A stretch of DNA of 64,000 nt. It comes from Dehalococcoidia bacterium (GTDB lineage: Bacteria; Chloroflexota; Dehalococcoidia; Bin125). Under the pieces are notes generated by a model that worked only from the letters and a program-made list of their open reading frames with translations, did no database searches and was not told the origin of the DNA. Shown piece by piece: positions 1-64,000 of the stretch (position 1 is its first letter; every line of letters starts with the position of its first letter). The position numbers and the translations under genes are program-made. The stretch covers positions 310,001 to 374,000 of the forward strand of contig JAJDTU010000002.1 in assembly GCA_022826965.1 (NCBI GenBank), read 5' to 3'.

Positions 1-124
1 GTACGGCCGGCTTGCGGAGGCGGAGGAGGTTGCGCGTCTGGCCTTGTTCCTCGCCTCGGACGACTCCGAGTACATGAATGGCGTCGAATTCGTCATCGAC
101 GGCGGCATGACCCAGGGGTTCTGA
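1..124 (+). CDS. SDR family oxidoreductase, C-terminal fragment (cut by window start)
   Basis: Only the last 40 codons are inside the window, read from base 2 and ending with TGA at 122-124. The translation, with the segments [16 protein letters not shown] and IDGGMTQGF, is nearly the same as the C-terminus of the complete SDR that follows at 282-1031. The two are therefore tandem duplicates. This part of an SDR forms the last beta strand and the tail after the substrate loop, so the cofactor and catalytic motifs lie outside the window. The substrate is unknown. Confidence 0.85.
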
Positions 125-281
125 TTTCGGGACCGAGCCCCGGCTACGGTGCCCGCGTGACCTTTCTCCCGGAATGGCCGGCTCTACCCTCGGCGTCTCC
201 TCGGGGGGGACGGAGGAGTAAGGTTTGAAGCTCTACCCTAAGGCTCCGACGAATCGATGAACCGCGGAAGGACGTGTCTGC

Positions 282-1031
282 ATGGCCGGGAGACTCGAAG
301 GCAAGACGGCATTGATCACCGGAGGCGCGCGCGGTCAGGGAGCGGCTGAGGCGCAACTGTTCGCGGAAGAGGGCGCGATGGTCGTGATCACCGACGTGCT
401 GGACTCGGACGGCGAAGCGACGGCGGCGACCAGCGACAGCATCCGCTACCTACATCACGATGTCACCAGCGAAGACGAGTGGACCGCGGTGGTCCAGGAT
501 GTGCTCGAGGATTACGGCAAGATTGACACGTTGATTAACAACGCCGGGATCTACCGCCAGGCGCCGATCGCCAGTCTGTCGGTCGAGATGTACATGGAAG
601 TGATCAACATCAACCAGGTCGGGGTGTTTCTTGGCCTGAAGCATGTTGGGCCCGCCATGTGCGAGGCCGGTTCCGGTTCGATCATTAACATCTCCTCAAT
701 CGCCGGCATGCGCGGCGGGGCCGGTTCGCTGGCCTATTCCGCGTCGAAGTGGGCGGTGCGCGGCATGACCAAGGTCGCCATGAGCGAGTTCGCGCCCTCG
801 GGGGTGCGCGTCAACTCGATCCATCCCGGCCTGATCGAGACGCCGATGCTGCACCAACTCCCGGCTATCGAGCAGGGTCTCACCGACCAACTCGTGCGCA
901 GGATTCCCTACGGTCGGATCGCTGAGGCTGTGGAAGTTGCCAAGCTCGCGCTGTTCCTTGCTTCGGACGACTCCGAGTACATGAACGGTGTCGAGTTCAT
1001 CATCGACGGTGGCATGACCCAGGGGATCTGA
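282..1031 (+). CDS. SDR family NAD(P)-dependent oxidoreductase
   Basis: A 249-residue classical short-chain dehydrogenase, the normal length for the family. The cofactor motif TGGARGQG is at residues 13-20, the NNAG motif at 86-89, and the catalytic Ser139, Tyr152 and Lys156 (YSASK) are all present. The proline-glycine motif after the active site (HPGLIETPM) is also intact. Asp at the end of the second strand (ITDV) favours NAD(H) over NADP(H). It resembles the 3-alpha/20-beta-hydroxysteroid dehydrogenase type, but the substrate cannot be read from sequence. The start is ATG behind a GGAAGGAC ribosome-binding site. The cyclase fusion gene follows 21 bases later, so co-transcription is likely. 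Confidence 0.93.
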   Translation: MAGRLEGKTALITGGARGQGAAEAQLFAEEGAMVVITDVLDSDGEATAATSDSIRYLHHDVTSEDEWTAVVQDVLEDYGKIDTLINNAGIYRQAPIASLSVEMYMEVININQVGVFLGLKHVGPAMCEAGSGSIINISSIAGMRGGAGSLAYSASKWAVRGMTKVAMSEFAPSGVRVNSIHPGLIETPMLHQLPAIEQGLTDQLVRRIPYGRIAEAVEVAKLALFLASDDSEYMNGVEFIIDGGMTQGI

Positions 1032-1052
1032 TCCAGCAAGACTGGAAAGAGT

Positions 1053-2477
1053 ATGAGCGCGCCTTCGGTCCAATACACCCTCACCGACGACGATGTCGCC
1101 ATCGCCTGGGTCGAACGCGGCGTAGGCAAGCCGTTAGTCGTTTCGACGGGACCGATGCTCCCGCTCAACGTCGGTTGGGAGCCTGGCGGACTCTGGGATC
1201 GGCTCTCCCAGTCATTCCGTGTGATTCGTTTCGATCCGCGCGGTTGCGGACTCTCGGAACGGGACGGTGTGTTCGGTTCGTTTCACGACGAAGCGATGGA
1301 CCTGGCTGCCGTCGTCAATGAGCTGGGCGAGCCACGAGTCGCGTTGATGGGCTACTACATTGGCACGCCCGCTGCCGTGATTGCCATGCTCAACGAACCG
1401 GAACGCTTCACCCACATGGTGTTGCACCTGCCGATTCCTATGGTCGGAAATCAGACTTTCGCGCGCGACGCTGCTGTTTCACCCCAGGATGAGTACAGCG
1501 AACTCATGGACGGCACCATCGGAAACCTCCTCCGGCTCGGTTGGCAGTATCACGAGGAGTCCGCCCGGCGGGCGTTGCTGACGATCATTGCGCCAACAGC
1601 CGACGAAGCCACGCTGCGGAGCCTCTCGGAACTGATGCATCACTACCCCTCGATGAATCGGCTGTTCGGGCTGATACCGGAGATGCGCAGCCTCAATCTT
1701 CGTGACGAATTGCGAAGCGTTGAGATACCAACCCTCATCTCGATCCCGCCGGAGGGCGACGGATTTGAGGATTCAAACGCTTCGTTCGGACGTGACTGGG
1801 CCCGACGCATCCGTGGCGCGCGGCTCCTGGTTGGACGCGACGACACGTCAGTGCTCGTCAACGGGGCCCTGACTATCAACCAGTTGGCTGAGGAGATGGA
1901 GAAGTTCATCGGCATCGATCTCCAGTCGCAGACCTCCGGCCAGGCGACGCGAACCGTGCTGTTTACCGACATTGAAGGATCGACATCAATGGTCGATCGA
2001 CTCGGCGATGACGAAGCGCGCACCATCACGCGCGAGATCGAACAGCTCACGCACACAGCGATTCGTGACCATCAGGGCGTTCAGGTCAAGACCATGGGCG
2101 ACGGGGTGCTGGCCTGGTTTGGGGCCGCGTCGGCCGGCGTCGAGGCCGCAGTGCAGATTCAGAGTGAACTGGCCAACCACGATCGCTACAGCGACGTCTA
2201 CGTTCGGATCGGGCTCAGCGCCGGCGAGCCGATCGCCGAGTCCGACGACCTCTACGGCACGACCGTCAACCAGGCCGCGCGAATCATGTCCATGGCGCAG
2301 GGCGGCGAAATCCTCGTCTCCGACCTCGTCCGCGGTCTGCTGCAGGGGCGGCGGTACCAATTCGAGGATCGGGGCGTGCATCAACTGCGCGGCTTCAGTG
2401 ATTCGATCCAGATCTTCAGTGTCGAATGGCAATCCAGCGACGGCGGCGACAACGCCCTGGAAGGGACAACCCGATGA
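1053..2477 (+). CDS. Alpha/beta-hydrolase-like sensor fused to class III adenylate/guanylate cyclase
   Basis: A 474-residue two-domain protein with no signal peptide or membrane segment. Residues about 1-290 have an alpha/beta-hydrolase fold pattern (FDPRGCGLSE; nucleophile elbow region). Residues about 298-465 are a class III nucleotidyl cyclase: the metal aspartates are in FTDIEGST and MGDGVLAWFG, and the NxxxR catalytic motif is in VNQAARI. The hydrolase domain is odd. The expected GxSxG reads Gly100-Tyr-Tyr-Ile-Gly104, and the usual GRDH histidine region reads GRDD (261-264). Nucleophile and histidine are both gone, so this domain probably senses a ligand and controls cyclase output. Whether the product is cAMP or cGMP cannot be decided. 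The next gene overlaps it by ATGA. Confidence 0.9.
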   Translation: MSAPSVQYTLTDDDVAIAWVERGVGKPLVVSTGPMLPLNVGWEPGGLWDRLSQSFRVIRFDPRGCGLSERDGVFGSFHDEAMDLAAVVNELGEPRVALMGYYIGTPAAVIAMLNEPERFTHMVLHLPIPMVGNQTFARDAAVSPQDEYSELMDGTIGNLLRLGWQYHEESARRALLTIIAPTADEATLRSLSELMHHYPSMNRLFGLIPEMRSLNLRDELRSVEIPTLISIPPEGDGFEDSNASFGRDWARRIRGARLLVGRDDTSVLVNGALTINQLAEEMEKFIGIDLQSQTSGQATRTVLFTDIEGSTSMVDRLGDDEARTITREIEQLTHTAIRDHQGVQVKTMGDGVLAWFGAASAGVEAAVQIQSELANHDRYSDVYVRIGLSAGEPIAESDDLYGTTVNQAARIMSMAQGGEILVSDLVRGLLQGRRYQFEDRGVHQLRGFSDSIQIFSVEWQSSDGGDNALEGTTR

Positions 2478-3463
2478 CCGAAATGACCAAGCGTGAACGT
2501 GTACGGGCTGCAATATCCGGCGAGCCGGTCGACCGGGCGCCTGCGTCCCTCTGGGGGCACGATTTTCTGCGCGAATGGAGTAACGACGAGCTGGTCGGCG
2601 CGACATGCGAGCAGTACGAGGCCTACGACTGGGACTTCATCAAGATCAATCCGCGCTGGTCGATGTTCCCCGAAGCCTGGGGCGCTGTCTATCAGCCGCC
2701 GGTTGAGCAAACGAACCAGACCATGATCAGCCCAGCTCTGAGTGAGCTTGAGGAACTCCACGATGTCGCCTCGGTCCACGCTGAGCGCGGGGTGTTCGGC
2801 GAACACATCGAGTCAACCCGCCTCGTAGTGGAACGAACCCGGGGCGAGGTCGACGTGGTCCAGACTGTGTTCTCGCCGATGGCGACAGTCGGCCTGATGT
2901 TTGGTCACCCGCGCGCGTTCAAGCAGGCCGCGGCCGAAGCGCCGGCGGCGGTCCACGGCGCGATCGGGCGCGTGACCGAGACGATCATCAACTACAGCCG
3001 CGCCAATCTGAACGCGGGCGCTTCCGGCGTCTTCTACGCGCCGTTGCAATGGGCCAGCCACGCCAACTCGACGCCCGACTTCTACCGCGAGTTTGGCCGT
3101 CCCTATGACCTGCAGGTGCTGGACGCGATCCGTGACGCCGAGTTCAACGTCCTCCACGTCTGCTTTAGCAACAACATGCTGGCGGACGTACTCGACTACC
3201 CGGTCCACGCCTTCAACTGGGACGACCGCGACGAGACCAACGCCAGCCTGTCGGACGCCTGGTCTCAGACCGATAAGGCGGTCATGGGCGGCGTCAGCCG
3301 CAGCGGACTGGGCGAACTCGGCGCCGACGAAGTCCACGCCCAGGCGTCTGAGGCGGCCGGCGTCGGCAATACCAGGGTCTTCGTCACCGGCGGCTGCTCA
3401 ATCCCGCCGCACACGCCTCACGAGAACCGGGCGGCAGTCGCGGCTGGGGCTCGCGGGACCTAG
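2474..3463 (+). CDS. Uroporphyrinogen decarboxylase (UroD)-family protein
   Basis: A 329-residue protein with the UroD/MtaA fold signature: the N-terminal RERVRAAISGEPVDRAP segment and a C-terminal GGCSIPPHTP stretch followed by ENRAAVAAG. No heme-synthesis genes lie nearby, so a corrinoid-dependent methyltransferase or an uncharacterised UroD-like role is as likely as heme synthesis. ATG at 2474 overlaps the stop of the cyclase gene by 4 bases, showing translational coupling. An in-frame ATG at 2426 would lie far inside the cyclase gene and has no good ribosome-binding site. The substrate is unknown. Confidence 0.82.
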   Translation: MTEMTKRERVRAAISGEPVDRAPASLWGHDFLREWSNDELVGATCEQYEAYDWDFIKINPRWSMFPEAWGAVYQPPVEQTNQTMISPALSELEELHDVASVHAERGVFGEHIESTRLVVERTRGEVDVVQTVFSPMATVGLMFGHPRAFKQAAAEAPAAVHGAIGRVTETIINYSRANLNAGASGVFYAPLQWASHANSTPDFYREFGRPYDLQVLDAIRDAEFNVLHVCFSNNMLADVLDYPVHAFNWDDRDETNASLSDAWSQTDKAVMGGVSRSGLGELGADEVHAQASEAAGVGNTRVFVTGGCSIPPHTPHENRAAVAAGARGT

Positions 3464-3493
3464 CGAGCGTCCAACAGCAGACCGACCTGCCGC

Positions 3494-4264
3494 TCACTCG
3501 TCTCCGGACCTCGGCGCGAAGCGACTCGTGATCCAAGGCGCGGCGATGCATGCCCCGGCCGCAATGCCCACTGTGACTATCAGCCACGGCCAGTAGAGTT
3601 CCTGCGTGCCCCACGGATCCGCTCCGATGCCCGAGGCATTGGCTCCGTACTCGAGCCACCAGGTGAGGAAGACGTACAACACCAACGCCACGTTCAGCGG
3701 ACCGGCAACCGGACCGCCAAAGCCGCGTCCCACGATCCAACGGCTGAGGATCGCCAGGAATGTGAGCGCCGCACCCCACGTGAGAGCTGGCTCGGGGACA
3801 CTGGCTTGACTGTGCCACATTCCGACATGAAGGCCGATCACAAACAGGGAGAGGATCAGCCACCAGGCTCCGAGAGACGTGACCGCGAACGGCGCGACCA
3901 CGCGAGCGCCCAGGAGCGTGCCGCAAAACAGCAACGAGAACGGCCAGTAGATCGGCTCTGCCGCGAACGTTTCGCCGAGGCTGGTGAAGCTGATCAGAAT
4001 CTCGCCGACAATCACGCCGGTCACGCCCAGCACCAGCGTCACGTTCTCTGTCTCACGGAGGTCGCCGCGCAATGGCCGCAGTGTCAAGGCCCGCGATATG
4101 AACACCAGTGAGATGATCATCGCGGCCCAGCCGGCTGAGAGCGCGGGGCCCGCACCGCTGATTTCGAGCAATGTCTCGAGCACAAAGACCAGAACGGCCG
4201 CGATGATCACCGTCCGCGAGCCGGTGTCGCTCCAACAAGACAATGCACGTTCGCTGAGTCTCAT
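3494..4264 (-). CDS. Multi-pass membrane protein of unknown family (copy 1)
   Basis: A 256-residue hydrophobic protein with about seven to eight predicted membrane helices. I do not recognise the family. It is clearly paralogous to the next gene at 4304-5083: both share the patterns LTLRPLRGDL or LTMRPLRGTL, FAAEPIYWPFSL or FAAEPIFWPFSL, SRWIVGRGFGGP or ARWIAGKGIDGP, PLNVALVL and LYWPW. The conserved polar and aromatic positions suggest a common function rather than two random transporters. The start has a GGAG ribosome-binding site. It lies 39 bases downstream of its paralogue on the same strand, so the two form a likely operon. Confidence 0.8.
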   Translation of the reverse strand: MRLSERALSCWSDTGSRTVIIAAVLVFVLETLLEISGAGPALSAGWAAMIISLVFISRALTLRPLRGDLRETENVTLVLGVTGVIVGEILISFTSLGETFAAEPIYWPFSLLFCGTLLGARVVAPFAVTSLGAWWLILSLFVIGLHVGMWHSQASVPEPALTWGAALTFLAILSRWIVGRGFGGPVAGPLNVALVLYVFLTWWLEYGANASGIGADPWGTQELYWPWLIVTVGIAAGACIAAPWITSRFAPRSGDE

Positions 4265-4303
4265 CGGCAGCGCTCCCTGTTCATCGAGCAGGGCGTATTC
4301 GCC

Positions 4304-5083
4304 TCAAGTGTTCCGACCCTGCAATCGCTCAGCCGTGAAGGCTACCGCAGCGCACGCTGCGGCCAGGCCGGTATTCACCACGATCCAGGGCCAGTAGAGG
4401 TCCTCGGCGAGCCAGTCCACGCCGACGCCGCTCTCGTGGAGTCCGAACTCCAACCACCAGTCGAGGAAGACGAACAACACTAGCGCCACATTGAGCGGAC
4501 TGACGATTGGTCCGTCGATGCCCTTCCCAGCGATCCAGCGGGCGATGAAGGCGAACACCGCCAGTGCACCGGCCCAGGTCCAGGCCGGCGAGGGGTAGCT
4601 GACATCGGCCTGCCAGATCGCCAGATTCAACCAGAACTGCAGAAACGAGAAGACCAGCACCCAGATGAACAGCGGCCGATTGGCGTAGGGCGCCAGGATC
4701 CGCGCGGCGCCAACGGTGAGGATCAGCATGAGCGAGAACGGCCAGAAGATTGGCTCTGCCGCGAAACTTGCCGAGACCGACGAATAGGACAGGATGTACT
4801 CGCACATCATCAGGCCGAGCACGCTGAGCAACACCGTCATGTTCTCCACGTCGGTCAGCGTGCCGCGCAGCGGTCTCATGGTCAGGACGCGAGCGACCAC
4901 GACGGCCGTGAGGAGTTCCGCACCCCACCAGATCGACGCCTGATCGACGTTGGCCAACTCGCCGATCGTCTCCAGTAGGAAGATCAGCAGCGAGGTCAGG
5001 ATGACGAACCGCCATCCCGTGTCATCCCAGATACTGCGCAACGTTCCGACCGGGTCATTCAGGATTTGCTCGTGGTGACGCAT
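4304..5083 (-). CDS. Multi-pass membrane protein of unknown family (copy 2)
   Basis: A 259-residue integral membrane protein, paralogue of 3494-4264 (shared segments RPLRG, FAAEPI, WPFSL, PLNVALVL, EDLYWPW or QELYWPW). Around seven hydrophobic segments are visible and the N-terminus is cytoplasmic-looking (MRHHEQILNDPVG). An ATG two codons upstream (5089) sits directly against the AGGAG; the second ATG, used here, has the normal spacing of about 6 bases. It is transcribed divergently from the SDR at 5190, with about 100 bases between them for both promoters. No function can be assigned. Confidence 0.8.
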   Translation of the reverse strand: MRHHEQILNDPVGTLRSIWDDTGWRFVILTSLLIFLLETIGELANVDQASIWWGAELLTAVVVARVLTMRPLRGTLTDVENMTVLLSVLGLMMCEYILSYSSVSASFAAEPIFWPFSLMLILTVGAARILAPYANRPLFIWVLVFSFLQFWLNLAIWQADVSYPSPAWTWAGALAVFAFIARWIAGKGIDGPIVSPLNVALVLFVFLDWWLEFGLHESGVGVDWLAEDLYWPWIVVNTGLAAACAAVAFTAERLQGRNT

Positions 5084-5189
5084 GGCCATCTCCTATCGGA
5101 AGCGGTGCTCGTACGTGCGAACGTAAGGCTTTGAAGTCGGTCATGCCGTACGTTGCAGGCAACCCAGAACACACACCGGGAGGAAGAGT

Positions 5190-5993
5190 ATGGGAGCTGT
5201 CGAGGGCAAGGTTGCGTTGATTACAGGTGCGGCCTCGGGGATTGGACTCGCGACCGCTCAACTCTTCGCGTACGAGGGCGCTCAGGTCGCGATGTTCGAT
5301 CGCAATGCCGATCTCGTTCACGAGACGGCGCGCGACATTGGCCCGAGCGCGCTCCCGATCAGTGGCGACGTGACGAGCGAAGAGGATGTCGAGCAGATGC
5401 TGGCGGCCTGCGTCGCACAGTTCGGGCGACTCGACATCGGGTTCAACAACGCCGGCATCGCCGGCGCTGCGCCAATCCACGACCATGAGCTGGGCCACTT
5501 CCAGCACGTGATCGACGTCTGTCTGACCGGCGTGTTTCTCTGCCTCAAGCATCAGTCGAAGCAACTCATCGCTCAGGGCGAGGGAGGCTCATTGATCAAC
5601 ACGGCCAGCATCAACGCGACCCAGGCGTCGAAGGGTCTGGCCGCCTACTGCTCGGCCAAGGCGGGGGTAGCGATGTTGACCAGGGTCTCAGCGCTGGAAC
5701 TCGGTGAACATGGAATCCGGGTCAACGCAATCGGTCCAGGGCACACCCAGACTCCGATGACAGAGCGAGCCCGCGATGTCGAGGGTTTCGACGAGGCCAT
5801 GATCGGGGCGACGCCGCTCGGACGGCTGGGTGAGCCCGAAGACATCGCCCAGATGGCGCTCTACCTGGGCAGTGACGCGAGTCCATGGGTGTCGGGACAG
5901 CTCTTCTACGTCGACGGCGGAATCACGGTGAACGAGCTGCCACCGGGTTTCAACCTATTGGAATCATCGTTGAGACGGCCCCGCAGCGACTAG
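5190..5993 (+). CDS. SDR family oxidoreductase (pair A, copy 1)
   Basis: A 267-residue classical SDR. TGAASGIG near residue 13 binds the cofactor, NNAG is present, and the catalytic Ser and YCSAK (Tyr, Lys) are intact. Aspartate after the second strand (MFDRNAD) suggests NAD(H). It is closely related to the next gene (6015-6803): both carry the ACLTGVFLCLKH-like helix (DVCLTGVFLC) and NTAS. A GGAGG ribosome-binding site precedes the ATG. The C-terminus extends about 15 residues past the usual GG end (NELPPGFNLLESS). The substrate is unknown; a glucose/alcohol-type dehydrogenase is only a family guess. Confidence 0.92.
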   Translation: MGAVEGKVALITGAASGIGLATAQLFAYEGAQVAMFDRNADLVHETARDIGPSALPISGDVTSEEDVEQMLAACVAQFGRLDIGFNNAGIAGAAPIHDHELGHFQHVIDVCLTGVFLCLKHQSKQLIAQGEGGSLINTASINATQASKGLAAYCSAKAGVAMLTRVSALELGEHGIRVNAIGPGHTQTPMTERARDVEGFDEAMIGATPLGRLGEPEDIAQMALYLGSDASPWVSGQLFYVDGGITVNELPPGFNLLESSLRRPRSD

Positions 5994-6014
5994 GCGAACG
6001 GACAGGAGCAACCG

Positions 6015-6803
6015 ATGGGACTATTGGACGGCAAGGCCGCACTGATCACCGGGGCGGCGTCAGGAATCGGGCTGGCCGCAGCGAAGCGTTTCGCCGAGGA
6101 AGGCGCTCAGGTCGCGATCGCCGACCGCAACGCCGACGGCGCGGCAGAGGCGGCCCGCGAAATCGGCTCGCAGGCCATGGCCATTACTGCCGACGTGACG
6201 AACGAGGACGACGTCGCCGGCATGGTGATGTCCTGTGTGGAGCGCTTCGGCAGGTTGGACATCGCGTTCAACAATGCCGGCATCGGCGGCTGGTCACCGA
6301 TCCAGGACTACCCGCTATCGCAGTTTCAGCAGGTCATTGACGTCTGCCTGACCGGAGTGTTCCTCTGCATCAAACACGAGGCGAAGCATCTGATCGAGCA
6401 GGGCGCGGGGGGCTCGATCATCAACACTGCCTCGCTCAACAGCATCCAGGCGACCGAAGGCCTGTCGGCGTATTGCTCGGCCAAGGCGGGTGTCGCGATG
6501 CTGACCAAGGTCTCGGCGTTGGAGCTTGGACGGCACAACATCCGCGTGAACAGCATCGGCCCGGGCTTGATCCGCACACCCCTGACCGAAGGGTTGCGCG
6601 ACGTTCCCGGACTCGAGGATGCGTTCGCCGCGGAGGCGCCGCTGGGACGCGTCGGCGAACCCGAGGATGTGGCGCAACTCGCGCTCTGGCTCGCGTCCGA
6701 TGCCTCATCATTGATGACCGGTCAGACCGTGCAACTGAACGGCGGTGCTGACATCAACAAGTACCCGCCGCTGTTCGAGTTCTTCGGCGAGCGTCCGCTC
6801 TAG
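6015..6803 (+). CDS. SDR family oxidoreductase (pair A, copy 2)
   Basis: A 262-residue classical SDR, tandem paralogue of 5190-5993, only 21 bases downstream with an ACAGGAGC ribosome-binding site. TGAASGIG, NNAG, the Ser of NTASLNS and YCSAK are all present, so it should be active. The segments DVTNEDDVAGMV and DVCLTGVFLC match the neighbour. The tail (NKYPPLFEFF) follows the same extended pattern as copy 1, supporting a duplication with later divergence. The reaction class is alcohol/ketone oxidoreduction with NAD(H); the substrate is not known. Confidence 0.92.
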   Translation: MGLLDGKAALITGAASGIGLAAAKRFAEEGAQVAIADRNADGAAEAAREIGSQAMAITADVTNEDDVAGMVMSCVERFGRLDIAFNNAGIGGWSPIQDYPLSQFQQVIDVCLTGVFLCIKHEAKHLIEQGAGGSIINTASLNSIQATEGLSAYCSAKAGVAMLTKVSALELGRHNIRVNSIGPGLIRTPLTEGLRDVPGLEDAFAAEAPLGRVGEPEDVAQLALWLASDASSLMTGQTVQLNGGADINKYPPLFEFFGERPL

Positions 6804-6856
6804 TTCGTAGACTGCCTGCCGACTGAGCGACTCGAATCACAGGGGTGGAGATACTG

Positions 6857-7750
6857 ATGCGCGACTTCGAAGGCAAGACGGCGGTCGTCACGGGCGGGGC
6901 GAGCGGCATGGGGCTGGCGTTCGCGCGTCGCTTTGCGGCCGAGGGCATGAACGTCGTCCTCGCTGATATCGAGGCCGACGCGCTCAACACCCAGGTGACA
7001 CGACTCGAACAGGAGGAGCGCAATGTGCTGGGCGTGATCGTCAACACAATGCGCCGCGAAACGCTGGAGAATCTGCGCGACGAGGCGATCGATCGGTTCG
7101 GCAACATTCATATTCTCTGCAACAATGCCGGCGTCGCCAGTCTCGACGACGCGGGCATGACCTCAGGAGAAATCCTGGGACCGTGGGATGTTCCCGACAG
7201 CACCTGGGACTGGGTCATGGGCGTCAACTTCTGGGGCGTGCTCTACGGCTGCCAGGTGTTCATCCCGCACATGCTCGACCACGGCGAGGAAGGCCACATC
7301 GTCAATACGGCCTCGGTGGCCGGCTTGATTCCGGGCGGCGGGGCGTACGGCGTGTCGAAGCATGGCGTGTTGGCCCTGACCGAAGGCATCTATCAGAGCT
7401 TCGAGGCGATGGGCGCCAAGCTCAGCGCGTCCGTCCTCTGCCCCGGGCTGGTCAACACCAACATCGGACACGCCGAACGCAATCGACCCTCCGAATTCGG
7501 AGCACCCGTCGATCCCAACGACGAGGCCAGGGAAGGACTGCTGTCGATGCTCAGCGGCGGCATGGATCCCGAGCAGGTCGCCGGCATCGTGTTCGACTCG
7601 ATCGTCGAACAACGCTGCTACATCCTGCCTCACACATCGTGGGACGACTTCGTCCGGGGACGAGTCGACAACATCCTTGCCCGCGGCGCGCCGCTGACGC
7701 TCGATTTTGAAGAGTTGATGCGACGCCGAGCGGCGGGCGAGCAGGTCTAG
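6857..7750 (+). CDS. SDR family oxidoreductase (array B, copy 1)
   Basis: A 297-residue SDR and the first of four tandem near-copies. It begins MRDFEGKTAVVTGGASGMG, with ATG at 6857 behind GGGTGGAG; an in-frame ATG at 6845 lacks a proper ribosome-binding site. It has the TGGASGMG cofactor motif, CNNAG, the catalytic Ser (NTASVAG) and AYGVSK. This group is longer than the 250-residue norm because of a helix after the active site (AERNRPSEFGAPVDPND) and a C-terminal domain with YILPHTSWDDFVRGRV. These inserts are typical of extended-substrate SDRs acting on hydrophobic molecules, but the exact substrate is unknown. Confidence 0.92.
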   Translation: MRDFEGKTAVVTGGASGMGLAFARRFAAEGMNVVLADIEADALNTQVTRLEQEERNVLGVIVNTMRRETLENLRDEAIDRFGNIHILCNNAGVASLDDAGMTSGEILGPWDVPDSTWDWVMGVNFWGVLYGCQVFIPHMLDHGEEGHIVNTASVAGLIPGGGAYGVSKHGVLALTEGIYQSFEAMGAKLSASVLCPGLVNTNIGHAERNRPSEFGAPVDPNDEAREGLLSMLSGGMDPEQVAGIVFDSIVEQRCYILPHTSWDDFVRGRVDNILARGAPLTLDFEELMRRRAAGEQV

Positions 7751-7812
7751 CGGCCACACCTAGACTGCGCAGACAATTGACCGACTCTGGGAACGATCTG
7801 AGAGGACCGACC

Positions 7813-8697
7813 ATGCGGGAATTCGCGGGTAAGACGGCAGTCGTGACCGGAGCAGCGAGCGGCATGGGCTACGCCTTCGCCGAGCGCTTCGCTGCCGAGG
7901 GCATGAATGTCGTCCTCGCCGACATCGAGACCGACGCGCTCAACGCGGCCGTCACCCGGCTCGAACAGCAGGAACGCAGCGTCCTCGGCGTTGAGGTCAA
8001 CACGATGCGGCGCGAGACGCTCGAGAACCTGCGCGACCAGGCCGTCGACCGCTACGGCAAGGTCCATGTGCTCTGCAACAACGCCGGCGTGACCTCGCGT
8101 CAGGACGGAGGCGTCGGCGAGTTTCCGGTCTGGGAAATCCCCGATTCGACCTGGGACTGGGTCATGGGAGTCAACTTCTGGGGTGTCCTCTACGGCGTGC
8201 AGGTCTTTGTCCCCCACATGCTCGAACACGGCGAGACCGGTCACATCGTCAATACGTCATCGGTCATGGGACTGGTCCCGAGCGGATCGGCCTACGGAGT
8301 GGCCAAGCACGGCGTGCTGACCCTGACCGAGGGACTCTGGCACCAACTGCGCGCTGCCAACTCGAGCATCTCGGCATCGGTGCTCTGCCCCGGATTCGTC
8401 AACACGCAGATCACTGACGCCGAGCGAAACCGGCCGGCGGAGTTCGGCGAGATGATCGAGGACACGCCGGAGCAGCGGGCCCTGTTCCGGTCGCTGCTCG
8501 GCGAAGGTATGGATCCGTCCGATGTCGCCGATCTGGTCTGGCACGCGATGGTTGATGATCGGCTCTACATCCTCCCCCACGCCGGTTGGCGAGAAATCGT
8601 CAGAGGCCGCGTGGAGGCCATCCTGGAAGGCAGCGAGCCGGTCGAACTCGACTTCCAGGACATGATGCGACGCAGGGCACAGGGCGAGACCGTCTGA
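7813..8697 (+). CDS. SDR family oxidoreductase (array B, copy 2)
   Basis: A 294-residue SDR, closest to copies 3 and 4 of the array (TGAASGMGYAFAERFAAEG shared almost exactly). ATG at 7813 follows GAGAGGA. The cofactor motif, CNNAG, the catalytic Ser (NTSSVMG) and AYGVAK are intact. The region after the active site carries AERNRPAEFGEM and a C-terminal YILPHAGWREIVRGRVEAI, as in its neighbours. Sixty-two bases separate it from copy 1. The copies differ mostly in the loop after CNNAG and in the substrate-lid helix, which is where substrate preference is set in this family. Confidence 0.92.
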   Translation: MREFAGKTAVVTGAASGMGYAFAERFAAEGMNVVLADIETDALNAAVTRLEQQERSVLGVEVNTMRRETLENLRDQAVDRYGKVHVLCNNAGVTSRQDGGVGEFPVWEIPDSTWDWVMGVNFWGVLYGVQVFVPHMLEHGETGHIVNTSSVMGLVPSGSAYGVAKHGVLTLTEGLWHQLRAANSSISASVLCPGFVNTQITDAERNRPAEFGEMIEDTPEQRALFRSLLGEGMDPSDVADLVWHAMVDDRLYILPHAGWREIVRGRVEAILEGSEPVELDFQDMMRRRAQGETV

Positions 8698-8709
8698 GGG
8701 GGCAGAAGC

Positions 8710-9606
8710 ATGCGCGATTTCAGCAATGGCACCGCAGTCGTCACTGGTGCGGCATCGGGGATGGGCTATGCCTTCGCCGAGCGCTTCGCCGCCGAGGGCA
8801 TGAACGTCGTCCTGGCCGACATCGAGGCCGAGGCACTGAAGGCCGCGGTGACCAGGCTTGAGCAGCAGGAACGAAACGTGATCGGCGTTGAGGTCAACAC
8901 GATGCAGCGGGAGACGCTCGAGAGCGTCCGCGATCAGGCAATCGACCGCTTCGGCAACATCCACGTGATCTGCAACAACGCCGGCGTCACCTCCCGCCGC
9001 GACGGCGGACTCGGCGCCGGCACCGGCGCACTCCCCGTTTGGGAGGTACCGGACTCGACGTGGGACTGGGTCATGGGGGTCAACCTCTGGGGCGTCCTCT
9101 ACGGGCTGCAGGTGTTCGTGCCGCACATGCTGGAGCATGGCGAAACCGGACACATCGTCAACACGGCATCGCTGGCCGGCCTGATTCCCGGAGCCTCGGC
9201 ATACAGCGTGTCGAAGCACGGCGTGCTGACCCTGACCGAGGGTCTCTGGCATCACCTGCGAGCCGCCGACGCCAACACCTCCGCCTCAGTCCTCTGTCCA
9301 GGATTCGTCGATACCCAGATCAACGAGGCGGAACGTAATCGCCCCGCTGAATTCGGCGAGTCGATCGAGGCCAACGAAGTGCAGCGCGCCGCCTCTCGTG
9401 TCTTCCTGGGCGGTGGCATGGACCCCGCAGACGTCGCCGAACTCGTTTGGCAGGCGATGGTCAACGATCAGCTCTACATCCTCCCCCATCCCGGCTGGAC
9501 CGACATCGTCCGGGGTCGGGTCGAGGCCATCCTCGAGGGCAGCCAACCCATCGAGGTCGATTTCCAGAAGATGATGGAGCGCCGCGCCCAGGGTGCGCTG
9601 ATCTAG
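8710..9606 (+). CDS. SDR family oxidoreductase (array B, copy 3)
   Basis: A 298-residue SDR beginning MRDFSNGTAVVTGAASGMG, 12 bases after copy 2 and with GGGGGCAG as the ribosome-binding site. All catalytic elements are present: TGAASGMG, CNNAG, Ser in NTASLAG, AYSVSK. It carries a slightly longer loop after CNNAG (GLGAGTGALPVWEV) than its neighbours. The tail ends with FQKMMERRAQGALI, parallel to copies 2 and 4. The tight spacing makes the four genes one transcription unit. The substrate is unknown. Confidence 0.92.
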   Translation: MRDFSNGTAVVTGAASGMGYAFAERFAAEGMNVVLADIEAEALKAAVTRLEQQERNVIGVEVNTMQRETLESVRDQAIDRFGNIHVICNNAGVTSRRDGGLGAGTGALPVWEVPDSTWDWVMGVNLWGVLYGLQVFVPHMLEHGETGHIVNTASLAGLIPGASAYSVSKHGVLTLTEGLWHHLRAADANTSASVLCPGFVDTQINEAERNRPAEFGESIEANEVQRAASRVFLGGGMDPADVAELVWQAMVNDQLYILPHPGWTDIVRGRVEAILEGSQPIEVDFQKMMERRAQGALI

Positions 9607-9618
9607 AGGGAGAACGCC

Positions 9619-10494
9619 ATGCGCGATTTCAGTACGAGCACGGCCGTCGTCACCGGAGCCGCGTCGGGCATGGGCTATGCCTTCGCCGAGCGCTTCGCCG
9701 CCGAGGGCATGAACGTCGTACTCGCCGACGTCGAGGCCGATGCGCTCAACGCAGCGGTTCTACGACTGGAGCAGCAGGAGCGCAGCGTTGTGGGGATCGA
9801 AGTCAACACGTTGCAGCGCGAATCGATTGAATCGCTCCGCGATCAGGCGATCGATCGCTTCGGCAACATCCACGTGTTGTGCAACAACGCCGGCGTGGTC
9901 AGCAGCGAGGACGGCGGCGCACGGAATCTCTGGGAGATCCCCGAATCGACCTGGGACTGGGTCCTGGGCGTCAACTTCTTCGGTGTGCTCTACGGGATCC
10001 AGACATTCCTCCCGCACATGATCGAGCACGGCGAGCCGGGACACGTGGTCAACACATCCTCGGTCGGCGGCATCATTGCCGGGTCCGGAGCCTACAGCGT
10101 GTCCAAGCACGGCGTGCTGTCGCTCAGCGAGGGACTCTATCTCGACCTTCGCGCGAGTAACTCGAGCATCTCTGCGAGCGTGCTCTGTCCAGGACTCGTG
10201 AACACAAACCTGGTCAACGCCGAACGCAATCGACCGGATCGGTTCGGCGGTCCTGCAGAACCCGCAGAGGAAGGCTATGTAGCCGAGATGGGCTGGCACG
10301 CCGCAATGGCTCCCAGCAACGTTGCCTCGCTCGTCTGGGACGCGATCGTCAACGACACGTTTTACATCCTGCCGCACCCGGGTTTCGACGAGATCGTGAA
10401 GGATCGGGTCGACCGAATCCTGTCGCGAAGCGCGCCAGCGCCGCTTGATTTCGCAGACCTGGCCAGACGCCGCGAAGCAGGCGAACTGGTCTAG
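9619..10494 (+). CDS. SDR family oxidoreductase (array B, copy 4)
   Basis: A 291-residue SDR, last of the four tandem paralogues, 12 bases after copy 3 with AGGGAGAA before the ATG. TGAASGMG, CNNAG, Ser in NTSSVGG and AYSVSK are intact. It is the most divergent of copies 2-4 in the lid region (AERNRPDRFGGPAEPAEEG) and tail (FADLARRREAGELV), which may mean a different substrate. It ends 17 bases before the stop of the convergent ferredoxin gene. Confidence 0.92.
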   Translation: MRDFSTSTAVVTGAASGMGYAFAERFAAEGMNVVLADVEADALNAAVLRLEQQERSVVGIEVNTLQRESIESLRDQAIDRFGNIHVLCNNAGVVSSEDGGARNLWEIPESTWDWVLGVNFFGVLYGIQTFLPHMIEHGEPGHVVNTSSVGGIIAGSGAYSVSKHGVLSLSEGLYLDLRASNSSISASVLCPGLVNTNLVNAERNRPDRFGGPAEPAEEGYVAEMGWHAAMAPSNVASLVWDAIVNDTFYILPHPGFDEIVKDRVDRILSRSAPAPLDFADLARRREAGELV

Positions 10495-10511
10495 CTGAGG
10501 CTCAGGACGTA

Positions 10512-11054
10512 CTACTCGTCGCCAGATTCGAGTTGAGCGGCGAATTCCTTGCGGCCCACCCGTTCCTTCTCGGTCTTGGCGAGAATCGTCTCGGGAATCC
10601 AGAACGGCAGGTTGGTGTCGGCTCGGCTGGGGGCGAGCAGGTCATCGAGGTCCATGACCAGCTCTCGACGGTCGTACTTCGTCTGCTCGTGGCCCTCCCA
10701 CATGGGGAGCATCGCGATCGCGTCGAAGGGGCAAACCTCGACGCAGATGTTGCAGCGCATGCAGCGGCCGAAGTCGATGTAGAAGTCCTTGATCACCGAC
10801 TTGTGATTGCTCTTCCCGGCGGCGTTGGCCGGGTTCTTCATCAGCGTCGTGGTCATGCAGTCGACGGGGCAGGCGGCGGCGCACTTGCCGCAGCCGGTGC
10901 AGTTCGGCTCCTCGAGCTGATGATTCCAGATCAGGTAGGGAAAGGTACGCGCCCGCTTGGGTAGCTGCTTCTTCTCGTACGGATAATGGACCGTGACCGG
11001 CCCGCGCTTCAGTATCTGTGCGCCCCGACCCATGACCTTGAACACACCACGCAT
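10512..11054 (-). CDS. NuoI-like 4Fe-4S dicluster ferredoxin
   Basis: A 180-residue iron-sulfur protein with two 4Fe-4S motifs, CTGCGKCAAACPVDC and CMRCNICVEVCPFDA, in the arrangement of complex I subunit NuoI. No other complex I genes are nearby, so it may serve as an electron carrier for neighbouring oxidoreductases or belong to a dispersed Nuo set. The start chosen is ATG at 11054 (MRGVFKV), which has GGGAG six bases upstream; an upstream ATG at 11099 would add 15 residues without a clear ribosome-binding site. The C-terminal tail is acidic and soluble. Confidence 0.85.
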   Translation of the reverse strand: MRGVFKVMGRGAQILKRGPVTVHYPYEKKQLPKRARTFPYLIWNHQLEEPNCTGCGKCAAACPVDCMTTTLMKNPANAAGKSNHKSVIKDFYIDFGRCMRCNICVEVCPFDAIAMLPMWEGHEQTKYDRRELVMDLDDLLAPSRADTNLPFWIPETILAKTEKERVGRKEFAAQLESGDE

Positions 11055-11111
11055 GGCCCGCTCCCTGTGTTGCAGCGCTTCCGACTCAGGATAGCGCACA
11101 GCTCCATCCGC

Positions 11112-11786
11112 TCAGAGCGACATCTCCGGCACGTCATCGGGAATCAACAATGCGGCACCGGTCCACTCCTCGACCGCGGCGGCAGTGATCCCAGGCGCCC
11201 GTTCCCGCAACATCAGCCCGGATTCTGTCACATCGATCACCGCGAGGTCGGTGATGATCACGTCCACACAGCGCTCCGCAGTCAGTGGATAGTCGCAGGC
11301 CTCGACGATCCGAGGCTCACCCTCGCGCGTCACGTGCGCCATCGCGATGATCAGCTTGCGCGCCCCGACGGCGAGGTCCATCGCGCCGCCAACGCTGCCG
11401 CCGCCGCGAGCCGGCACGTACCAGTTGGCCAAATCGCCCTGCTCCGAGACCTGTAAACCGCCGAGGACCGCGGCGTCGATGTGGCCGCCGCGAATCATGG
11501 CGAACGAGTCGGCGGTATCGAAGAAGCTGGCGCCGGGCACGAGGTCCACCGGCTGACCGCCCGCGTTGATCAGGTCGGAGTCGAAATCGGATTCGGAGAT
11601 GCCCGAGTAGCCGAGAATTCCGTTTTCGGCCTGAAACAGGATGTTGTCGGACGGCTCGACGAACCCGGCGACCAGCGTCGGCAGTCCGATGCCCAGATTC
11701 ACGACCCATCCCGGCTCAAGTTCTCGCGCCGCGCGGAGCGCAATCAGTTCCCGGCTGAGGCCTGCAGGTGGTGTCGCATTGGTCAT
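11112..11786 (-). CDS. CoA-transferase family I, subunit B
   Basis: A 224-residue beta subunit of a 3-oxoacid-type CoA-transferase. The AENGILGYSG stretch holds the glutamate that forms the covalent CoA thioester, and the GGHIDAAVLGGLQV and GARKLIIAM segments are family hallmarks. ATG at 11786 lies two bases after the stop of subunit A (TGATCATG), so the subunits are co-translated. Family members move CoA between succinyl- or acyl-CoA and a 3-oxo acid. The CaiB-type transferase and SDRs nearby fit a fatty or aromatic acid catabolism setting. Confidence 0.92.
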   Translation of the reverse strand: MTNATPPAGLSRELIALRAARELEPGWVVNLGIGLPTLVAGFVEPSDNILFQAENGILGYSGISESDFDSDLINAGGQPVDLVPGASFFDTADSFAMIRGGHIDAAVLGGLQVSEQGDLANWYVPARGGGSVGGAMDLAVGARKLIIAMAHVTREGEPRIVEACDYPLTAERCVDVIITDLAVIDVTESGLMLRERAPGITAAAVEEWTGAALLIPDDVPEMSL

Positions 11787-11788
11787 GA

Positions 11789-12481
11789 TCAGCCGTCCCA
11801 GCGAACGGGGATGGGCTCGCATTGGACCAGTCGGTCGACGTAGATCGCGGGTGTCCCAACGGACTCCGGAGGGATCTCGCCGGGTTCGACAATCTGCTCG
11901 ACTTCGGCGATCACCAGGTCGGCCGCTGTGGCCATCACAGGATTGAAGTTCAATCCCGCCAGTCGATACTGCAGATTGCCGTGACGGTCGCCGCGCCAGG
12001 CCTTCAGGAGCGCGACATCGCCGCGCAATGGACGTTCCAACAACCACCGTTCGCCGTCGAGTTCGAGGGTTTGCTTGCCCTCCGCCATCGTGGTGCCCAG
12101 ACCGGTCTTGGTCAGCACGCCTCCGAGCCCTGCTCCTCCCGCTCGGAGACGCTCGATCAACGTGCCCTGCGGTACCAGTTCCAACTCGGCTTCGCCCGCT
12201 CGATACTGAGCCTCGAAACGTGACGACCGCGTGCCCGATGCGCGGATGGCGAACGTCGCAATCACCTTGGCCAGTTGACGGTCCTCGCAGAGTTCGTCAA
12301 GCAAGTCGCCGAGTCCAATGTTGTTGGCGACCGCGGTCAGTCCGGTCTGACCGGTTTGTTTCAGGGCGAGGATCAGGTTGGACGGAGTCCCCGCGGAAAC
12401 AAACCCGCCGACCAGGATTGTCGCGCCGTCGGGGATGTCTGAGACGGCCGCGTCGGGCGTGTCGAAGACCTCGGCCTGCAT
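11789..12481 (-). CDS. CoA-transferase family I, subunit A
   Basis: A 230-residue alpha subunit of a family I CoA-transferase. It shows the glycine-rich CoA-binding segment ILVGGFVSAGTPSN near residue 22 and the VPQGTLIERLRAGGAGLGG stretch typical of the alpha subunit. It is the first gene of a two-gene operon with subunit B and is divergent from the family III transferase at 12567, leaving 85 bases for promoters. The donor and acceptor acids are unknown. Confidence 0.92.
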   Translation of the reverse strand: MQAEVFDTPDAAVSDIPDGATILVGGFVSAGTPSNLILALKQTGQTGLTAVANNIGLGDLLDELCEDRQLAKVIATFAIRASGTRSSRFEAQYRAGEAELELVPQGTLIERLRAGGAGLGGVLTKTGLGTTMAEGKQTLELDGERWLLERPLRGDVALLKAWRGDRHGNLQYRLAGLNFNPVMATAADLVIAEVEQIVEPGEIPPESVGTPAIYVDRLVQCEPIPVRWDG

Positions 12482-12566
12482 GCGCCGATCCTACTGCCAG
12501 CGCCTCATCAGATATCTTGCAGGCAGCTGTGGATGCTTACGCAGCGATGCCAGAAGGAGCAACAAC

Positions 12567-13790
12567 ATGCCAGCGCCACTCGAAGGAATTCGCGTCGTCG
12601 ACTTCACCCGATACCAGAATGGCCCCCACGCGACGGCGATGCTGGCCGACATGGGCGCCGACGTGCTCAAGGTCGAGATGCCCGGCAACGGCGATCCGGG
12701 CCGACAGCTCGGCGTGGGCGCCGACGGATTCTGCTCCTACTTCGAGGCGCTCAACCGAGGCAAGCGCTCGATGACCCTCGACCTGCGAGCCGAGGGCGCG
12801 ATCGAAGTCGTGCACAAGCTGATCGAGGATGCCGATGTCCTCACCGAGAACTTCCGCCCTGGCTATCTCGACTCCATCGGCCTCGGCTATGACGACCTCA
12901 AGCAGGTCAATCCGCAGTTGATCTATGCGACCAACTCGGGATTCGGGCCTGAGGGCGAGTGGGCGACGCGCGGTTCCTTTGATGTCGTCGCACAGGGCAT
13001 GTCGGGCGCGATGATCGCGCTGGGCGGCGGGCCCGGCGAGCGGCCGATTACTGCGCCCTGGGGTCTGGCTGATCAGACCGGCTCGCTGCTGTTTGCCTAC
13101 GGCATCGTGACGGCGCTCTTCGCCCGGTCCCAACATGGCGTTGGACAGAAGATCGACGTGTCGCAGCTTGGCGCGATGCTGACCCTCCAGGCGCTCTCGC
13201 TGCAGGCCTACCTGCACAGCAGTTACCAGCCGATCCTCAAGCCCGGCCGCTCGTTCTCCGCGACCTTCAGCTGGTACCAGGCGGGCGACGGCAAGTGGTT
13301 CACCATGGGCCTGCTCGATCCCAAGAGCTGGGCGCCGCTCTGCGAAGCGCTCGAACGTCCCGACCTGCTCAACGACGAGCGTTCCACTGACCCGTTCCAG
13401 CGCCGCGACAACGAGGAATGGCTGCGCACGGAACTGGAGCAGACATTCGCCAGGCGCCCCAGAGATGAGTGGCTGTCACGCCTGATCGCCGCGCGGATTC
13501 CCTGTGGGCCGGTCTACGACTACGAGGAAGTCGCCAACGACCAGCACTTCTGGCTCAACGGCTATCTCCAGGAGGCCGCTCATCCCCACTTCGAGCACAA
13601 CAGAGTCGTCGGCATCCCGGTCAGCTTTAGCGAGACCAGGACCCAGGTGCGCTCATCAGCGCCGGAACTGGGTCAGGACACCGAACTCGAACTGCTCAAC
13701 CTGGGCTACGAATGGCCCGACATCGAGCGCCTGCACGACAGCGGCGTGACCGCGGTCAAACGCCACGGCTCCGCAGCAGCGGGGGACTAG
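12567..13790 (+). CDS. CaiB/BaiF family (class III) CoA-transferase
   Basis: A 407-residue family III CoA-transferase. The N-terminus LEGIRVVDFTRYQNGPHA and the DMGADVLKVEMPG segment are hallmarks, as is the catalytic-aspartate region (WGLADQTGSLL). ATG at 12567 follows AGAAGGAG. Family members form an aspartyl-CoA anhydride and transfer CoA to carboxylic acids such as carnitine, formate or bile acids; the acid here is unknown. The gene ends in a 4-base overlap with purL, which runs the other way. Confidence 0.92.
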   Translation: MPAPLEGIRVVDFTRYQNGPHATAMLADMGADVLKVEMPGNGDPGRQLGVGADGFCSYFEALNRGKRSMTLDLRAEGAIEVVHKLIEDADVLTENFRPGYLDSIGLGYDDLKQVNPQLIYATNSGFGPEGEWATRGSFDVVAQGMSGAMIALGGGPGERPITAPWGLADQTGSLLFAYGIVTALFARSQHGVGQKIDVSQLGAMLTLQALSLQAYLHSSYQPILKPGRSFSATFSWYQAGDGKWFTMGLLDPKSWAPLCEALERPDLLNDERSTDPFQRRDNEEWLRTELEQTFARRPRDEWLSRLIAARIPCGPVYDYEEVANDQHFWLNGYLQEAAHPHFEHNRVVGIPVSFSETRTQVRSSAPELGQDTELELLNLGYEWPDIERLHDSGVTAVKRHGSAAAGD

Positions 13791-16036
13791 CCGTCCAGCA
13801 GATTGGGCAAGGCCGAGTTCCAGGCATCGGTGACGTCCTGCAGCGGCAGGTCAACCTCGCCGATCTTCAGTCGGTTGCCACCAACCGAACCAAGCTTCAC
13901 CGCATGCACTCCGAGCATCGCTGCAATCTCCAACAGGTCCGACCGGGCTACCGAGTCGACACTGACGATTGCCCGGGCCCCTGCTTCGCCGAACAGCGCC
14001 GAATCGAGCCGAGCGCCGAACTCGGCATCGATCACCGTGCCGATCTCTCCGGCAATCGCCGACTCCGCGATCGCAACGGCGACGCCGCCATCAGAGCAAT
14101 CGTGGGCCGACTTCAGTATGCCGCGCTCCGCCGCCTCCACCAGGACCTCGATCAGCGCGGCCTCTGCCTCCAGATCGACATCGATCGGACCTGCCGACTT
14201 GTTCTGCAACACCGCCAGATATTCGCTGCCGCCGAGCGTCGAGGCGGCTTGTTCCAGACTCGCGCCGAGCAGCCAGATCTCGTCGCCCTCGTCCTGGAAT
14301 GCCATTCGCACAGCGTGGTTCACATCGGAGATGATGCCCAGCATGCCGACCACCGGCGTCGGTGTGACCGGGCTGTCCTCGGACTCGTTGTAAAGACTGG
14401 CGTTGCCGGAGACGACCGGCGTGCCGAAGGCCCGGCAAGCGTCGGCCATGCCTCGAATCGATTCGCGGAGCTGGTAGTAGATCGATGCGCGCTCGGGATT
14501 GGCGAAGTTGAGGCAGTCCGTGACGGCGATCGGTCGTGCCCCGGTGCAGGCGATGTTCCGCGCCGCTTCGGCCACCGCGCGAGCGGAGCCGGCGTACGGG
14601 TCGAGTTCGACGGCGCGGCCGGGACCGTCGGTGCAGACCGCGAGCCCCTGCCTGACACCGCGGATGCGCAGCACTGCCGCGTCCGAACCCGGTGTGACCA
14701 CGGTGTTGGTGCCAACCATGTGGTCGTACTGCCGGTAGACCCAGCGCTTGGAGGCGATGTTGGGAGAACCGAGCAGGGCTAGCAATGCATCGTTCGCGTC
14801 AGACGAATGCAGGTCGGGAACCGAACCGGGATCCCAATGGGACCGAGTTTCGGCGTCGGGATCGCGCTCAGCATCCGGCATGTAGGCCGGCGCGCCGGTG
14901 AGTAGCGACACCGGCGCAGCGGCGACTTCCAGCTCGCCATCGAAGACGCGCGCGATCCCGTCGTCGGTCACCTCTCCGATCACTTCGGCGTGCAGATCCC
15001 AGTGGTCGAACCAGCCCTCAACATCGGAGACGTGGGCCGGTTTGACGGCGGCAATCATCCGCTCCTGCGACTCGGAAAGCATCACTTCGTAGGGCGTCAT
15101 GCCCGACTCGCGGCGGGGGACGCTCTGTGTCTGGATGCGAATTCCGGCGTTGGCGCGCTCGGCCATCTCGACGGTCGAGGAGGTGATGCCGGCAGCTCCG
15201 CAGTCCTGCAGCCCTTCCAGCCAATCGCGATGCTCTCGGACGAGACCGACGCAGGCGTCCATCAACGATTTCTCCAGGAACGGATTACCGACTTGCACCG
15301 CCGGGCGGCGTTCGGCAGACGATTCGTCCAGCTCGACCGAGGCGAATGTCGCGCCATGCAGACCGTCGCGACCAGTGTCGGCGCCGACGATCATGAGCTG
15401 TGTTCCCGATGGTCCTGCGGTCGCCGATATCAACGCGCCACGAGGGGCGATTCCCAGACACATCGCGTTGACCAGCGGATTCCCGCCATAGGAGTCGCCG
15501 ATGACGAGTTCTCCGCCAACGGTTGGGATCCCGAGACAGTTCCCATATCCGCCGATACCGGCGACGACTCCCACGCACAGGCGTCGGTTGCGCTGATCTT
15601 CCAACGGTCCGAAGCGCAGGGAGTCGAGCAACGCGATCGGTTGTGCGCCCATCGCAAAGATGTCCCGCACGATCCCGCCCACACCGGTCGCAGCCCCCTC
15701 ATACGGTTCAATCGCCGACGGGTGATTGTGGGACTCGATTTTCATCACCGCGACCCAGCCGTCGCCGATGTCGATGGCGCCGGCGTTCTCGTCACCCAGT
15801 TTGGTCAGAATGCGCTCGTCTTCGGTGGGGAAGTGTTGAAACAGCGATCGCGAGTGTTTGTAGCCGCAGTGCTCGCTCCAGAGCGCGCCGATCATGCCCA
15901 GTTCGACATCGGACGGCGCGCGGCCGAGCATGTCGCAGGCACGCTCGTACTCGTCGCGGCTCAGCGCAATCTGCGCCAGCACATCGGCATCGACTTCAGC
16001 CGCCGGCGCGTCGGTCGGTGCCGGATAGCTGGTCAC
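13787..16036 (-). CDS. purL: Phosphoribosylformylglycinamidine synthase subunit PurL
   Basis: A 749-residue large subunit of FGAM synthase (purine synthesis step 4: FGAR + Gln + ATP to FGAM). The length matches the Bacillus-type PurL that works with separate PurQ and PurS. ALWSEHCGYKHS near the N-terminus, GGNPLVNAM, the MKIESHNHPSAIEPYEGAATG region and SAHDCSDGGVAVA are diagnostic. GTG at 16036 is one base after the purQ stop (TGAC-GTG) and is preferred over an ATG upstream that would overlap purQ. PurS, the small third subunit, is not next to purQ here. Confidence 0.95.
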   Translation of the reverse strand: MTSYPAPTDAPAAEVDADVLAQIALSRDEYERACDMLGRAPSDVELGMIGALWSEHCGYKHSRSLFQHFPTEDERILTKLGDENAGAIDIGDGWVAVMKIESHNHPSAIEPYEGAATGVGGIVRDIFAMGAQPIALLDSLRFGPLEDQRNRRLCVGVVAGIGGYGNCLGIPTVGGELVIGDSYGGNPLVNAMCLGIAPRGALISATAGPSGTQLMIVGADTGRDGLHGATFASVELDESSAERRPAVQVGNPFLEKSLMDACVGLVREHRDWLEGLQDCGAAGITSSTVEMAERANAGIRIQTQSVPRRESGMTPYEVMLSESQERMIAAVKPAHVSDVEGWFDHWDLHAEVIGEVTDDGIARVFDGELEVAAAPVSLLTGAPAYMPDAERDPDAETRSHWDPGSVPDLHSSDANDALLALLGSPNIASKRWVYRQYDHMVGTNTVVTPGSDAAVLRIRGVRQGLAVCTDGPGRAVELDPYAGSARAVAEAARNIACTGARPIAVTDCLNFANPERASIYYQLRESIRGMADACRAFGTPVVSGNASLYNESEDSPVTPTPVVGMLGIISDVNHAVRMAFQDEGDEIWLLGASLEQAASTLGGSEYLAVLQNKSAGPIDVDLEAEAALIEVLVEAAERGILKSAHDCSDGGVAVAIAESAIAGEIGTVIDAEFGARLDSALFGEAGARAIVSVDSVARSDLLEIAAMLGVHAVKLGSVGGNRLKIGEVDLPLQDVTDAWNSALPNLLDG

Positions 16037-16037
16037 G

Positions 16038-16700
16038 TCAGCCCCAGCGCTCAATGATCGATCGCCAGATGTAGTTGCCGTCGGTCCCGCCGAGCAATGC
16101 ATCCGAAGCCCGCTCCGGATGCGGCATCATGCCCAGGACGTTGCCCATCGGACTGATGATTCCCGCGATATCGCGCAGCGAGCCATTGGGATTCTCGCCG
16201 GAGTAGCGAAAGATGATACGACCGGCGTCTTCAAGCTCATCGAGTACGTCGGGAGTCGCGAAGTACTGGCCCTCGCCGTGGGAGATTGGCAGCTGGACGA
16301 TCTGACCGGTGCGACAACCATTGGTGAACCCGGTATCTGCGCGCTCAACGGTCAACTCCTGAGGCTGACAACGGAACTGCAGCGAAGCGTTACGCTGCAG
16401 GACTCCGGGAAGAAGACCGGCCTCACAGAGAATCTGGAAGCCGTTGCAGGAGCCGAAGATCGGCTTGCCGGTCACCGAGAACCGCTCCAGTGCGGACATG
16501 ACCGGCGAAAAGCGTGCAATCGCGCCGCAGCGCAAATGGTCGCCGTAGGAGAACCCGCCGGGCAGGATGACGCCGTCGTACTCGTCGAGCGAAGACTCCT
16601 TGTGCCAGACGCGTTCTGCAGTCTGCCCCAGGTCTTCCAGCGCGTAAACGCAGTCCCAGTCGCTCCAGGTGCCGGGGAAGACGAGTACGGCGAATCGCAT
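16038..16700 (-). CDS. purQ: Phosphoribosylformylglycinamidine synthase subunit PurQ
   Basis: A 220-residue class I glutamine amidotransferase that feeds ammonia to PurL. The nucleophile Cys85 lies in FGSCNGFQIL, and the His-Glu pair in MMPHPERA. GGFSYGDHLRCGAIA is the PurQ-specific signature. Start ATG at 16700. Only one base separates its stop from purL, so the two form an operon. Residues match the B. subtilis type, not the fused E. coli enzyme. Confidence 0.95.
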   Translation of the reverse strand: MRFAVLVFPGTWSDWDCVYALEDLGQTAERVWHKESSLDEYDGVILPGGFSYGDHLRCGAIARFSPVMSALERFSVTGKPIFGSCNGFQILCEAGLLPGVLQRNASLQFRCQPQELTVERADTGFTNGCRTGQIVQLPISHGEGQYFATPDVLDELEDAGRIIFRYSGENPNGSLRDIAGIISPMGNVLGMMPHPERASDALLGGTDGNYIWRSIIERWG

Positions 16701-16758
16701 GTCCCGATGCTATCCGGCACCCTCGTTATGGCCAGTCGCGGCAGACCCAGAAGCAGAG

Positions 16759-18963
16759 CTAGAGCGCCGGATTCGCCGGCGATTCTTCACGCGGCCCCTC
16801 GCGCGGTGTAGCGCGCAGCTCCGACTCGGCAGCGGGCGGATACTCGATCCGCTGATGATGCACGCCGACCAGCGTGTGCTTGAAGCTCGCCGAGATCTGA
16901 CGGAGCTCGTTCAGCGTCAGATCACAATGATCAAGCTGGCGCTCTCTCAGCCGTTCATCGAACACGCCGTCGACCAGCATGCCGATTCTGTCTGCTTCGT
17001 GCTCTCCGCTCGCTCGTACGACGGCCTCGCAACTGTCGGCGAGCATCACAATCGCGGTCTCACGCGTCTGCGGCGGCGGTCCCGGATAGGTGTAGTCGCG
17101 AGCGTCGACGCGCGGATCGGACATCGCCGCCTTGCGGTAAAAGAATGCAACTCGGCGCGAGCCGTGGTGCTCCAGGATGAAATCGCGAATCCGGGGCGGC
17201 AGCCGATCGCGGCGAGCGAGGTCCTCCCCGGCGGTGACGTGCTGGATGATCAGCCGCGCGCTCTCGCTCGGTTCGAGCGCGTCGTGCGGATTCGTACCTT
17301 CCTGGTTCTCGATGAACATGGCCGGACGATTGAGCTTCCCGATGTCGTGGTAGTACGCGCCAACGCGGACAAGCAGCGGGTCGGCCCCGATCTGAGCGGC
17401 AGCCCGTTCGGACATGGTCGCGACGAGCAGCGAATGGTGGAATGTGCCCGGCGCTTCTTCCTGCAATCGCCGAAGCAGCGGGCGCTGCAACTGGGCCAAC
17501 TCGAGCAGGCGCATGGGCGTCGTAATGCCGAACAGAGCGCCCAGCAGCGAAAACGCGCCGATCGTGATCACCGCGACCAACGCGGCCGTGACGAGCGCAG
17601 CCAGTGCCAGCCAGCCCAGCTGGTCGCTGGCTCGCTGCGGATCGAAGAGCCAGATCGCCGCTCCGGCGAGGAATCCGGCCGCGCCCGCGGCCAAGCCGGC
17701 CAGCCCGTACTGCGCCAGCGCCTGCGCCCGAGTAGCGGCAAACACGCCTCCCAGGGAACTGGCGAGGAAGAACACCAGTGGTCTCAGGGCCTGTGCGCCT
17801 CCGGGCACGACGCCGTAGTCGGGCAGCACGATTGCAGCCAGGCCCGCCAACAAAGAGATCAACACGCCCGTGGTGATGCCGAGGCCCGTACTGAGCAGCG
17901 CCGCCACCAACACCGGTCCGGCCGCCAGGGGCAACATCAGATCCAGCGACTCGTCAACTCCGCCGGGCAGCGCGAACTCGAACCACGCTCGAGCGGCGGC
18001 AACTGAGAACAGCACCAGCATCGCGAGAAGGATGAGCCGTCGATCACTCGCGGCCTGTACTGGTCGCCAGACCATCAGGTAAAGACTGAACACTACAGAG
18101 GCGCTGACCGCGAAGATCACGATCGCGCCGAGCGACTCGACCTCGATTCCCGCAGAACGAGGCGTCAGATGAGCCAACGCCTCTGCCCCCGCGTCGTCTA
18201 CCACGGCGCCGCGGGCCACGATGAGCTCACCTTCGACCACCGTGCGCGGCACTCCGGCGACCGACCGCGCAGCGCGATCGCGTGCCAGCTCCGTCAGGGC
18301 CGCGGATTCGATCATCGTCGGCCGCAGATATGCGCTGACCAGCGACGCGATCAGAGTCGTCTCGGTCAGGCTGAGGCCCGGGTCGACCCGCTCATGCAGC
18401 CCCAACCTCGCCTCGTCCAGTCCATCGTCGTACAACCGCTCCTGCAGGAGCGATTCGAGCACGGCCGGCGCCTCACGTTCAATGTTGGCGAAGAGCGGAT
18501 CGGAAACGGCGACCAAGAACGTCTCATCGCGCAGCGGCAGCTTCGAGCCGGGAATGACGGTTGCCTCGACCGTCGGCTCGGCCTGGGTTTCGTCCTGCGA
18601 GTCTTCAGTCGTCTGCCCAGGGGATTCGGCATCAACCGCAACAGGTGCATTTCGCGCCCGGCGCTCCAGCATCACGGCCTCGAGGTAGAGACGTAGAGCC
18701 TCCAGCTGCGCCGGGCGAATGTCAGGATCAAACTCGAACTGGGTGTCGACCTCCGAACGGGCAACGTCCTGCGCCTCCGCCGTGAGCGACTCGCTGATGA
18801 ACGATGTCTCCTCCGTCGCGACGATGTCGCGGTCGGCGACGGTCCCGAGGGCTGGAAACTCCTGCTCAGGCCGGAACGGAGTCAGGGCGAGGACTATCCC
18901 GATGGCCAGGGCAACCCCGAAGACGCCGACTCGCCACGGAGTGAAAAACGACTGCTGGCTCAT
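16759..18963 (-). CDS. pgpH: 7TM-HD (PgpH-type) phosphohydrolase, likely c-di-AMP phosphodiesterase
   Basis: A 734-residue membrane protein. One N-terminal membrane helix (residues about 12-28) is followed by a large extracellular 7TMR-HDED region, then about seven membrane helices (about 280-480), then a cytoplasmic HD domain (about 490-690). The HD motif YYHDIGK is near residue 538 and GTFHHSLLVATMSE precedes it. Listeria PgpH, of the same architecture, hydrolyses cyclic di-AMP. The C-terminal tail is proline/glutamate-rich. It lies between purQ and a YqeY gene on the same strand, 59 bases upstream of purQ. Confidence 0.9.
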   Translation of the reverse strand: MSQQSFFTPWRVGVFGVALAIGIVLALTPFRPEQEFPALGTVADRDIVATEETSFISESLTAEAQDVARSEVDTQFEFDPDIRPAQLEALRLYLEAVMLERRARNAPVAVDAESPGQTTEDSQDETQAEPTVEATVIPGSKLPLRDETFLVAVSDPLFANIEREAPAVLESLLQERLYDDGLDEARLGLHERVDPGLSLTETTLIASLVSAYLRPTMIESAALTELARDRAARSVAGVPRTVVEGELIVARGAVVDDAGAEALAHLTPRSAGIEVESLGAIVIFAVSASVVFSLYLMVWRPVQAASDRRLILLAMLVLFSVAAARAWFEFALPGGVDESLDLMLPLAAGPVLVAALLSTGLGITTGVLISLLAGLAAIVLPDYGVVPGGAQALRPLVFFLASSLGGVFAATRAQALAQYGLAGLAAGAAGFLAGAAIWLFDPQRASDQLGWLALAALVTAALVAVITIGAFSLLGALFGITTPMRLLELAQLQRPLLRRLQEEAPGTFHHSLLVATMSERAAAQIGADPLLVRVGAYYHDIGKLNRPAMFIENQEGTNPHDALEPSESARLIIQHVTAGEDLARRDRLPPRIRDFILEHHGSRRVAFFYRKAAMSDPRVDARDYTYPGPPPQTRETAIVMLADSCEAVVRASGEHEADRIGMLVDGVFDERLRERQLDHCDLTLNELRQISASFKHTLVGVHHQRIEYPPAAESELRATPREGPREESPANPAL

Positions 18964-19091
18964 TACAGGATCATTGGAGCATGGTCGCGACCGTATGGCG
19001 CGGAGAACGGCCCCGCGCCCGCCGCTGTAGCAATGGTACAGGTCTCGTTACGTCACCTAGAGTCGCGTCGGAGTCAAAGCCGAGTCTCGGG

Positions 19092-19559
19092 TTACTCCGA
19101 TTCTGCCGCCTCGGCCAGCAGCTCGCCAACCACCGCATTGACCAGCGAGCCGTCGGCCTGGCCGCGCAGGTCCTTCATCAACATCCCCATCACCTTGCCG
19201 CGATCGCCGGGTCCGGTCGCGCCCACTTGCTCAATCACCGACCGCGCGCGCACTTCGACGTCATCCCTGGTGAGTTGCTGCGGGAGATAGGCCTCGATGA
19301 TGGCAATCTCGATGCGCTCTTTCTCGGCCAGGTCCTCTCGACCACCCTGCGTGAACTGCTCGATCGACTCGCGACGTTGTTTGACCTGTCGTTGGAGGAT
19401 GGCGAGGATGTCATTCTCGGCCAGTTCCGTGCCGCGCTTTTCGATCTCTGCGTTCTTAATCGCCGCCTCGACCATGCGAATCGTGCTGCGGCGCGCGACA
19501 TCCTTCGCACGCATCGCGTCGCGAAGGTCGGAACGCAACTGATCTCGTACGCCGGCCAT
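19092..19559 (-). CDS. GatB/YqeY domain-containing protein
   Basis: A 155-residue YqeY-family protein: RDQLRSDLRDAMRAKD at the N-terminus, IKNAEIEKRG, and the C-terminal GKVMGMLMKDLRGQADG signature. The domain is the tail domain of the GatB amidotransferase subunit, which binds tRNA; free-standing YqeY proteins have no firmly proven reaction. It is coded just after the miniprotein pair and 128 bases before pgpH. Confidence 0.9.
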   Translation of the reverse strand: MAGVRDQLRSDLRDAMRAKDVARRSTIRMVEAAIKNAEIEKRGTELAENDILAILQRQVKQRRESIEQFTQGGREDLAEKERIEIAIIEAYLPQQLTRDDVEVRARSVIEQVGATGPGDRGKVMGMLMKDLRGQADGSLVNAVVGELLAEAAESE

Positions 19560-19621
19560 GGGCTCACGTCATTCAGGCGCGCTGCAGCTGGCGCGCAACT
19601 CAAACCGTCGTTTCGCGCAAT

Positions 19622-19765
19622 CTAGTCGGCCGAGGGCAACACCTTCGGCTGCATCAGTTCCATCTCGCGCTCGTCGACCTTCAGATCGCACTCGCCCGGC
19701 TTGATGCAAAGCACCTCAATGCCTGACTCTTCATCCCGGTATCGCTTGCCCAGTTGAACTGCCAT
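19622..19765 (-). CDS. Desulforedoxin-like miniprotein with metal cysteines lost
   Basis: A 47-residue protein, start MAVQLGKRYRDEES and end QPKVLPSAD. It aligns without gaps from GKRY onward to the neighbouring 40-residue protein at 19824-19946. At the two CxxC positions it has Asp and Ser, and the later Cys is Val; two other cysteines occur at new places. So it looks like a paralogue that has lost metal binding. No ribosome-binding site stands out except a weak GAACAGA-type purine run. The function is unknown; partnering the redox complex operon is inferred from position only. Confidence 0.62.
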   Translation of the reverse strand: MAVQLGKRYRDEESGIEVLCIKPGECDLKVDEREMELMQPKVLPSAD

Positions 19766-19823
19766 TTGTTCTGTTCCCCCACTCGCTCAGTGGTCTGTTC
19801 CTGGCCGACTGCCAGTGACGACG

Positions 19824-19946
19824 CTACTTCTTCTCTTCAAGCGGCGTGTCGCCGCACTTGAGTTCTGCGTCGCCGCCGCGCGTCACGATAAATTCCGCGC
19901 CGCAGCTCGGGCAGAAGTAACGCTTGCCGGTCTGTGCTGCTGCCAT
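19824..19946 (-). CDS. Desulforedoxin-like/zinc-ribbon miniprotein
   Basis: A 40-residue protein, GKRYFCPSCGAEF then GGDAELKCGDTPLEE. The CPSC pair, the single later Cys and the strand pattern (E-hydrophobic-V-T-x-G-G) resemble the desulforedoxin/rubredoxin-like fold, which normally binds one Fe or Zn with four cysteines; only three are visible here, so a dimer or one non-Cys ligand is needed. CAGGAGAG sits 7 bases before the ATG. It follows the cytochrome c gene by 127 bases on the same strand and is likely linked to the respiratory operon. Confidence 0.7.
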   Translation of the reverse strand: MAAAQTGKRYFCPSCGAEFIVTRGGDAELKCGDTPLEEKK

Positions 19947-20073
19947 CCTGATCTCTCCTGACCCCGCCGGTCGGCTGGCGAGGATTTGCTTGCAACGCCG
20001 AACTTGGAATACAGGTCAGCGTACCAGTGACGATCGATTCAACCTGCGCGCGCCGGCGACCATCGGACTCAGC

Positions 20074-21075
20074 TTATGACGACCCGCTGTGGCTGCTCAA
20101 CCAGTCCGCGAGATCGGCTGATGTCTGGCCGCAGGTATTCGAGGTGACCTGGGTCGCTGGTGTGGGCACTGGCAGGCCGGCGGCGAACCGCTCCTCGGCC
20201 GTCTCCAGGTTGTTCTCGGCCGCACGATAGTCACTCGCGACCTTCAGCCAGGCCCGGTTGATTGCGACTTCCTGTTGCACGCTCGAAGCTGCGTTGAAGG
20301 CCGAGCGTGCATCGGCAATCGCAGTCGAATCGTCCGATGTCCGGATGGTCACGACGGCCAGAACCAGGGCGGTGTAACCCTTCTCGTACGCGGCCAACGC
20401 ATCCTGCGCCTCCTGCAGACCCTCGCCCGCCTCCTCCGCTGCCGCGACGGCTTCGCGCAGGCTCGACAGCTCAGCATCGCCGGCTTCGGTACGGGCAACT
20501 GCGCCTTCGGCGGCCTGAACGTCCGCGAACCATCCCGAGGCCTTCAGCGTCGCCTCTGCAGCGTCGAGCGCGATGTGCATATTGCCAATCGTCACCTCGT
20601 CCAGGTGGACCGCGTGTTCCACAGCCGTTTCCCAGGCGTTACCGGCGTTGGTCGTGATCAGCGTGACGAGGTTGTCGATCTTGAACCCGTCGAGCGAGCC
20701 GCCCTGATCGATGCTCCAGGGCGGCATCGGCGTTCCATTGCGTCCGCAAGTAATCGTGTAGCGGAACTCAGTCTGCAGACCCTCGAGCTGACCCTGGTTG
20801 TCGGTCAAGAAGGCGTAGGTATTGTTCGGCGTATTCAGGGCCGGTCCGACCAGCGATGCGTCGGACTCCGAGCCACGGCCATCGTTGCCGTGGCACTCAC
20901 GGCAGTTGTTGGCGAACGTCCATGCCGCCCGCTCTGCGTCCTTGGTCAGGATCTCCGAGCGAGCCTCGGTGCGGCGCCCGTTGTCGAACCACGTGTAGGC
21001 GCCCAGCGAGGCCACCGACAGCACCAACAGGATCACCATGGCGAGAATCTGCTTCTCGGTGTTCTGTCCGCTCAT
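20074..21075 (-). CDS. Membrane-anchored c-type cytochrome with long helical tail
   Basis: A 333-residue protein with one N-terminal membrane helix (about 10-27) and a periplasmic c-heme domain. The heme motif CRECHG is at residues 58-63 and the distal methionine is in GTPMPPW. Residues about 150-310 are rich in Ala and Glu and look helical, with no heme motif, a domain not typical of a simple cytochrome c. A second cysteine near the end is in SNTCGQ. It is the fourth gene of the cytochrome b/Rieske operon and should accept electrons from Rieske or pass them to an oxidase. Confidence 0.85.
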   Translation of the reverse strand: MSGQNTEKQILAMVILLVLSVASLGAYTWFDNGRRTEARSEILTKDAERAAWTFANNCRECHGNDGRGSESDASLVGPALNTPNNTYAFLTDNQGQLEGLQTEFRYTITCGRNGTPMPPWSIDQGGSLDGFKIDNLVTLITTNAGNAWETAVEHAVHLDEVTIGNMHIALDAAEATLKASGWFADVQAAEGAVARTEAGDAELSSLREAVAAAEEAGEGLQEAQDALAAYEKGYTALVLAVVTIRTSDDSTAIADARSAFNAASSVQQEVAINRAWLKVASDYRAAENNLETAEERFAAGLPVPTPATQVTSNTCGQTSADLADWLSSHSGSS

Positions 21076-21136
21076 CGTCCTCTATTCCCCGTGTTTGTCG
21101 CTTGCCTGATTGGTCGACAGGCGACTGGCCAGCTGG

Positions 21137-21865
21137 TTAGCCGTAGGACGTGGTGCGCTGAGGATTGTCCTCACCGCCCTTTTTGATGTTGCCGGTGTTG
21201 ACCGTCAGCGAGCCATCGCTGTTGACGGTGATCTCCATGGTGTCCATCGGGCGCGGCGCCGGCCCGAAGACGCGAATGCCGCCCCGCGTGTACGTCGAGC
21301 CATGACACGGGCAGCGGAACCATCCCGTCACGCCCTCGAACGGGAACCCCGCACGCCAGGGGATGGTGCAACCGAGGTGGGGGCACTTCCACCACAGGGC
21401 CAGCAGTCCCTCATCGCCTTCGAGCCCGAAGCCCGCGTGCGTGCCGTCTCCGGCGCGCAGATGCGAGAGGTAGAACTTGCCGATCTGGATTGGCGCCGGG
21501 TCGGAGCCAACATCCGGCACCGCGCCCGCTGCCACGCTGATCCGACCGCCGAAACCGGTCACGCCGCGCGGCCAGAAGTTCGACAGGAACGCGCCCAGAC
21601 CACCGGTCAACCCGAACGTGAAGAAACCCCAGAAGGACACACGGAGCAGCTGTCGACGCGTGACCTGGCCCTGGCGAGCGCGTCGGCGCTGTGCCCGGGT
21701 GACCATTGCCCGTGCGCCTTCGCCGCCCTGGACAACACCGGACCGCGACTCGGCGCGAAGATGCGGCGCGCGCTGCGGCCGTGAACCGCCGGACGGCTCG
21801 GCCGGCGCGGGCACGCGGCGCTGTTGTCCGCCCTCGCCCGTCGGTTGTGTGTTGCCGTTGGCCAC
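21137..21865 (-). CDS. Rieske iron-sulfur protein of a quinol:cytochrome c oxidoreductase
   Basis: A 242-residue Rieske protein. The 2Fe-2S ligands are in CPHLGC (about 163-168) and CPCHGS (about 187-192), and the second-shell segment is intact. One N-terminal membrane helix follows a basic stretch that includes RRQLLR, consistent with Tat-type export. About 60 residues of poorly conserved, charged N-terminus precede it; the true start may be downstream at the ATG near residue 53 (MVTRAQRRRAR). It lies 3 bases from the cytochrome b C-terminal half gene. Confidence 0.92.
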   Translation of the reverse strand: MANGNTQPTGEGGQQRRVPAPAEPSGGSRPQRAPHLRAESRSGVVQGGEGARAMVTRAQRRRARQGQVTRRQLLRVSFWGFFTFGLTGGLGAFLSNFWPRGVTGFGGRISVAAGAVPDVGSDPAPIQIGKFYLSHLRAGDGTHAGFGLEGDEGLLALWWKCPHLGCTIPWRAGFPFEGVTGWFRCPCHGSTYTRGGIRVFGPAPRPMDTMEITVNSDGSLTVNTGNIKKGGEDNPQRTTSYG

Positions 21866-21868
21866 CGG

Positions 21869-22768
21869 TTACTCCTCCAGCACCACGATGTCCCAGGGCG
21901 GCTTCAGATCCTGTCCCTGGCCACGGAAGGCAGTACCGACAATCGTCGTCGTCAGGTAGACGCCGATGAAGGCCGAGAAGATGAGCAGAGCGATGTCGCG
22001 ACGCGTCTGGATCCAGCCGAGCATCTTGCAGAACACCACGAACGCGACCGGCAGGCCAACCATCGTGGCGACCGGGATGATCTGTTGAGAAAGGAACGAG
22101 GGGAAGTTGAGATTCAGCAGCCACGGATCGGTGGTCGTCCCCGGAATCCCCAGAGGGATGGCCCGCCAATCCTCGAACATCGTGAATCCGCCGATGGTAA
22201 ACCCTAATGATTCCCAGGGTATGCCCGTATCGAAGCCGCGCAGGTTACGGAACCAGTCGAGACCACCCGGCCAGGAGAAATCGCTGTTCAGGCCCAGACC
22301 GCGGATGATGTTTTCCGTCCAAACGACGTGCAAGGAGCCGTCCCAGATGATTAGCAGGCTGGTGATCAACGTCGCGGCGGTGAAACCGAACACGGTCAGC
22401 CGGCCGGCGAATTTGGTCCCGAACCAGACACCCTGGCCCTGGGTGTCGCGATCCCAGTACGGGATTGCGGCCAGCAGCACCAGGGCGATCGTGGGCACGA
22501 TCACGCCGGCCCAGGCGGGTTCCATGTGCAGCAGCAGTTCCTGCAGATTGAGGAAGTACCAGGGCGCCTTGGACGGGTTTGGCGTCGTGTCCGGGTCGGC
22601 GCGGTTGAGCAGCGGCGCGTTGACCATCGCCGAGAGCACCATCAGCGCAATGGAGAAGATCAGCGCCGAGATGAACTCGATGAAGACGAGGTCCGGCCAG
22701 ACCAGGACTTCCTGTTCCCGTTCACGGCGCGGACGGGTGCGGATCGCTGCAGCGGCGCGGCTGACCAT
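21869..22768 (-). CDS. Cytochrome b, C-terminal half (subunit IV-like)
   Basis: A 299-residue membrane protein matching the C-terminal half of cytochrome b. KAPWYFLNLQELLLH is the equivalent of the PEWYF quinol-oxidation loop with Ala in place of Glu's neighbour, and about five to six membrane helices are seen. It is larger than a plastid-type subunit IV (about 160), with an extra C-terminal pair of helices. Its 18-base spacing to the N-terminal half gene is tight. Together they form a split cytochrome b as in b6f-type and other bacterial complexes. Confidence 0.88.
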   Translation of the reverse strand: MVSRAAAAIRTRPRREREQEVLVWPDLVFIEFISALIFSIALMVLSAMVNAPLLNRADPDTTPNPSKAPWYFLNLQELLLHMEPAWAGVIVPTIALVLLAAIPYWDRDTQGQGVWFGTKFAGRLTVFGFTAATLITSLLIIWDGSLHVVWTENIIRGLGLNSDFSWPGGLDWFRNLRGFDTGIPWESLGFTIGGFTMFEDWRAIPLGIPGTTTDPWLLNLNFPSFLSQQIIPVATMVGLPVAFVVFCKMLGWIQTRRDIALLIFSAFIGVYLTTTIVGTAFRGQGQDLKPPWDIVVLEE

Positions 22769-22786
22769 TAAGTCTGTCCTCCCCCG

Positions 22787-23542
22787 CTACAGCGGCCGTG
22801 CGAGGCCGCCGTCGCGACGGACCCGCCAGAAATGCACGGCCATGAAGATCGAGATCACCAACGGCAATCCAATCACGTGCAGTGTGTAGAACCGAATCAA
22901 CGCATTCGGTCCCACGGAGAAACCACCAAGCAGGAGGAACTTTGATTCGTCGCCAAGAACCGGGGCCGAGCCGACCATTGTCGTACCCACGGTGATCGCC
23001 CAGAACGCCAGCTGGTCCCAGGGCAGGAGGTAGCCGGTGAAGGAGAGCAGCAGCGTCAGGATGAAGAGCACCACGCCCACGACCCAGTTGAACTCGCGCG
23101 GCGGCTTGTAGGCGCCCGTGTAGAAGACGCGCATCATATGCAGCAGCACGAGGATGATCATCGCGTGCGCCATCCAGCGGTGCATGTTGCGCAAGAGCTG
23201 CCCGAAGCGGACGTTCGCCTCGAGCTCCTGGATGTCCTGATACGCCCGCTCGATCGATGGCACGTAATAGAACATCAAGAGCACGCCGGTCACCGTCAGC
23301 CCCAGGAACATGAAGAAGGACAGACCGCCGAGGCAGTAGGTGTGCGTAATCTTGACGTGCGTGCGGTGAATTCGCGTCGGATGCAGGTGAAGGAAGACGT
23401 TGGTCGCGACGGCCAACATCTGGTTGCGCGGCGTATTCGGGTAGCCGGTCCGGAAGATCGACTGCCAGACGTAATTCTTGAAGATCAGGTCGTAGATCAG
23501 GTCGTTGAACGACTTGCGCGGCGCGCGTTCAAGATTCGCCAT
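22787..23542 (-). CDS. Cytochrome b, N-terminal half (cytochrome b6-like)
   Basis: A 251-residue di-heme membrane protein. The histidine pairs that bind the two b hemes are in NMHRWMAHA / VLLHMM and FYTLHVIGL / AVHFWRV, across four membrane helices. Length and the [14 protein letters not shown] segment fit the b6 half. It is preceded by 6 bases and the small membrane protein gene, so the operon reads small protein, b (N), b (C), Rieske, cytochrome c. It oxidises menaquinol and passes electrons to Rieske. Confidence 0.93.
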
Positions 23543-23548
23543 GGCCGA

Positions 23549-23680
23549 TTAGCGCTCCCACCAGCGCCCGAGAATCACGAGCGCCCCGAAGCAGAAGAGC
23601 ATTGTCAACCCGACCAGCGGGAGCTCCATGATCTCGGAACGGAACGGAATCGTCACGAGGGCGGCTGTCAGCAGGTCCAC
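23549..23680 (-). CDS. Tiny single-helix membrane protein leading the cytochrome bc operon
   Basis: A 43-residue frame with GTG start at 23680 behind GAGG, spacing 6 bases. It has a hydrophobic helix (VGLTMLFCFGALVILG) and ends GRWWER. Its stop lies 6 bases before the cytochrome b start, typical of a translationally linked subunit. Its size is like that of the small Pet subunits of b6f complexes, but I see no sequence likeness to any of them. A shorter start at the internal ATG (26 residues) is possible. Confidence 0.5.
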   Translation of the reverse strand: MDLLTAALVTIPFRSEIMELPLVGLTMLFCFGALVILGRWWER

Positions 23681-23810
23681 CAGCTACCTCTTCCCACGGT
23701 TATCCCGCGCGCCCCATCGGGCCGCGCTCAAGAAATGTAAGCCCGCAGGGAATTCTGGTCAAGATCGCGGCCCCGCTCTGGCTGCTGTTGGGCAAGGCCT
23801 GTCGGTCTCG

Positions 23811-24896
23811 TCAGACCGCCTTGCCTGCGCGTATTATCGCAACTCGACTTGATACAGACGAGTCCCCCGGGAGCACCTCTCCGATTCTCGTTGCATCATC
23901 GATTTCATCCACCATCGCGTCGGCGTCCTCCGCGGCGACCACGATCGCCATGCCGAGACCCATGTTGAAGACGCGATACATCTCCGCCGTGGACACGCCA
24001 GCGCGATTGCGGATCAACTCGAAGATTGGAGGCTCCGGCCAGCAGGACGAGTCGAGCACGACATGGACATCATCGGGAAGCACGCGCTCGACGTTCCCCG
24101 CAATCCCGCCGCCGGTGATGTGCGCAATGCCCTTGATGCTCTGCAACGAGCCGCGCAGCCCCGGCCAGTACGAAACGTGCGGGCGCAGCAACGCGTCGGC
24201 CAGCGTCTCGTTCAGATCGGGCTCGAATCTGCCAAGTCGGGCCTGACGGTCTGCCCATGATCCGTCTTCCGGTCGCAACCCGAACACCTGGCGGGCCAGG
24301 GAGTAGCCGTTGGTATGCAGTCCGTTGCTCGGCAGTCCGAGCACGACGTCGCCCGCCGCGATCGACGCGCCGCTGATCTCACGACCCCGCTCGACCACGC
24401 CGACGATCGTGCCGGCCAGGTCAAAGTGTCCAGCGGGATACAGGTCGGGCATGTCGGCGGTCTCACCGCCGAGCAGCGCAATCCCGCTCTCCCGGCAGGC
24501 GGCTGCGACACCCGACACAACCGCGACCTTGTCGTCCTCCGACAGTTCGTTCGCCGCGAGGTAATCGAGGAAGAAGAGTGGCGCCGCTCCCACGCAGAGG
24601 ATGTCGTTGATGCAGTGGTTGACAAGATCCCGGCCGACGCCTTCGAGGCGTCCGGCCAGGCTGGCCAGCATGACCTTGGTTCCGACGCCGTCAGTCGATG
24701 CGGCCAGTACGGGACGGTCGTAGCCCGACAGTTCAAACAGGCCGCTGAACGCGCCCACTTCGCCGAGTTGCTCGGCGCGGGTGGCTGAGAATGCCAGATC
24801 TCGGTATCGAGGGATCAGCCGATCGTTGGCATCCACGTCGACGCCGGCGGCCGCGTAAGCGGATGCGCTCTGTTCGATCCGTTCGGTTTGGGACAT
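23811..24896 (-). CDS. purM: Phosphoribosylformylglycinamidine cyclo-ligase (AIR synthetase)
   Basis: A 361-residue AIR synthetase (purine step 5: FGAM + ATP to AIR). AASTDGVGTKVMLA, HCINDILCVGA, LLGGETADMPD and HTNGYSLAR are the family signatures. Only three bases separate it from purF upstream. The pair makes a purine operon, split from purL/purQ, which lie some 8 kb away on the same strand. Confidence 0.96.
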   Translation of the reverse strand: MSQTERIEQSASAYAAAGVDVDANDRLIPRYRDLAFSATRAEQLGEVGAFSGLFELSGYDRPVLAASTDGVGTKVMLASLAGRLEGVGRDLVNHCINDILCVGAAPLFFLDYLAANELSEDDKVAVVSGVAAACRESGIALLGGETADMPDLYPAGHFDLAGTIVGVVERGREISGASIAAGDVVLGLPSNGLHTNGYSLARQVFGLRPEDGSWADRQARLGRFEPDLNETLADALLRPHVSYWPGLRGSLQSIKGIAHITGGGIAGNVERVLPDDVHVVLDSSCWPEPPIFELIRNRAGVSTAEMYRVFNMGLGMAIVVAAEDADAMVDEIDDATRIGEVLPGDSSVSSRVAIIRAGKAV

Positions 24897-24899
24897 CGC

Positions 24900-26489
24900 T
24901 CAGCGGCGCTCCGGCGCGAGTGCGACCTTCGTTTCGTCCGAGCGGCCGTTGCGGCGTGGCGTAGGGCCGCTCCCATTGCCGTTCACCGGACGAGGAGCGG
25001 CGGTGACCAGAGGAACCGCCAGCGTGTCGATCTCGAAGTCGGTCTGTACTGACACCGGGTAGTCGCCGTTGAAGCAGGCCAGGCAGGTCGTCTTGCCCAG
25101 CGACAAGGCGCGCTGCAGACCGTCGTGGCTCAGGTAGCCAAGCGAGTCCGCGCCCAGGTGTTGACGAATCTCTTCGACCGACTGCCGCGCCGCGATCAGT
25201 TCCTGCCTCGTCGCCATATCGACACCGAAGTGGCAGGGATGGCGAATCGGCGGAGCAGCGATGCGCATATGGATCTCCGCCGCCCCCGCGTCGCGCAACA
25301 GCTTCACGATACGCGGTGTCGTCGTGCCGCGGACGATCGTGTCGTCAACGACGACCACGCGTCGGCCGGCCAGCACCGACGGCATCGGGTTGTACTTCAG
25401 ATGGGCGCCCAGGTCGCGCAGACGCTGGTCAGGCGAGATGAACGTGCGGCCCACATAGCGGTTCTTGACCAGACCCTCCGAGTAGGGAATCCCGGACTCC
25501 GACGAGTAGCCGATCGCGTGCGCCGTCGCCGAGTCAGGCACGCCAATCACAATGTCGCCCTCTGCCGGTTGCTCGCGCGCCAACTCGACGCCGAGTTGCG
25601 TCCGCGATTGCCACGCCGCCTGACCGTCGAGGATCGAGTCGGGTCGGGCGAAGTAGATGTGCTCGAACACGCACCCTGCTGGTTGCGCCGGGAAGATCGC
25701 CTGGTACGAGCGCATGCCGCGATCGTCAATCGTGATCAGCTCACCCGGCCTGACTTCACGCAGCAAGGTCGCCCCGAGTTGGTCCAGCGCACAGGTCTCG
25801 GAAGCCACGACGTAGCGGCCGCCGACCTCTCCGATGCAGAGTGGTCGGACACCGTATGGATCGCGGGCGGCCATCAGCCGATCCGGGGTGAGCAGGACGA
25901 CCGAGTAGGCCACTTCGATATGACGCATCAGCGCGCTGAAGCGTGTTTCCCAGACCTCGTCAAGCTCTTCCTCATCGTCGCCGAAGAGCAGCAGGTACTT
26001 GGCCAGCACTTCGGTGTCTGTCGACGTTTCGAAGGTCGCCCCGTTCTCGGCCAGCTCGACCCGGACCTGGGCCGCGTTGACGACGTTGCCGTTGTGCGCG
26101 ATCGCCATCTGCTCGCCGGTCAGGGGATCGTCGAGCAGGATTGGCTGGGCGTTGCGGAATCGGCTGGCGCCGGTCGTGGAGTAGCGCGTGTGCCCGATGG
26201 CCGCGATACCTTCCAGCTCTGCCGCACTCTGCTCGTCGAATACCTGGGCGACCAGACCCATGCCGGTCTTGACGGTCAGCCGGCGACCGTCGGTCGTACA
26301 GATGCCCGCGCTTTCCTGCCCGCGATGCTGGAGCGTGTGAATGCCATAGAAGGTTTCGACCGCGACATCGACCTCCGGCGCCCAGATGCCGAACACGCCG
26401 CACGCCTCTCGCGGGCGGTCGTCAATGGCGCCGAGGGGGATGTCGGGGTGCGGCGGCTCTGGGTCGGAGTCGGCAATCGGCTGCTGCAC
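24900..26489 (-). CDS. purF: Amidophosphoribosyltransferase
   Basis: A 529-residue glutamine PRPP amidotransferase (first step of purine synthesis). A propeptide of 29 residues precedes the nucleophile Cys30 (EACGVFGIW), as in Bacillus-type enzymes. The PRPP-binding loop VVVVDDTIVRGTT and the C-terminal CLACFNGDYPV cysteines, likely 4Fe-4S ligands, are present. The start is GTG at 26489. The C-terminal 45 residues after the catalytic core are low complexity (NGNGSGP). Confidence 0.95.
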   Translation of the reverse strand: MQQPIADSDPEPPHPDIPLGAIDDRPREACGVFGIWAPEVDVAVETFYGIHTLQHRGQESAGICTTDGRRLTVKTGMGLVAQVFDEQSAAELEGIAAIGHTRYSTTGASRFRNAQPILLDDPLTGEQMAIAHNGNVVNAAQVRVELAENGATFETSTDTEVLAKYLLLFGDDEEELDEVWETRFSALMRHIEVAYSVVLLTPDRLMAARDPYGVRPLCIGEVGGRYVVASETCALDQLGATLLREVRPGELITIDDRGMRSYQAIFPAQPAGCVFEHIYFARPDSILDGQAAWQSRTQLGVELAREQPAEGDIVIGVPDSATAHAIGYSSESGIPYSEGLVKNRYVGRTFISPDQRLRDLGAHLKYNPMPSVLAGRRVVVVDDTIVRGTTTPRIVKLLRDAGAAEIHMRIAAPPIRHPCHFGVDMATRQELIAARQSVEEIRQHLGADSLGYLSHDGLQRALSLGKTTCLACFNGDYPVSVQTDFEIDTLAVPLVTAAPRPVNGNGSGPTPRRNGRSDETKVALAPERR

Positions 26490-26531
26490 GCGCGGGCCTC
26501 GCGTTAGTCGATTCCGGGGTGTACTTGCACG

Positions 26532-27008
26532 TTAACGCACCTGATCCGTCGGTACCAGACGCCGATGCTCAACCATCAGGCATCTGTCCTCGATGGCTCG
26601 CAGACCCGCAGATCGGGCCTGCCTCAGACCATCGGGATTGACGATCCCGAGCTGGAGCCAGACCGTTCGCACGCCGCCCGAGCACGCAGCGATCGCGTCG
26701 GCGATCGGTCGGTCGGTGTCCACCGAGCGGCGAAACACGTTGACCGTGTCGATTTCGACATCCGGCAGCGCCTGCTGGGCCTCCTCGACCGAGGCGTAAA
26801 CCTGCTCGCCCATGATCTCGGTCCCCGCCGCAGCCGGATTGATTGGGATGATCCGATATCCCTGGCGCTGCATGTAGGCGCTCACACGATGAGAATCGCG
26901 CTCGGGATTCGGAGAGAGCCCAATCACCGCGATTGTCGCCATATCGGAGAGCGACGCCTCAACGTCGGCGTCGATCTGGGCTTGCCATCTCGTCTCGCTG
27001 TCGGTCAT
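26532..27008 (-). CDS. CoA-binding domain protein (YccU-like)
   Basis: A 158-residue single-domain protein of the CoA_binding Rossmann family: IAVIGLSPNPERDSHRVSAYM near residue 26 (GLSxNxxRxS), GYRIIPINPAA, and AWLQLGI-like VWLQLGIVNPD. These proteins bind a nucleotide-like ligand; no enzymatic role is proven for the stand-alone form. It is followed by purF after 42 bases and preceded by the membrane protein gene at 8 bases. Confidence 0.9.
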   Translation of the reverse strand: MTDSETRWQAQIDADVEASLSDMATIAVIGLSPNPERDSHRVSAYMQRQGYRIIPINPAAAGTEIMGEQVYASVEEAQQALPDVEIDTVNVFRRSVDTDRPIADAIAACSGGVRTVWLQLGIVNPDGLRQARSAGLRAIEDRCLMVEHRRLVPTDQVR

Positions 27009-27016
27009 CGATGCTC

Positions 27017-27715
27017 CTACCAGATCGGCCCGCGAATCGGCGCGTCCGTCAGCGCAGAGAACGCCTCCGCGACTTCGAAGATCTGCTGCAGTCCCTCTTC
27101 CTCGTGCTGGCGTGGTGTGGAGACGGAGCCAAGCACATGACGCGTCCCGCTCTTCTTAACCAGCACCAGTTGCCACTGGGCGAACTCCTCGGCCGGAAGC
27201 GTCCCACCCGCGCGCGCGATCTCGCGGCCTTCATCCTCCACCAGTAACTCGCGGATCTTCCAGAACGGGATCAGTTCGTTCGTCCCGATCCCGAGTCCCA
27301 GGAATCGCTGCTTCATCGATACGTTCTGACCGCCGCGATCGGCGACGATGTTTGCGCCCAGCAGCGCGTACACCAGCGAGATCCCCGACAGCGGTAGGAG
27401 CACGACGGAGAACAGCAGCAGGATCCCCATCAGCCAGAACGGGAACGAGTCGACCGAAGTCCCCATCAGCGCCAGCAGTCCTGCCGTCAGAGCCACTCCG
27501 AACAGGGGCACAATCACCGCCGACCGCGGTGGCCGTACCTCGATTCGCTCAGGCCGAATCGTCACCACGCGACGGTGCAGAAACAGCGTCCGAGCGGCCA
27601 GCGGTTCCCTGACCGGCTCGGGACGATCCAGCAGCCGCTCTTTGACATCGTCGAGTGCGTCATCCACTTCTGCCAGATGGCTCGAATGGGTTGATTCGGT
27701 CGATTCCGTGGTCAC
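27017..27715 (-). CDS. Membrane protein of unknown function
   Basis: A 232-residue protein: a soluble N-terminus (about 1-65) with acidic content, a hydrophobic pair of helices (VIVPLFGVALTAGLLAL, FWLMGILLLFSVVLL and LVYALLGANIV region), and a soluble C-terminal part that resembles a small PH-like/YcxB-type domain (FWKIRELLVEDEG). I do not recognise a family with confidence. It starts the operon that contains the CoA-binding protein, purF and purM. Confidence 0.75.
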   Translation of the reverse strand: MTTESTESTHSSHLAEVDDALDDVKERLLDRPEPVREPLAARTLFLHRRVVTIRPERIEVRPPRSAVIVPLFGVALTAGLLALMGTSVDSFPFWLMGILLLFSVVLLPLSGISLVYALLGANIVADRGGQNVSMKQRFLGLGIGTNELIPFWKIRELLVEDEGREIARAGGTLPAEEFAQWQLVLVKKSGTRHVLGSVSTPRQHEEEGLQQIFEVAEAFSALTDAPIRGPIW

Positions 27716-27749
27716 AACGCAAGCCTAACAACGGCGATATGCTCGCTAC

Positions 27750-27989
27750 ATGGCTCCGATGGACCGAACTCGGCTGACCGGTCTCACCCTGATGATCGCC
27801 GCCACGTTCCAGGCGATCTGGTTCCTGGTGGGCGTACGTCGCCGCAGCTACGCCGCCGTCGCCATCCCGGCCGCCGCAATCACGTTGACCGCCGCGGTGT
27901 TGCTCTTCTGGGTTGGCTGGACGACCTACGAACTCGAAGACGACCTTGAGGGTCTGAACTTCATTCCCGAGCCGCTCGACGACATCTAG
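27750..27989 (+). CDS. Small two-helix membrane protein
   Basis: A 79-residue protein with two hydrophobic stretches (LTLMIAATFQAIWFLVGV and AVAIPAAAITLTAAVLLFWVGW) and an acidic C-terminus. The second ATG (codon 4, MDRTRLTG) may be the true start. It is divergent from the membrane protein gene upstream and its stop overlaps folK by 4 bases. No function can be assigned. Confidence 0.6.
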   Translation: MAPMDRTRLTGLTLMIAATFQAIWFLVGVRRRSYAAVAIPAAAITLTAAVLLFWVGWTTYELEDDLEGLNFIPEPLDDI

Positions 27990-28489
27990 TCGTGGCTCGG
28001 ATCCGCCCACCCCGGACCTTCGATCCTTCGTAAGTCATTCTGATCGACGGTGGTCAGCAGCTCGCCGACCAGCGATCCGTCGGGCAGCGTCAACCCTGCC
28101 GCCAGGTCCGCAAGCGGCCGCAGGACGAATCCTCGCTGGCTCATGTAGGGATGCGGAACCTGAAGTCGGGGCTCGTTGATCACTTCGCTGCCATACAGCA
28201 GGATGTCGATGTCGATCACCCTCGGTCCCCAGTGTCGTTCCCGAACCCGTCCCAGGTCGTGCTCGATCGCCTGCATGGCATCCAGCAGCTCCACTGGCTC
28301 AAGCGACGTTCGACCGCGCGCGACCGCGTTGAGAAACGCCGGCTGCTCAGTCACCCCCCAGGCCGCCGACTCGTAGAGCGAAGAGACCGCGACATCGTCG
28401 AGGACGCGGCGAATCCCCGCCACCGCCGAGCGCATCATCTCCCGCCGATCGCCCATGTTCCCGCCGAGGCCGAGGAAGACGTTCGTCAT
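27986..28489 (-). CDS. folK: 2-amino-4-hydroxy-6-hydroxymethyldihydropteridine diphosphokinase
   Basis: A 167-residue HPPK (folate synthesis; ATP-dependent pyrophosphorylation of hydroxymethyldihydropterin). FLGLGGNMGDR at the start and RHWGPRVIDIDILLYG are the substrate- and ATP-site signatures. ATG at 28489 overlaps the folP stop (ATGA), so the two are coupled. A frame extension upstream into folP is not the real start. Confidence 0.94.
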   Translation of the reverse strand: MTNVFLGLGGNMGDRREMMRSAVAGIRRVLDDVAVSSLYESAAWGVTEQPAFLNAVARGRTSLEPVELLDAMQAIEHDLGRVRERHWGPRVIDIDILLYGSEVINEPRLQVPHPYMSQRGFVLRPLADLAAGLTLPDGSLVGELLTTVDQNDLRRIEGPGWADPSHD

Positions 28490-29289
28490 TGGCGCACGAT
28501 GTCGTCGGCCATCCGCACAACCCGGGTCATCTCGGCGACGTCGTGGACCCGCACGAGATCCGCCCCGTTGGCGACGGCGAGCGCCGTCACGGCAGCCGAG
28601 CCCTCCAGCCGTTGCTCGACGCCCCATCCGAACTGCTCGCCCGTCATTCGCTTGCGTGACATCCCGACCAGAATCGGCCGTCTCAGCACCCGCAACTCCG
28701 ACAGCCGCCTGAGAATCTCAGCGTTCTCGACCAATTCCCAGCCGAAACCGAAACCGGGATCGAGGATGACTCGCTCTTGCGATATGCCGTGCTGGATTGC
28801 AATGTCCAGCGATTCGCGAAATCCATCCAGCGTGGCGGCAACCGGATCGGTCGCAGCGGGTCGCCGGCGCTGGTTGTGCATGGCGATGACCCAGGCGTCA
28901 CGAGCAGCAGCGACATCGGCCAGCGCGGGATCGCCCTGCAGGCCGTTCGTGTCGTTCAGCATGCTCGCTCCGGCCTCAAACGCGGCGAGCGCCACTTCCG
29001 GCTTCGTCGTGTCCACAGAGACCGGCGTTTCCGGCAGGCCCGCGACGGCCCCTTCGATCACCGGCACGACCCGTTCCAGCTCCGTTTCGCGGGTTACCGG
29101 TTCAAATCCCGGACGTGTCGATTCCCCTCCGACATCAATGATGTCGGCGCCGTCGACCACCATCTGCTCGGCTGCAGTCACGGCCCCTTGGACATCAATG
29201 ACGCCATCGCCGGCAAACGAATCAGGTGTGACGTTGAGAATCCCGACGATCAGCGTCCGCGAACCCCACGCAAACGCGTCCAGCTCCAC
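28486..29289 (-). CDS. folP: Dihydropteroate synthase
   Basis: A 267-residue DHPS (folate synthesis). GILNVTPDSFAGDG, IDVGGESTRPG, PILVGMSRKRM and the DPGFGFGW segment are diagnostic TIM-barrel signatures. GTG at 29289 has AAGGG upstream and begins 10 bases past the JAMM peptidase stop. A longer ATG start at 29337 would overlap that gene by 38 bases and give an N-terminus without family likeness. Confidence 0.92.
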   Translation of the reverse strand: MELDAFAWGSRTLIVGILNVTPDSFAGDGVIDVQGAVTAAEQMVVDGADIIDVGGESTRPGFEPVTRETELERVVPVIEGAVAGLPETPVSVDTTKPEVALAAFEAGASMLNDTNGLQGDPALADVAAARDAWVIAMHNQRRRPAATDPVAATLDGFRESLDIAIQHGISQERVILDPGFGFGWELVENAEILRRLSELRVLRRPILVGMSRKRMTGEQFGWGVEQRLEGSAAVTALAVANGADLVRVHDVAEMTRVVRMADDIVRQ

Positions 29290-29299
29290 TACAGCCCTT

Positions 29300-29806
29300 T
29301 CACAACGTTGACTCCCGTACGCGCGGCCTGCCGTCAACCTCGATCATCTCCAACTGTTTCCGCTCGGCGTCACCGCCGGAGATGACCAACTCAATCTCGG
29401 CTGCCTTCACCGTATCCGCTTCGTCGCCATCGTCGATCCGCCAGGCACGCACCGAGGGCGGCTCGTCGGCCAACGACACGAGCACCCAGTAGGGCCACTC
29501 GGTCGCGCCCTTGTGCAGCCGGGCGATGTTCAAGTCGGTCGGCGAGGGTCGCGCCTCGGAGGCGACGTGCGAGTGATAGATGACCAGCAGATCGCCGTCC
29601 ACATCATCGATTGCGTTGTACAGATGCAGAAGCTGTTGCGGCGGAATGTTGAAGCGCCAGGGCGACGCCTGATCGTTGGTCGCACGCCAGAGCGTCATGG
29701 CCCCGTCGGACGCCCGCCCAATCACCCCGCAGCACTCGTTCGGCAAATCCTCGCGTGAGTGCGCGACCATCTCGTCGATCAGGATCTGCGGCAACTCCAG
29801 GCTCAT
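29300..29806 (-). CDS. mec: JAMM-motif metallopeptidase (Mec/CysO-cysteine peptidase-like)
   Basis: A 168-residue JAB/MPN protein. The zinc motif is perfect: Glu in PNECCGVIG, then HSH-VASEARP-SPTD (HxH, seven residues, SxxD). In Mycobacterium, Mec removes cysteine from the CysO carrier. In thioquinolobactin and homocysteine pathways (QbsD, HcyD) related peptidases remove residues after Gly-Gly of the carrier. Both jobs are plausible here, since cysO and the fused carrier-E1 gene lie upstream and both carriers extend beyond their Gly-Gly. It overlaps the methyltransferase stop by ATGA. Confidence 0.85.
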   Translation of the reverse strand: MSLELPQILIDEMVAHSREDLPNECCGVIGRASDGAMTLWRATNDQASPWRFNIPPQQLLHLYNAIDDVDGDLLVIYHSHVASEARPSPTDLNIARLHKGATEWPYWVLVSLADEPPSVRAWRIDDGDEADTVKAAEIELVISGGDAERKQLEMIEVDGRPRVRESTL

Positions 29807-30426
29807 GTTCCTGCCGCCTCCCGCTCTGCTTGCCAGAATGTGCGCTCTGTTTGTGGATGGGGGATCCCCGCGCCCCAGGTGTCCCAGCCGTGGACATCGG
29901 CGTCTCGCGCGAACAGTTCGATCTTACGTTGGCGCGGGAACATTTCCTCGATCCGGCGTCGCACCTCGACCGGCTTGCGCGAATGATCGCTGCGCCGTTC
30001 CGAGACGAGTTGTCGGACGTTGCGTGCGCCCCGAGGAGCGGGAATCCGGCCACGCTTGAAGACCAGACAGAGCTCGCACTGCGACATCGTGTAGAAGCCC
30101 GGATTGACCCGCTGCTTGTCCCAGACGAAGGCTACCGTGGCCCAGGCGAACCCCCAGGCCTTACCCAGGTCGATGGCCTGATCGAGATGCGGCGACGTCG
30201 CCCACATGAAAAGAAGCGAATCGTCTGCGGCGATCGACGACACCTCGAGCTCGATCAAATCCTGCAGCTGCACCGTCTCATAGTGCCGGATCGCCCCGCC
30301 CGAGTCGCCGCTGCCAGGCCCCGCATGCTGGAGCTGTCCCTTGTAATCCCAGGGAGGATCGGCATAGATGACGGCGTAACGCTCGGTACCGTCCGGCCCT
30401 GGCAACGGAGGAAACTCGACCGCCAC
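29803..30426 (-). CDS. MT-A70-family adenine-N6 methyltransferase-like protein
   Basis: A 207-residue MT-A70 protein. The methyl-transfer motif DPPW is in YADPPWDYKG and the SAM pocket partner is in FMWATSPHL; the WDKQ and SERRSDHSRKP segments are typical of the phage/bacterial branch. It should methylate adenine N6 in nucleic acid. The start chosen is GTG at 30426, three bases after the stop of the gene upstream; ATG at 30447 would overlap that gene. It is embedded between a rhodanese-linked gene and the JAMM peptidase, an unexpected place for such an enzyme. Confidence 0.8.
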   Translation of the reverse strand: MAVEFPPLPGPDGTERYAVIYADPPWDYKGQLQHAGPGSGDSGGAIRHYETVQLQDLIELEVSSIAADDSLLFMWATSPHLDQAIDLGKAWGFAWATVAFVWDKQRVNPGFYTMSQCELCLVFKRGRIPAPRGARNVRQLVSERRSDHSRKPVEVRRRIEEMFPRQRKIELFARDADVHGWDTWGAGIPHPQTERTFWQAEREAAGT

Positions 30427-30428
30427 GG

Positions 30429-30812
30429 CTACGCCTCGGGAACCCACTCGCGCAGTTCGCCGTCATCGTGGCAGGCCCCGGGCTGCAGCGTCATCTGCAG
30501 ATAGGGACGACTCGTCGACGGAGGCACCAGATGGTCCAACCAGTGGGCACGCTCCGACTCGGCAATCAACGAGCCGATGTCGCCGAATCGCAAGTGGATG
30601 ACGGCCCCATCCTCGACAATGCCGAAATCGATCACCGCCTTACCCGGTTGCATCAGCCGGCCGACCGTATCGGTACGCAGGATCTTCGCGCCGGAGTCAA
30701 CGTAGCGGCGCAGCACCGATGCGCAGAAATGAATCGGCAGCGGCGACCCGTCGCCCGAACTTACCGCCCGGGCTACGGTGCGTTTCCAGACCAGATCGGC
30801 CTGCTCCGGCAT
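30429..30812 (-). CDS. Hypothetical protein in the sulfur-transfer operon
   Basis: A 127-residue soluble protein I do not recognise. It contains the stretch AVIDFGIVEDGAVIHLRFGDIG and a tail ACHDDGELREWVP. It overlaps the stop of the rhodanese gene (TAATG) and is followed within two bases by the MT-A70 gene. It has three cysteines or fewer and no obvious metal motif. The position suggests an accessory role in the cysteine operon, by inference only. Confidence 0.65.
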   Translation of the reverse strand: MPEQADLVWKRTVARAVSSGDGSPLPIHFCASVLRRYVDSGAKILRTDTVGRLMQPGKAVIDFGIVEDGAVIHLRFGDIGSLIAESERAHWLDHLVPPSTSRPYLQMTLQPGACHDDGELREWVPEA

Positions 30813-31657
30813 TAGGCCGAAGGGTTGTCGATCGGCACGCCGACGACCGAGCCATACTCAGTCCAGGAGCCGTCGTAGTTCGACGTGTCGTCGATACCCA
30901 GCAGGTAGCGCAGCGCGAACCAGCTGTGCGACGAGCGCTCCCCGATCCGGCAGTACGCGATCACCGACTGGTCGCCGGTGATGCCCTGCGCCTGGTAGAT
31001 GTCGCTCAGTTCGTCCGCCGACTTGAACGTGCCGTCCTCGGCGACCGCTGTCGCCCACGGAATGTTCGATGCGCCGGGCACGTGGCCCTTGCGCTGCGCC
31101 GTCTCGGGCAGTCCCGGCGGCGCCATGATCACGCCGTTGAATTCGTCCGGCGAGCGGACATCAACCAGTTGTCCGCCGGCATCGACGTGCGCCAGCACGT
31201 CGGTCAGCCGGGAGCGCAGCGTCTCGTCACGCTCGGCAACGGCGATGCTGCCCGAGCCTGCGGCTGGCGCGTCCGTCGTCGTCGCGCGACCCTCGGCCAG
31301 CCACTTGACCCGGCCGCCGTCCATCAGAGCAGTATTGGTCACGCCGTAGAGCTCGAGCATCCACAGCGCGTAGGCCGCGAACCAGTTGTTGTTGTCGCCG
31401 AACAGCACGATCTGCGAGTCGTCGTTGGCTCCGGCGCTGTGCAGCAGGTCGGTAATGACCTCGCGGGACGCGACATCGCGCGACACCTGATCCTGCAACT
31501 GCGACGTCCAGTTCCACGCCACCGCTCCCGGCGGGTGTCCCTCGTCGTAGGCTGAGGTGTCGACATCGACCTCGATCAGCACGACGTTCGCGTTGTCCAG
31601 GTTGTCCGCAACCCAATCGGTCGAGACGAGCTTCTCGGGGTGTGCATAGTCAGCCAT
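30812..31657 (-). CDS. Thiosulfate/3-mercaptopyruvate sulfurtransferase (two-domain rhodanese)
   Basis: A 281-residue tandem rhodanese. The first domain (about 10-135) lacks a catalytic Cys (LFGDNNNW), as usual; the second (about 150-275) has the active Cys in AYCRIGERSSH. It can hand sulfane sulfur to the carrier proteins after E1 activation; MoeZ proteins carry this domain in cis while here it is separate. Start ATG at 31657 with CAGC-rich spacing. It follows cysM by 30 bases. Confidence 0.9.
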   Translation of the reverse strand: MADYAHPEKLVSTDWVADNLDNANVVLIEVDVDTSAYDEGHPPGAVAWNWTSQLQDQVSRDVASREVITDLLHSAGANDDSQIVLFGDNNNWFAAYALWMLELYGVTNTALMDGGRVKWLAEGRATTTDAPAAGSGSIAVAERDETLRSRLTDVLAHVDAGGQLVDVRSPDEFNGVIMAPPGLPETAQRKGHVPGASNIPWATAVAEDGTFKSADELSDIYQAQGITGDQSVIAYCRIGERSSHSWFALRYLLGIDDTSNYDGSWTEYGSVVGVPIDNPSA

Positions 31658-31687
31658 GCGGCTGTCCTTTCTTCAGACGGTGGTCCG

Positions 31688-32647
31688 TTACCACCAGATT
31701 TTGCCTTCGATCTCCTCATCGCCGGCGATGTCCTCGTAGTCACGATTCCAGAGGCCAGTCGAGAGGTACTTCCAGCCGCCGTCGGCCAGTAGTACGACGA
31801 TGTTGCCCGTATCGAGCCGCTCCGCGGCTCGCTGGGCTGCCCGAATCGCGGCCCCGCAGGAAATGCCGGCAAAGATGCCCTCTTCTTCCAGCAGTCGTTT
31901 GACAACCGCGAAGGAGGTGCGAGAGTCGACCATGATCCGCGCATCGAGCACCGACTCATCAAGCACCGGCGGGATGTAGCCCTCCTCGAGCGAGCGCAGC
32001 CCCTGCACCAGGTCGCCGGGATGCGGCGCGGCGGCGACGATCCTGATCTCCGGGTTCTGCTCCTTGAGGTAACGCCCGACGCCGGTCAGCGTGCCGCCCG
32101 TGCCAAGGCCGGCAACGAAGTGCGTGATCTCGGGGCAGTCGCGGTAGATCTCAGGGCCGGTCGTCTCGTAGTGCGCACCCGGATTGGCCGCGTTCTCATA
32201 CTGCATCGGCATAAACACCGACGGGTCGGCCTCGTACATCTCCTTGGCCATCCGCACCGCGCCGTTCGAGCCGGTCTCGCCAGGCGACAACACGACCTCG
32301 GCGCCGAAAAAGGAAAGCAGATCGCGCCGCTCCACCGAGACCGATTCCGGCATCACGCAACGCACCGGATGACCCGTCAACCGGCCCATCAAGGCGATCG
32401 ACAGTCCGGTGTTGCCCGATGTCGGTTCGAGGATCGTCTGGCCGGGTTGAAGCGAGCCGTCGGCGTGAGCCGCGTTGATCATCGCCCGCGCGATCCGGTC
32501 CTTGACCGAACCGGTCGGATTCTGACCCTCCAGCTTGACCCAGATCGCCACATCGGGATTGGGCGACATCCGCTGCAGGCGCACGAGCGGCGTGTCGCCG
32601 ATCGTGTCCAGCAGGGACTGATATCGAGCCGGGGCGGCAGTGACCAT
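31688..32647 (-). CDS. cysM: PLP-dependent cysteine synthase, CysM type
   Basis: A 319-residue fold-type II PLP enzyme. The Schiff-base lysine is in NPTGSVKDRIA, the phosphate loop is GLGTGGTLTG, and the asparagine loop is EPTSGNTGLS. The C-terminus has the long tail ending GKIWW, similar in length to CysO-dependent mycobacterial CysM that covers the active site. In that system it couples O-phosphoserine with CysO-thiocarboxylate. Its ATG overlaps the cysO stop (TGA/ATG share bases), so stoichiometric synthesis is likely. The specific acceptor is inferred. Confidence 0.88.
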   Translation of the reverse strand: MVTAAPARYQSLLDTIGDTPLVRLQRMSPNPDVAIWVKLEGQNPTGSVKDRIARAMINAAHADGSLQPGQTILEPTSGNTGLSIALMGRLTGHPVRCVMPESVSVERRDLLSFFGAEVVLSPGETGSNGAVRMAKEMYEADPSVFMPMQYENAANPGAHYETTGPEIYRDCPEITHFVAGLGTGGTLTGVGRYLKEQNPEIRIVAAAPHPGDLVQGLRSLEEGYIPPVLDESVLDARIMVDSRTSFAVVKRLLEEEGIFAGISCGAAIRAAQRAAERLDTGNIVVLLADGGWKYLSTGLWNRDYEDIAGDEEIEGKIWW

Positions 32648-32925
32648 CAGCGAGCGCCTCCTGCGAGTGCAGGAAGGATCGCGAGGACGTCGCCGTCGGA
32701 CAGGGACGTATCCATGCCGTCGAGGAAGCGGATGTCCTCGTCGTTCAGGTAGATGTTGACGAACCGTCGAAGTTCGCCGTCCTCCATCAGCTGGTCGCCG
32801 ATACCGGGGTAAGACGTCTCCAACGTGGTCAGCAGCTCGCCGATGTTGGCGGACTCGAGCTGCACCTTCTTCTCGCCGTCGGTGAACTTTTGCAGCATGG
32901 ACGGGACTCGGACTTCGACTGCCAT
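32647..32925 (-). CDS. cysO: Ubiquitin-like sulfur carrier protein (CysO/MoaD/ThiS family)
   Basis: A 92-residue beta-grasp carrier protein. Strand pattern and length match MoaD/CysO. A working carrier ends in Gly-Gly whose carboxylate is adenylated and thiolated, but here Gly89-Gly90 is followed by Ala91-Arg92 and then the stop. The two extra residues would have to be cut off by a protease first. The neighbouring JAMM peptidase is the obvious candidate. The ATG overlaps nothing upstream; cysM overlaps its stop. Confidence 0.85.
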   Translation of the reverse strand: MAVEVRVPSMLQKFTDGEKKVQLESANIGELLTTLETSYPGIGDQLMEDGELRRFVNIYLNDEDIRFLDGMDTSLSDGDVLAILPALAGGAR

Positions 32926-32960
32926 GCGTGGTGATCCTCTCGCTCGTTGTTGTTGGGGGC

Positions 32961-33011
32961 GTGCCCCCCCTGTCCCTCTGGGACATCTCCCGCCGCTTCG
33001 CCGGGGGAGAG
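32961..33011 (-). repeat. Interspersed hairpin repeat, copy 1
   Basis: On the minus strand this reads CTCTCCCCC, a hairpin arm, GGGAGATG, then a AGGGGGGCAC end. It matches the pattern of three other copies in the window (42158, 47794, 49476), all of the form CTCTCCCCCC-loop-GGGGGGAGATGCC-GCAGG-CAGAGGGGGG. The body is a short palindrome and the outside arm differs in each copy. It sits between cysO and the carrier-E1 gene. Confidence 0.7.
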
Positions 33012-33024
33012 CGGAAGTTTCGGA

Positions 33025-34128
33025 TTAGCCTCCTGCGGCTACGGCCGGACCCTCGTGGAACGGGGAGCCGCAGAACTCTTCGTAGTCGATCAACTTGGTC
33101 ACCGTCGGGGCGTCCCCGCACAGCGGGCAGCCGGGGTCGCGGCGAATCTTGACGGTGCGGAAGTCCATCGCCAGTGCGTCGTAGAGCAGCAGGCGGTTCT
33201 TGAGCGGCTCGCCCTGCTCCAGCAACACCTTGATCGCTTCCGTCGCCTGGATCGCTCCGACCGTCCCGGGCAGCACGCCGAGCACACCGGCCTCGGCGCA
33301 GGAGGGCACCATGCCGGGAGGAGGCGGCGACGGGTAGAGGCAGCGGTAGCAGCCCTCTCCCGGGAAGAAGGTCGTGACCTGGCCCTCGAAGAGGAAGATG
33401 GAGCCGTCGACCAGGATCTTCTCGGCCAGGAAGGCGGCGTCGTTGACCAGATATCGCGTCGCGAAGTTATCGGCCCCGTTGATGATCACGTCGTACTCGG
33501 GGATGATCTCCATCGCGTTGTCGGATGTCAATGGCGAGGTGTGCGTGATCACGTTGATGTTCGGATTCATCTCAAGAATCCGGTCCTTGGCCGAGTCGAC
33601 CTTCATCCTCCCGATGTCGGACGTGCCATGGATGATCTGGCGCTGGAGGTTGGATCGATCGACCACGTCGAAATCGGCGATCCCGATCGTCCCGATCCCG
33701 GCGGCGGCGAGGTACACGAGCACGGGAGAGCCCAGACCGCCGGCGCCGACGGCGAGAATCTTGCCGTCGATCAGCTTGCGCTGACCGAGCGGGCCGACCT
33801 GGTCCATGATCAGGTGACGCGAGTAGCGCTCAACCATCTCGGGCGTCATGACCGCGCCGCCCGCGATCGCGGGAATCACGGCCAGTTCATCACCATCCGC
33901 GACCGGCGTTTCAGGCCCGTCCAACGATGTGATCTCGTGATTGTTCACATAGACGTTGACGTGCTCGAGCAGTTCCTGCTCGCCGTCGAAGACCATCTCG
34001 CCGAAGCCGGGAAAGCGCTGATCGAGGTCGCGCAGCACTCCATTCACGTCGATGCCCTCGGCGTCGACGAAGGTGCGGTTCCCGGTGATCTTCCGAAACG
34101 GCGTCGGAATGTAGACCTTCACGCTCAT
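33025..34128 (-). CDS. moeB: Carrier-E1 fusion: MoaD/CysO-like domain fused to MoeB/ThiF adenylyltransferase
   Basis: A 367-residue protein with two domains. Residues 1-91 are a ubiquitin-like carrier ending IAGG (Gly90-Gly91), which is followed without break by Ala-Val and Met94. Residues 94-367 are a ThiF/MoeB E1: ATP loop GAGGLG (about 129-134), NLQRQ, zinc pairs CYRC (260/263) and CPLC (334/337), SCAEAGVLG. The final two residues are also Gly-Gly. The carrier domain can only work after cleavage after Gly91, and JAMM peptidase is near. Fusions of carrier and E1 are known in bacteria, but the duplicated terminal Gly-Gly is unusual. Confidence 0.88.
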   Translation of the reverse strand: MSVKVYIPTPFRKITGNRTFVDAEGIDVNGVLRDLDQRFPGFGEMVFDGEQELLEHVNVYVNNHEITSLDGPETPVADGDELAVIPAIAGGAVMTPEMVERYSRHLIMDQVGPLGQRKLIDGKILAVGAGGLGSPVLVYLAAAGIGTIGIADFDVVDRSNLQRQIIHGTSDIGRMKVDSAKDRILEMNPNINVITHTSPLTSDNAMEIIPEYDVIINGADNFATRYLVNDAAFLAEKILVDGSIFLFEGQVTTFFPGEGCYRCLYPSPPPPGMVPSCAEAGVLGVLPGTVGAIQATEAIKVLLEQGEPLKNRLLLYDALAMDFRTVKIRRDPGCPLCGDAPTVTKLIDYEEFCGSPFHEGPAVAAGG

Positions 34129-34150
34129 GACTCGTCCTCTCAGCTCGCTC

Positions 34151-35104
34151 TTAGCTGTCCGAGAGCGGCATCGACAGATACCGCTCGCCTGTGTCGCAGA
34201 TCGTGGTCACGACCCGACAATCGGGACCCAGACGCTCGGCGACGATGTTCGCCGCGTACACGTTCGCGCCCGATGAAACGCCGCACAAGATCCCCTCTTC
34301 GCGCGTCAACCGAAGCATCATCTGCTCGGCGTCTCGATCCGAGACGCCAATCACCTCGTCGTAGATCTCCCGGTTCAGGACGCCGGGTACGAACGATGCG
34401 CCAATGCCCTGAATGGCATGGACGGAGAACTTGCCGCCCTGCAGCACCGGCGAGCGCTCAGGCTCGACCGCTGTCACCGCGAGGCTCGGCTGACGATCGC
34501 GCAGCACCTCGCCGACGCCGGTGATCGTACCGCCGGTACCCACGCCGGTCACGAACGCGTGGAGGCGCTCGCCGTCCGGCATCTCGCGACCCTCCAGCGC
34601 CGACCAGATTTCCAGGGCCGTGGTCCGCCGGTGGATCTCCGGATTAGACAGGTTCTGGAACTGCTGCGGCATGAAGTAGCCGTCTTCAGAGGCCAGTTCC
34701 TCCGCCGCGTACACCGCGCCGGTCATGCCTTCGATCGCCGGCGTCAGCACCACTTCAGCGCCAAACCGCTCCAGCAGCCGCCTCCGCTCGTGAGACATAT
34801 CCTCGGGCATGGTCAGGATGAGTCGATAGCCCTTGACCGCTGCAACCAATGCCAGGCCAACGCCCGTGTTCCCCGATGTCGGTTCGACGATCACGTCACC
34901 CGGCCGCAACGCGCCGCTGCACTCTGCATCGTCGATCATCGACTTCGCGATCCGGTCCTTGACCGAACCGCCCGGATTCAGGGACTCCAGCTTCGCCACC
35001 ACCTCGGCTCCGCCCTCGGGCACCACCCGAGCCAGCCGCACCATCGGTGTGGCGCCGATCAGTTCAAGCACGGAGCTTGCCAACGGCGGTCGAGTCAGGC
35101 TCAA
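34151..35104 (-). CDS. cysK: Cysteine synthase (O-acetylserine sulfhydrylase-type)
   Basis: A 317-residue fold-type II PLP enzyme, longest relative of CysK: Schiff-base lysine in NPGGSVKDRIA, asparagine loop EPTSGNTGVG, phosphate loop GVGTGGTITG, and the closing GVSSGANVYAA motif. Unlike CysM it lacks the long C-terminal tail and should use free sulfide with O-acetylserine. Having both enzymes in one operon allows two routes to cysteine. It is followed by the carrier-E1 gene at 22 bases. Confidence 0.92.
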   Translation of the reverse strand: MSLTRPPLASSVLELIGATPMVRLARVVPEGGAEVVAKLESLNPGGSVKDRIAKSMIDDAECSGALRPGDVIVEPTSGNTGVGLALVAAVKGYRLILTMPEDMSHERRRLLERFGAEVVLTPAIEGMTGAVYAAEELASEDGYFMPQQFQNLSNPEIHRRTTALEIWSALEGREMPDGERLHAFVTGVGTGGTITGVGEVLRDRQPSLAVTAVEPERSPVLQGGKFSVHAIQGIGASFVPGVLNREIYDEVIGVSDRDAEQMMLRLTREEGILCGVSSGANVYAANIVAERLGPDCRVVTTICDTGERYLSMPLSDS

Positions 35105-35130
35105 AGTGGATTCGTCTCGTAGGGGTTGCG

Positions 35131-35592
35131 CTAGATCTGGTATCGCCCGCCAACCGGCGCCCCCAGCTGGGCCGATTCCGCAGCCAGGTCGGCAATCGTG
35201 CGGTCGGCCAGGGTGTTCAAGATGGCGGCACGCACGTCGTCCCAGAGGCGGACTTGCGCGGCCGCCCCGGTACAGCGCTCTGAAGCTCGGCCGTTCTGCG
35301 CGCCGCGTTCCAGGCAGGCCGCCAGCGTGAGCGGTCCCTCAAGCGCCTCAACGACTCGATCGAGTCGGATCTCCTCGGCCGGCAGCGCGAGTTGGTGTCC
35401 GCCTTGCGATCCGCGCGCCGACGAGATGAAGCCGGCCGCCCGCAGGCGTCCCAGTACCTGGCCGGCGAGCGAACCCGGGATGCCCTGGCGCTCGGCGATT
35501 TCGGAAGAAGGAATCGGGGCGCCTTCGTCGTGCTGCGCCAGATCGACCAGGGCGCGAATGCCATAATCGCTGGTGGACGACAGCTTCATCAT
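35131..35592 (-). CDS. Rrf2-family transcriptional regulator
   Basis: A 153-residue Rrf2 protein: MKLSSTSDYGIRALVDLA at the N-terminus and a winged-helix (RQGIPGSLAGQVLGRLRAAGFISSARGSQGGHQLA). It has two cysteines in the region where IscR has three Fe-S ligands (ACLERG..., SERC), so cluster binding is uncertain; a CymR-like cysteine-synthase-linked sensor is the alternative and fits the CysK next door. It is the first gene of the operon and is divergent from cysH, implying autocontrol of both. Confidence 0.85.
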   Translation of the reverse strand: MMKLSSTSDYGIRALVDLAQHDEGAPIPSSEIAERQGIPGSLAGQVLGRLRAAGFISSARGSQGGHQLALPAEEIRLDRVVEALEGPLTLAACLERGAQNGRASERCTGAAAQVRLWDDVRAAILNTLADRTIADLAAESAQLGAPVGGRYQI

Positions 35593-35709
35593 CGGGCGTA
35601 CGATTCCGCGCTACCGCATCTCGGCCGATGCGGATAATCTTGACTGAAATAGTAACATTTCTCCTCGGCCAGCCGACTTGCCCGACCTCTCACCTCCCGG
35701 AGTCTGAGC
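35593..35709. promoter_or_regulatory. Divergent promoter and possible Rrf2 operator between the regulator and cysH
   Basis: This 117-base stretch holds the shared control region of the cysteine operon and cysH. It contains the AT-rich run GGATAATCTTGACTGAAATAG near 35632-35655, in which TTGACT and AGTAAC form an imperfect dyad with a 5-base centre, as expected for an Rrf2-type site. TTGACT may also be a -35 box for cysH. No clear terminator is present. Confidence 0.35.
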
Positions 35710-36465
35710 ATGACCACCACCAACAGTGCAATCGACGCCACACAGATCGAGGCCGACGCGCGCCGATTGGCCGGTTCGCACCCGGCCGACATCGTCGCCG
35801 AGGCCCTCAAGCGCTTCGACAACATCACGATCTCGTTCAGCGGCGCCGAGGACGTCGTGCTCGTCGACTTCGCCGCCCGAGAGGCCGAGAGGCTCGGCAG
35901 AACGTTCAACGTCTTCACGCTCGACACCGGGCGGCTGCATCCCGAAACGCTGGAGTTCATCCAACGGGTCCGCGATCACTACAACGTGACGATCGAGGCC
36001 TACTATCCGCAGGCTGAGGCTGTCCAGGCGTTGGTCCGCGAGAAGGGTTTGTTCAGCTTCCGAACCGACGGGCACCAGGAGTGCTGCGGAATCCGCAAGG
36101 TCGAGCCGTTGGGACGCGCGCTGGCCCACGTCGACGCCTACATCACCGGCCAACGCAAGGATCAATCACCGGGCACCCGCGCCGACATCCCGGTTGTGCA
36201 ACTCGATCCCGGGTTCGGTCGCCAGGACAGCCCGCTGGTTAAGTTCAACCCGTTGGCCAACTGGATGTCGGCCCAGGTCTGGCAGCACATCATGGCCTAC
36301 GGCGTGCCGTACAACCCGCTCCACGACCAGGGCTTCAAGTCGATCGGCTGCGCCCCATGCACCCGAGCCACGCATCCCGGCGAGCACGAACGAGCCGGTC
36401 GCTGGTGGTGGGAAGAGGCCACGCAGAAGGAATGCGGCCTGCACTCCATCAATCTCGAGCAGTAG
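35710..36465 (+). CDS. cysH: Assimilatory APS reductase (CysH family, 4Fe-4S type)
   Basis: A 251-residue CysH protein. Four cysteines that hold the 4Fe-4S cluster are present: Cys125-Cys126 (ECCGIRKVEPL) and Cys214/Cys217 (GCAPC). The catalytic Cys242 is in ECGLH. The P-loop-like segment is SFSGAEDVVL. The cluster marks it as adenylylsulfate reductase, not the PAPS-only form; it makes sulfite using thioredoxin. It is divergent from the Rrf2 gene, supplying sulfide-level sulfur to the cysteine operon. Confidence 0.93.
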   Translation: MTTTNSAIDATQIEADARRLAGSHPADIVAEALKRFDNITISFSGAEDVVLVDFAAREAERLGRTFNVFTLDTGRLHPETLEFIQRVRDHYNVTIEAYYPQAEAVQALVREKGLFSFRTDGHQECCGIRKVEPLGRALAHVDAYITGQRKDQSPGTRADIPVVQLDPGFGRQDSPLVKFNPLANWMSAQVWQHIMAYGVPYNPLHDQGFKSIGCAPCTRATHPGEHERAGRWWWEEATQKECGLHSINLEQ

Positions 36466-36688
36466 CCGACAGGATCGCATCGACCAGATCGCCAGGCCGA
36501 ATCGGCGCCTCAGCGAGCACACGTCCATCGGCAGTCGCCACGACCGGCACCGCATCCCCGAACTCGCCCTCCTGCTCCGACCACTGGAACAGCATCGCCG
36601 CCGAGAGCGAAGCCAACAGTTCCCTCGCACGCTCGCAAGAGTCGCAATCGGATTTCACCCAGAGGATCAGCTCAGGTCCGTCAGCCAC
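36449..36688 (-). CDS. Thioredoxin-like/glutaredoxin-family small protein
   Basis: A 79-residue thioredoxin-fold protein with the motif SDCDSC (CxxC spaced by two) near residue 13 and a following helix (ERARELLASL). VPVVATADGRVLAE suits the cis-proline strand. GTG at 36688 overlaps the lgt stop as GTGGCTGA; an ATG at 36736 would lie 56 bases inside lgt. Its 3' end overlaps cysH by 17 bases, and it could serve as the reductant for CysH, by position only. Confidence 0.7.
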   Translation of the reverse strand: MADGPELILWVKSDCDSCERARELLASLSAAMLFQWSEQEGEFGDAVPVVATADGRVLAEAPIRPGDLVDAILSATARD

Positions 36689-37607
36689 GACCGAGGCCTC
36701 CGCGTCGGCTGCCGCGGTGCGTGTGCCGCTCCGCAATAGCGCTGGTCGGCACCGGCGCCTGTCGATGCCGGCGCAAGTGCAGCGCCATCCAGACCGCAGC
36801 GATGGCGGTGACGATTGCCAGAAGTTGCGGCACGCTCAGCGCGCCCGCCAGCGCCGCCTCGTCGGTCCGCAGCAACGACAACGAGCCGCGCACCACGGCG
36901 TAGGCGAAGACGTAGAAGGTGAATCCCCAGCCCGCGCCGACACCCAGCCGGCGTAGCAGGAACAGCCCACCCAGGATCATGAAGTCGAGAATCGGCTCAT
37001 AGCCGCCCGCGACGGGGTGCACCGCGACCGGCGCTTCGTCGACCAACCCGCGTGAGCCGCGGTACCACTCATCGACGCCGGGCGAAGACCAGGGCCCGTC
37101 GGTCAGGGGATGCGTGTAGCGGAAGGCCCAGGGCAGCTCGGAGGCGTTGGCGAAGTGCTCGCCGTTGACGAAATCGCCAAATCGTCCGACCGCCTGACCC
37201 AGGATCATCCCCGGCGCGGCGACATCCAGAGCCACCCACTTGGGGAACTTGGGCTTGAAGAACGTGACGAAGAGGAAGCCACCCAAGACACCGCCGATCA
37301 TCGCCCCGTAGATCGAGATCCCACCGTCGGTCAGGGCGAAGATGTCGCCGACCTTGTGGATCTGGTCGGTGTGCTCCAGCACCCATAGCAGCCGTGCGCC
37401 GACGATCCCCGAGAGCACCGAGACGACCGCGATCGACATCGCATCGTCCTCCGAGATCCTCGCTCGACGGGCCAGCCGCACGGCCAGCCACACGCCGAGC
37501 GCGATCCCAACCGCCGTGAACAGACCGTGCCACGTGAGCTCGAATCCACCGGTGTCGACCAACACCGGATTGATGTTGATACTGATGATCCCGACCAGCT
37601 CAACCAT
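36681..37607 (-). CDS. lgt: Prolipoprotein diacylglyceryl transferase
   Basis: A 308-residue Lgt. The signature GRFGDFVNGEHF (Lgt box) and the HPVAGGYEP region are visible with about seven membrane helices. Lgt adds diacylglycerol to the cysteine of lipoproteins, upstream of the lspA gene found at 47.7 kb. ATG at 37607 has GGGAG nine bases upstream and overlaps the resB stop. A longer start at 37628 is less likely. The tail (SAIAERHTHRG) is hydrophilic. Confidence 0.93.
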   Translation of the reverse strand: MVELVGIISININPVLVDTGGFELTWHGLFTAVGIALGVWLAVRLARRARISEDDAMSIAVVSVLSGIVGARLLWVLEHTDQIHKVGDIFALTDGGISIYGAMIGGVLGGFLFVTFFKPKFPKWVALDVAAPGMILGQAVGRFGDFVNGEHFANASELPWAFRYTHPLTDGPWSSPGVDEWYRGSRGLVDEAPVAVHPVAGGYEPILDFMILGGLFLLRRLGVGAGWGFTFYVFAYAVVRGSLSLLRTDEAALAGALSVPQLLAIVTAIAAVWMALHLRRHRQAPVPTSAIAERHTHRGSRRGGLGRG

Positions 37608-39777
37608 CGTCACCACTCCCGTCATCACCTTGAGCGTAGTCGCCGCCGAACATCCCGCGACTACGGAATCGGCGGCGTGGTCTGCCTTGCTGGTCCTCGC
37701 CCGATGCCAGGCGTTCCAGTTCAGACGTCAGATCAACCCCGTGTCCGGCCTGCCCGGCCAGTTGGATGCGGTCCGCCGTCACCCGTGCCCAGACCCGGCG
37801 GCGCGGCATGAAGAACGTCGTGCTCATGCCGACGATTCCGAGTCCAATCCCCACCCAGAACGCGGTCCCGCCGGGATCACGGCGCACGTTGAGCCCGGTG
37901 AACTCGCGCGGTCCCGAGAACTGGTAGCGCATTCCGCCGTGCACGATCTCCTGTCCCTCGTCCAGCTCGATCCGGCCGACATCTCCGCCCAGTCCGAGCA
38001 CCATCCGCGCCGGGCGCCCGACCTGTCCGCCCGCGGACGACGTATTGGTCGAACCCTCAGCCAGCCGCACGCTCTCTCCGCCGAGCGCGTTGAATTGCTC
38101 CGCCGTCCGCGCCTGTCCGAACCGCTCCAGGGCGATCAGCGCATCGCCCGACGCTCCCGGGATATCCGTCGCCACCTCGAAGAACACGGATTCCGCACCC
38201 AGCCAGGTCAGGTCGATCGCGCCGACCCGTTGCGTCTCATTGACCTCCAGCGAGCCCTGGAGCCCGGCGTCCGGTTCAGCGCCGAGATATGTCAGGCTCA
38301 AGCCGTTGCTCAGCCCGATCGAGTCGCCCGGCGACAGCGCGCCGCGGTCCGACTCTCGACTCGGCGAGTAGTAGAAGAACCCCTCGCCCGCGTCACCGTC
38401 TCGAAATCCCACGTAGAGCAACTCGTCTTCGCCAACCGGCAGCGCGGTCAATCGAGCCGCCCCTTCCTCCTGATCCAGCGACACGACACCCTCGAACGCC
38501 CGCTCGCCGTCGATCGACAGCAGCACCCGAGGTCCCATCGGCGCTTCCAGTCCGACGCCGAGGTCGGCCAACGTCAATCCGGCGGCGTCCCGCGGGGTCG
38601 GAATCACCCGATACCAGAACTCGAAGTCGACATCTGTCGGAATCAGCACGATCGCCAGCGATCGGACCCCGTCGAGCGGAATCAAGCTGTATCCGGAGAC
38701 CCGCTCGCCCTCCGCCGCTCCGGCGAGTTCGCCCGCTACCTGATGCTGCAGCGAGATCACCTCTTCAGACACCACCGCGCCGCCCCGTGCGACCCGGATT
38801 CTCGGCCCGACGATCTGGCCGTCGAGGAAATGTGTCTCCGCGTAGAGCAACTGGCCCGACGCATGATCGAACACCCGCAGCTCCGCCCCGTGCTCCCAGT
38901 AGGCCGCCTGGTGGACCCGGTAGCCGGCCGCATGGACGGGCCCGTTGACCGTCACTTCGCCGCCGCCGACCTCTTGTCCCGCCTCGGCCACTCGGACGAT
39001 GCTGCGGAAATCCAGCGCCTGTCCGTCGTCGGCGAACTGCGCGATCGCGTCGTCAACGATGATCTGCACCTGCGCACGATCGTCGCCCGGCGGGAAAAGA
39101 ATGTGCGACTCGCCCTCGGCCACCCAGAACTGGTACTCCTCACCCGCGAACTTGGTCACCAGCGTCGCGCCAAGCAGCAGCAGTAGGGCCAGGTGAGTCG
39201 CAAACGTGGCCAACTGAGCCCAGCCGTACCGATCGGCGAAGAGCATCACTTCCCCGTCGGCCGACTCCACCTCCTCGACCCGATAGCGCGCCGCCCGCAA
39301 TCGCGACTCCAGGTCCAGCCGCCCGGTTTCGACCGTGTCATCTGCGGACAGCTCAGCCGACGCTCGGTGGCGCGCCCGCTCAAAGTAGGCCGCGTTGACC
39401 CGCTTCGGCGGCCGGCGAACGGTACGCCAGATCGGCGGAGCGCGGCTGACCGTGCAGACCGAAATCGCCAGCGCGACCAACGCCACGACCGCGTACCAGT
39501 AGGGCTGCTTGTAGAGATTGAAGACGCCGCCGTTGGTCTCGTAGAACCAGGGGAACTCGGCCAGCACGTCGGTGAACCAGCCCCACGTAGGCCGCTGCAG
39601 GTCGATATGCTCCTCGACCTGCTCCGGGATGTCCGCCAACTGCGGCGGTACCTGCGGAATGATCACGCCCACGGCGGAAAACAGCGCCGCCGCGAGGATC
39701 AACCCGATCGCCCACTTGACCGACGTCAGCCGGCGCCAGATCCACCACGCAGGGTCGGGCCAGGTATCTCGCCGCAT
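37600..39777 (-). CDS. resB: Cytochrome c biogenesis protein, ResB/Ccs1 family
   Basis: A 725-residue protein with the ResB architecture: two N-terminal helices with WWIWRRLTSVKWAIGLIL, two to three more helices, a long extracytoplasmic domain (about 230-600), and a last helix (AFWVGIGLGIVGMST) with a cytoplasmic tail. ResB with ResC (not in the window) delivers heme to apocytochrome c; the cytochrome c at 20 kb is a client. Start ATG at 39777. It overlaps lgt by translational coupling. Confidence 0.88.
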   Translation of the reverse strand: MRRDTWPDPAWWIWRRLTSVKWAIGLILAAALFSAVGVIIPQVPPQLADIPEQVEEHIDLQRPTWGWFTDVLAEFPWFYETNGGVFNLYKQPYWYAVVALVALAISVCTVSRAPPIWRTVRRPPKRVNAAYFERARHRASAELSADDTVETGRLDLESRLRAARYRVEEVESADGEVMLFADRYGWAQLATFATHLALLLLLGATLVTKFAGEEYQFWVAEGESHILFPPGDDRAQVQIIVDDAIAQFADDGQALDFRSIVRVAEAGQEVGGGEVTVNGPVHAAGYRVHQAAYWEHGAELRVFDHASGQLLYAETHFLDGQIVGPRIRVARGGAVVSEEVISLQHQVAGELAGAAEGERVSGYSLIPLDGVRSLAIVLIPTDVDFEFWYRVIPTPRDAAGLTLADLGVGLEAPMGPRVLLSIDGERAFEGVVSLDQEEGAARLTALPVGEDELLYVGFRDGDAGEGFFYYSPSRESDRGALSPGDSIGLSNGLSLTYLGAEPDAGLQGSLEVNETQRVGAIDLTWLGAESVFFEVATDIPGASGDALIALERFGQARTAEQFNALGGESVRLAEGSTNTSSAGGQVGRPARMVLGLGGDVGRIELDEGQEIVHGGMRYQFSGPREFTGLNVRRDPGGTAFWVGIGLGIVGMSTTFFMPRRRVWARVTADRIQLAGQAGHGVDLTSELERLASGEDQQGRPRRRFRSRGMFGGDYAQGDDGSGDDG

Positions 39778-39782
39778 GAATC

Positions 39783-40847
39783 TCAGCGTATCGGCGGACT
39801 CTTCAATCCCGATCCGGTCAGCGGCACCAACACCCGCTCATCCTCTGCGAGCATCCCGCGCTCCAGCAGACGCCGCAGCGCCGCCAACGGCACCGCTGAT
39901 GTCGGCTCCACGAACAGCCCACGCTGCGAGATGGTCGTCCCCGCCAACTCGATCTCCAGCTCCGAGACGACGCCGGCGGCGCCCCCGCTCTCTTGTATGG
40001 CGCTCAGCATCTGGGCCAGTCGAGGAGGCCGAGAGACCGCGATCCCGTCGGCCATCGTCGGCTGGGGTTCGCGCGGCTCGTGATTGCGATACGCCGAGGC
40101 CAGCGGACTCACGTTCATCGCCTGGATCGCGTACAAACGAGGCATCTGCTCGATCCGGCCGAGTTGGACGAGCTCCCGAAATCCTCGATGCAGGCCAATC
40201 AGCAACGAACCGTTGCCAACCGGCAACACGATCGCGTCGGGTAGACCGTGCTCCACAATCTCCTCGGCGGCCGGTTTCATCCCTTCGCTGAAGTACGGGC
40301 TGCGGTTATGCGAGAGATAGGGAATGCCCTGTTCCTGCGCATACTGCTCGGCGGCCCGCGCGACCGCCTGCCGGTCGCCGTCGACCGTATGAACTGTGCC
40401 ACCGACAGCGGTGATCTGCGCTTGCTTGATCTCCGGCGCGTCGGCGGGAACGAAGATCTCAGCCGACATCCGCGCAGCTGCCGCGTAGGCCGCGAGCGCC
40501 GCTCCCGCATTGCCGGATGAGTCTTCCACGAACGCCGTCGCACCGCCGCTCCAGGCGGCGGAGATCAGCATGGCGGCCCCGCGATCCTTGAACGACCCCG
40601 TCGGCGAGAGATACTCCAGCTTCAACTCCAGCCGCAGACGCAACGCGTCCGGCCAGTCGAAACTGATCGTCGGCGTCCCGCCCTGCCCCAGCGGCAATGC
40701 GGTCAACGGCAGGCGGATGCCGCCTTCGGCCAACCGCGGATAGTCGATCTCGTAGAGCCCGCCACAGCGTTCGCAGGAAAGCTCCAGCGAGGCTGGTACC
40801 AGGGTTGGGCAGTCAAGGCAGCGCAGGTGGTGTCGGACGACCGGCAT
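39783..40847 (-). CDS. Threonine synthase-like PLP enzyme
   Basis: A 354-residue fold-type II PLP enzyme. Two zinc-like cysteine pairs are at the N-terminus (CLDC, CERC), followed by SPTGSFKDRGA with the Schiff-base lysine, and a SGNAGAALAA loop. The GSGLKS tail motif fits. A second, full-size threonine synthase is at 44956, so this one may be specialised. Start ATG at 40847 overlaps the epoxide hydrolase stop by ATGA. Confidence 0.85.
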   Translation of the reverse strand: MPVVRHHLRCLDCPTLVPASLELSCERCGGLYEIDYPRLAEGGIRLPLTALPLGQGGTPTISFDWPDALRLRLELKLEYLSPTGSFKDRGAAMLISAAWSGGATAFVEDSSGNAGAALAAYAAAARMSAEIFVPADAPEIKQAQITAVGGTVHTVDGDRQAVARAAEQYAQEQGIPYLSHNRSPYFSEGMKPAAEEIVEHGLPDAIVLPVGNGSLLIGLHRGFRELVQLGRIEQMPRLYAIQAMNVSPLASAYRNHEPREPQPTMADGIAVSRPPRLAQMLSAIQESGGAAGVVSELEIELAGTTISQRGLFVEPTSAVPLAALRRLLERGMLAEDERVLVPLTGSGLKSPPIR

Positions 40848-42037
40848 CAGGCGAAGAACTTCCTCAGGTCGTCAAGCAACAGATCGGGCACTTCCATCGC
40901 CGGGAAATGGCCGCCCTCGGGGAACTCGGTCCATCGCAAGACGTTGAACGCGCGCTCACACCACGATCGCGGCGGCAGCGGCGTACCTCGCTTGAGCTTG
41001 ACGAATCCGGTGGGGACTTCAGCTCGGTCACCTTCGCCCAGCCGCACCTGACCACCGACCTCGGCTTCAATCTCCGCGGGCGGACGCATCGCCTCGTGGT
41101 AGATCCGCATCGCCGACGACTGCGTGCGCGTGAACCAGTAGATCGCCACGGTCGCCAGCAGCTCGTCCTTGCTGAAGCGGCGATAGAGATCACCGCCACG
41201 GGGACGCTCGTCGTCGCGCATGATGTCGGCCAGAAGCCACCACTTGTCGACCAGCCAGGCCATCAGCGCGACCGGGGAGTCCTCAAGTGCAAACGCGAGC
41301 GTCTGAAACTTGGTCCCGTGGATCCCCCGGTGCGCAGCGTCGTCGCGGATGTAGGGTTCTTGCTCATCAACGAAAAATCGTCGCTCCTCATCGGTCTGGG
41401 GGCGAGCGGCAGCGCCGCCCGGCGGCAACGCGGCCATTGTCATATGGATTCTTGGGATGCGGTCCGGATGGCGCAATGCGAGCTGCCCGCCGATCGCCGC
41501 GCCCCAGTCGCCCCCGTGGTAGAGGAACTCGTCGTAGCCCAGCCGCGATATCAGCTCGACCCACATGTCCGCGATCGCCGCGGGTCCCAGGCCGGCCTTC
41601 GTCGGAATGCCCGACCAGCCGTAGCCCGGCAACGATGGCGCAATCACGTGGAACGCAGGCGCGCTGGGCTCGGACGGCTCAGCCAGTTGGTCAATGATCT
41701 TGTGGAAGTCATAGACCGACGACGGCCAGCCATGCTGGATCATCAACGGCCGCGCGTCCGCCCGCGGACTGCACCGATGAATGAAGTGAATCCCGAGCGA
41801 TTCACCGTTCCACGCCGACAACAACGTCTTGAACTGAGGAAATCCGTTGAGTAGCGACTCGATCGCGCGCCAGTCGAACTCGTCAGCCCAATACGCTGCC
41901 AGGTCCTGCGTGAACGAGAGATCGATGCCATACAACCATCCGGAGCCCAGGACCTCCGGAAGCCAACGGACGTCCCGCAGTCGCCGTCGAAGCTCGCTGA
42001 TCTCGAAGTCGGGAACGTGGATCTGGAACGGTTCCAT
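40847..42037 (-). CDS. Epoxide hydrolase, EHN-domain type (copy 1)
   Basis: A 396-residue soluble epoxide hydrolase. The N-terminal EHN region (FQIHVPDFEISELRRRLRDVRW) is present, and the nucleophile Asp is in YHGGDWGAAIG. The oxyanion HGWPSS and the GGHFPAMEVPD His near the end are intact. It is the most divergent of three paralogues in this cluster. It makes a diol from an epoxide by a covalent ester intermediate. Natural substrate unknown. Confidence 0.9.
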   Translation of the reverse strand: MEPFQIHVPDFEISELRRRLRDVRWLPEVLGSGWLYGIDLSFTQDLAAYWADEFDWRAIESLLNGFPQFKTLLSAWNGESLGIHFIHRCSPRADARPLMIQHGWPSSVYDFHKIIDQLAEPSEPSAPAFHVIAPSLPGYGWSGIPTKAGLGPAAIADMWVELISRLGYDEFLYHGGDWGAAIGGQLALRHPDRIPRIHMTMAALPPGGAAARPQTDEERRFFVDEQEPYIRDDAAHRGIHGTKFQTLAFALEDSPVALMAWLVDKWWLLADIMRDDERPRGGDLYRRFSKDELLATVAIYWFTRTQSSAMRIYHEAMRPPAEIEAEVGGQVRLGEGDRAEVPTGFVKLKRGTPLPPRSWCERAFNVLRWTEFPEGGHFPAMEVPDLLLDDLRKFFA

Positions 42038-42157
42038 GCGCGCCCCCTGCCCCGCACCCTAACCCGCTCTCAGAAGAGACCCTCACGCAACCCAAAGTCA
42101 ACCCCGCCCAGGCGTGGTCCAGCAGCGCCCACGTTCGGCGTAATCCCCTGGCTCGTT

Positions 42158-42205
42158 TCTCCCCCCGCTCCGCGGGGGGAGATGCCGAAGGCAGAGGGGG
42201 GCACC
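42158..42205 (+). repeat. Interspersed hairpin repeat, copy 2
   Basis: Reads TCTCCCCCCGCTCCGCGGGG, then GGAGATGCC and the AGAGGGGGGCACC tail, the standard form of the repeat family. The palindrome can fold to a strong hairpin. It lies in the 237-base gap between two epoxide hydrolase genes and could also act as a terminator for the upstream gene on the minus strand. Confidence 0.75.
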
Positions 42206-42274
42206 GATCCCATGCCAGCAAAGCGAGCTAGGGGCAGTCTTGTGGCTGCCCTCGTTCAATGCGCAGATCTCGGC

Positions 42275-43432
42275 CTAGCGCAACGGCCTGAAGAACTCCC
42301 GTATGTCCTCGACCAGCAAGTCCGGCTCCTCTAGCGCCGCAAAATGGCCGCCTTTGTCGTGTTCCGACCACTGCGTGATGTTGTAGCCCGGCTCGCACCA
42401 GCTGCGCGGCGCAGTGATGATCTCCTTCGGGAAGATCGAGAAACCGGTCGGCGTCTCCAGCCGGGCGGGCAGGAAGTTCTCGGCCTGATTCTGGCGCATC
42501 TCGTAGTAGTAGCGGGTCGATGAGTTGATCGTCTGACCGAACCAGTAAATCGAAATGTTGGTCAGGATCTCGTCCTTGCTGAAGCGCTTCTCGATGTCGC
42601 CGTCGCAATCCGACCACGATCGCCACTTCTCCGTGATCCAGGCGGCAAGCCCGGCCGGCGAGTCGGTTAGACCGTAGGCCAGCGTCTGCGGCTTCGTCCC
42701 CTGGATCGCCTGGTAGCCCGTCTCCTGCGCCTGCCAGTGCGCCGCCTGCGCCGCGACCTCGCGCTCGTGGTCCGTCCACTCCTCCTGCGGCTTGTCTTGC
42801 GGCGGACGGCCAATCGGCATGTTGATCTGCGCGCCGATGCAGTTCTCCGGGTGTTGATAGGCGACCTGCGCGGTCACGATCGCGCCCCAGTCGCCGCCCT
42901 GCGCGCCGTACTTCTCGTAGCCGAGCTGCTCCATCAGCGCGCCCCAGAGCAGCGCCGTGCGTTTCTGGCCGAATCCGCCCGAGGTTGGGATCTGCGAGAA
43001 GCCATAGCCGGGGATAGAGGGCGCGACCACGGTGAAGGCATCGGCCGGATCGCCGCCGTGGGCCGCCGGATCGGTCAAGGGACCAAGAATCTTGACGACC
43101 TCGTAGAACGTGCCCGGCCAGCCGTGCGTGAAGACCAGCGGCAGCGGGTCCGGTCCGGCGCCTTCCTGATGCACGTAGTGAACGGTGTAGTCCTCAACCC
43201 CATCGGCCGAGACCTGCGTCGTGAACTGCGGGATGCGATTCAGGTACGTCTCCTGCACCCGCCAGTCATACCCGGTGCGCCAGTAGTCGCACAGCTCCTG
43301 CATGTAGGCCAGGTTGGACCCGTACTGCCAGCCCGAGTCGGTCACTTCCGACGGCCAGCGAGTCTGCGCCAACCGGCGCTTGAGGTCGCGAATCTCCGTA
43401 TCGGGAACGTCAATCTTGAAAGGCTCGGGCAT
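42275..43432 (-). CDS. Epoxide hydrolase, EHN-domain type (copy 2)
   Basis: A 385-residue enzyme closely related to copy 3 (43502-44659). Shared segments include WPSEVTDSGWQYGSN or WPSEVADSGWQYGSN and FTHGWPG. The nucleophile is Asp in AQGGDWGAIV; the catalytic His is in KGGHFAALEEPD; the acid is expected near the WFGQ strand. Predicted role: hydrolysis of a hydrophobic epoxide to a diol. It has CGGC-free soluble composition without signal peptide. Confidence 0.9.
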   Translation of the reverse strand: MPEPFKIDVPDTEIRDLKRRLAQTRWPSEVTDSGWQYGSNLAYMQELCDYWRTGYDWRVQETYLNRIPQFTTQVSADGVEDYTVHYVHQEGAGPDPLPLVFTHGWPGTFYEVVKILGPLTDPAAHGGDPADAFTVVAPSIPGYGFSQIPTSGGFGQKRTALLWGALMEQLGYEKYGAQGGDWGAIVTAQVAYQHPENCIGAQINMPIGRPPQDKPQEEWTDHEREVAAQAAHWQAQETGYQAIQGTKPQTLAYGLTDSPAGLAAWITEKWRSWSDCDGDIEKRFSKDEILTNISIYWFGQTINSSTRYYYEMRQNQAENFLPARLETPTGFSIFPKEIITAPRSWCEPGYNITQWSEHDKGGHFAALEEPDLLVEDIREFFRPLR

Positions 43433-43501
43433 GTGTCGTCATCCTATCGCCGAGTGCGAGTCCGTCGCTCAGATCATCCGCGCGCAGTATCGCACGAGCC
43501 C

Positions 43502-44659
43502 TCACCGCATCGGTCGGAAGAACTCCCGGATGTCCCCCACCAGTAGCTCCGGCTCCTCCATCGCGGCAAAATGACCCCCGCGATCATGCACCGACCACTG
43601 CTGCACGTTGTACTCCGCCTCGACCCAGTGCCGCGGCGGGCCGAAAATCTCCTTCGGGAACACCGAGAATCCCGCCGGCGTCTCCAACCGGCCCGGCAAC
43701 GCGTTCGCCCGATCGTGTTGGCGGCGCTCGTAGTAGTAGCGCGTTGCCGAGTTCATCGTCCTGGTGAACCAGTAAATCGAGATATTGGTCAGGATCTCGT
43801 CCTTGCTGAACCGATTCTCGATCTCGCCGTCGCAATCCGACCACGAACGCCACTTCTCCACAATCCAGGCAGCCAAACCAGCAGGAGAATCGGTCAATCC
43901 ATACGACAACGTCTGCGGCCGAGTCCCCTGGATCCACTGGTACGCGGCCTCGTGTGACTGCCACTCCCGCATCCGATCGATGATCGCGCGTTCCTCCTCG
44001 CTCCACGCCTCCTCCGGATGGTCCACGGGCACCGGACTGTTGGGCATGTTGATCTGCGCACCGATGCAATGCTCCGGGTCTTCATACGCCGTCAGCGCCG
44101 AGACCCGCGCGCCGATGTCGCCGCCCTGCGCTCCGTACCGCTCAAATCCAAGCTCCGACATCAGCGCCACCCACATGCGAGCGGCCCGCATGTGTCCGAA
44201 TCCCCCGCCGGTCGGTATCTCCGAGAACCCGTATCCCGGCAACGACGGAGCGACGACCGTAAAGGCATCGGCCGGATCGCCGCCATGAGAGCCCGGATCG
44301 GTGAGCGGCGCCAGAATCTTCGACACCTCGAAGAACGATCCCGGCCAGCCATGCGTGAAGACCAGCGGCAGCGGATTCGGGCCGACGCCCTCTTGAAGCA
44401 CAAAGTGAACGGTGTAGTCCTCGACCCCGTCCGCCGACACCTGCGTCGTGAACTGCGGCATCCGATTCAGCCGCGCTTGCTGCGCCGACCAGTCAAAATC
44501 CGTCCGCCAGTACTCGCAGAGTTCCTGGATGTAGCCGAGGTTCGAGCCGTACTGCCAGCCCGAGTCCGCCACCTCCGACGGCCAGCGCGTCTGCGCGAGA
44601 CGTTCCTTGAGGTCGCGGATCTCAGAGGCGGGAATGTCGATCGTGAACGGCTCAGCCAT
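43502..44659 (-). CDS. Epoxide hydrolase, EHN-domain type (copy 3)
   Basis: A 385-residue enzyme of the same length as copy 2. The nucleophile elbow reads GGDIGARV, so Asp is kept and Trp replaced by Ile. The catalytic His is in RGGHFAAMEEPE and the oxyanion motif is HGWPGS. Copies 2 and 3 share long identical runs with position-specific changes in the lid, as expected from recent duplication. Substrate unknown. Confidence 0.9.
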   Translation of the reverse strand: MAEPFTIDIPASEIRDLKERLAQTRWPSEVADSGWQYGSNLGYIQELCEYWRTDFDWSAQQARLNRMPQFTTQVSADGVEDYTVHFVLQEGVGPNPLPLVFTHGWPGSFFEVSKILAPLTDPGSHGGDPADAFTVVAPSLPGYGFSEIPTGGGFGHMRAARMWVALMSELGFERYGAQGGDIGARVSALTAYEDPEHCIGAQINMPNSPVPVDHPEEAWSEEERAIIDRMREWQSHEAAYQWIQGTRPQTLSYGLTDSPAGLAAWIVEKWRSWSDCDGEIENRFSKDEILTNISIYWFTRTMNSATRYYYERRQHDRANALPGRLETPAGFSVFPKEIFGPPRHWVEAEYNVQQWSVHDRGGHFAAMEEPELLVGDIREFFRPMR

Positions 44660-44710
44660 CGCGTTCCCCCCGCCGGTCGGTCTGCGGACCCAGACTAGAC
44701 GGAGAGAAAC

Positions 44711-44953
44711 CTAGCTCTCGACCACGTCTCCGGCCACCGGATCAACGCGTACGCCCTTGTCCTCGACCCAGGCCAACGCACGATCGATCTCATCGTGATC
44801 GCCGTCAAGCTCCAGAACGACCCAGCCGAAATCATGCTCGACATCGGCCATCCGGATGTTGGTCACCACGTCGAACTCATGCCCGACCAGATAGATCACC
44901 GGCTCCTTGACCGCGTCGCCCTCGAACGTGAAGCGGACTCGTCGGGTCGCCAT
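44711..44953 (-). CDS. NIL-domain protein
   Basis: An 80-residue protein matching the NIL domain seen in methionine ABC transporter ATPases and, alone, next to threonine/methionine genes. VRFTFEGDAVKEPVIYLVGHEFDV and DHDEIDRALAWVEDKGV are the ferredoxin-like fold strands. It is 2 bases after the threonine synthase stop. It likely binds a small amino acid and controls or supports threonine synthase; that is inference. Confidence 0.8.
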   Translation of the reverse strand: MATRRVRFTFEGDAVKEPVIYLVGHEFDVVTNIRMADVEHDFGWVVLELDGDHDEIDRALAWVEDKGVRVDPVAGDVVES

Positions 44954-44955
44954 AG

Positions 44956-46206
44956 CTAGCCTCCCACGCCGACGGCCTGCGGCGCCTCGGCAAAGGCGTC
45001 TTCGAACGATTGCAGCGTGCCTTCGACCGGAATCGGCTGCGTCACGTGCTCAACCACAGCATCCGCAGTCTTCAGTCCGCCGCCCGTGATGAACGCCACG
45101 GTTGTCTCATCCGGATCCACTTGACCCATCTCGATCGCCTGGCGCAGTCCGGCAATCGTAACGCCGCCGGCCGTCTCCGCAAACACACCCTCGCACTCCG
45201 CCAACATCCGGATGCCCTCGACAACCTCCGGATCGGTCACCGCCGTCGAGCCACCGTCGGTGCGCTTCATGACCTTGAGCGCGTAGTAGCCGTCGGCCGG
45301 ATTGCCGATCGCCAGCGACTTCGCAATCGTGTTCGGCTTGACCGGTCGAATATTGGTCGTCTCATTACGCCATGCCGTCGTGATCGGGGAGCAACCCTCG
45401 GCCTGCGCCCCGATCATCCGCACCGGCGTCTCCTCGATCAGTCCGTACTGCTGAAACTCCTGGAAGCCCTTGTGGATCTTGGTGAACAGCGAGCCCGACG
45501 CCATCGGCGCGACCACCTGCCGAGGCGCCCGCCAACCGAGTTGCTCCGCCACCTCATAGGCCAGCGTGCGCGAGCCCTCGGCGTAGTAGGGACGCACATT
45601 AATGTTGACGAACGCCCACTGCCGGTTGTCGGCCAGCTCCGAGCAGAGCCGGTTGACATCGTCGTAGGAGCCGTTCACCGACACAATCGTCGGATTGTAG
45701 ACAGCCGATCCAAGCACCTTGCCCGCCTCGAGGTCGTGCGGGATGAAGACAATCGCCTCCATCCCCGCCCTGGCGGCATGGGCCGAAACCGAGTTGGCCA
45801 GATTGCCGGTCGAGGCACAGGCCAGCGTCTTGAATCCCATCTGCCGCGCCCGGGAAGAAGCCACCGCCACCACGCGATCCTTGAACGACCAGGACGGATT
45901 GCAGGTGTCGTTCTTGATCCACAGCTCGCGCATGCCCAACCGATCGGCCAGCCGATCCGCCTTGAGCAGCGGCGTCCAACCGACGTTCAGGTCGACGATG
46001 AAATCTTCATCCACGGGCAGGAAGTCGATGTAGCGCCAGATCGAGCGCGGACCGGACTCGATCCGCTCGCGGGTGACCTTCGATTGGATCCTGTCCTCGT
46101 CGTATGCGACTTCCAGTGGGCCGAAACAGAAGTCGCACACGTGCAGGGGATCGAGCGGGAACTCACGGTCACACTCACGACAGGCGAGGCAAGTGGCATA
46201 GGTCAT
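44956..46206 (-). CDS. thrC: Threonine synthase
   Basis: A 416-residue PLP threonine synthase. Two CxxC pairs (CLAC, CDFC; residues about 6-29) precede the Schiff-base lysine in NPSWSFKDRVV. The GNLANSVSAHAARAG loop binds PLP. It converts O-phosphohomoserine to threonine. Start ATG at 46206. Upstream lies a 186-base leader with two GCTAGCG-type palindromes, which may include control elements. The C-terminus ends VGVGG. Confidence 0.92.
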   Translation of the reverse strand: MTYATCLACRECDREFPLDPLHVCDFCFGPLEVAYDEDRIQSKVTRERIESGPRSIWRYIDFLPVDEDFIVDLNVGWTPLLKADRLADRLGMRELWIKNDTCNPSWSFKDRVVAVASSRARQMGFKTLACASTGNLANSVSAHAARAGMEAIVFIPHDLEAGKVLGSAVYNPTIVSVNGSYDDVNRLCSELADNRQWAFVNINVRPYYAEGSRTLAYEVAEQLGWRAPRQVVAPMASGSLFTKIHKGFQEFQQYGLIEETPVRMIGAQAEGCSPITTAWRNETTNIRPVKPNTIAKSLAIGNPADGYYALKVMKRTDGGSTAVTDPEVVEGIRMLAECEGVFAETAGGVTIAGLRQAIEMGQVDPDETTVAFITGGGLKTADAVVEHVTQPIPVEGTLQSFEDAFAEAPQAVGVGG

Positions 46207-46392
46207 GGTCGGTTGGGTCTTTCGCTAGCGGGGAACAGGCGTCGGAGCGGGAACGTGTCGGTCCTCTCTCGCCGCGCTCGTTCCAGGAGGCGCTAGCGAG
46301 ACAGGACCTCGGGCATCGCCATGCGGCCCAACATCATCACGTCAACGGTCACACGCGTCATCATCAACGGAATCGTACAACAGCCAGACCGA

Positions 46393-47028
46393 TCAATCCC
46401 ACACCCGCGACATATCGATTACAAGCCCGCTGCAAACATCCTCGCCGGACAGCTCCGCGGGGTCGTCCAGCTCGTCAACCTCGCCGTTTGCCCGGTAGAT
46501 CCAAACCGTCCGCTCAAACGGATCGATCAGCCATCCGAGCCGCACCCCACCGTCGATCCACTCGACCATTTTCTCCTGCTGGCGCCGTATCGATTGGCTC
46601 GGTGATCGCACCTCGACAGCCAGATCTGGAACAATCTCGAACGCTTCGCTCCACGGACGAGGCACAGCGGGCATTCGTGCCGGAGAGACCCAGGAACAAT
46701 CTGGTTTCTTGCGGAAGCCGGTCGGCAGGTCGTAGGCGGTCGCACTTTCCAAGGACATCCCTCCTCCGCCCGCTTCAATCCAGTTCCAGATCTGGTGCGT
46801 GATCACGGAGGAGATGTAAGAGCCTTCGGTCGAGACCATGGCGATTCGCAACTCCCTGTCCGGCGTCAGCTCGATCCGTACCTGCCGATGTTCCTCCCGC
46901 AGCCACTCCCACCACTGTTCGGTGACCTCAAAGTCCTCGGGCAATGGGACGAACAGCTGTCCCTCGATCTGTTCAGGGATCGAGGGCGACCAGCCGTAGA
47001 CGGCCGTCGCTTCACTCACCTCGGACAT
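46393..47028 (-). CDS. Uma2-family (DUF820) putative endonuclease
   Basis: A 211-residue PD-(D/E)XK-like protein. The metal motif is PDLAVEVRSPSQS (Asp, Glu) with the downstream QQEKMVEWIDGGVRLGWLIDP helix and strand. Uma2 proteins are often many per genome in Cyanobacteria and Chloroflexota and their targets are unknown. The start chosen is ATG at 47028; a long upstream frame runs through the next gene and is not used. Confidence 0.88.
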   Translation of the reverse strand: MSEVSEATAVYGWSPSIPEQIEGQLFVPLPEDFEVTEQWWEWLREEHRQVRIELTPDRELRIAMVSTEGSYISSVITHQIWNWIEAGGGGMSLESATAYDLPTGFRKKPDCSWVSPARMPAVPRPWSEAFEIVPDLAVEVRSPSQSIRRQQEKMVEWIDGGVRLGWLIDPFERTVWIYRANGEVDELDDPAELSGEDVCSGLVIDMSRVWD

Positions 47029-47045
47029 GGCGTCTCCGCCCCGAC

Positions 47046-47702
47046 TCAGCCGTAGCGCTCTTCCCGCCACGGATCGCCGTGCATGTGGTAACCGTACATT
47101 TCCCAGAAACCCGGCGCGTCGCGGTTCATGAACTCCACGCCGCCCACCCACTTGGCCGACTTCCAGAAGTAGAGCGATGGAATCACCGCGCGGACCGGCC
47201 CGCCGTGCATCGCGTCCAGCGGCCTCCCGTCGTGCGCGATCGCCAGCATCGCGTGATCGTCCGCGCGGATATCGGCCATCGGCACGTTCGACGTGTAGCC
47301 GCCGTAGCAATGAAACATCACGTGCGTCGCTGACTCCTTCACGCCCAGCGCCTCGAACAGATCCGCAAGCAGCACACCATCCCAGGTGTTGTCGTAGCGC
47401 GACCAGTGCGTCACGCAATGAATGTCGTTCTTCTTCTCCGAGACGCCGATCTCTGCGAACTGTTCGTACGACAGAATCCGCTCCCGCTCGACTTCGCCCC
47501 ACACCTGCAGATTCCAGTCCTTCAGATCGACCACAGGCGTGCCGCCGTAGGTCAACACCGGCCATTCCCGGATCAGCCGCTGACCCGGCGGCAACCGATC
47601 ATGCCCCGTCTCCTTGCGCCGACGCTGCAACTCCGAAAACGGCACTCCGGCCAGAATCTCGCTCACAAGCCTGCTCCCCCAAGACGCTCCCGTACGACGC
47701 AC
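47046..47702 (-). CDS. Molybdopterin-dependent sulfite oxidase-like protein (YedY family)
   Basis: A 218-residue protein of the oxidoreductase molybdopterin-binding fold. The Mo-ligand Cys lies in DIHCVTHWSRYDNTWDGV, and HGGPVRAVIPSLYFWKSAKWV is a pocket segment. Unlike MsrP it has no Tat signal, so it stays in the cytoplasm. Its substrate is unknown. The start may be the GTG at 47666 (VSEILAGVPF), since the first 12 residues look unlike the family. Confidence 0.87.
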   Translation of the reverse strand: MRRTGASWGSRLVSEILAGVPFSELQRRRKETGHDRLPPGQRLIREWPVLTYGGTPVVDLKDWNLQVWGEVERERILSYEQFAEIGVSEKKNDIHCVTHWSRYDNTWDGVLLADLFEALGVKESATHVMFHCYGGYTSNVPMADIRADDHAMLAIAHDGRPLDAMHGGPVRAVIPSLYFWKSAKWVGGVEFMNRDAPGFWEMYGYHMHGDPWREERYG

Positions 47703-47752
47703 GACCCTCCCAGATTATCCGAATCCCCGGAGCGCGAGTGTAATCTCGACGT

Positions 47753-48364
47753 ATGGACGATCCGTTGCGCGGCCCCCGCCCCTCCCCGATCCCCTCTCCC
47801 CCCGCTCTGCGCGGGGAGATGCGGCAAGCCTGCCCCGCACTTGATGCGGGGGCAGATGGGGGCACACCGCAGGCGTCGACGTCGCCCCCCAAGCCTCGAC
47901 GCTCCCATCGACGCTTCATCGCCTTGGCCGCCCTGGTCGTCATCTTCGATCAGATCACCAAAGTCATCCTGCGCGAGACGCTGGACCTCGGCGATCGCGA
48001 GTGGCTCGCCGAGTTCTTCGCCTTCTCCCACATCGCCAACGACGGCGGCGCATTCGGCGTATTCGGGGGCCAGAACACGGTGCTCGCTGTCTCCGCCGTC
48101 GTCGCGATCGGCGTAGTCGCGATCTACTACTTCTTCCCGCCCATGGACCACTGGCTGATTCGCAGCGGCCTCGGCCTCATCCTCGGCGGTGCTATCGGCA
48201 ACCTGCTCGACCGCATCTACCAGGGACACGTCACCGACTTCATCGACTTCATCCACTTCCCCGCCTTCAATGTCGCCGATGCGGCGATCAACGTCGGCGT
48301 TGCCGCCATCGTGATTGCGTTGCTGTTCAGCGATTTCCTCAAACGCAACCCCCGCTCACCATGA
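47753..48364 (+). CDS. lspA: Lipoprotein signal peptidase (signal peptidase II) with repeat-derived N-terminus
   Basis: A 203-residue LspA with four membrane helices. The catalytic aspartates are in HIANDGGAFG and FNVADAAI. The core starts around residue 55 (HRRFIALAALVVIFDQITK). Residues about 14-38 are translated from copy 3 of the interspersed repeat. An alternative start is the ATG at 47819, also inside the repeat. The stop overlaps the RluA-family gene by ATGA. It cuts lipoproteins made by Lgt. Confidence 0.88.
   Translation: MDDPLRGPRPSPIPSPPALRGEMRQACPALDAGADGGTPQASTSPPKPRRSHRRFIALAALVVIFDQITKVILRETLDLGDREWLAEFFAFSHIANDGGAFGVFGGQNTVLAVSAVVAIGVVAIYYFFPPMDHWLIRSGLGLILGGAIGNLLDRIYQGHVTDFIDFIHFPAFNVADAAINVGVAAIVIALLFSDFLKRNPRSP
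47794..47866 (+). repeat. Interspersed hairpin repeat, copy 3, within the lspA coding start
   Basis: Reads CTCTCCCCCCGCTCTGCGCGG then GGAGATGCGG, a longer spacer with an extra inverted pair (TGCCCCGCACTTGATGCGGGG), then the GATGGGGGCACACC tail. It therefore has a second small hairpin not seen in the other copies. It is translated as part of the N-terminus of LspA. Confidence 0.7.
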
Positions 48365-49407
48365 CCGATCCCCCAACACCGGCGCTGCAGTTGATGGCCG
48401 ATCAGGACGGCGAGCGGCTCGACCAGTTCCTCGCCCGGCGACTCGACGGCGCCTCCCGCACCCAGGCCAGACAGCTCATCGACGATGGCCTCGTGCGCAT
48501 CGACGGCTCCCTCGAGCGGCCTGCCTACAAGCTGCGCTTCGGCGAGCTGGTCGCCGTCTACCCCCGGGCATCGAGTCCGGTCGAGGCGCCGGTCGGGATC
48601 GAGCTGGCCGTCGTCTACGAGGACGACGATCTCGCCGTCATCGACAAACCGGCGAATCTCACCGTCCATCCCGCCCCCGGAGAGACCCAGCCAACATTGG
48701 TAAGCGCCATCCTGCATCGCTGGCCCGAAGTCTCGAAGATCAGCAACGACGATCAGGACGCTGACCCTCTCCGGCCGGGGCTCGTCCACCGACTCGACCG
48801 CGACACCACCGGCCTGCTGATGATCGCCAAGAACGCTCCAACCCTGCGTTCGCTCCGCGACCAGCTGCGCGAACGATCCATGGACAAGCGCTATCTCGCC
48901 GTCGTCGTCGGCGCGCCCGATCCGCCGGCCGGATTGATTGACGCCCCGATCGGTCGCGATCCCGCGGATCCTCGCCGCATGGCCATCCTCGACCGCGCCC
49001 GTCCGTCGCAGACCAGCTACGAGACCGTCGAGCGCTTCGCCGATGCCGCCCTCCTCGAATGCCGATTGATCACCGGACGCACACACCAGATCCGCGTTCA
49101 TCTCTCGGCGATCGGTCATCCGATTGCCGGCGACTCCATGTACGGCCTGCCGACGCCGCTGATCGAGCGCCAGGCGCTGCACTCTGCCAGGCTCACCCTC
49201 CGCCACCCGGCGACCGAGGCGTCGCTGACCCTGGAAGCCGACCCTCCGGCCGACTTCCGCAGCGTGTTGGCGCACCTGCGTGAAGGCGATTTGCTGCTCG
49301 GCGACCAACCGCCGCCCAGAGCGCAACGTGGTTCGACTGATAGCGTGAACCGCCGGTCACGTTCCCCAAAACGCGGCCGCCGAAGACGAACCCACCGCAT
49401 CCGCTAA
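48361..49407 (+). CDS. rluD: RluA-family pseudouridine synthase (RluD-like)
   Basis: A 348-residue protein: an S4 domain (LDQFLARRLDGASRTQARQLI) and a catalytic domain with the active Asp in GLVHRLDRDTTGLL and the RTHQIRVHL segment. It likely modifies 23S rRNA uridines near helix 69, as RluD does. The 50-residue C-terminal tail (PPRAQRGSTDSVNRRSRSPK) is basic and disordered. ATG overlaps the lspA stop. Confidence 0.93.
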   Translation: MTDPPTPALQLMADQDGERLDQFLARRLDGASRTQARQLIDDGLVRIDGSLERPAYKLRFGELVAVYPRASSPVEAPVGIELAVVYEDDDLAVIDKPANLTVHPAPGETQPTLVSAILHRWPEVSKISNDDQDADPLRPGLVHRLDRDTTGLLMIAKNAPTLRSLRDQLRERSMDKRYLAVVVGAPDPPAGLIDAPIGRDPADPRRMAILDRARPSQTSYETVERFADAALLECRLITGRTHQIRVHLSAIGHPIAGDSMYGLPTPLIERQALHSARLTLRHPATEASLTLEADPPADFRSVLAHLREGDLLLGDQPPPRAQRGSTDSVNRRSRSPKRGRRRRTHRIR

Positions 49408-49475
49408 TCCCATGCCCAGATCTCCCCAGCCCGTCCCTCCTCCCTCTGGAGATCTGCGCGTACTCCTCCGCTTCC

Positions 49476-49522
49476 TCTCTCCCCCCGCTCCGCGGGGGGA
49501 GATGCCGCAGGCAGAGGGGGGC
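49476..49522 (+). repeat. Interspersed hairpin repeat, copy 4
   Basis: Reads CTCTCCCCCCGCTCCGCGGG then GGGAGATGCC-GCAGG-CAGAGGGGGGC, closest to copy 2. Located about 70 bases after the RluA-family gene, it could stop transcription on either strand, but no run of T follows the hairpin. Confidence 0.75.
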
Positions 49523-50136
49523 CTCGAGACAGGCGTCAATGGTGACCCCACCCGCCTGACCTCCGCCGCTGTGGAAACTCCCTTACACTCGACGCTCCAC
49601 ATCAGAACGCAAGTGCGGTAATCTGTACAGCAGCGGACGGCGGCCTCCGAGCATCCGCAGCAGACAACAACACGGGAAGGATCGGATGCCGTGGTCAGCA
49701 GCCCTCGCCTCGTCCGATCCCGTTCGTCCGCCCGCCTGGCCAGCCCGACGTACGCCGAACGGATCCGAACGCATCCGAACAAACCCGAACGCCCAACCAA
49801 CGCGAGTAAAGCTGGAGAAACCCGAGGAAACCTGAAAAAACCTGAAAGTCCCCGATCTACGATCGCCAGCAAAACACTGGGAATCGTGGCCGATTCCCGC
49901 TTGTTTCGGCCCCGAAAAAAAATTCCTCGAAAACCTGAAAGCCGACGCCGACCAGTATTCGCCCACCGCTGTCCACTCCCTGCGCAAGCCTTCCATCCAA
50001 CCGCCAAAACCGCGCCAAAACTGACAAAAATTGTCCACCCGGACCGCACGAATTCCAGCAAAACACTGAGATTCCGAGTTCGTTTCGCTGCTGGCGAAAA
50101 TATCGCTGAAACACCGTCCATGCAGGAGTTCCAACC
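49523..50136. other. Long gltX leader with 10-bp phased repeats and imperfect direct repeat
   Basis: About 610 bases without a supported gene. Two sets of exactly 10-bp phased repeats occur: CCGAAC four times at 49755-49790 and CC(C/T)GA four times at 49821-49855, with another at 49911 in the same phase. An imperfect repeat of some 40 bases starting CCAGCAAAACACTG is at 49866 and 50055. A perfect dyad GGGAATCG-TGGC-CGATTCCC is at 49879-49898. The region has runs of A and is poorer in G than the flanks. It may be an RNA leader or a bend-prone regulatory DNA for gltX; frames on both strands look non-coding. Confidence 0.5.
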
Positions 50137-51597
50137 ATGAATGTCCGCGTTCGCTACGGACCTTCTCCAACCGGCGAGCCGCACGTCGGCAATATCCGCA
50201 CCGCCCTCTTCGACTGGCTGCTCGCCCGGCGTTTCGGCGGGCAGTTCATCGTCCGCATCGAGGACACCGACCGGTCGCGCGCTGTTGAGGGCGCGGAGGA
50301 CCTGATCCTCGACGCTTTGCGCTGGCTGGGTCTGGATTGGGACGAGGGCCCCGACGTCGGCGGGCCATTCAGACCATACCGCCAATCCGAGCGTCTGCCG
50401 CTGTATGTTGACGCGGCCAACCGGCTGTTGGACGAGGGCAAGGCCTATCGCTGCGACTGCACCTCTGAACGCCTCGACGCGTTGCGCAAGGCCCGACAGA
50501 AGGCCAAGTTGCCACCCGGCAATGACCGCTGCTGCCGTGGGCTTGGCGTCGGATCAGGCGTCGAGCACATCGTGCGCCTGGCCATGCCGCTGGAGGGCGA
50601 GACGATCGTTAACGACTTCCTGCGCGGCGAAGTGTCCTTCCAGAACTCGTTGCTCGACGACCACGTTCTGCTCAAGCGCGACGGATTTCCCACCTACCAC
50701 CTGGCTTCGGTCGTCGACGATCACCACATGCAGATCACGCACGTCATCCGTGGCGACGAGTGGCTGTCGTCGGCGCCGCGTCACGTGCAGACCTACGCCG
50801 CGCTGGGCTGGGACCAGCCGGTCTGGGTCCATATCCCCATCATTCGCGGTCCCGACAAGGGCAAGCTGTCCAAGCGTCACGGCGCTACGTCAATCCGCCA
50901 GTATGCCGAGGATGGTTACCTGCCCGAGGCACTGCTCAACTTCCTCGCCTTGCTCGGCTGGTCCAGGGACGAGACGACGACGATGATGTCGCGCGACGAG
51001 ATCGTCGAGTCGTTCGACCTCGACGGACTCGGCCTCGCTTCGGCCATGTTCGACATCGAACGACTGCAGGAGATGAACGCGCGCTACATCCGAGACCTCG
51101 AGCCGTCCGACTTCCTCCAGCGCGGGCGTCCTCGCTTGGAGCAGGCGCTGGGGCGTCGGCTCGACGACGCCGAGCTGGATTCCTTGTTCCCCATCGCGCC
51201 GGCCATCCAGGAGCGCGTCAGGCTGATGCCCGAGTTCGCCGACTACACCGATTTCTTTTTCACCGAAGGCCCGCTCGACTACGCCAACGACGAACTGATG
51301 GGCCGCGCCTACAAGAACAAGCCGTGGGCCGCGTTGGAGTCGGTTGAGGCCTCGCTCAAGACCCTGCGCAGCGTCGACCAAGCCGATTGGACCACGCCGG
51401 CGATCGAAACCGTACTCCGAGACCTGGCCACGGAGCGGGGCGAGAAGCCCGGCGCCCTGTTCACACCCATCAGGGTCGCCACCACGGGCAAGCGCATTGC
51501 CCCGCCCCTCTTTGAAACGCTGGAAACACTCGGCCAACCGCTGACGCTCGAACGCCTCAACGCCGCCGCCGAGCGCTTGGCCAGACCCGACGACTAG
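50137..51597 (+). CDS. gltX: Glutamyl-tRNA synthetase
   Basis: A 486-residue class I aminoacyl-tRNA synthetase. PSPTGEPHVGNIRTALF holds the HIGH-type motif and KLSKRHGA the KMSKS motif. Between them sits the connective and catalytic domain; the C-terminal anticodon-binding helical domain is complete. The gene is followed by tRNA-Gln and tRNA-Glu, matching a non-discriminating enzyme that charges both, with GatCAB repairing Glu-tRNA-Gln; gatCAB is not in the window. ATG follows a GGAG. Confidence 0.96.
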   Translation: MNVRVRYGPSPTGEPHVGNIRTALFDWLLARRFGGQFIVRIEDTDRSRAVEGAEDLILDALRWLGLDWDEGPDVGGPFRPYRQSERLPLYVDAANRLLDEGKAYRCDCTSERLDALRKARQKAKLPPGNDRCCRGLGVGSGVEHIVRLAMPLEGETIVNDFLRGEVSFQNSLLDDHVLLKRDGFPTYHLASVVDDHHMQITHVIRGDEWLSSAPRHVQTYAALGWDQPVWVHIPIIRGPDKGKLSKRHGATSIRQYAEDGYLPEALLNFLALLGWSRDETTTMMSRDEIVESFDLDGLGLASAMFDIERLQEMNARYIRDLEPSDFLQRGRPRLEQALGRRLDDAELDSLFPIAPAIQERVRLMPEFADYTDFFFTEGPLDYANDELMGRAYKNKPWAALESVEASLKTLRSVDQADWTTPAIETVLRDLATERGEKPGALFTPIRVATTGKRIAPPLFETLETLGQPLTLERLNAAAERLARPDD

Positions 51598-51618
51598 AGT
51601 GATAAGCTGAGACCCCGT

Positions 51619-51692
51619 TGGGGATTGGTCTAGTGGTAGGACGGCTGACTCTGGATCAGTTAGCGGGGGTTCGAATCCTCCATCCCCAGCCA
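51619..51692 (+). tRNA. tRNA-Gln (anticodon CTG)
   Basis: A complete cloverleaf: acceptor TGGGGAT pairs with ATCCCCA, anticodon loop CTCTGGA gives anticodon CTG, the T loop is TTCGAAT, and discriminator G is followed by an encoded CCA. It lies 21 bases after gltX and before tRNA-Glu, so the gene order fits a shared transcript with gltX. Confidence 0.95.
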
Positions 51693-51713
51693 ATCAACAT
51701 CGTCCAACAGCGT

Positions 51714-51790
51714 GGGGCATTCGTCTAGCGGCCAAGGACACCGCCCTCTCAAGGCGGAGATCAGGGGTTCGAATCCCCTATGCCCTACCA
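51714..51790 (+). tRNA. tRNA-Glu (anticodon CTC), integration target
   Basis: A cloverleaf with acceptor GGGGCAT / ATGCCCT (first pair G-U), anticodon loop CTCTCAA giving CTC, T loop TTCGAAT, discriminator A and an encoded CCA. Its last 13 bases overlap the stop end of the serine recombinase gene on the other strand, an arrangement typical of an integrated element whose integrase reads into its attachment tRNA. Confidence 0.92.
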
Positions 51791-53367
51791 AACGGCACCA
51801 TACTGCGAACTCCTTCGCTCAACTCCACCTCCGCCACATCCGCCCCCCGCAGCGGCCCGTCCTGCGGCGTTGGAATCGTGTAGCGAATCACCGCTCGGCC
51901 TGGTCGGACAGAGATCCGCTTCACGAACGACCGGATGAACGCCTTCGTCTCGGTCACATCGCTGGTCTTCAGGAACTCGCTCATCTCCGCTGCAAACCTG
52001 GCCACCACATCGGCGCTGTCCAGCAACTCCCGCCGCTCGGCCAGAACCGAACGGGCTTCCTCCGCTGATTCCTCCAGCTGAGCTTGACGCTCCTGGTGCA
52101 CTCGCAGCCGCGGCAGAATGTCGTTCACCTCCATGTCCGAGCTCTCGACGATGTGCCAGAGCCGATCCATTTTCCGCCGCACCTCTTCCAGTTCCGCCTC
52201 GATCGTCTCCAGCCGTTCTCGCTCCTCCCGAGCGACGCCGTCCATTTCTTCGTCCAGCATCTTCACCAACTCGCGGATATTGCCCTCTGTGAGGATGTGA
52301 TCCCTGATCTGATCGATGATCAGCCGTTCGAAGCGATCTGCGTTCAACCTGGGGGTCTTGCAGCTCTTGCTGCCGCCGTTGAGGATCGACTGACAGACGT
52401 AGTAGCTGTACTTGCCGCCCTTCGCCTCTGCCGCGGTCAAGGCCTTGCGGCAGAGCTCGCAGCGAACCAGGCCGCTCAGCAGGTATCGGCTCGCCGCTTG
52501 GCGCGGATGCACCCGCTCCGGCGCGCGCGATTGCAATGACCGACTGACCCGCTCGAACTCCGCTCGCGACACGATGGCGGGAAACGCTTCTTCCACGCGC
52601 ACAGGCGGAGCCCCGCTCTTGTCCGTCAGACCCCAGACCAGGGTGCCCGTGTACGCCTCTTTGACCAGCAACTTGTGGATCGTGGTCTTGAGCCACTTCT
52701 TCCCGCGCGGACTCGGTATGCCTTCGGCATTCAGAGTCCTGGCAATCTCCAGGACGCTCTCACCTGCGAGCGCCATGTCGAAGATCCTGCGCGCCACGGA
52801 GTCGGCTGGCGGATTCAGTTCCAGGCGCGGCCGCTTCTTCGGCCCGTCCTGCACATGAACTCGCCGATAGCCGTAGGGGACGTAGGGGCTGACCCAGAAT
52901 CCTCGCGAGGCGGCCTCCCGCATCCCTCGCTTGACCTCCTGAGCGAGATTCTCCGAATAGAACTCGTCCACGCTCTCGATGATCGCCTCCATTAGCTTGC
53001 CGGTCGGCGTGTCGTCGGCATGCTCGGTGATCGATGTCACGCGGATCCCGCGCCGGCGGAGCATCGACTTGAAGGCGACGGCGTGCTCACGCTTGCGCGT
53101 GAAGCGGGAGAACTTCCAGACCAGAATCTCCTGGAATGGCGCGTCGGCCTGGGCGCCTTCGTCCAGCATCTTGCGGAACTGGGGCCGGTCAGCGACGCGC
53201 CCGCTCTCAGCCTCGTCGATGTACTCGCGCACAACTAGGTACCCGTTTCGCTCAGCAAAGTCGCGCAGCGCGCGAAGCTGCGCGGAAACGGAGAGGTCAA
53301 CGTCCTGCCGGTCCGAGGAGACGCGTGCGTACAGAGCAGCGGTAGTTGGCTCCTGTGCTTGGTGCAT
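51778..53367 (-). CDS. Large serine recombinase (integrase)
   Basis: A 529-residue large serine recombinase. The catalytic Ser17 is in LYARVSSDRQ, followed by the resolvase fold, a recombinase DNA-binding domain (YGYRRV, PRGKKWLKTTIHKLL), a zinc ribbon (CELC and CQSILNGG plus SC) and a long coiled coil (EEMDGVAREERERLETIEAELEE). ATG at 53367 follows GAGGAG; a longer frame upstream has no family likeness. The last seven residues are coded by the tRNA-Glu 3' end, so the stop arose from integration next to it. Confidence 0.93.
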   Translation of the reverse strand: MHQAQEPTTAALYARVSSDRQDVDLSVSAQLRALRDFAERNGYLVVREYIDEAESGRVADRPQFRKMLDEGAQADAPFQEILVWKFSRFTRKREHAVAFKSMLRRRGIRVTSITEHADDTPTGKLMEAIIESVDEFYSENLAQEVKRGMREAASRGFWVSPYVPYGYRRVHVQDGPKKRPRLELNPPADSVARRIFDMALAGESVLEIARTLNAEGIPSPRGKKWLKTTIHKLLVKEAYTGTLVWGLTDKSGAPPVRVEEAFPAIVSRAEFERVSRSLQSRAPERVHPRQAASRYLLSGLVRCELCRKALTAAEAKGGKYSYYVCQSILNGGSKSCKTPRLNADRFERLIIDQIRDHILTEGNIRELVKMLDEEMDGVAREERERLETIEAELEEVRRKMDRLWHIVESSDMEVNDILPRLRVHQERQAQLEESAEEARSVLAERRELLDSADVVARFAAEMSEFLKTSDVTETKAFIRSFVKRISVRPGRAVIRYTIPTPQDGPLRGADVAEVELSEGVRSMVPFGRA

Positions 53368-53759
53368 GTTCTGGAGTCTCCTCGGAAATAAGTAGTACTC
53401 GGGGTTGTTTCGGAGCTGCGAGATGCGGCGCTGTGATTGCCGCTGGACCTCCCTGTTCCCTGTTCGAAACATCGTAGCGTGACAGCGCGGGTGAGGTGGG
53501 GTGTTTCGACACTGAACAAGCGCCGTCTCACACGGACGACCGGTCTTGATCGCAACCCCGACTCGGAAGCCGCTGGTAAGAGAATGGGGCCGAATCGGTA
53601 CGCGGCCGTGCAGTGGCGAAAAGGAAGGGCGCGACGCTCTGAAGCGCCGCGTGAGAAGTGTTGAGACGCTTAGGAATACACTCCAGCGCCTTGGATCTCC
53701 TGGCAGGGTCAGAAGGGACGTGTACGTCGCCGCGCACGGCTTCTGCCTGGAGGCCGCAA
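53368..53759. other. Gene-free stretch upstream of the recombinase
   Basis: About 390 bases between the recombinase and the PIN-like gene. It presumably holds the recombinase promoter and part of an attachment region. The segment GCGCGACGCTCTGAAGCGCC has internal dyad symmetry and GTGTT/AACAC-like arms surround 53660-53685. Short frames here lack codon bias and ribosome-binding sites, so I call no gene. Confidence 0.4.
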
Positions 53760-54734
53760 TCATGAAGCTTGGGCAAGATCATCCGTGTCGGCGACAAGGA
53801 GATACTCCTCGGGCTCCAACACCACGATGCCGAGATGGTCATTGAGGCCGTCGCCGTAACGGCGAAGCTTCTTGTCCCAGGTGAGGAAGATGTCGCGCTT
53901 GTTGATGAAGTGGGAGTGGATGTGGTCCCAGTCCTTCCAGTCGCGATTCAGTTCCCGGTCCTGCTTGGTGGTCAGGGCGAAGTAGGCATCGGCGAACTCC
54001 CTGCTCCCGGGCAGGTCAATCCCCGCTCGCCAGTGGTGAGGACGAATGACCGAGCGCATAACCTCAATACCCAGATTCGGAAGATTCGCGATTTCATCGG
54101 ATAGCGGAGGCCAGGGGACATCCTCAAAGACCCGCCCGGTCACCCGTACTGAGGCGGATTGGCGCTTGGCAAGTTCGAGCAGCCGCCGAACGATTTCAAC
54201 TTTGCTCCTTCTTCGCCACAGTTGGAACAGCACGGCTGTGTCCAAGGTCAACGTTGGCAGGCGCTCGACCGTCAAGTCGAACTGTCCTGACTTGCGCATC
54301 ACATATGTCCGCCGCTGGCAGCCGGAGGGCAGGTCGATCACTGCGCTGAACTGGACATCCGGCCCGCCGTTCAACGACATCGCCAAAGGCAACCTTCGGA
54401 CCATCGGGAAGAAGTGCTCCTCCACTTCACGGTCGACGAGTTGTTCAGCCTGCCGCCACCGTTGTTCGTGCCAGGCGTCGTGCTGCTCCTGGCTGAGGAG
54501 AAAAATCGGATTGGCGTCGATAGTCCTGCCATCGAGTTGCTTGAGCGCATCCGCCTTCATTTGCTCCCTGATCTCTTGAAGCTCGGGGAACAGATCAACC
54601 TCCCCATAACTCATGTGGAAGCGAACGTTGTCAACATTCCTAACCTGCATCTGGTTCGCGAGCCGGATGAACTCGCCCCATTCATCACCGGCGTACGAGA
54701 CAAGAGGATGGTCGATTTGGAAGCGAGGCGACAC
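53760..54734 (-). CDS. PIN-like domain protein of the accessory island
   Basis: A 324-residue protein. The N-terminal half is unlike any family I recognise. The C-terminal part (about 160-315) has PIN-like features: an Asp in TLTLDTAVLFQL, a second acidic cluster in DWKDWDHIHSHFINKRD, and the FLTWDKKLRRYGDGL segment, where the conserved Asp of a PIN RNase is expected. It is likely a toxin-like or defence ribonuclease, by inference. The gene sits alone between the recombinase and the toxin-antitoxin pair. Confidence 0.6.
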   Translation of the reverse strand: MSPRFQIDHPLVSYAGDEWGEFIRLANQMQVRNVDNVRFHMSYGEVDLFPELQEIREQMKADALKQLDGRTIDANPIFLLSQEQHDAWHEQRWRQAEQLVDREVEEHFFPMVRRLPLAMSLNGGPDVQFSAVIDLPSGCQRRTYVMRKSGQFDLTVERLPTLTLDTAVLFQLWRRRSKVEIVRRLLELAKRQSASVRVTGRVFEDVPWPPLSDEIANLPNLGIEVMRSVIRPHHWRAGIDLPGSREFADAYFALTTKQDRELNRDWKDWDHIHSHFINKRDIFLTWDKKLRRYGDGLNDHLGIVVLEPEEYLLVADTDDLAQAS

Positions 54735-55158
54735 GCATTTCCTCCTCAGGATTCAGAGCTCGCTGCTTCATTGTGCAATCTTCGAGCCCATTGGCTTTGA
54801 GACGCGACTTGCTCGATAGAGAACGAACGTCTTGCATCGATTGTGCCACGACGTCGGGAAGAATGTGTGACGAATCACTGCTTGTCAATTGGCAGACTGC
54901 CCGCCCCGCGCCGCCATGACTCAACGAATCATCCAGAGACCCATCTCAGCAAGCCGGAGCAGGAGCAAGTCTCCGGGCCCTTCGGTGCCCCTTCCCTCAT
55001 TCGGACAAGCCCTTGCGCTTCGCTCCAAACGGCTGAGCTGAGCCGCTCGTCATGATGGGTTACATGCGGGCTCGTTTGAGTAGCGAAGTTCTCCACCGCA
55101 GCTGATGTGACGCTCGTGACAGCTCTACAATGAATTCAGCAACGTCAGGACAGCTCCG
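54735..55158 (+). promoter_or_regulatory. Promoter region of the toxin-antitoxin operon
   Basis: A 424-base gap with no gene I can support. A -10-like TACAAT is at 55126-55131, 28 bases before the antitoxin ATG, with an AGGACAG ribosome-binding site. No convincing -35 hexamer is found at 17 bases, so the promoter may depend on an activator or be repressed by the antitoxin. The GC content is lower than in the first half of the window, as expected for transferred DNA. Confidence 0.4.
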
Positions 55159-55881
55159 ATGACGGCCAACAACCCGGAACTCGATTCCTCCATCCGCCAA
55201 TTGGATCGCTCATTCAACGATGAGGAGTTGGTCGATCTGCTCCTCGCTCTGGCCCGTCGGCCGGATCGGGATGCACGGAACATGCTCTTCCACCTGGCGG
55301 CGGGTTGGCCCGCCGAAGGCTCGGAGTTGCTCGACGCCGCAGCCACGGTAGCTGCACGGCACGAAGCATGGACCGGCGACGACGTTCGGCTCAAGCGCTG
55401 GCTCACAGTCCTGTGCCATAGCCGCGAGCTCGCGGCGCAACTCGGGGGCGACCCGCAGCACGTACTGGAAGGCCTCGAACGTTCAGCGCTGGATCAGGCT
55501 CGGCTGCAGGGTGAGGCGACTGAATCGATCTGGCGTGAGCCGATGCTGAAGCCGGGCGATGCTGCGCTGGCCCTCGGTGCTCGCGCAACGAACCGCGAGA
55601 AGGTGCGCCGCCTGCGCGAACGTTCGTCCTTGCTCGGCCTCCCCTCCGGCAATGGCTTCCTCTACCCGGCGTTTCAGTTCGATGCCGTTCGGCGCCGGCT
55701 CTTCCCCGAGGTCATCGAGATCAATGAGCTGATCGATGCAGCGGGCGATCCGTGGGGCGTCGCATCGTGGTGGATGGGTGAGAACGCCAGGTTGGCGGAG
55801 CGTCCGGTCGACTGCGTGGGAACCGACCGCGCCTCAGAGCTGTTTGAGGCCGCTGGAGCGCTCGTCGAGCCGGTCGGATAG
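55159..55881 (+). CDS. Antitoxin-like protein with MbcA/ParS/Xre toxin-binding C-terminus
   Basis: A 240-residue protein. The C-terminal segment INELIDAAGDPWGVASWWMG resembles the MbcA/ParS/Xre toxin-binding domain that caps RES toxins. The first 110 residues are an alpha-helical region of unknown family (DDEELVDLLLALARRPDRD-like). It is longer than the usual 150-residue antitoxins, so an additional N-terminal domain is present. The RES toxin gene follows 6 bases later, the standard antitoxin-first order. Confidence 0.75.
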   Translation: MTANNPELDSSIRQLDRSFNDEELVDLLLALARRPDRDARNMLFHLAAGWPAEGSELLDAAATVAARHEAWTGDDVRLKRWLTVLCHSRELAAQLGGDPQHVLEGLERSALDQARLQGEATESIWREPMLKPGDAALALGARATNREKVRRLRERSSLLGLPSGNGFLYPAFQFDAVRRRLFPEVIEINELIDAAGDPWGVASWWMGENARLAERPVDCVGTDRASELFEAAGALVEPVG

Positions 55882-55887
55882 CCCACG

Positions 55888-56553
55888 TTGTCGCCGCACC
55901 AGGTGCCACCACCGCAGTACGACGGCGCGCCCGCCTCACTCCTGCTGACCGCAGGCACGAAGCTGACGCGGATTCACGGCGCTCAGTTCGCTGTGACCGA
56001 TTTCAACCCGATGGTGGCGCGCCACCCGCTCCGGGGCGGCCGCTTCGACGCCACGCCAGATGATTCCTACGGATTCCTGTACGCGGCGAACGACGACGCC
56101 ACGGCCGTCAGCGAAGTGCTGCTGCGCGATCTGCCGCTCAATGAACGCGGGGCGCGTCTAATGCCGCGCGCACGGCTTCGGAATCTGCGCATCGGCTGGC
56201 TGACGACAACGCGCGACATACAGCTCGTCGATTTGCGCTCCGGACAGAACCTGGCCGCGATCGGGCAAGACACCTGGCTGACGACCGGGCCGGCGAGGGA
56301 CTACGAACTCACTCGGGCTTGGGCCTCGGCGATCCGCGACTGGGCGCCGTGGTGTGGCGGATTGACTTGGCGCTCGCACCGCGAACCGGAGGGCTTCGCC
56401 TACGTCATGTTCGAAGATCGCGTGCCTGACGATTGCCTGGCCGAGCTCTCAGTCGACGTTCTGCTCACCGGTGAGGATCAACGTCTCGACGACGGAATCG
56501 GCCGGTTGTATGTCGAACGAATCCTAGAAGCCTACCGAGTGGCTCTGATTTGA
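55888..56553 (+). CDS. RES-domain toxin (NAD-targeting)
   Basis: A 221-residue RES toxin with a TTG start at 55888, six bases after the antitoxin. The hallmark GGRFDATPDD near residue 51 and the tyrosine and Glu (LYAANDDATAVSEV) are in place. RES toxins such as MbcT and ParT attack NAD+ or phosphoribosylate targets and are neutralised by their MbcA/ParS-type partners. No mutation of the key Arg is seen. Confidence 0.87.
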   Translation: MSPHQVPPPQYDGAPASLLLTAGTKLTRIHGAQFAVTDFNPMVARHPLRGGRFDATPDDSYGFLYAANDDATAVSEVLLRDLPLNERGARLMPRARLRNLRIGWLTTTRDIQLVDLRSGQNLAAIGQDTWLTTGPARDYELTRAWASAIRDWAPWCGGLTWRSHREPEGFAYVMFEDRVPDDCLAELSVDVLLTGEDQRLDDGIGRLYVERILEAYRVALI

Positions 56554-57073
56554 GGCCCGGCAAGGAGGGAGAGACGACGACCAGAAGCAGGTAGCGTTTT
56601 GCAACAATTCCCCATGATCGCGCTCAAGTGCACTGGCAGGGATGTGCGGCTGGAGAAAAGCCGGACAGCCCTGTCCTGTGGACGCAGAATTCCCAGCGCA
56701 GAACGGCGGTTCTGGGCTGGACAGTTGTGGGACAGGGGTGCGGAGGGGCGGTCCCTACAGGAAGCGCTCGGGACGGGGGGGGATGGGGACGTTTGGACAG
56801 GCCCGAGGGCGCACAGGGACCGTCGTCTGGGAGGTTGAGGGCCGGCAGGTGTCTTGACTCGCCCAAATCTTCATGCTCCTCCGCGGTCGCGTTAGGCGTG
56901 GCCGCTGCCGAAGCAGCGTCGGTGGTGGCACCAGCGCTCGTGGACTCGCTTCGGAGTGGTGGCGCCGCGCTCGTACTCTAGGAGGCGCCAGTCACAGTCG
57001 CCCTCGTAACTGAGGTGGGCGAGGTGTCCGGTAGCAGGCCCGTCAGTGATTATTTCGTCGACGAAGCGAGGCT
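56554..57073. other. Gene-free stretch with an orphan reading frame on the minus strand
   Basis: A 520-base gap. One minus-strand frame from about 57130 to the stop at 56892-56894 reads LEPRFVDEIITDGP and LSYEGDCDWRLLEYERGATT, with biased amino acid content but no start codon, and it overlaps the end of mcrC. It may be the remnant of a removed gene. The G-rich part at 56640-56860 is not readable as any element I know. Confidence 0.35.
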
Positions 57074-58297
57074 CTAGCCCGCAAATGTCCTCCGATGAAT
57101 GGGGTCGCTTCGGAGACTTAGAATCCGGCTTGCAACTTGATCGACTGAGGCTTCAAGTTCTTTGATCGAGCCGTCCAGATTGACGGTGGCAACTTCGAGT
57201 CGCTTGTCTGAGTGCCGCACTTCGAATGATGCTCCACGTCCCTCGGCATAGACCAGCAAGGCGGCTGGCAGGTTGAGCGCGGTGGCGTAAGCCAGAGCCT
57301 GGTAGAGGTCGGCGTTGCGGACGGGTGCGTCTTCCGCGCTCTTGTACTTCGCGTCGCCAGCGAATACGCAGATGTCGCCCTCCCACCACGTGAAGTCCGG
57401 TTTGAGCGTGACATTCCTCGCACGATCCAGATAGATCGTTGAGCCTCCGCTGTCGTCCCCGCGGAAGGACCGTTCGGACAGCCTCAGCGATCGCCTGAGT
57501 GCGCGCGTGAGAAACTCCTGGAAGATTGTGTTCATGTCCATGAGGAAGCCAGAGGCGCGAACCTCGCCGCGCGGCAGATCGAAAGCGGTATGACGCAAGA
57601 TCAACCGAGATAGCTCAACAACCTCGCGGTAGTGCAGGTTGAGTCGATCGAAAGCGATCGCCGGCACGTCGGTGCCTCCGAACTCGACCCACTCAACGTT
57701 GACTAGGGTCGCCTCGATCCGGCCCAGGCTCTGCCGCCAAGTAGGGCTGTCGAGGCGAAGCATGCCGAGTCGTCTGGCGGCGCCCCTCACTAGGCGATTG
57801 GCGAGAATGTCCTCTGTGAAGTCGTCGTAACGCACCTCGACCGGCAGTGGAACGTCGTGATGCCGGCGTACCTGTTCGGCGAAGTCGATCCGGCCGCGCA
57901 CCGTGTTCAACGTTTCTTCCCTGCCGCGATAGCCGTGCAGCAGTCCTCGCGAGAACGCTCGCTGCGCAGCCGAGATGAATGCGGGAACGACCACTTCCAT
58001 AGGCATCGGCGCGTCGGCGAAATCGAACGACTCGACGCGGAAGTCGACCGCGTTAATCGCTTGCGAGGCCAGGTACAGGACGCGCCCGATGGGGAGTTTG
58101 GGCTCGATCCGAATGGACAGATCGTCGATCTCGAGCGCACCGATCGTCGAACTCGGAGTCAGGATGTAGTCGTCCCGCCTTCCGTGGGCCGGGGCGACGG
58201 AGAGCGACGGAATCGCCGCACGGAGCGCGTCTCGCTCAGCCATGGTCAAAGGTAGCGGCCCAGAAGGCTGGTACTCGGTCAGCTCAATTGCGCGCAT
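57074..58297 (-). CDS. mcrC: McrC, 5-methylcytosine restriction nuclease subunit
   Basis: A 407-residue McrC. A PD-(D/E)XK core lies in the C-terminal part: TLKPDFTWW, then DAKYK near residue 316 and the following QALAYATAL helix. The start ATG at 58297 overlaps the mcrB end by 14 bases; an alternative at 58315 would add six residues. It cuts DNA after translocation by McrB. Confidence 0.9.
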   Translation of the reverse strand: MRAIELTEYQPSGPLPLTMAERDALRAAIPSLSVAPAHGRRDDYILTPSSTIGALEIDDLSIRIEPKLPIGRVLYLASQAINAVDFRVESFDFADAPMPMEVVVPAFISAAQRAFSRGLLHGYRGREETLNTVRGRIDFAEQVRRHHDVPLPVEVRYDDFTEDILANRLVRGAARRLGMLRLDSPTWRQSLGRIEATLVNVEWVEFGGTDVPAIAFDRLNLHYREVVELSRLILRHTAFDLPRGEVRASGFLMDMNTIFQEFLTRALRRSLRLSERSFRGDDSGGSTIYLDRARNVTLKPDFTWWEGDICVFAGDAKYKSAEDAPVRNADLYQALAYATALNLPAALLVYAEGRGASFEVRHSDKRLEVATVNLDGSIKELEASVDQVASRILSLRSDPIHRRTFAG

Positions 58298-60281
58298 CGC
58301 GCTCGCCGGACGCATCGCCTTGCCGGTCAGCGGGGTCGCTGGAGGAGACAGTGGCTCTGAGCACTTCGAGGGCGAACTCACTGAGCCGGTCGGGCTCGCC
58401 GTAGAGCTGTTCCTCGATGTAGGGCAGAACGTTGTGTTGCCAGACGAGTTCGAGTTGCTCCTCATCGAGCGCCTCGCGCATGAAGTAGCTGGGGCCGATC
58501 GCGGCGTCGCGGTTGTCGAGCTTGCGGTTTGCCTCTTCGACAACATCCGCCACCCAAGCCAAGTCCTTTGCGTGCCGGTCGAGCCACCGGCTGAGCAATC
58601 CCTTGATCGGGTCGCTGTCGGGATGGAACTCAAGGAAGTAAAAGCGTCGGCGCAGGGCGAGGTCGATCAGCGCGATCGACCGGTCGGCCGTGTTCATCGT
58701 GCCGATGATCCGCAGGTTGTCGGGCAGGCTGAGGGGCTCGTTCGAGTACTGCAATCGGATCGGCTCGTCGCGGTATTCGAGCAGGAAGTAGAGTTCGCCG
58801 AACACCTTAGCCAGGTTGCCTCGGTTGATCTCGTCGATTACAAGAAAGTACGGGTTGCCGGGATCATCGTGGGCTAGTTTCGCCATCTCAAGCAGCGGTC
58901 CATTGCGTAGCTCGAAGCTCGCGCGGCCTTGGTCATCGAGCGTCGGGCGGTAGCCCTGGACGAAGTCCTCGTAGGCGTATGAGGGATGGAACTGCACCAG
59001 CCGTACGCGAGCGTCGGAACCTCCCAGATGCTGGGCCAGCTTGCGCGCGACGTAGGTCTTGCCTGTGCCCGGCGGCCCCTGCAAGATGACCTGCCGCTTG
59101 TCTTCCAGAAGCCGTCTGAACGTCTGCAAGAACTCGGGGTCTAGTAGCAACTCGTCGGCAAGGGCATCGAGATTGGGATTGACTGAGTTGCTGCGTACCG
59201 AACCGTTGCTCTCAGCAGCAGAGTGCTGATATATCATCCAGACGAGCGACTGAGCTTCGAGCCGGTCCGCGGGCCGCTCGAGGTTCAATGCCGGCGCGCG
59301 CTCGACCAACCGATCCAGGAACTTGAGTGCGTGCTCATACGTCTCGGAATGGTCCGCGCCAGACCGTGGGCGCGGGTGACGAGCGGTCTGGTACGCCTTG
59401 TCGAAGGATGACCAAGTGTACGGAGGGTGGTCCGCGCCCAGGGCCATCAGCAAGGCCGAGACTGCTCGCAAGGTCGTGCCGACCTGCGCTTTCTTGAACG
59501 TCTCGCTCTCCGGGATCTGCTCGACCAAGACCCGGATTCTCGCACCGACGGGCTGGGCTTCTTGGCTCCAGAACTCCCGTATGGCTGCGAGGGAAGCAGC
59601 CGGCTCCGTCCGGAACCATTCGTACAGCGGCTGACCACGGCGCCAGTCCAAGGGACTGCCCTGCACGGTGAGCGCGTCCTGTACTAAGCCGGACCACTGG
59701 CGGTCGCCGCGTATGGCCGCTTCGCGGGCGCGTTCAAGCCCAGCGATCAACTCGCGCTTGTACCGCAACTCTTGCTCATCCAATTGAGCAGATTCGAGGT
59801 ATGGCTGCGCGCGGCCGAGGTACTCGTCAATCCCGCCCCATGTCAACTCCCGAACGTGCTCCTCCGCTCCAGCCAGCCGCACTTTGTGCACTGTCAATGG
59901 ACTCCGGATCGAGGCGACCAGCTCATCGCCGAAGGCGCTATCCGGAACGTCGGCGGCCAGCCAGGTGATCGGCCGAATATGGAATGGGTTTGTGTCAGGC
60001 CGAAACTCGTAGTCCCCTGAGATCTCCCCGATGTGGACTCTCGATTTCGTGAAGGGAACCGCCACTAGCGTGCCGTGTTCCAACTCATCGTAGAAGCGCC
60101 ATAGTTGGTGGAAACCGTTCTGGTGTTCTCTCTGGAGCGCAGCCTTCGACGAGACGGTGTGCAGGTCCTTGGCATAGCCGTAGCTGATGCCGACGTGAGA
60201 ATGCTCTAGGAAATCGGCTTCGAAGACACCGCCCTTCCCCGGGAATACCTTCCAAAGCGCCACAGTTCCCTCCTCGGCCAT
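58284..60281 (-). CDS. mcrB: McrB-like AAA+ GTPase with N-terminal modified-base reader-like domain
   Basis: A 665-residue AAA+ motor. Walker A GPPGTGKT is near residue 400, Walker B is FLVIDEINRGN, and the McrB-specific MNTADRS is present. The N-terminus (about 1-105) resembles a PUA/EVE-like domain (GISYGYAKDL, GTLVAVPFTKSRVHIGEISGDY), a fold that reads methylated bases. A linker of about 280 residues follows. Coupled with mcrC, it should restrict modified foreign DNA. The 5-methylcytosine target is known for E. coli McrBC, not shown here. Confidence 0.9.
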   Translation of the reverse strand: MAEEGTVALWKVFPGKGGVFEADFLEHSHVGISYGYAKDLHTVSSKAALQREHQNGFHQLWRFYDELEHGTLVAVPFTKSRVHIGEISGDYEFRPDTNPFHIRPITWLAADVPDSAFGDELVASIRSPLTVHKVRLAGAEEHVRELTWGGIDEYLGRAQPYLESAQLDEQELRYKRELIAGLERAREAAIRGDRQWSGLVQDALTVQGSPLDWRRGQPLYEWFRTEPAASLAAIREFWSQEAQPVGARIRVLVEQIPESETFKKAQVGTTLRAVSALLMALGADHPPYTWSSFDKAYQTARHPRPRSGADHSETYEHALKFLDRLVERAPALNLERPADRLEAQSLVWMIYQHSAAESNGSVRSNSVNPNLDALADELLLDPEFLQTFRRLLEDKRQVILQGPPGTGKTYVARKLAQHLGGSDARVRLVQFHPSYAYEDFVQGYRPTLDDQGRASFELRNGPLLEMAKLAHDDPGNPYFLVIDEINRGNLAKVFGELYFLLEYRDEPIRLQYSNEPLSLPDNLRIIGTMNTADRSIALIDLALRRRFYFLEFHPDSDPIKGLLSRWLDRHAKDLAWVADVVEEANRKLDNRDAAIGPSYFMREALDEEQLELVWQHNVLPYIEEQLYGEPDRLSEFALEVLRATVSSSDPADRQGDASGERDARN

Positions 60282-61175
60282 GCGAACGGAGGCGTGTTTC
60301 GGATGTTGCTGCTCGACCGCTCGCGGGCCGCAAGCCCCCGCCTCGTCCGTTCCGACCTCGGCCGTGCATCCCCGGAGTGAGCCATCCGGTCTGTAGACCC
60401 GAATGAGCCGATCGCTCAGTCGCGAGGTCCTTCAGGTGAAGGCAGAAGGCGGCCAACGCGGGGGTCAGTCTATCGCCATGACTGCGTTCGTCCGCTGCGC
60501 AGTCCACAAGGCAGAACCACACGGACCCCTGCGGCCCAGTCGTGGGGAATCGTGACGTGGATCGGCGAGTTGTCGACGGTTCTCGTCGTGTGATCCATGA
60601 CCGTGGGAGAATTCGACCGGCGGCGCGTAGTGTGCGCGACGCATTTCGAAACGACGTTGCTACACGCCACGCAGCCGGTCGGCAAGACACAGGGGTTGGA
60701 TTCGCGGCCCACACGATTGAAGCCGATAGTGACCGAGCGCTGTGTACCCCAGGGGGCGTGATCGTGGCTGGCAGGTGGTCGACGCCGATGTCGATCGGTC
60801 GTCCACATCCCAAACGCGATTCGTTGAAATGTGGATGAAATATTGATCGGGTCCCTGATCGATATGCGATAGTATCGAATCAGTGGCTGAGGTGCGGAGT
60901 GAACCGAAGCGACGAATGAAGACCGCCAGCGCTACGGAGGCGCCAGCCGATTAGTTGACCAAACCAAAGAGACACGAAGAAGCGCCGCTCGGGGATAGTT
61001 TGGCGACTGACCCGAAACGGCGCCCAGAATGGAAGCGTCTGTGCCTTCCACGGGCATTCTACACCCAAACTCCGACTTAAGGTCAACCTCGGGAACCCCG
61101 CAGCGGTCCCGCGCCCCTCCACGTGCAGCACAGAATAGAACCCGCCCCCACCGGTGAGGGTGAGGACGGGCCCGT
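60282..61175. other. Gene-free stretch with dyads and a foldable pseudoknot-like segment
   Basis: Nearly 900 bases with no gene supported. An imperfect palindrome lies at 60840-60865 and a perfect one (CGATAGTATCG) at 60867-60877. At 60982-61023 GCGCCG and TCGGG pair with CCCGA and CGGCGC to make an 11-bp hairpin; its loop GTTTGG (60998-61003) can pair with CCAAAC at 60959-60964, which would make a pseudoknot. AGTTGACC at 60953 may pair with GGTCAACC at 61081. Together with the tRNA-like gene that follows, this may be one structured transcript; short frames look non-coding. Confidence 0.45.
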
Positions 61176-61254
61176 GCCCTCGTAAGCCTCAGTCGGACGA
61201 GAGCTGCAGCCTGCTAAGCCGCGTGCGTGGGTTCGAATCCCACCGAGGGCACCA
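61176..61254 (+). tRNA. Non-canonical tRNA-Ser-like gene (anticodon GCT, no long variable arm)
   Basis: The acceptor GCCCTCG pairs perfectly with CGAGGGC, followed by discriminator A and an encoded CCA. The T arm is GTGGG-TTCGAAT-CCCAC. The anticodon loop CTGCTAA gives GCT (serine codons AGU/AGC) but the stem GCAGC/GCCGC has one mismatch. The variable region is four bases, whereas real tRNA-Ser has a long arm that seryl-tRNA synthetase needs. The D arm is elongated with a bulged A (AGCCTC / GAGAGCT). It may be a pseudo-tRNA, a mobile-element tRNA or a regulatory RNA. Confidence 0.6.
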
Positions 61255-61319
61255 CCAATTTAACCCTGATGTACGCAACGGTGCATCAACAACCTGTTTG
61301 CAATGGGGAAGGAACACCC

Positions 61320-61724
61320 ATGTTTGAGTTCACGCAGAGCCTGCGAAACATGACCGACGCCATCGGACAACTGGACGAGCTGCTCGGCGATCGATTCATC
61401 AGACCGACGATCTTCGATATCAGCGCGTACAGCGTGTACGCCGAGTGGGGCAGAGACAACTCGACCCAGCCTACGCGTGACTCTGTTTGGCTGTGCGCTT
61501 ACGAAGACCGCGTAGTGATGAATGCGAACTTTCGGGACGGATGGCCGGAGTCCGGCGCGCCGGAGTTCAACGCAGAGCAAGCGAAGGAGTGGCTGCTCGA
61601 CCTCACTCGAGACTGGAAGTGGGACTTCGAGCGCAACGGATCAATGACATCAGAGAGCATCCGGCGTACCCCGGGGCAGCGTCATCGCGCCAACCTTGAG
61701 GGGTACCGCCCTCAGCGGAGATAG
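61320..61724 (+). CDS. Small orphan protein of the island
   Basis: A 134-residue soluble protein, MFEFTQSLRNMTDAIGQLDELL then an aromatic-rich core. I do not recognise the family. ATG at 61320 has GGGAAGGA nine bases upstream; a longer frame from 61227 passes through the tRNA tail and is not used. The tail is basic (RRTPGQRHRANLEGYRPQRR). Composition fits the accessory region, and function is unknown. Confidence 0.55.
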   Translation: MFEFTQSLRNMTDAIGQLDELLGDRFIRPTIFDISAYSVYAEWGRDNSTQPTRDSVWLCAYEDRVVMNANFRDGWPESGAPEFNAEQAKEWLLDLTRDWKWDFERNGSMTSESIRRTPGQRHRANLEGYRPQRR

Positions 61725-61764
61725 CGACCCGTATTCGCCCTACCCAGTTCAAAGGAAGATTCCC

Positions 61765-61974
61765 ATGGCAGAGAATGTCCACGTCGAGACCAAGCAAGAT
61801 GGCAATGTGGTCAGCTTCCTTGTCCGGCCACCCGGCGAAACCGCTCTCAGGGACACCGGACTATTCATTGACACGACGAACACAAGCCCTGCAATGCTGC
61901 CAGGACTCGTCGAGTCAATGAAGGGGACGGTCGCTGCGAACTGGCGCGGTCTCGTCGGCCCTGGTCAGCGCTAG
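61765..61974 (+). CDS. Small orphan protein next to an IS insertion
   Basis: A 69-residue protein with AAAGGAAG before its ATG. It has the sequence MAENVHVETKQDGNVVSFLVR and is hydrophilic, with no motif I know. It ends exactly in CTAG, the last bases being TAG; this CTAG is one of the two copies flanking the IS5-family element, so the insertion did not change its stop codon. Function unknown. Confidence 0.5.
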   Translation: MAENVHVETKQDGNVVSFLVRPPGETALRDTGLFIDTTNTSPAMLPGLVESMKGTVAANWRGLVGPGQR

Positions 61975-62782
61975 GCTGCCGCCACCAGTTCGCGGCTTGA
62001 CGAGATGTGCCACCAGGCGAGTTGGACGAAGGACTCGTATCGCGAGGCCAGCTTGGCGTAGCGCGTCGCAACCCCTCGGAACTGCTTGAGGTCGGCGAAC
62101 AGGTTCTCGACCTTGTGTCTGGTCCGGTAATTCTCCTCGTCGTACTCGAACGGCACCTTGCGCCTGCTGGTCGATGGGATGGTCGCTACAAGGTCACGCG
62201 AGGAGAACAGGTCGCGGAGCGGGCCCGAGTCGTAGGCCCTATCTGCGATCAGTTCTCCCGCCTCTACGCCGTCGAGAAGTGCCGGTACCAAGGGACTCTC
62301 GGCGGCGTTTCCGGGATGAATCGTGAACCTGACGAGTTTGCCGTTGCGGTCAACCATCGCCATCAGCTTCGTGGTCAACCCGCCTCGACTCGCTCCGATG
62401 CACTGAGCGTGCCGTGAGTCGGGCGGGTTGGTCCTTTTCCCTGGGTGGGATGGACGTGGCGAGCGCCAACCGCGTGCTGGTGCGTCTTGATGTAAGATCC
62501 GTCGACTTGAATGCTGCGCGTGTCGATTTCCCCCTGAGTCGTCTCGAAGATGCGGTCAAACACGCCGGAACTCGACCACCTGCGGAAGCGCTGGTAGACC
62601 GTGTTCCACTTGCCAAACTCCGCCGGCAGGTCGCGCCACGGCGCTCCCGTTCGCACCACCCAGAGGATGTCCTCGAGCGCCTTGCGGTTGTCGTACCCGG
62701 TGCGGCCAGGGTCGCTGGCCTTCCCTGGAAGCAGCGGTTCGATCCGTTCCCACTGCCTGTTTGTCAACCTACGTCGCGACAT
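61971..62782 (-). CDS. IS5-family transposase, two frames joined by -1 frameshift
   Basis: The upstream frame (62375-62782, 135 residues) carries the first catalytic Asp (SIQVDGSYIKTH). The downstream frame (61971-62378) has the second Asp (LIADRAYDSG) and the R(3)E(6)K motif in RHKVENLFADLK. Neither is complete alone. The slippery heptamer GGGAAAA at 62441-62435 is in the right phase (CAG GGA AAA) and a -1 slip gives a continuous protein through CIGASRGGLTTK, the usual IS5 sequence. The final stop codon is formed by the flanking CTAG. Confidence 0.85.
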
Positions 62783-62841
62783 GACAACCTCCTTTCCTAT
62801 GTGATAGCGCCATCGCGGACGAGGTTGAATGTCAACGCGCC
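61975..62841 (-). mobile_element. IS5-family (IS427-like) insertion sequence flanked by CTAG
   Basis: About 867 bases between CTAG copies at 61971-61974 and 62842-62845, consistent with a 4-base target duplication. The right end reads GGGCGCGTTGACATTC on the minus strand, an IS5-type terminus. The left end (GCTGCCGCCACC) matches it poorly, so the inverted repeats are degenerate or the left border is not exact. A two-frame transposase fills it. The copy is probably recent, as both coding parts are free of other breaks. Confidence 0.7.
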
Positions 62842-63119
62842 CTAGTCATGAGCGTGTGCAAGGTTTGCCGCATGTGTAGGGAGATCAGTACATCGGACGA
62901 AGTGCCGGCAACTCCGTTTCAAGACTCTGTTCTCGCGGCACTCCCGTACATGAAGTGTGTTCTCGCGCAACGGTGTGTTCGTTATCTGGTGCGATAGAAG
63001 CTCTCGCCGAACCGCGCCGATGAAGGTGGGGGTTGACGGCAGTGATGTCGCAGCAGGACGGGCCCACGGGTCCGCTCCGGAGCGGTTCAGGCTAAGGGTG
63101 TCTGCGCCGGGCTGGCCGC

Positions 63120-64000
63120 TCATGGCTCGCTCTCGGCGGGGAGGACTTCGATACGCACCTGGGCGTGAATGACGGCCGGCCGGAAGTTGCTGTCGCGCAC
63201 GGCGACGGTAACCCACTGCTCGCCCGGTTCGGTCGGGCAGTCGGTCTCGATCCGATTTCCGACCAGGTTGGCATCGGGATCGCCGGGCACGCTGACGTGA
63301 TACGGAGGCACGCCGCCGATCGCCTTCCAGACAATCAGCAGGCGCTCGCCGGCCGCGCAGGAGTTGCTGGGAGTCGGCGCGGCTGTCGCGAGCAGGTTCA
63401 CCAGCTCGGGGGGATTATCGGTCACGACCAGGCGGACCTGGGCGGTGGCGCGGTTCGGGGGGCTGGCATCGTCGATGGCGCGCAGCGTGACGGTCTGTAC
63501 GCCGGTTTGCTCGCGACAGCGGATATGAGCGACGCCTGCGGGTCCAAAGCGCTCCTCCATGCCGTCGATCGTGACCGTTCTTCGTCGGTCTTCGTGGTAG
63601 TTGGCGGACCAGCCGATCAGCACGGTCTCCCCGGGACGACAGTAGCCGGACAGTTGCGGGTATGCGGTCAGGTTCAGCTCATCGTCCCCCTCGCCGGCCA
63701 CGGTTTCGAAATCGACTGCTAGTTGAGCGGACTGTGGTGGATCGCTGCGTTCGGTCGCGTGAAGTTCGACGGATCGCGTGCCCGACTCATCGGCGCAGGA
63801 AATCACCATGCGATGCGCCGACGGATCACGCCCGTCCAGGGTGACTGTGACAGGCGTCCAGAACCCGCCGGTCACCGCCCAGTAGAGATTGAGGGCGCCG
63901 CCGCCGACCGGCACGCCGGAGGTTGTTCCGCTGCCGTCGACGTTCAGCCATCCCTCGCCAGCAGCCATGTCGGAGTACCAGCCGCTGGTGTTGCAGCTGA
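63120..64000 (-). CDS. Secreted-type Ig-like repeat protein, N-terminus outside window
   Basis: The frame is open past the window edge; an internal ATG at 63968 is likely not the start, since SCNTSGWYSD precedes it. About three repeats of 80-90 residues each begin near a Cys and end in a V/I-rich strand: GTRSVELHATE, GVQTVTLRAIDD, EQWVTVAVRDSN. This pattern is that of PKD/Ig-like surface or extracellular proteins. Function unknown. Confidence 0.65.
   Translation of the reverse strand, partial: SCNTSGWYSDMAAGEGWLNVDGSGTTSGVPVGGGALNLYWAVTGGFWTPVTVTLDGRDPSAHRMVISCADESGTRSVELHATERSDPPQSAQLAVDFETVAGEGDDELNLTAYPQLSGYCRPGETVLIGWSANYHEDRRRTVTIDGMEERFGPAGVAHIRCREQTGVQTVTLRAIDDASPPNRATAQVRLVVTDNPPELVNLLATAAPTPSNSCAAGERLLIVWKAIGGVPPYHVSVPGDPDANLVGNRIETDCPTEPGEQWVTVAVRDSNFRPAVIHAQVRIEVLPAESEP

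Follow-up and report, generated by a model that had tools for sequence, protein, structure and literature searches.

Can a tRNA gene that carries a serine anticodon be a serine tRNA when its variable loop has four bases? Bacterial seryl-tRNA synthetase (SerRS) needs the long variable arm of tRNA-Ser. The window analyzed here, a stretch of 64,000 nucleotides from a Dehalococcoidia bacterium, contains a gene in which the anticodon GCT is found over a body of a different kind.

Structure and descent of the GCT tRNA

ARAGORN calls one tRNA gene at 61176-61254 on the plus strand, labeled tRNA-Ser with the anticodon GCT at 61213-61215. The initial annotation had suggested a covariance model as a check, and the Rfam model RF00005 matches the same positions with 29.4 bits, barely passing the gathering score of 29. 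This makes it the bottom scorer among the 49 tRNA matches of the 3.0-Mb genome. Split by hand, the sequence reads GCCCTCG-TA-AGCCTCAGTCGGACGAGAGCT-GCAGC-CTGCTAA-GCCGC-GTGC-GTGGG-TTCGAAT-CCCAC-CGAGGGC-A-CCA (Table 1). The stems and the CCA end are those of a member of the tRNA family (acceptor 7/7, anticodon 4/5 and T 5/5 pairs), and U33, A37-A38, G18-G19, the T loop and the CCA are all intact. The D arm is three bases longer than in tRNA-Arg in the alignment; on folding, its sides AGC-CTC and GAG-A-GCT form six pairs around a bulged A or, alternatively, four ordinary ones and a bulged C. Thus, ARAGORN, Rfam, the sequence and the folding bear out the earlier description of a GCT anticodon, a four-base variable loop and an over-long, bulged D arm.

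An ordinary long-arm tRNA-Ser(GCT) is present in the same genome (C4:602278, L034), so the contrast with the short loop of the 61176-61254 tRNA is a valid one. The four-base loop does not agree with the long variable arm by which bacterial tRNA-Ser is defined. Together, the short loop, the Arg body and the true tRNA-Ser(GCT) elsewhere in the genome rule out a serine tRNA proper.

We compared the gene with the DNA of 100 genomes (99 relatives and its own), and it is the tRNA portion of the query that finds matches. The tRNA-Arg(TCT) genes of relatives came first, with 84% over 68 bases, and tRNA-Arg(CCG) genes were also matched. When only the tRNAs of its own genome were compared, the top four were all tRNA-Arg (CCG, CCT, TCT and TCG). 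In the alignment, the anticodon arm reads CCTTCTAAGC in tRNA-Arg(TCT) and CCTGCTAAGC in the GCT tRNA; within the loop the sole difference is base 34, a single change from TCT to GCT. Judged by its sequence, the GCT tRNA is a tRNA-Arg by descent, nearest to the tRNA-Arg(TCT) of relatives.

The published determinants of arginine identity in bacteria are A20, C35, U/G36 and A/G73 (PMC9976931), and the GCT tRNA keeps them all (A20, C35, U36, A73). With these kept and the SerRS long arm missing, ArgRS rather than SerRS is the likely charging enzyme, and arginine the expected amino acid, if the tRNA is charged at all. The anticodon GCU pairs with AGC and AGU, which are serine and not arginine codons, and these are the codons that an arginine-charged GCU tRNA would read. 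Body isotype and anticodon therefore disagree, as expected of a dual-identity tRNA. The suspicion that SerRS should not charge this tRNA, leaving it uncharged or mischarged, was right, and the Arg descent and determinants point to ArgRS.

Other odd tRNAs were seen in this genome. Two long-arm tRNAs have a discordant anticodon, ACC (Gly) at G000:C13:75097-75180 (L033) and AGC (Ala) at G000:C14:336950-337036 (L040). In addition, the genome's own tRNA-Arg(TCT) has a degenerate second copy of 33.9 bits about 950 bases on (G000:C4:491232 and C4:492191; L002, L044), which looks as if it were the leftover of a small insertion.

Genomic setting and upstream region

The order of the locus is gltX, tRNA-Gln, tRNA-Glu(CTC), a large serine recombinase, a RES-domain pair, McrBC, the GCT tRNA, two small orphan ORFs and an IS4/5 transposase. 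The tRNA-Gln/tRNA-Glu region is retained across the genus and the recombinase side only in part of it. A second genome of the genus (G005) shows the same order from gltX through tRNA-Gln, tRNA-Glu and the recombinase to the RES pair, and again at a helicase (73.2 kb), and between them different DNA replaces 57.0-73.2 kb, indicating that the GCT tRNA sits in strain-specific cargo. This comparison confirms that the tRNA is carried in an accessory block, as had been proposed, here the cargo of a serine-recombinase hotspot. In the genus, the hotspot beside tRNA-Glu(CTC) combines the conserved RES pair with a variable cargo slot (51778-53763 and 55159-56553 in the window; L338). There was no synthetase gene among the scanned cargo proteins, and the ORF directly after the tRNA had no relative among 385 other genomes of the class. 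The relatives lack the flank of the tRNA, save for two matches that are 24-36 bases long.

Table 1. Features of the GCT tRNA and of its surroundings, in positions of the window
Feature	Position	Strand	Evidence
tRNA-Glu(CTC)	51714-51790		abutted by serine recombinase
Large serine recombinase, hotspot marker	51778-53763	-	Pfam Resolvase, Recombinase, Zn_ribbon_recom
Conserved pair, upstream ORF and RES-domain protein, toxin-antitoxin-like	55159-56553	+	Pfam RES 3.9e-20; synteny in G005
McrC-like 5-methylcytosine restriction component	57074-58633	-	Pfam PF10117 5.8e-48
AAA ATPase, McrB-like partner	58284-60281	-	Pfam AAA_5 1.2e-22
15-pair hairpin	61138-61173	-	fold z = -4.71 minus vs -1.48 plus; terminator-like shape, weak T tail
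Class I tRNA gene, anticodon GCT, tRNA-Arg-type body	61176-61254	+	ARAGORN; Rfam RF00005 29.4 bits; nearest sequences tRNA-Arg
Acceptor stem 5' half GCCCTCG	61176-61182	+	7/7 pairs with CGAGGGC 61244-61250; sequence, folding
D arm AGCCTC-AGTCGGAC-GAGAGCT, A20 retained	61185-61205	+	alignment, folding
Anticodon arm GCAGC-CTGCTAA-GCCGC, one A.C mismatch (4/5 pairs)	61206-61222	+	alignment
Variable loop GTGC, four bases, without long arm	61223-61226	+	sequence
T arm GTGGG-TTCGAAT-CCCAC, T stem 5/5 paired	61227-61243	+	sequence; Rfam alignment
Discriminator A	61251	+	sequence; folding
CCA encoded in gene	61252-61254	+	sequence
Orphan ORF directly after tRNA, 134 aa, without family	61320-61724	+	family scan; class genome search
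IS4/5-family transposase, two overlapping frames	61971-62782	-	Pfam DDE_Tnp_1, DUF4096

A foldable region with a hairpin had been described before the tRNA. A strong hairpin is found at 61138-61173, directly before the gene, and none of 200 shuffles was as stable. It belongs to the minus strand only; read as plus-strand RNA, its G-U pairs turn into C-A mismatches. According to the predicted folds, the transcript of the tRNA therefore does not contain this hairpin. On the minus strand, the closest clear gene ending toward it is the transposase, some 800 bases off. The claim of folding on the strand of the tRNA did not hold, since the plus strand at 60953-61177 (225 bases) was no better folded than its shuffles (z = -0.30) and the best of its sub-windows, 60953-61051, reached z = -1.63. 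In the Rfam scan no family other than tRNA came above its gathering score. For this shuffle-level folding and the lack of an Rfam family we rejected a structured upstream RNA on the tRNA strand. No promoter-like site was found for the GCT tRNA.

Class I GCT tRNAs in other genomes

The GCT tRNA was missing from the 99 relatives in the DNA search and from 392 other genomes of the class in a pattern search. The pattern used was a class I tRNA with the anticodon loop CTGCTAA, applied also to viral and genome collections, and for these collections the figures given here are from the matches listed. In the class it was found in 2 of 393 genomes, its own and an attR-like half in G149. In the phylum the same pattern appeared in 5/400 genomes, and at the other four places ARAGORN calls no GCT tRNA. 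The 421-base stretch had no homologue in phages or plasmids, and the 79-base tRNA alone showed general tRNA similarity only when compared to them. The exact core pattern gave no close relative in viral contigs. Homologues in other islands, the search for which had been suggested as a check, were therefore not found in the relatives, the class genomes, phages, plasmids or viral contigs.

Most of the matches listed are of three other kinds: tRNA-Ser genes whose variable arm contains CTGCTAA, attR-like halves, and phage elements in which an ordinary 5' half is missing and which may be YrlA-like. Also among the matches listed are a few clean class I GCT tRNAs, in Acidiferrales (L262, 70.9 bits), Ammonifex (L274, 60.9 bits) and viral contigs (L088 and L106, the former with 64.8 bits). 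Further clean cases among them, with no bit scores of their own, are Pleurocapsa L208, L213 and Proteobacteria L226. The nearest panel tRNAs of the clean cases were mostly tRNA-Arg; the comparison panel was itself rich in tRNA-Arg, so that this likeness is a lead and not a test. We give a small chance to the idea that the gene of the window is a mobile mistranslator, that is, a member of a thinly scattered but recurring group of Arg-like class I tRNA(GCU) in bacteria and viral contigs that would be charged with arginine and insert it at AGC/AGU.

Annotation pipelines name such genes tRNA-Ser from the anticodon alone. Should arginine prove to be the amino acid carried by the Arg-like GCU tRNAs of viral contigs and unrelated bacteria, these tRNAs would mistranslate serine codons as arginine in nature, in a way comparable to tRNA-ProX. 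The value of the window itself is likely smaller, a single decaying tRNA in a variable block of the genome, and the cleaner cases elsewhere are better test subjects than the tRNA at 61176-61254.

Among the phage elements, one of the form ...GATACTTCTCCTGCTAAGAGAGAGAC...GGGTTCGAATCCC... is recurrent in viral contigs (L093, L098, L118, L129, L132, L136, L138 and L152) and occurs also in L269, L296 and L306. It was under the Rfam tRNA cut-off in the three that were scanned (L093, L098 and L136); L136 gave a weak YrlA match of 24.7 bits (gathering score 69) together with a weak tRNA match. Its 26-base core fits eleven viral stretches. From their sequences, these elements are possibly divergent Y-RNA-like mimics of tRNA. 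One more viral contig (L151) combines a long array of tRNAs with a permuted tmRNA at 7254-7478 on the minus strand (RF04321, 71.4 bits).

Decay or function, and comparison with known systems

The explanation that we find probable, with considerable reservation, is that the GCT tRNA is a formerly working and dispensable copy of a tRNA-Arg that is losing its function and is used weakly or not at all in translation. A complete class I tRNA gene descended from an arginine tRNA, most likely tRNA-Arg(UCU), would have arrived with the strain-specific cargo of the hotspot. A change of base 34 from U to G, if this was its direction, would have made the anticodon GCU, single extra bases would have enlarged the D arm, and selection on the copy would have been relaxed. 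The cell does not need this one, since a normal tRNA-Ser(GCU) with a long arm and arginine tRNAs of its own are already present. The lowest of 49 scores, the anticodon-stem mismatch, a low predicted pairing, the lack of a promoter-like site and the lack of an orthologue in the genomes searched most likely reflect decay. The predicted pairing of the anticodon stem was 0.03 against a median of 0.77 for the tRNAs of the genome, with several real tRNAs as low. Against decay speaks the state of the stems. Compared with the nearest tRNA-Arg genes there are 8 (or 7) stem substitutions, by which three pairs have had both members replaced and only one is broken, and random substitution preserves the stems that well in 0.14% or 0.27% of the trials. 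Neutral drift alone, starting from the known relatives, would not be expected to keep them so intact. The extra bases are also confined to the D arm, whose stem they can lengthen, a pattern less like random decay. The intact U33, A37-A38, G18-G19, T loop and CCA likewise count against decay. Stems kept beyond the random expectation suggest that most of the divergence arose under selection, which leaves the loss undated. Since the comparison is with known relatives and not with the actual ancestor, all of the compensated changes may be older than the decay.

The well-kept stems with their compensated changes would also fit a working dual-identity tRNA, charged by ArgRS and decoding AGC/AGU, which would be carried as cargo with a role in stress or defense through Ser-to-Arg mistranslation, like tRNA-ProX of Streptomyces. 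Every listed bacterial determinant of arginine is present, clean Arg-like class I GCT tRNAs occur elsewhere (L262, L274, L208, L226, L088/L106), although a reference panel rich in tRNA-Arg may favor that match, and PMC10365949 gives a bacterial precedent for dual-identity tRNAs. However, the tRNA score is poor, the anticodon stem has its mismatch, the scanned cargo proteins include no synthetase, there is no conservation in the relatives and replacing serine by arginine at AGY codons should carry a high cost. On balance, we allow such a function a small chance. An attR-type remnant, in which the 3' part of a tRNA gene is left by an integrated element, could be suspected from the location in a hotspot and from the false tRNA calls that such remnants commonly yield (PMC9897764); a probable example, with tRNA in the 3' half only, is found in the class genome G149 (L319). 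Yet here the 5' half is also tRNA (acceptor 7/7, T8-A9, D arm), the only two tyrosine integrase matches of the genome are both on other contigs and the 3' end of tRNA-Glu is not repeated in the region examined. With both halves tRNA and no tyrosine integrase on the contig of the window, we rejected this improbable origin.

The initial annotation had considered a regulatory RNA that resembles a tRNA and is structured upstream of it, which could be of the Y-RNA (YrlA) type or, with the upstream 220 bases, tmRNA-like. The CTGCTAA loop and the T arm do recur in many viral contigs, one of them with a weak YrlA match, but those elements are without the ordinary 5' acceptor and D arm that the GCT tRNA has. 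The proposal finds no support in the data: only tRNA exceeds its Rfam gathering score, the upstream folding on the same strand is at the level of shuffles, the flank is not conserved in relatives and the genome has no TROVE/Ro60 gene. A Y RNA was rejected for the lack of this gene and of an Rfam YrlA match, and we hold a regulatory RNA of either type to be very improbable. If an ordinary tRNA-Arg gene had been misassembled or misread, this would account for single extra bases in the D arm, and the assembly, with its 14 contigs, could be a metagenome bin. Still, at least the substitution at base 34 and the broken stem pair would also have to be errors, and a tRNA-Arg copy is not expected in this cargo, which makes an error hardly credible. 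Decay of a dispensable tRNA-Arg copy thus remains our preferred explanation.

Compared with known systems, the GCT tRNA has in common with YrlA and the bacterial Y RNAs (RF02553) a T arm and an anticodon-like arm, similar in sequence to those of the phage elements, but has the usual cloverleaf layout, acceptor and D arm included, in a genome without Ro60. Like the tRNA fragments and attR remnants that are mistaken for tRNAs (PMC9897764), it is a low-scoring extra call in an accessory region, and unlike them it has both halves and a full acceptor stem. With the canonical bacterial tRNA-Ser(GCU) it shares only the anticodon, as it has no long arm and its body is not of the serine type. The tRNA-ProX of Streptomyces and Kitasatospora (tRNA-ProA, -ProN and -ProT) are described in PMC10365949 as dual-identity tRNAs with tRNA-Pro bodies, a partner ProRSx gene and proven mistranslation. 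The GCT tRNA resembles them in being class I and in joining the body of one isotype to the anticodon of another, and differs by its Arg body and by being known from sequence alone, with no partner gene seen in the scanned cargo and no orthologue in the genomes searched. From bacterial tRNA-Arg(UCU) it differs in G34 instead of U34, the extra D-arm bases, the A.C mismatch in the anticodon stem and the low score; with it, it shares the layout of the acceptor and T arms, the D-loop GGA(C) with A20, the loop CTNCTAA, the discriminator A and the short variable loop.
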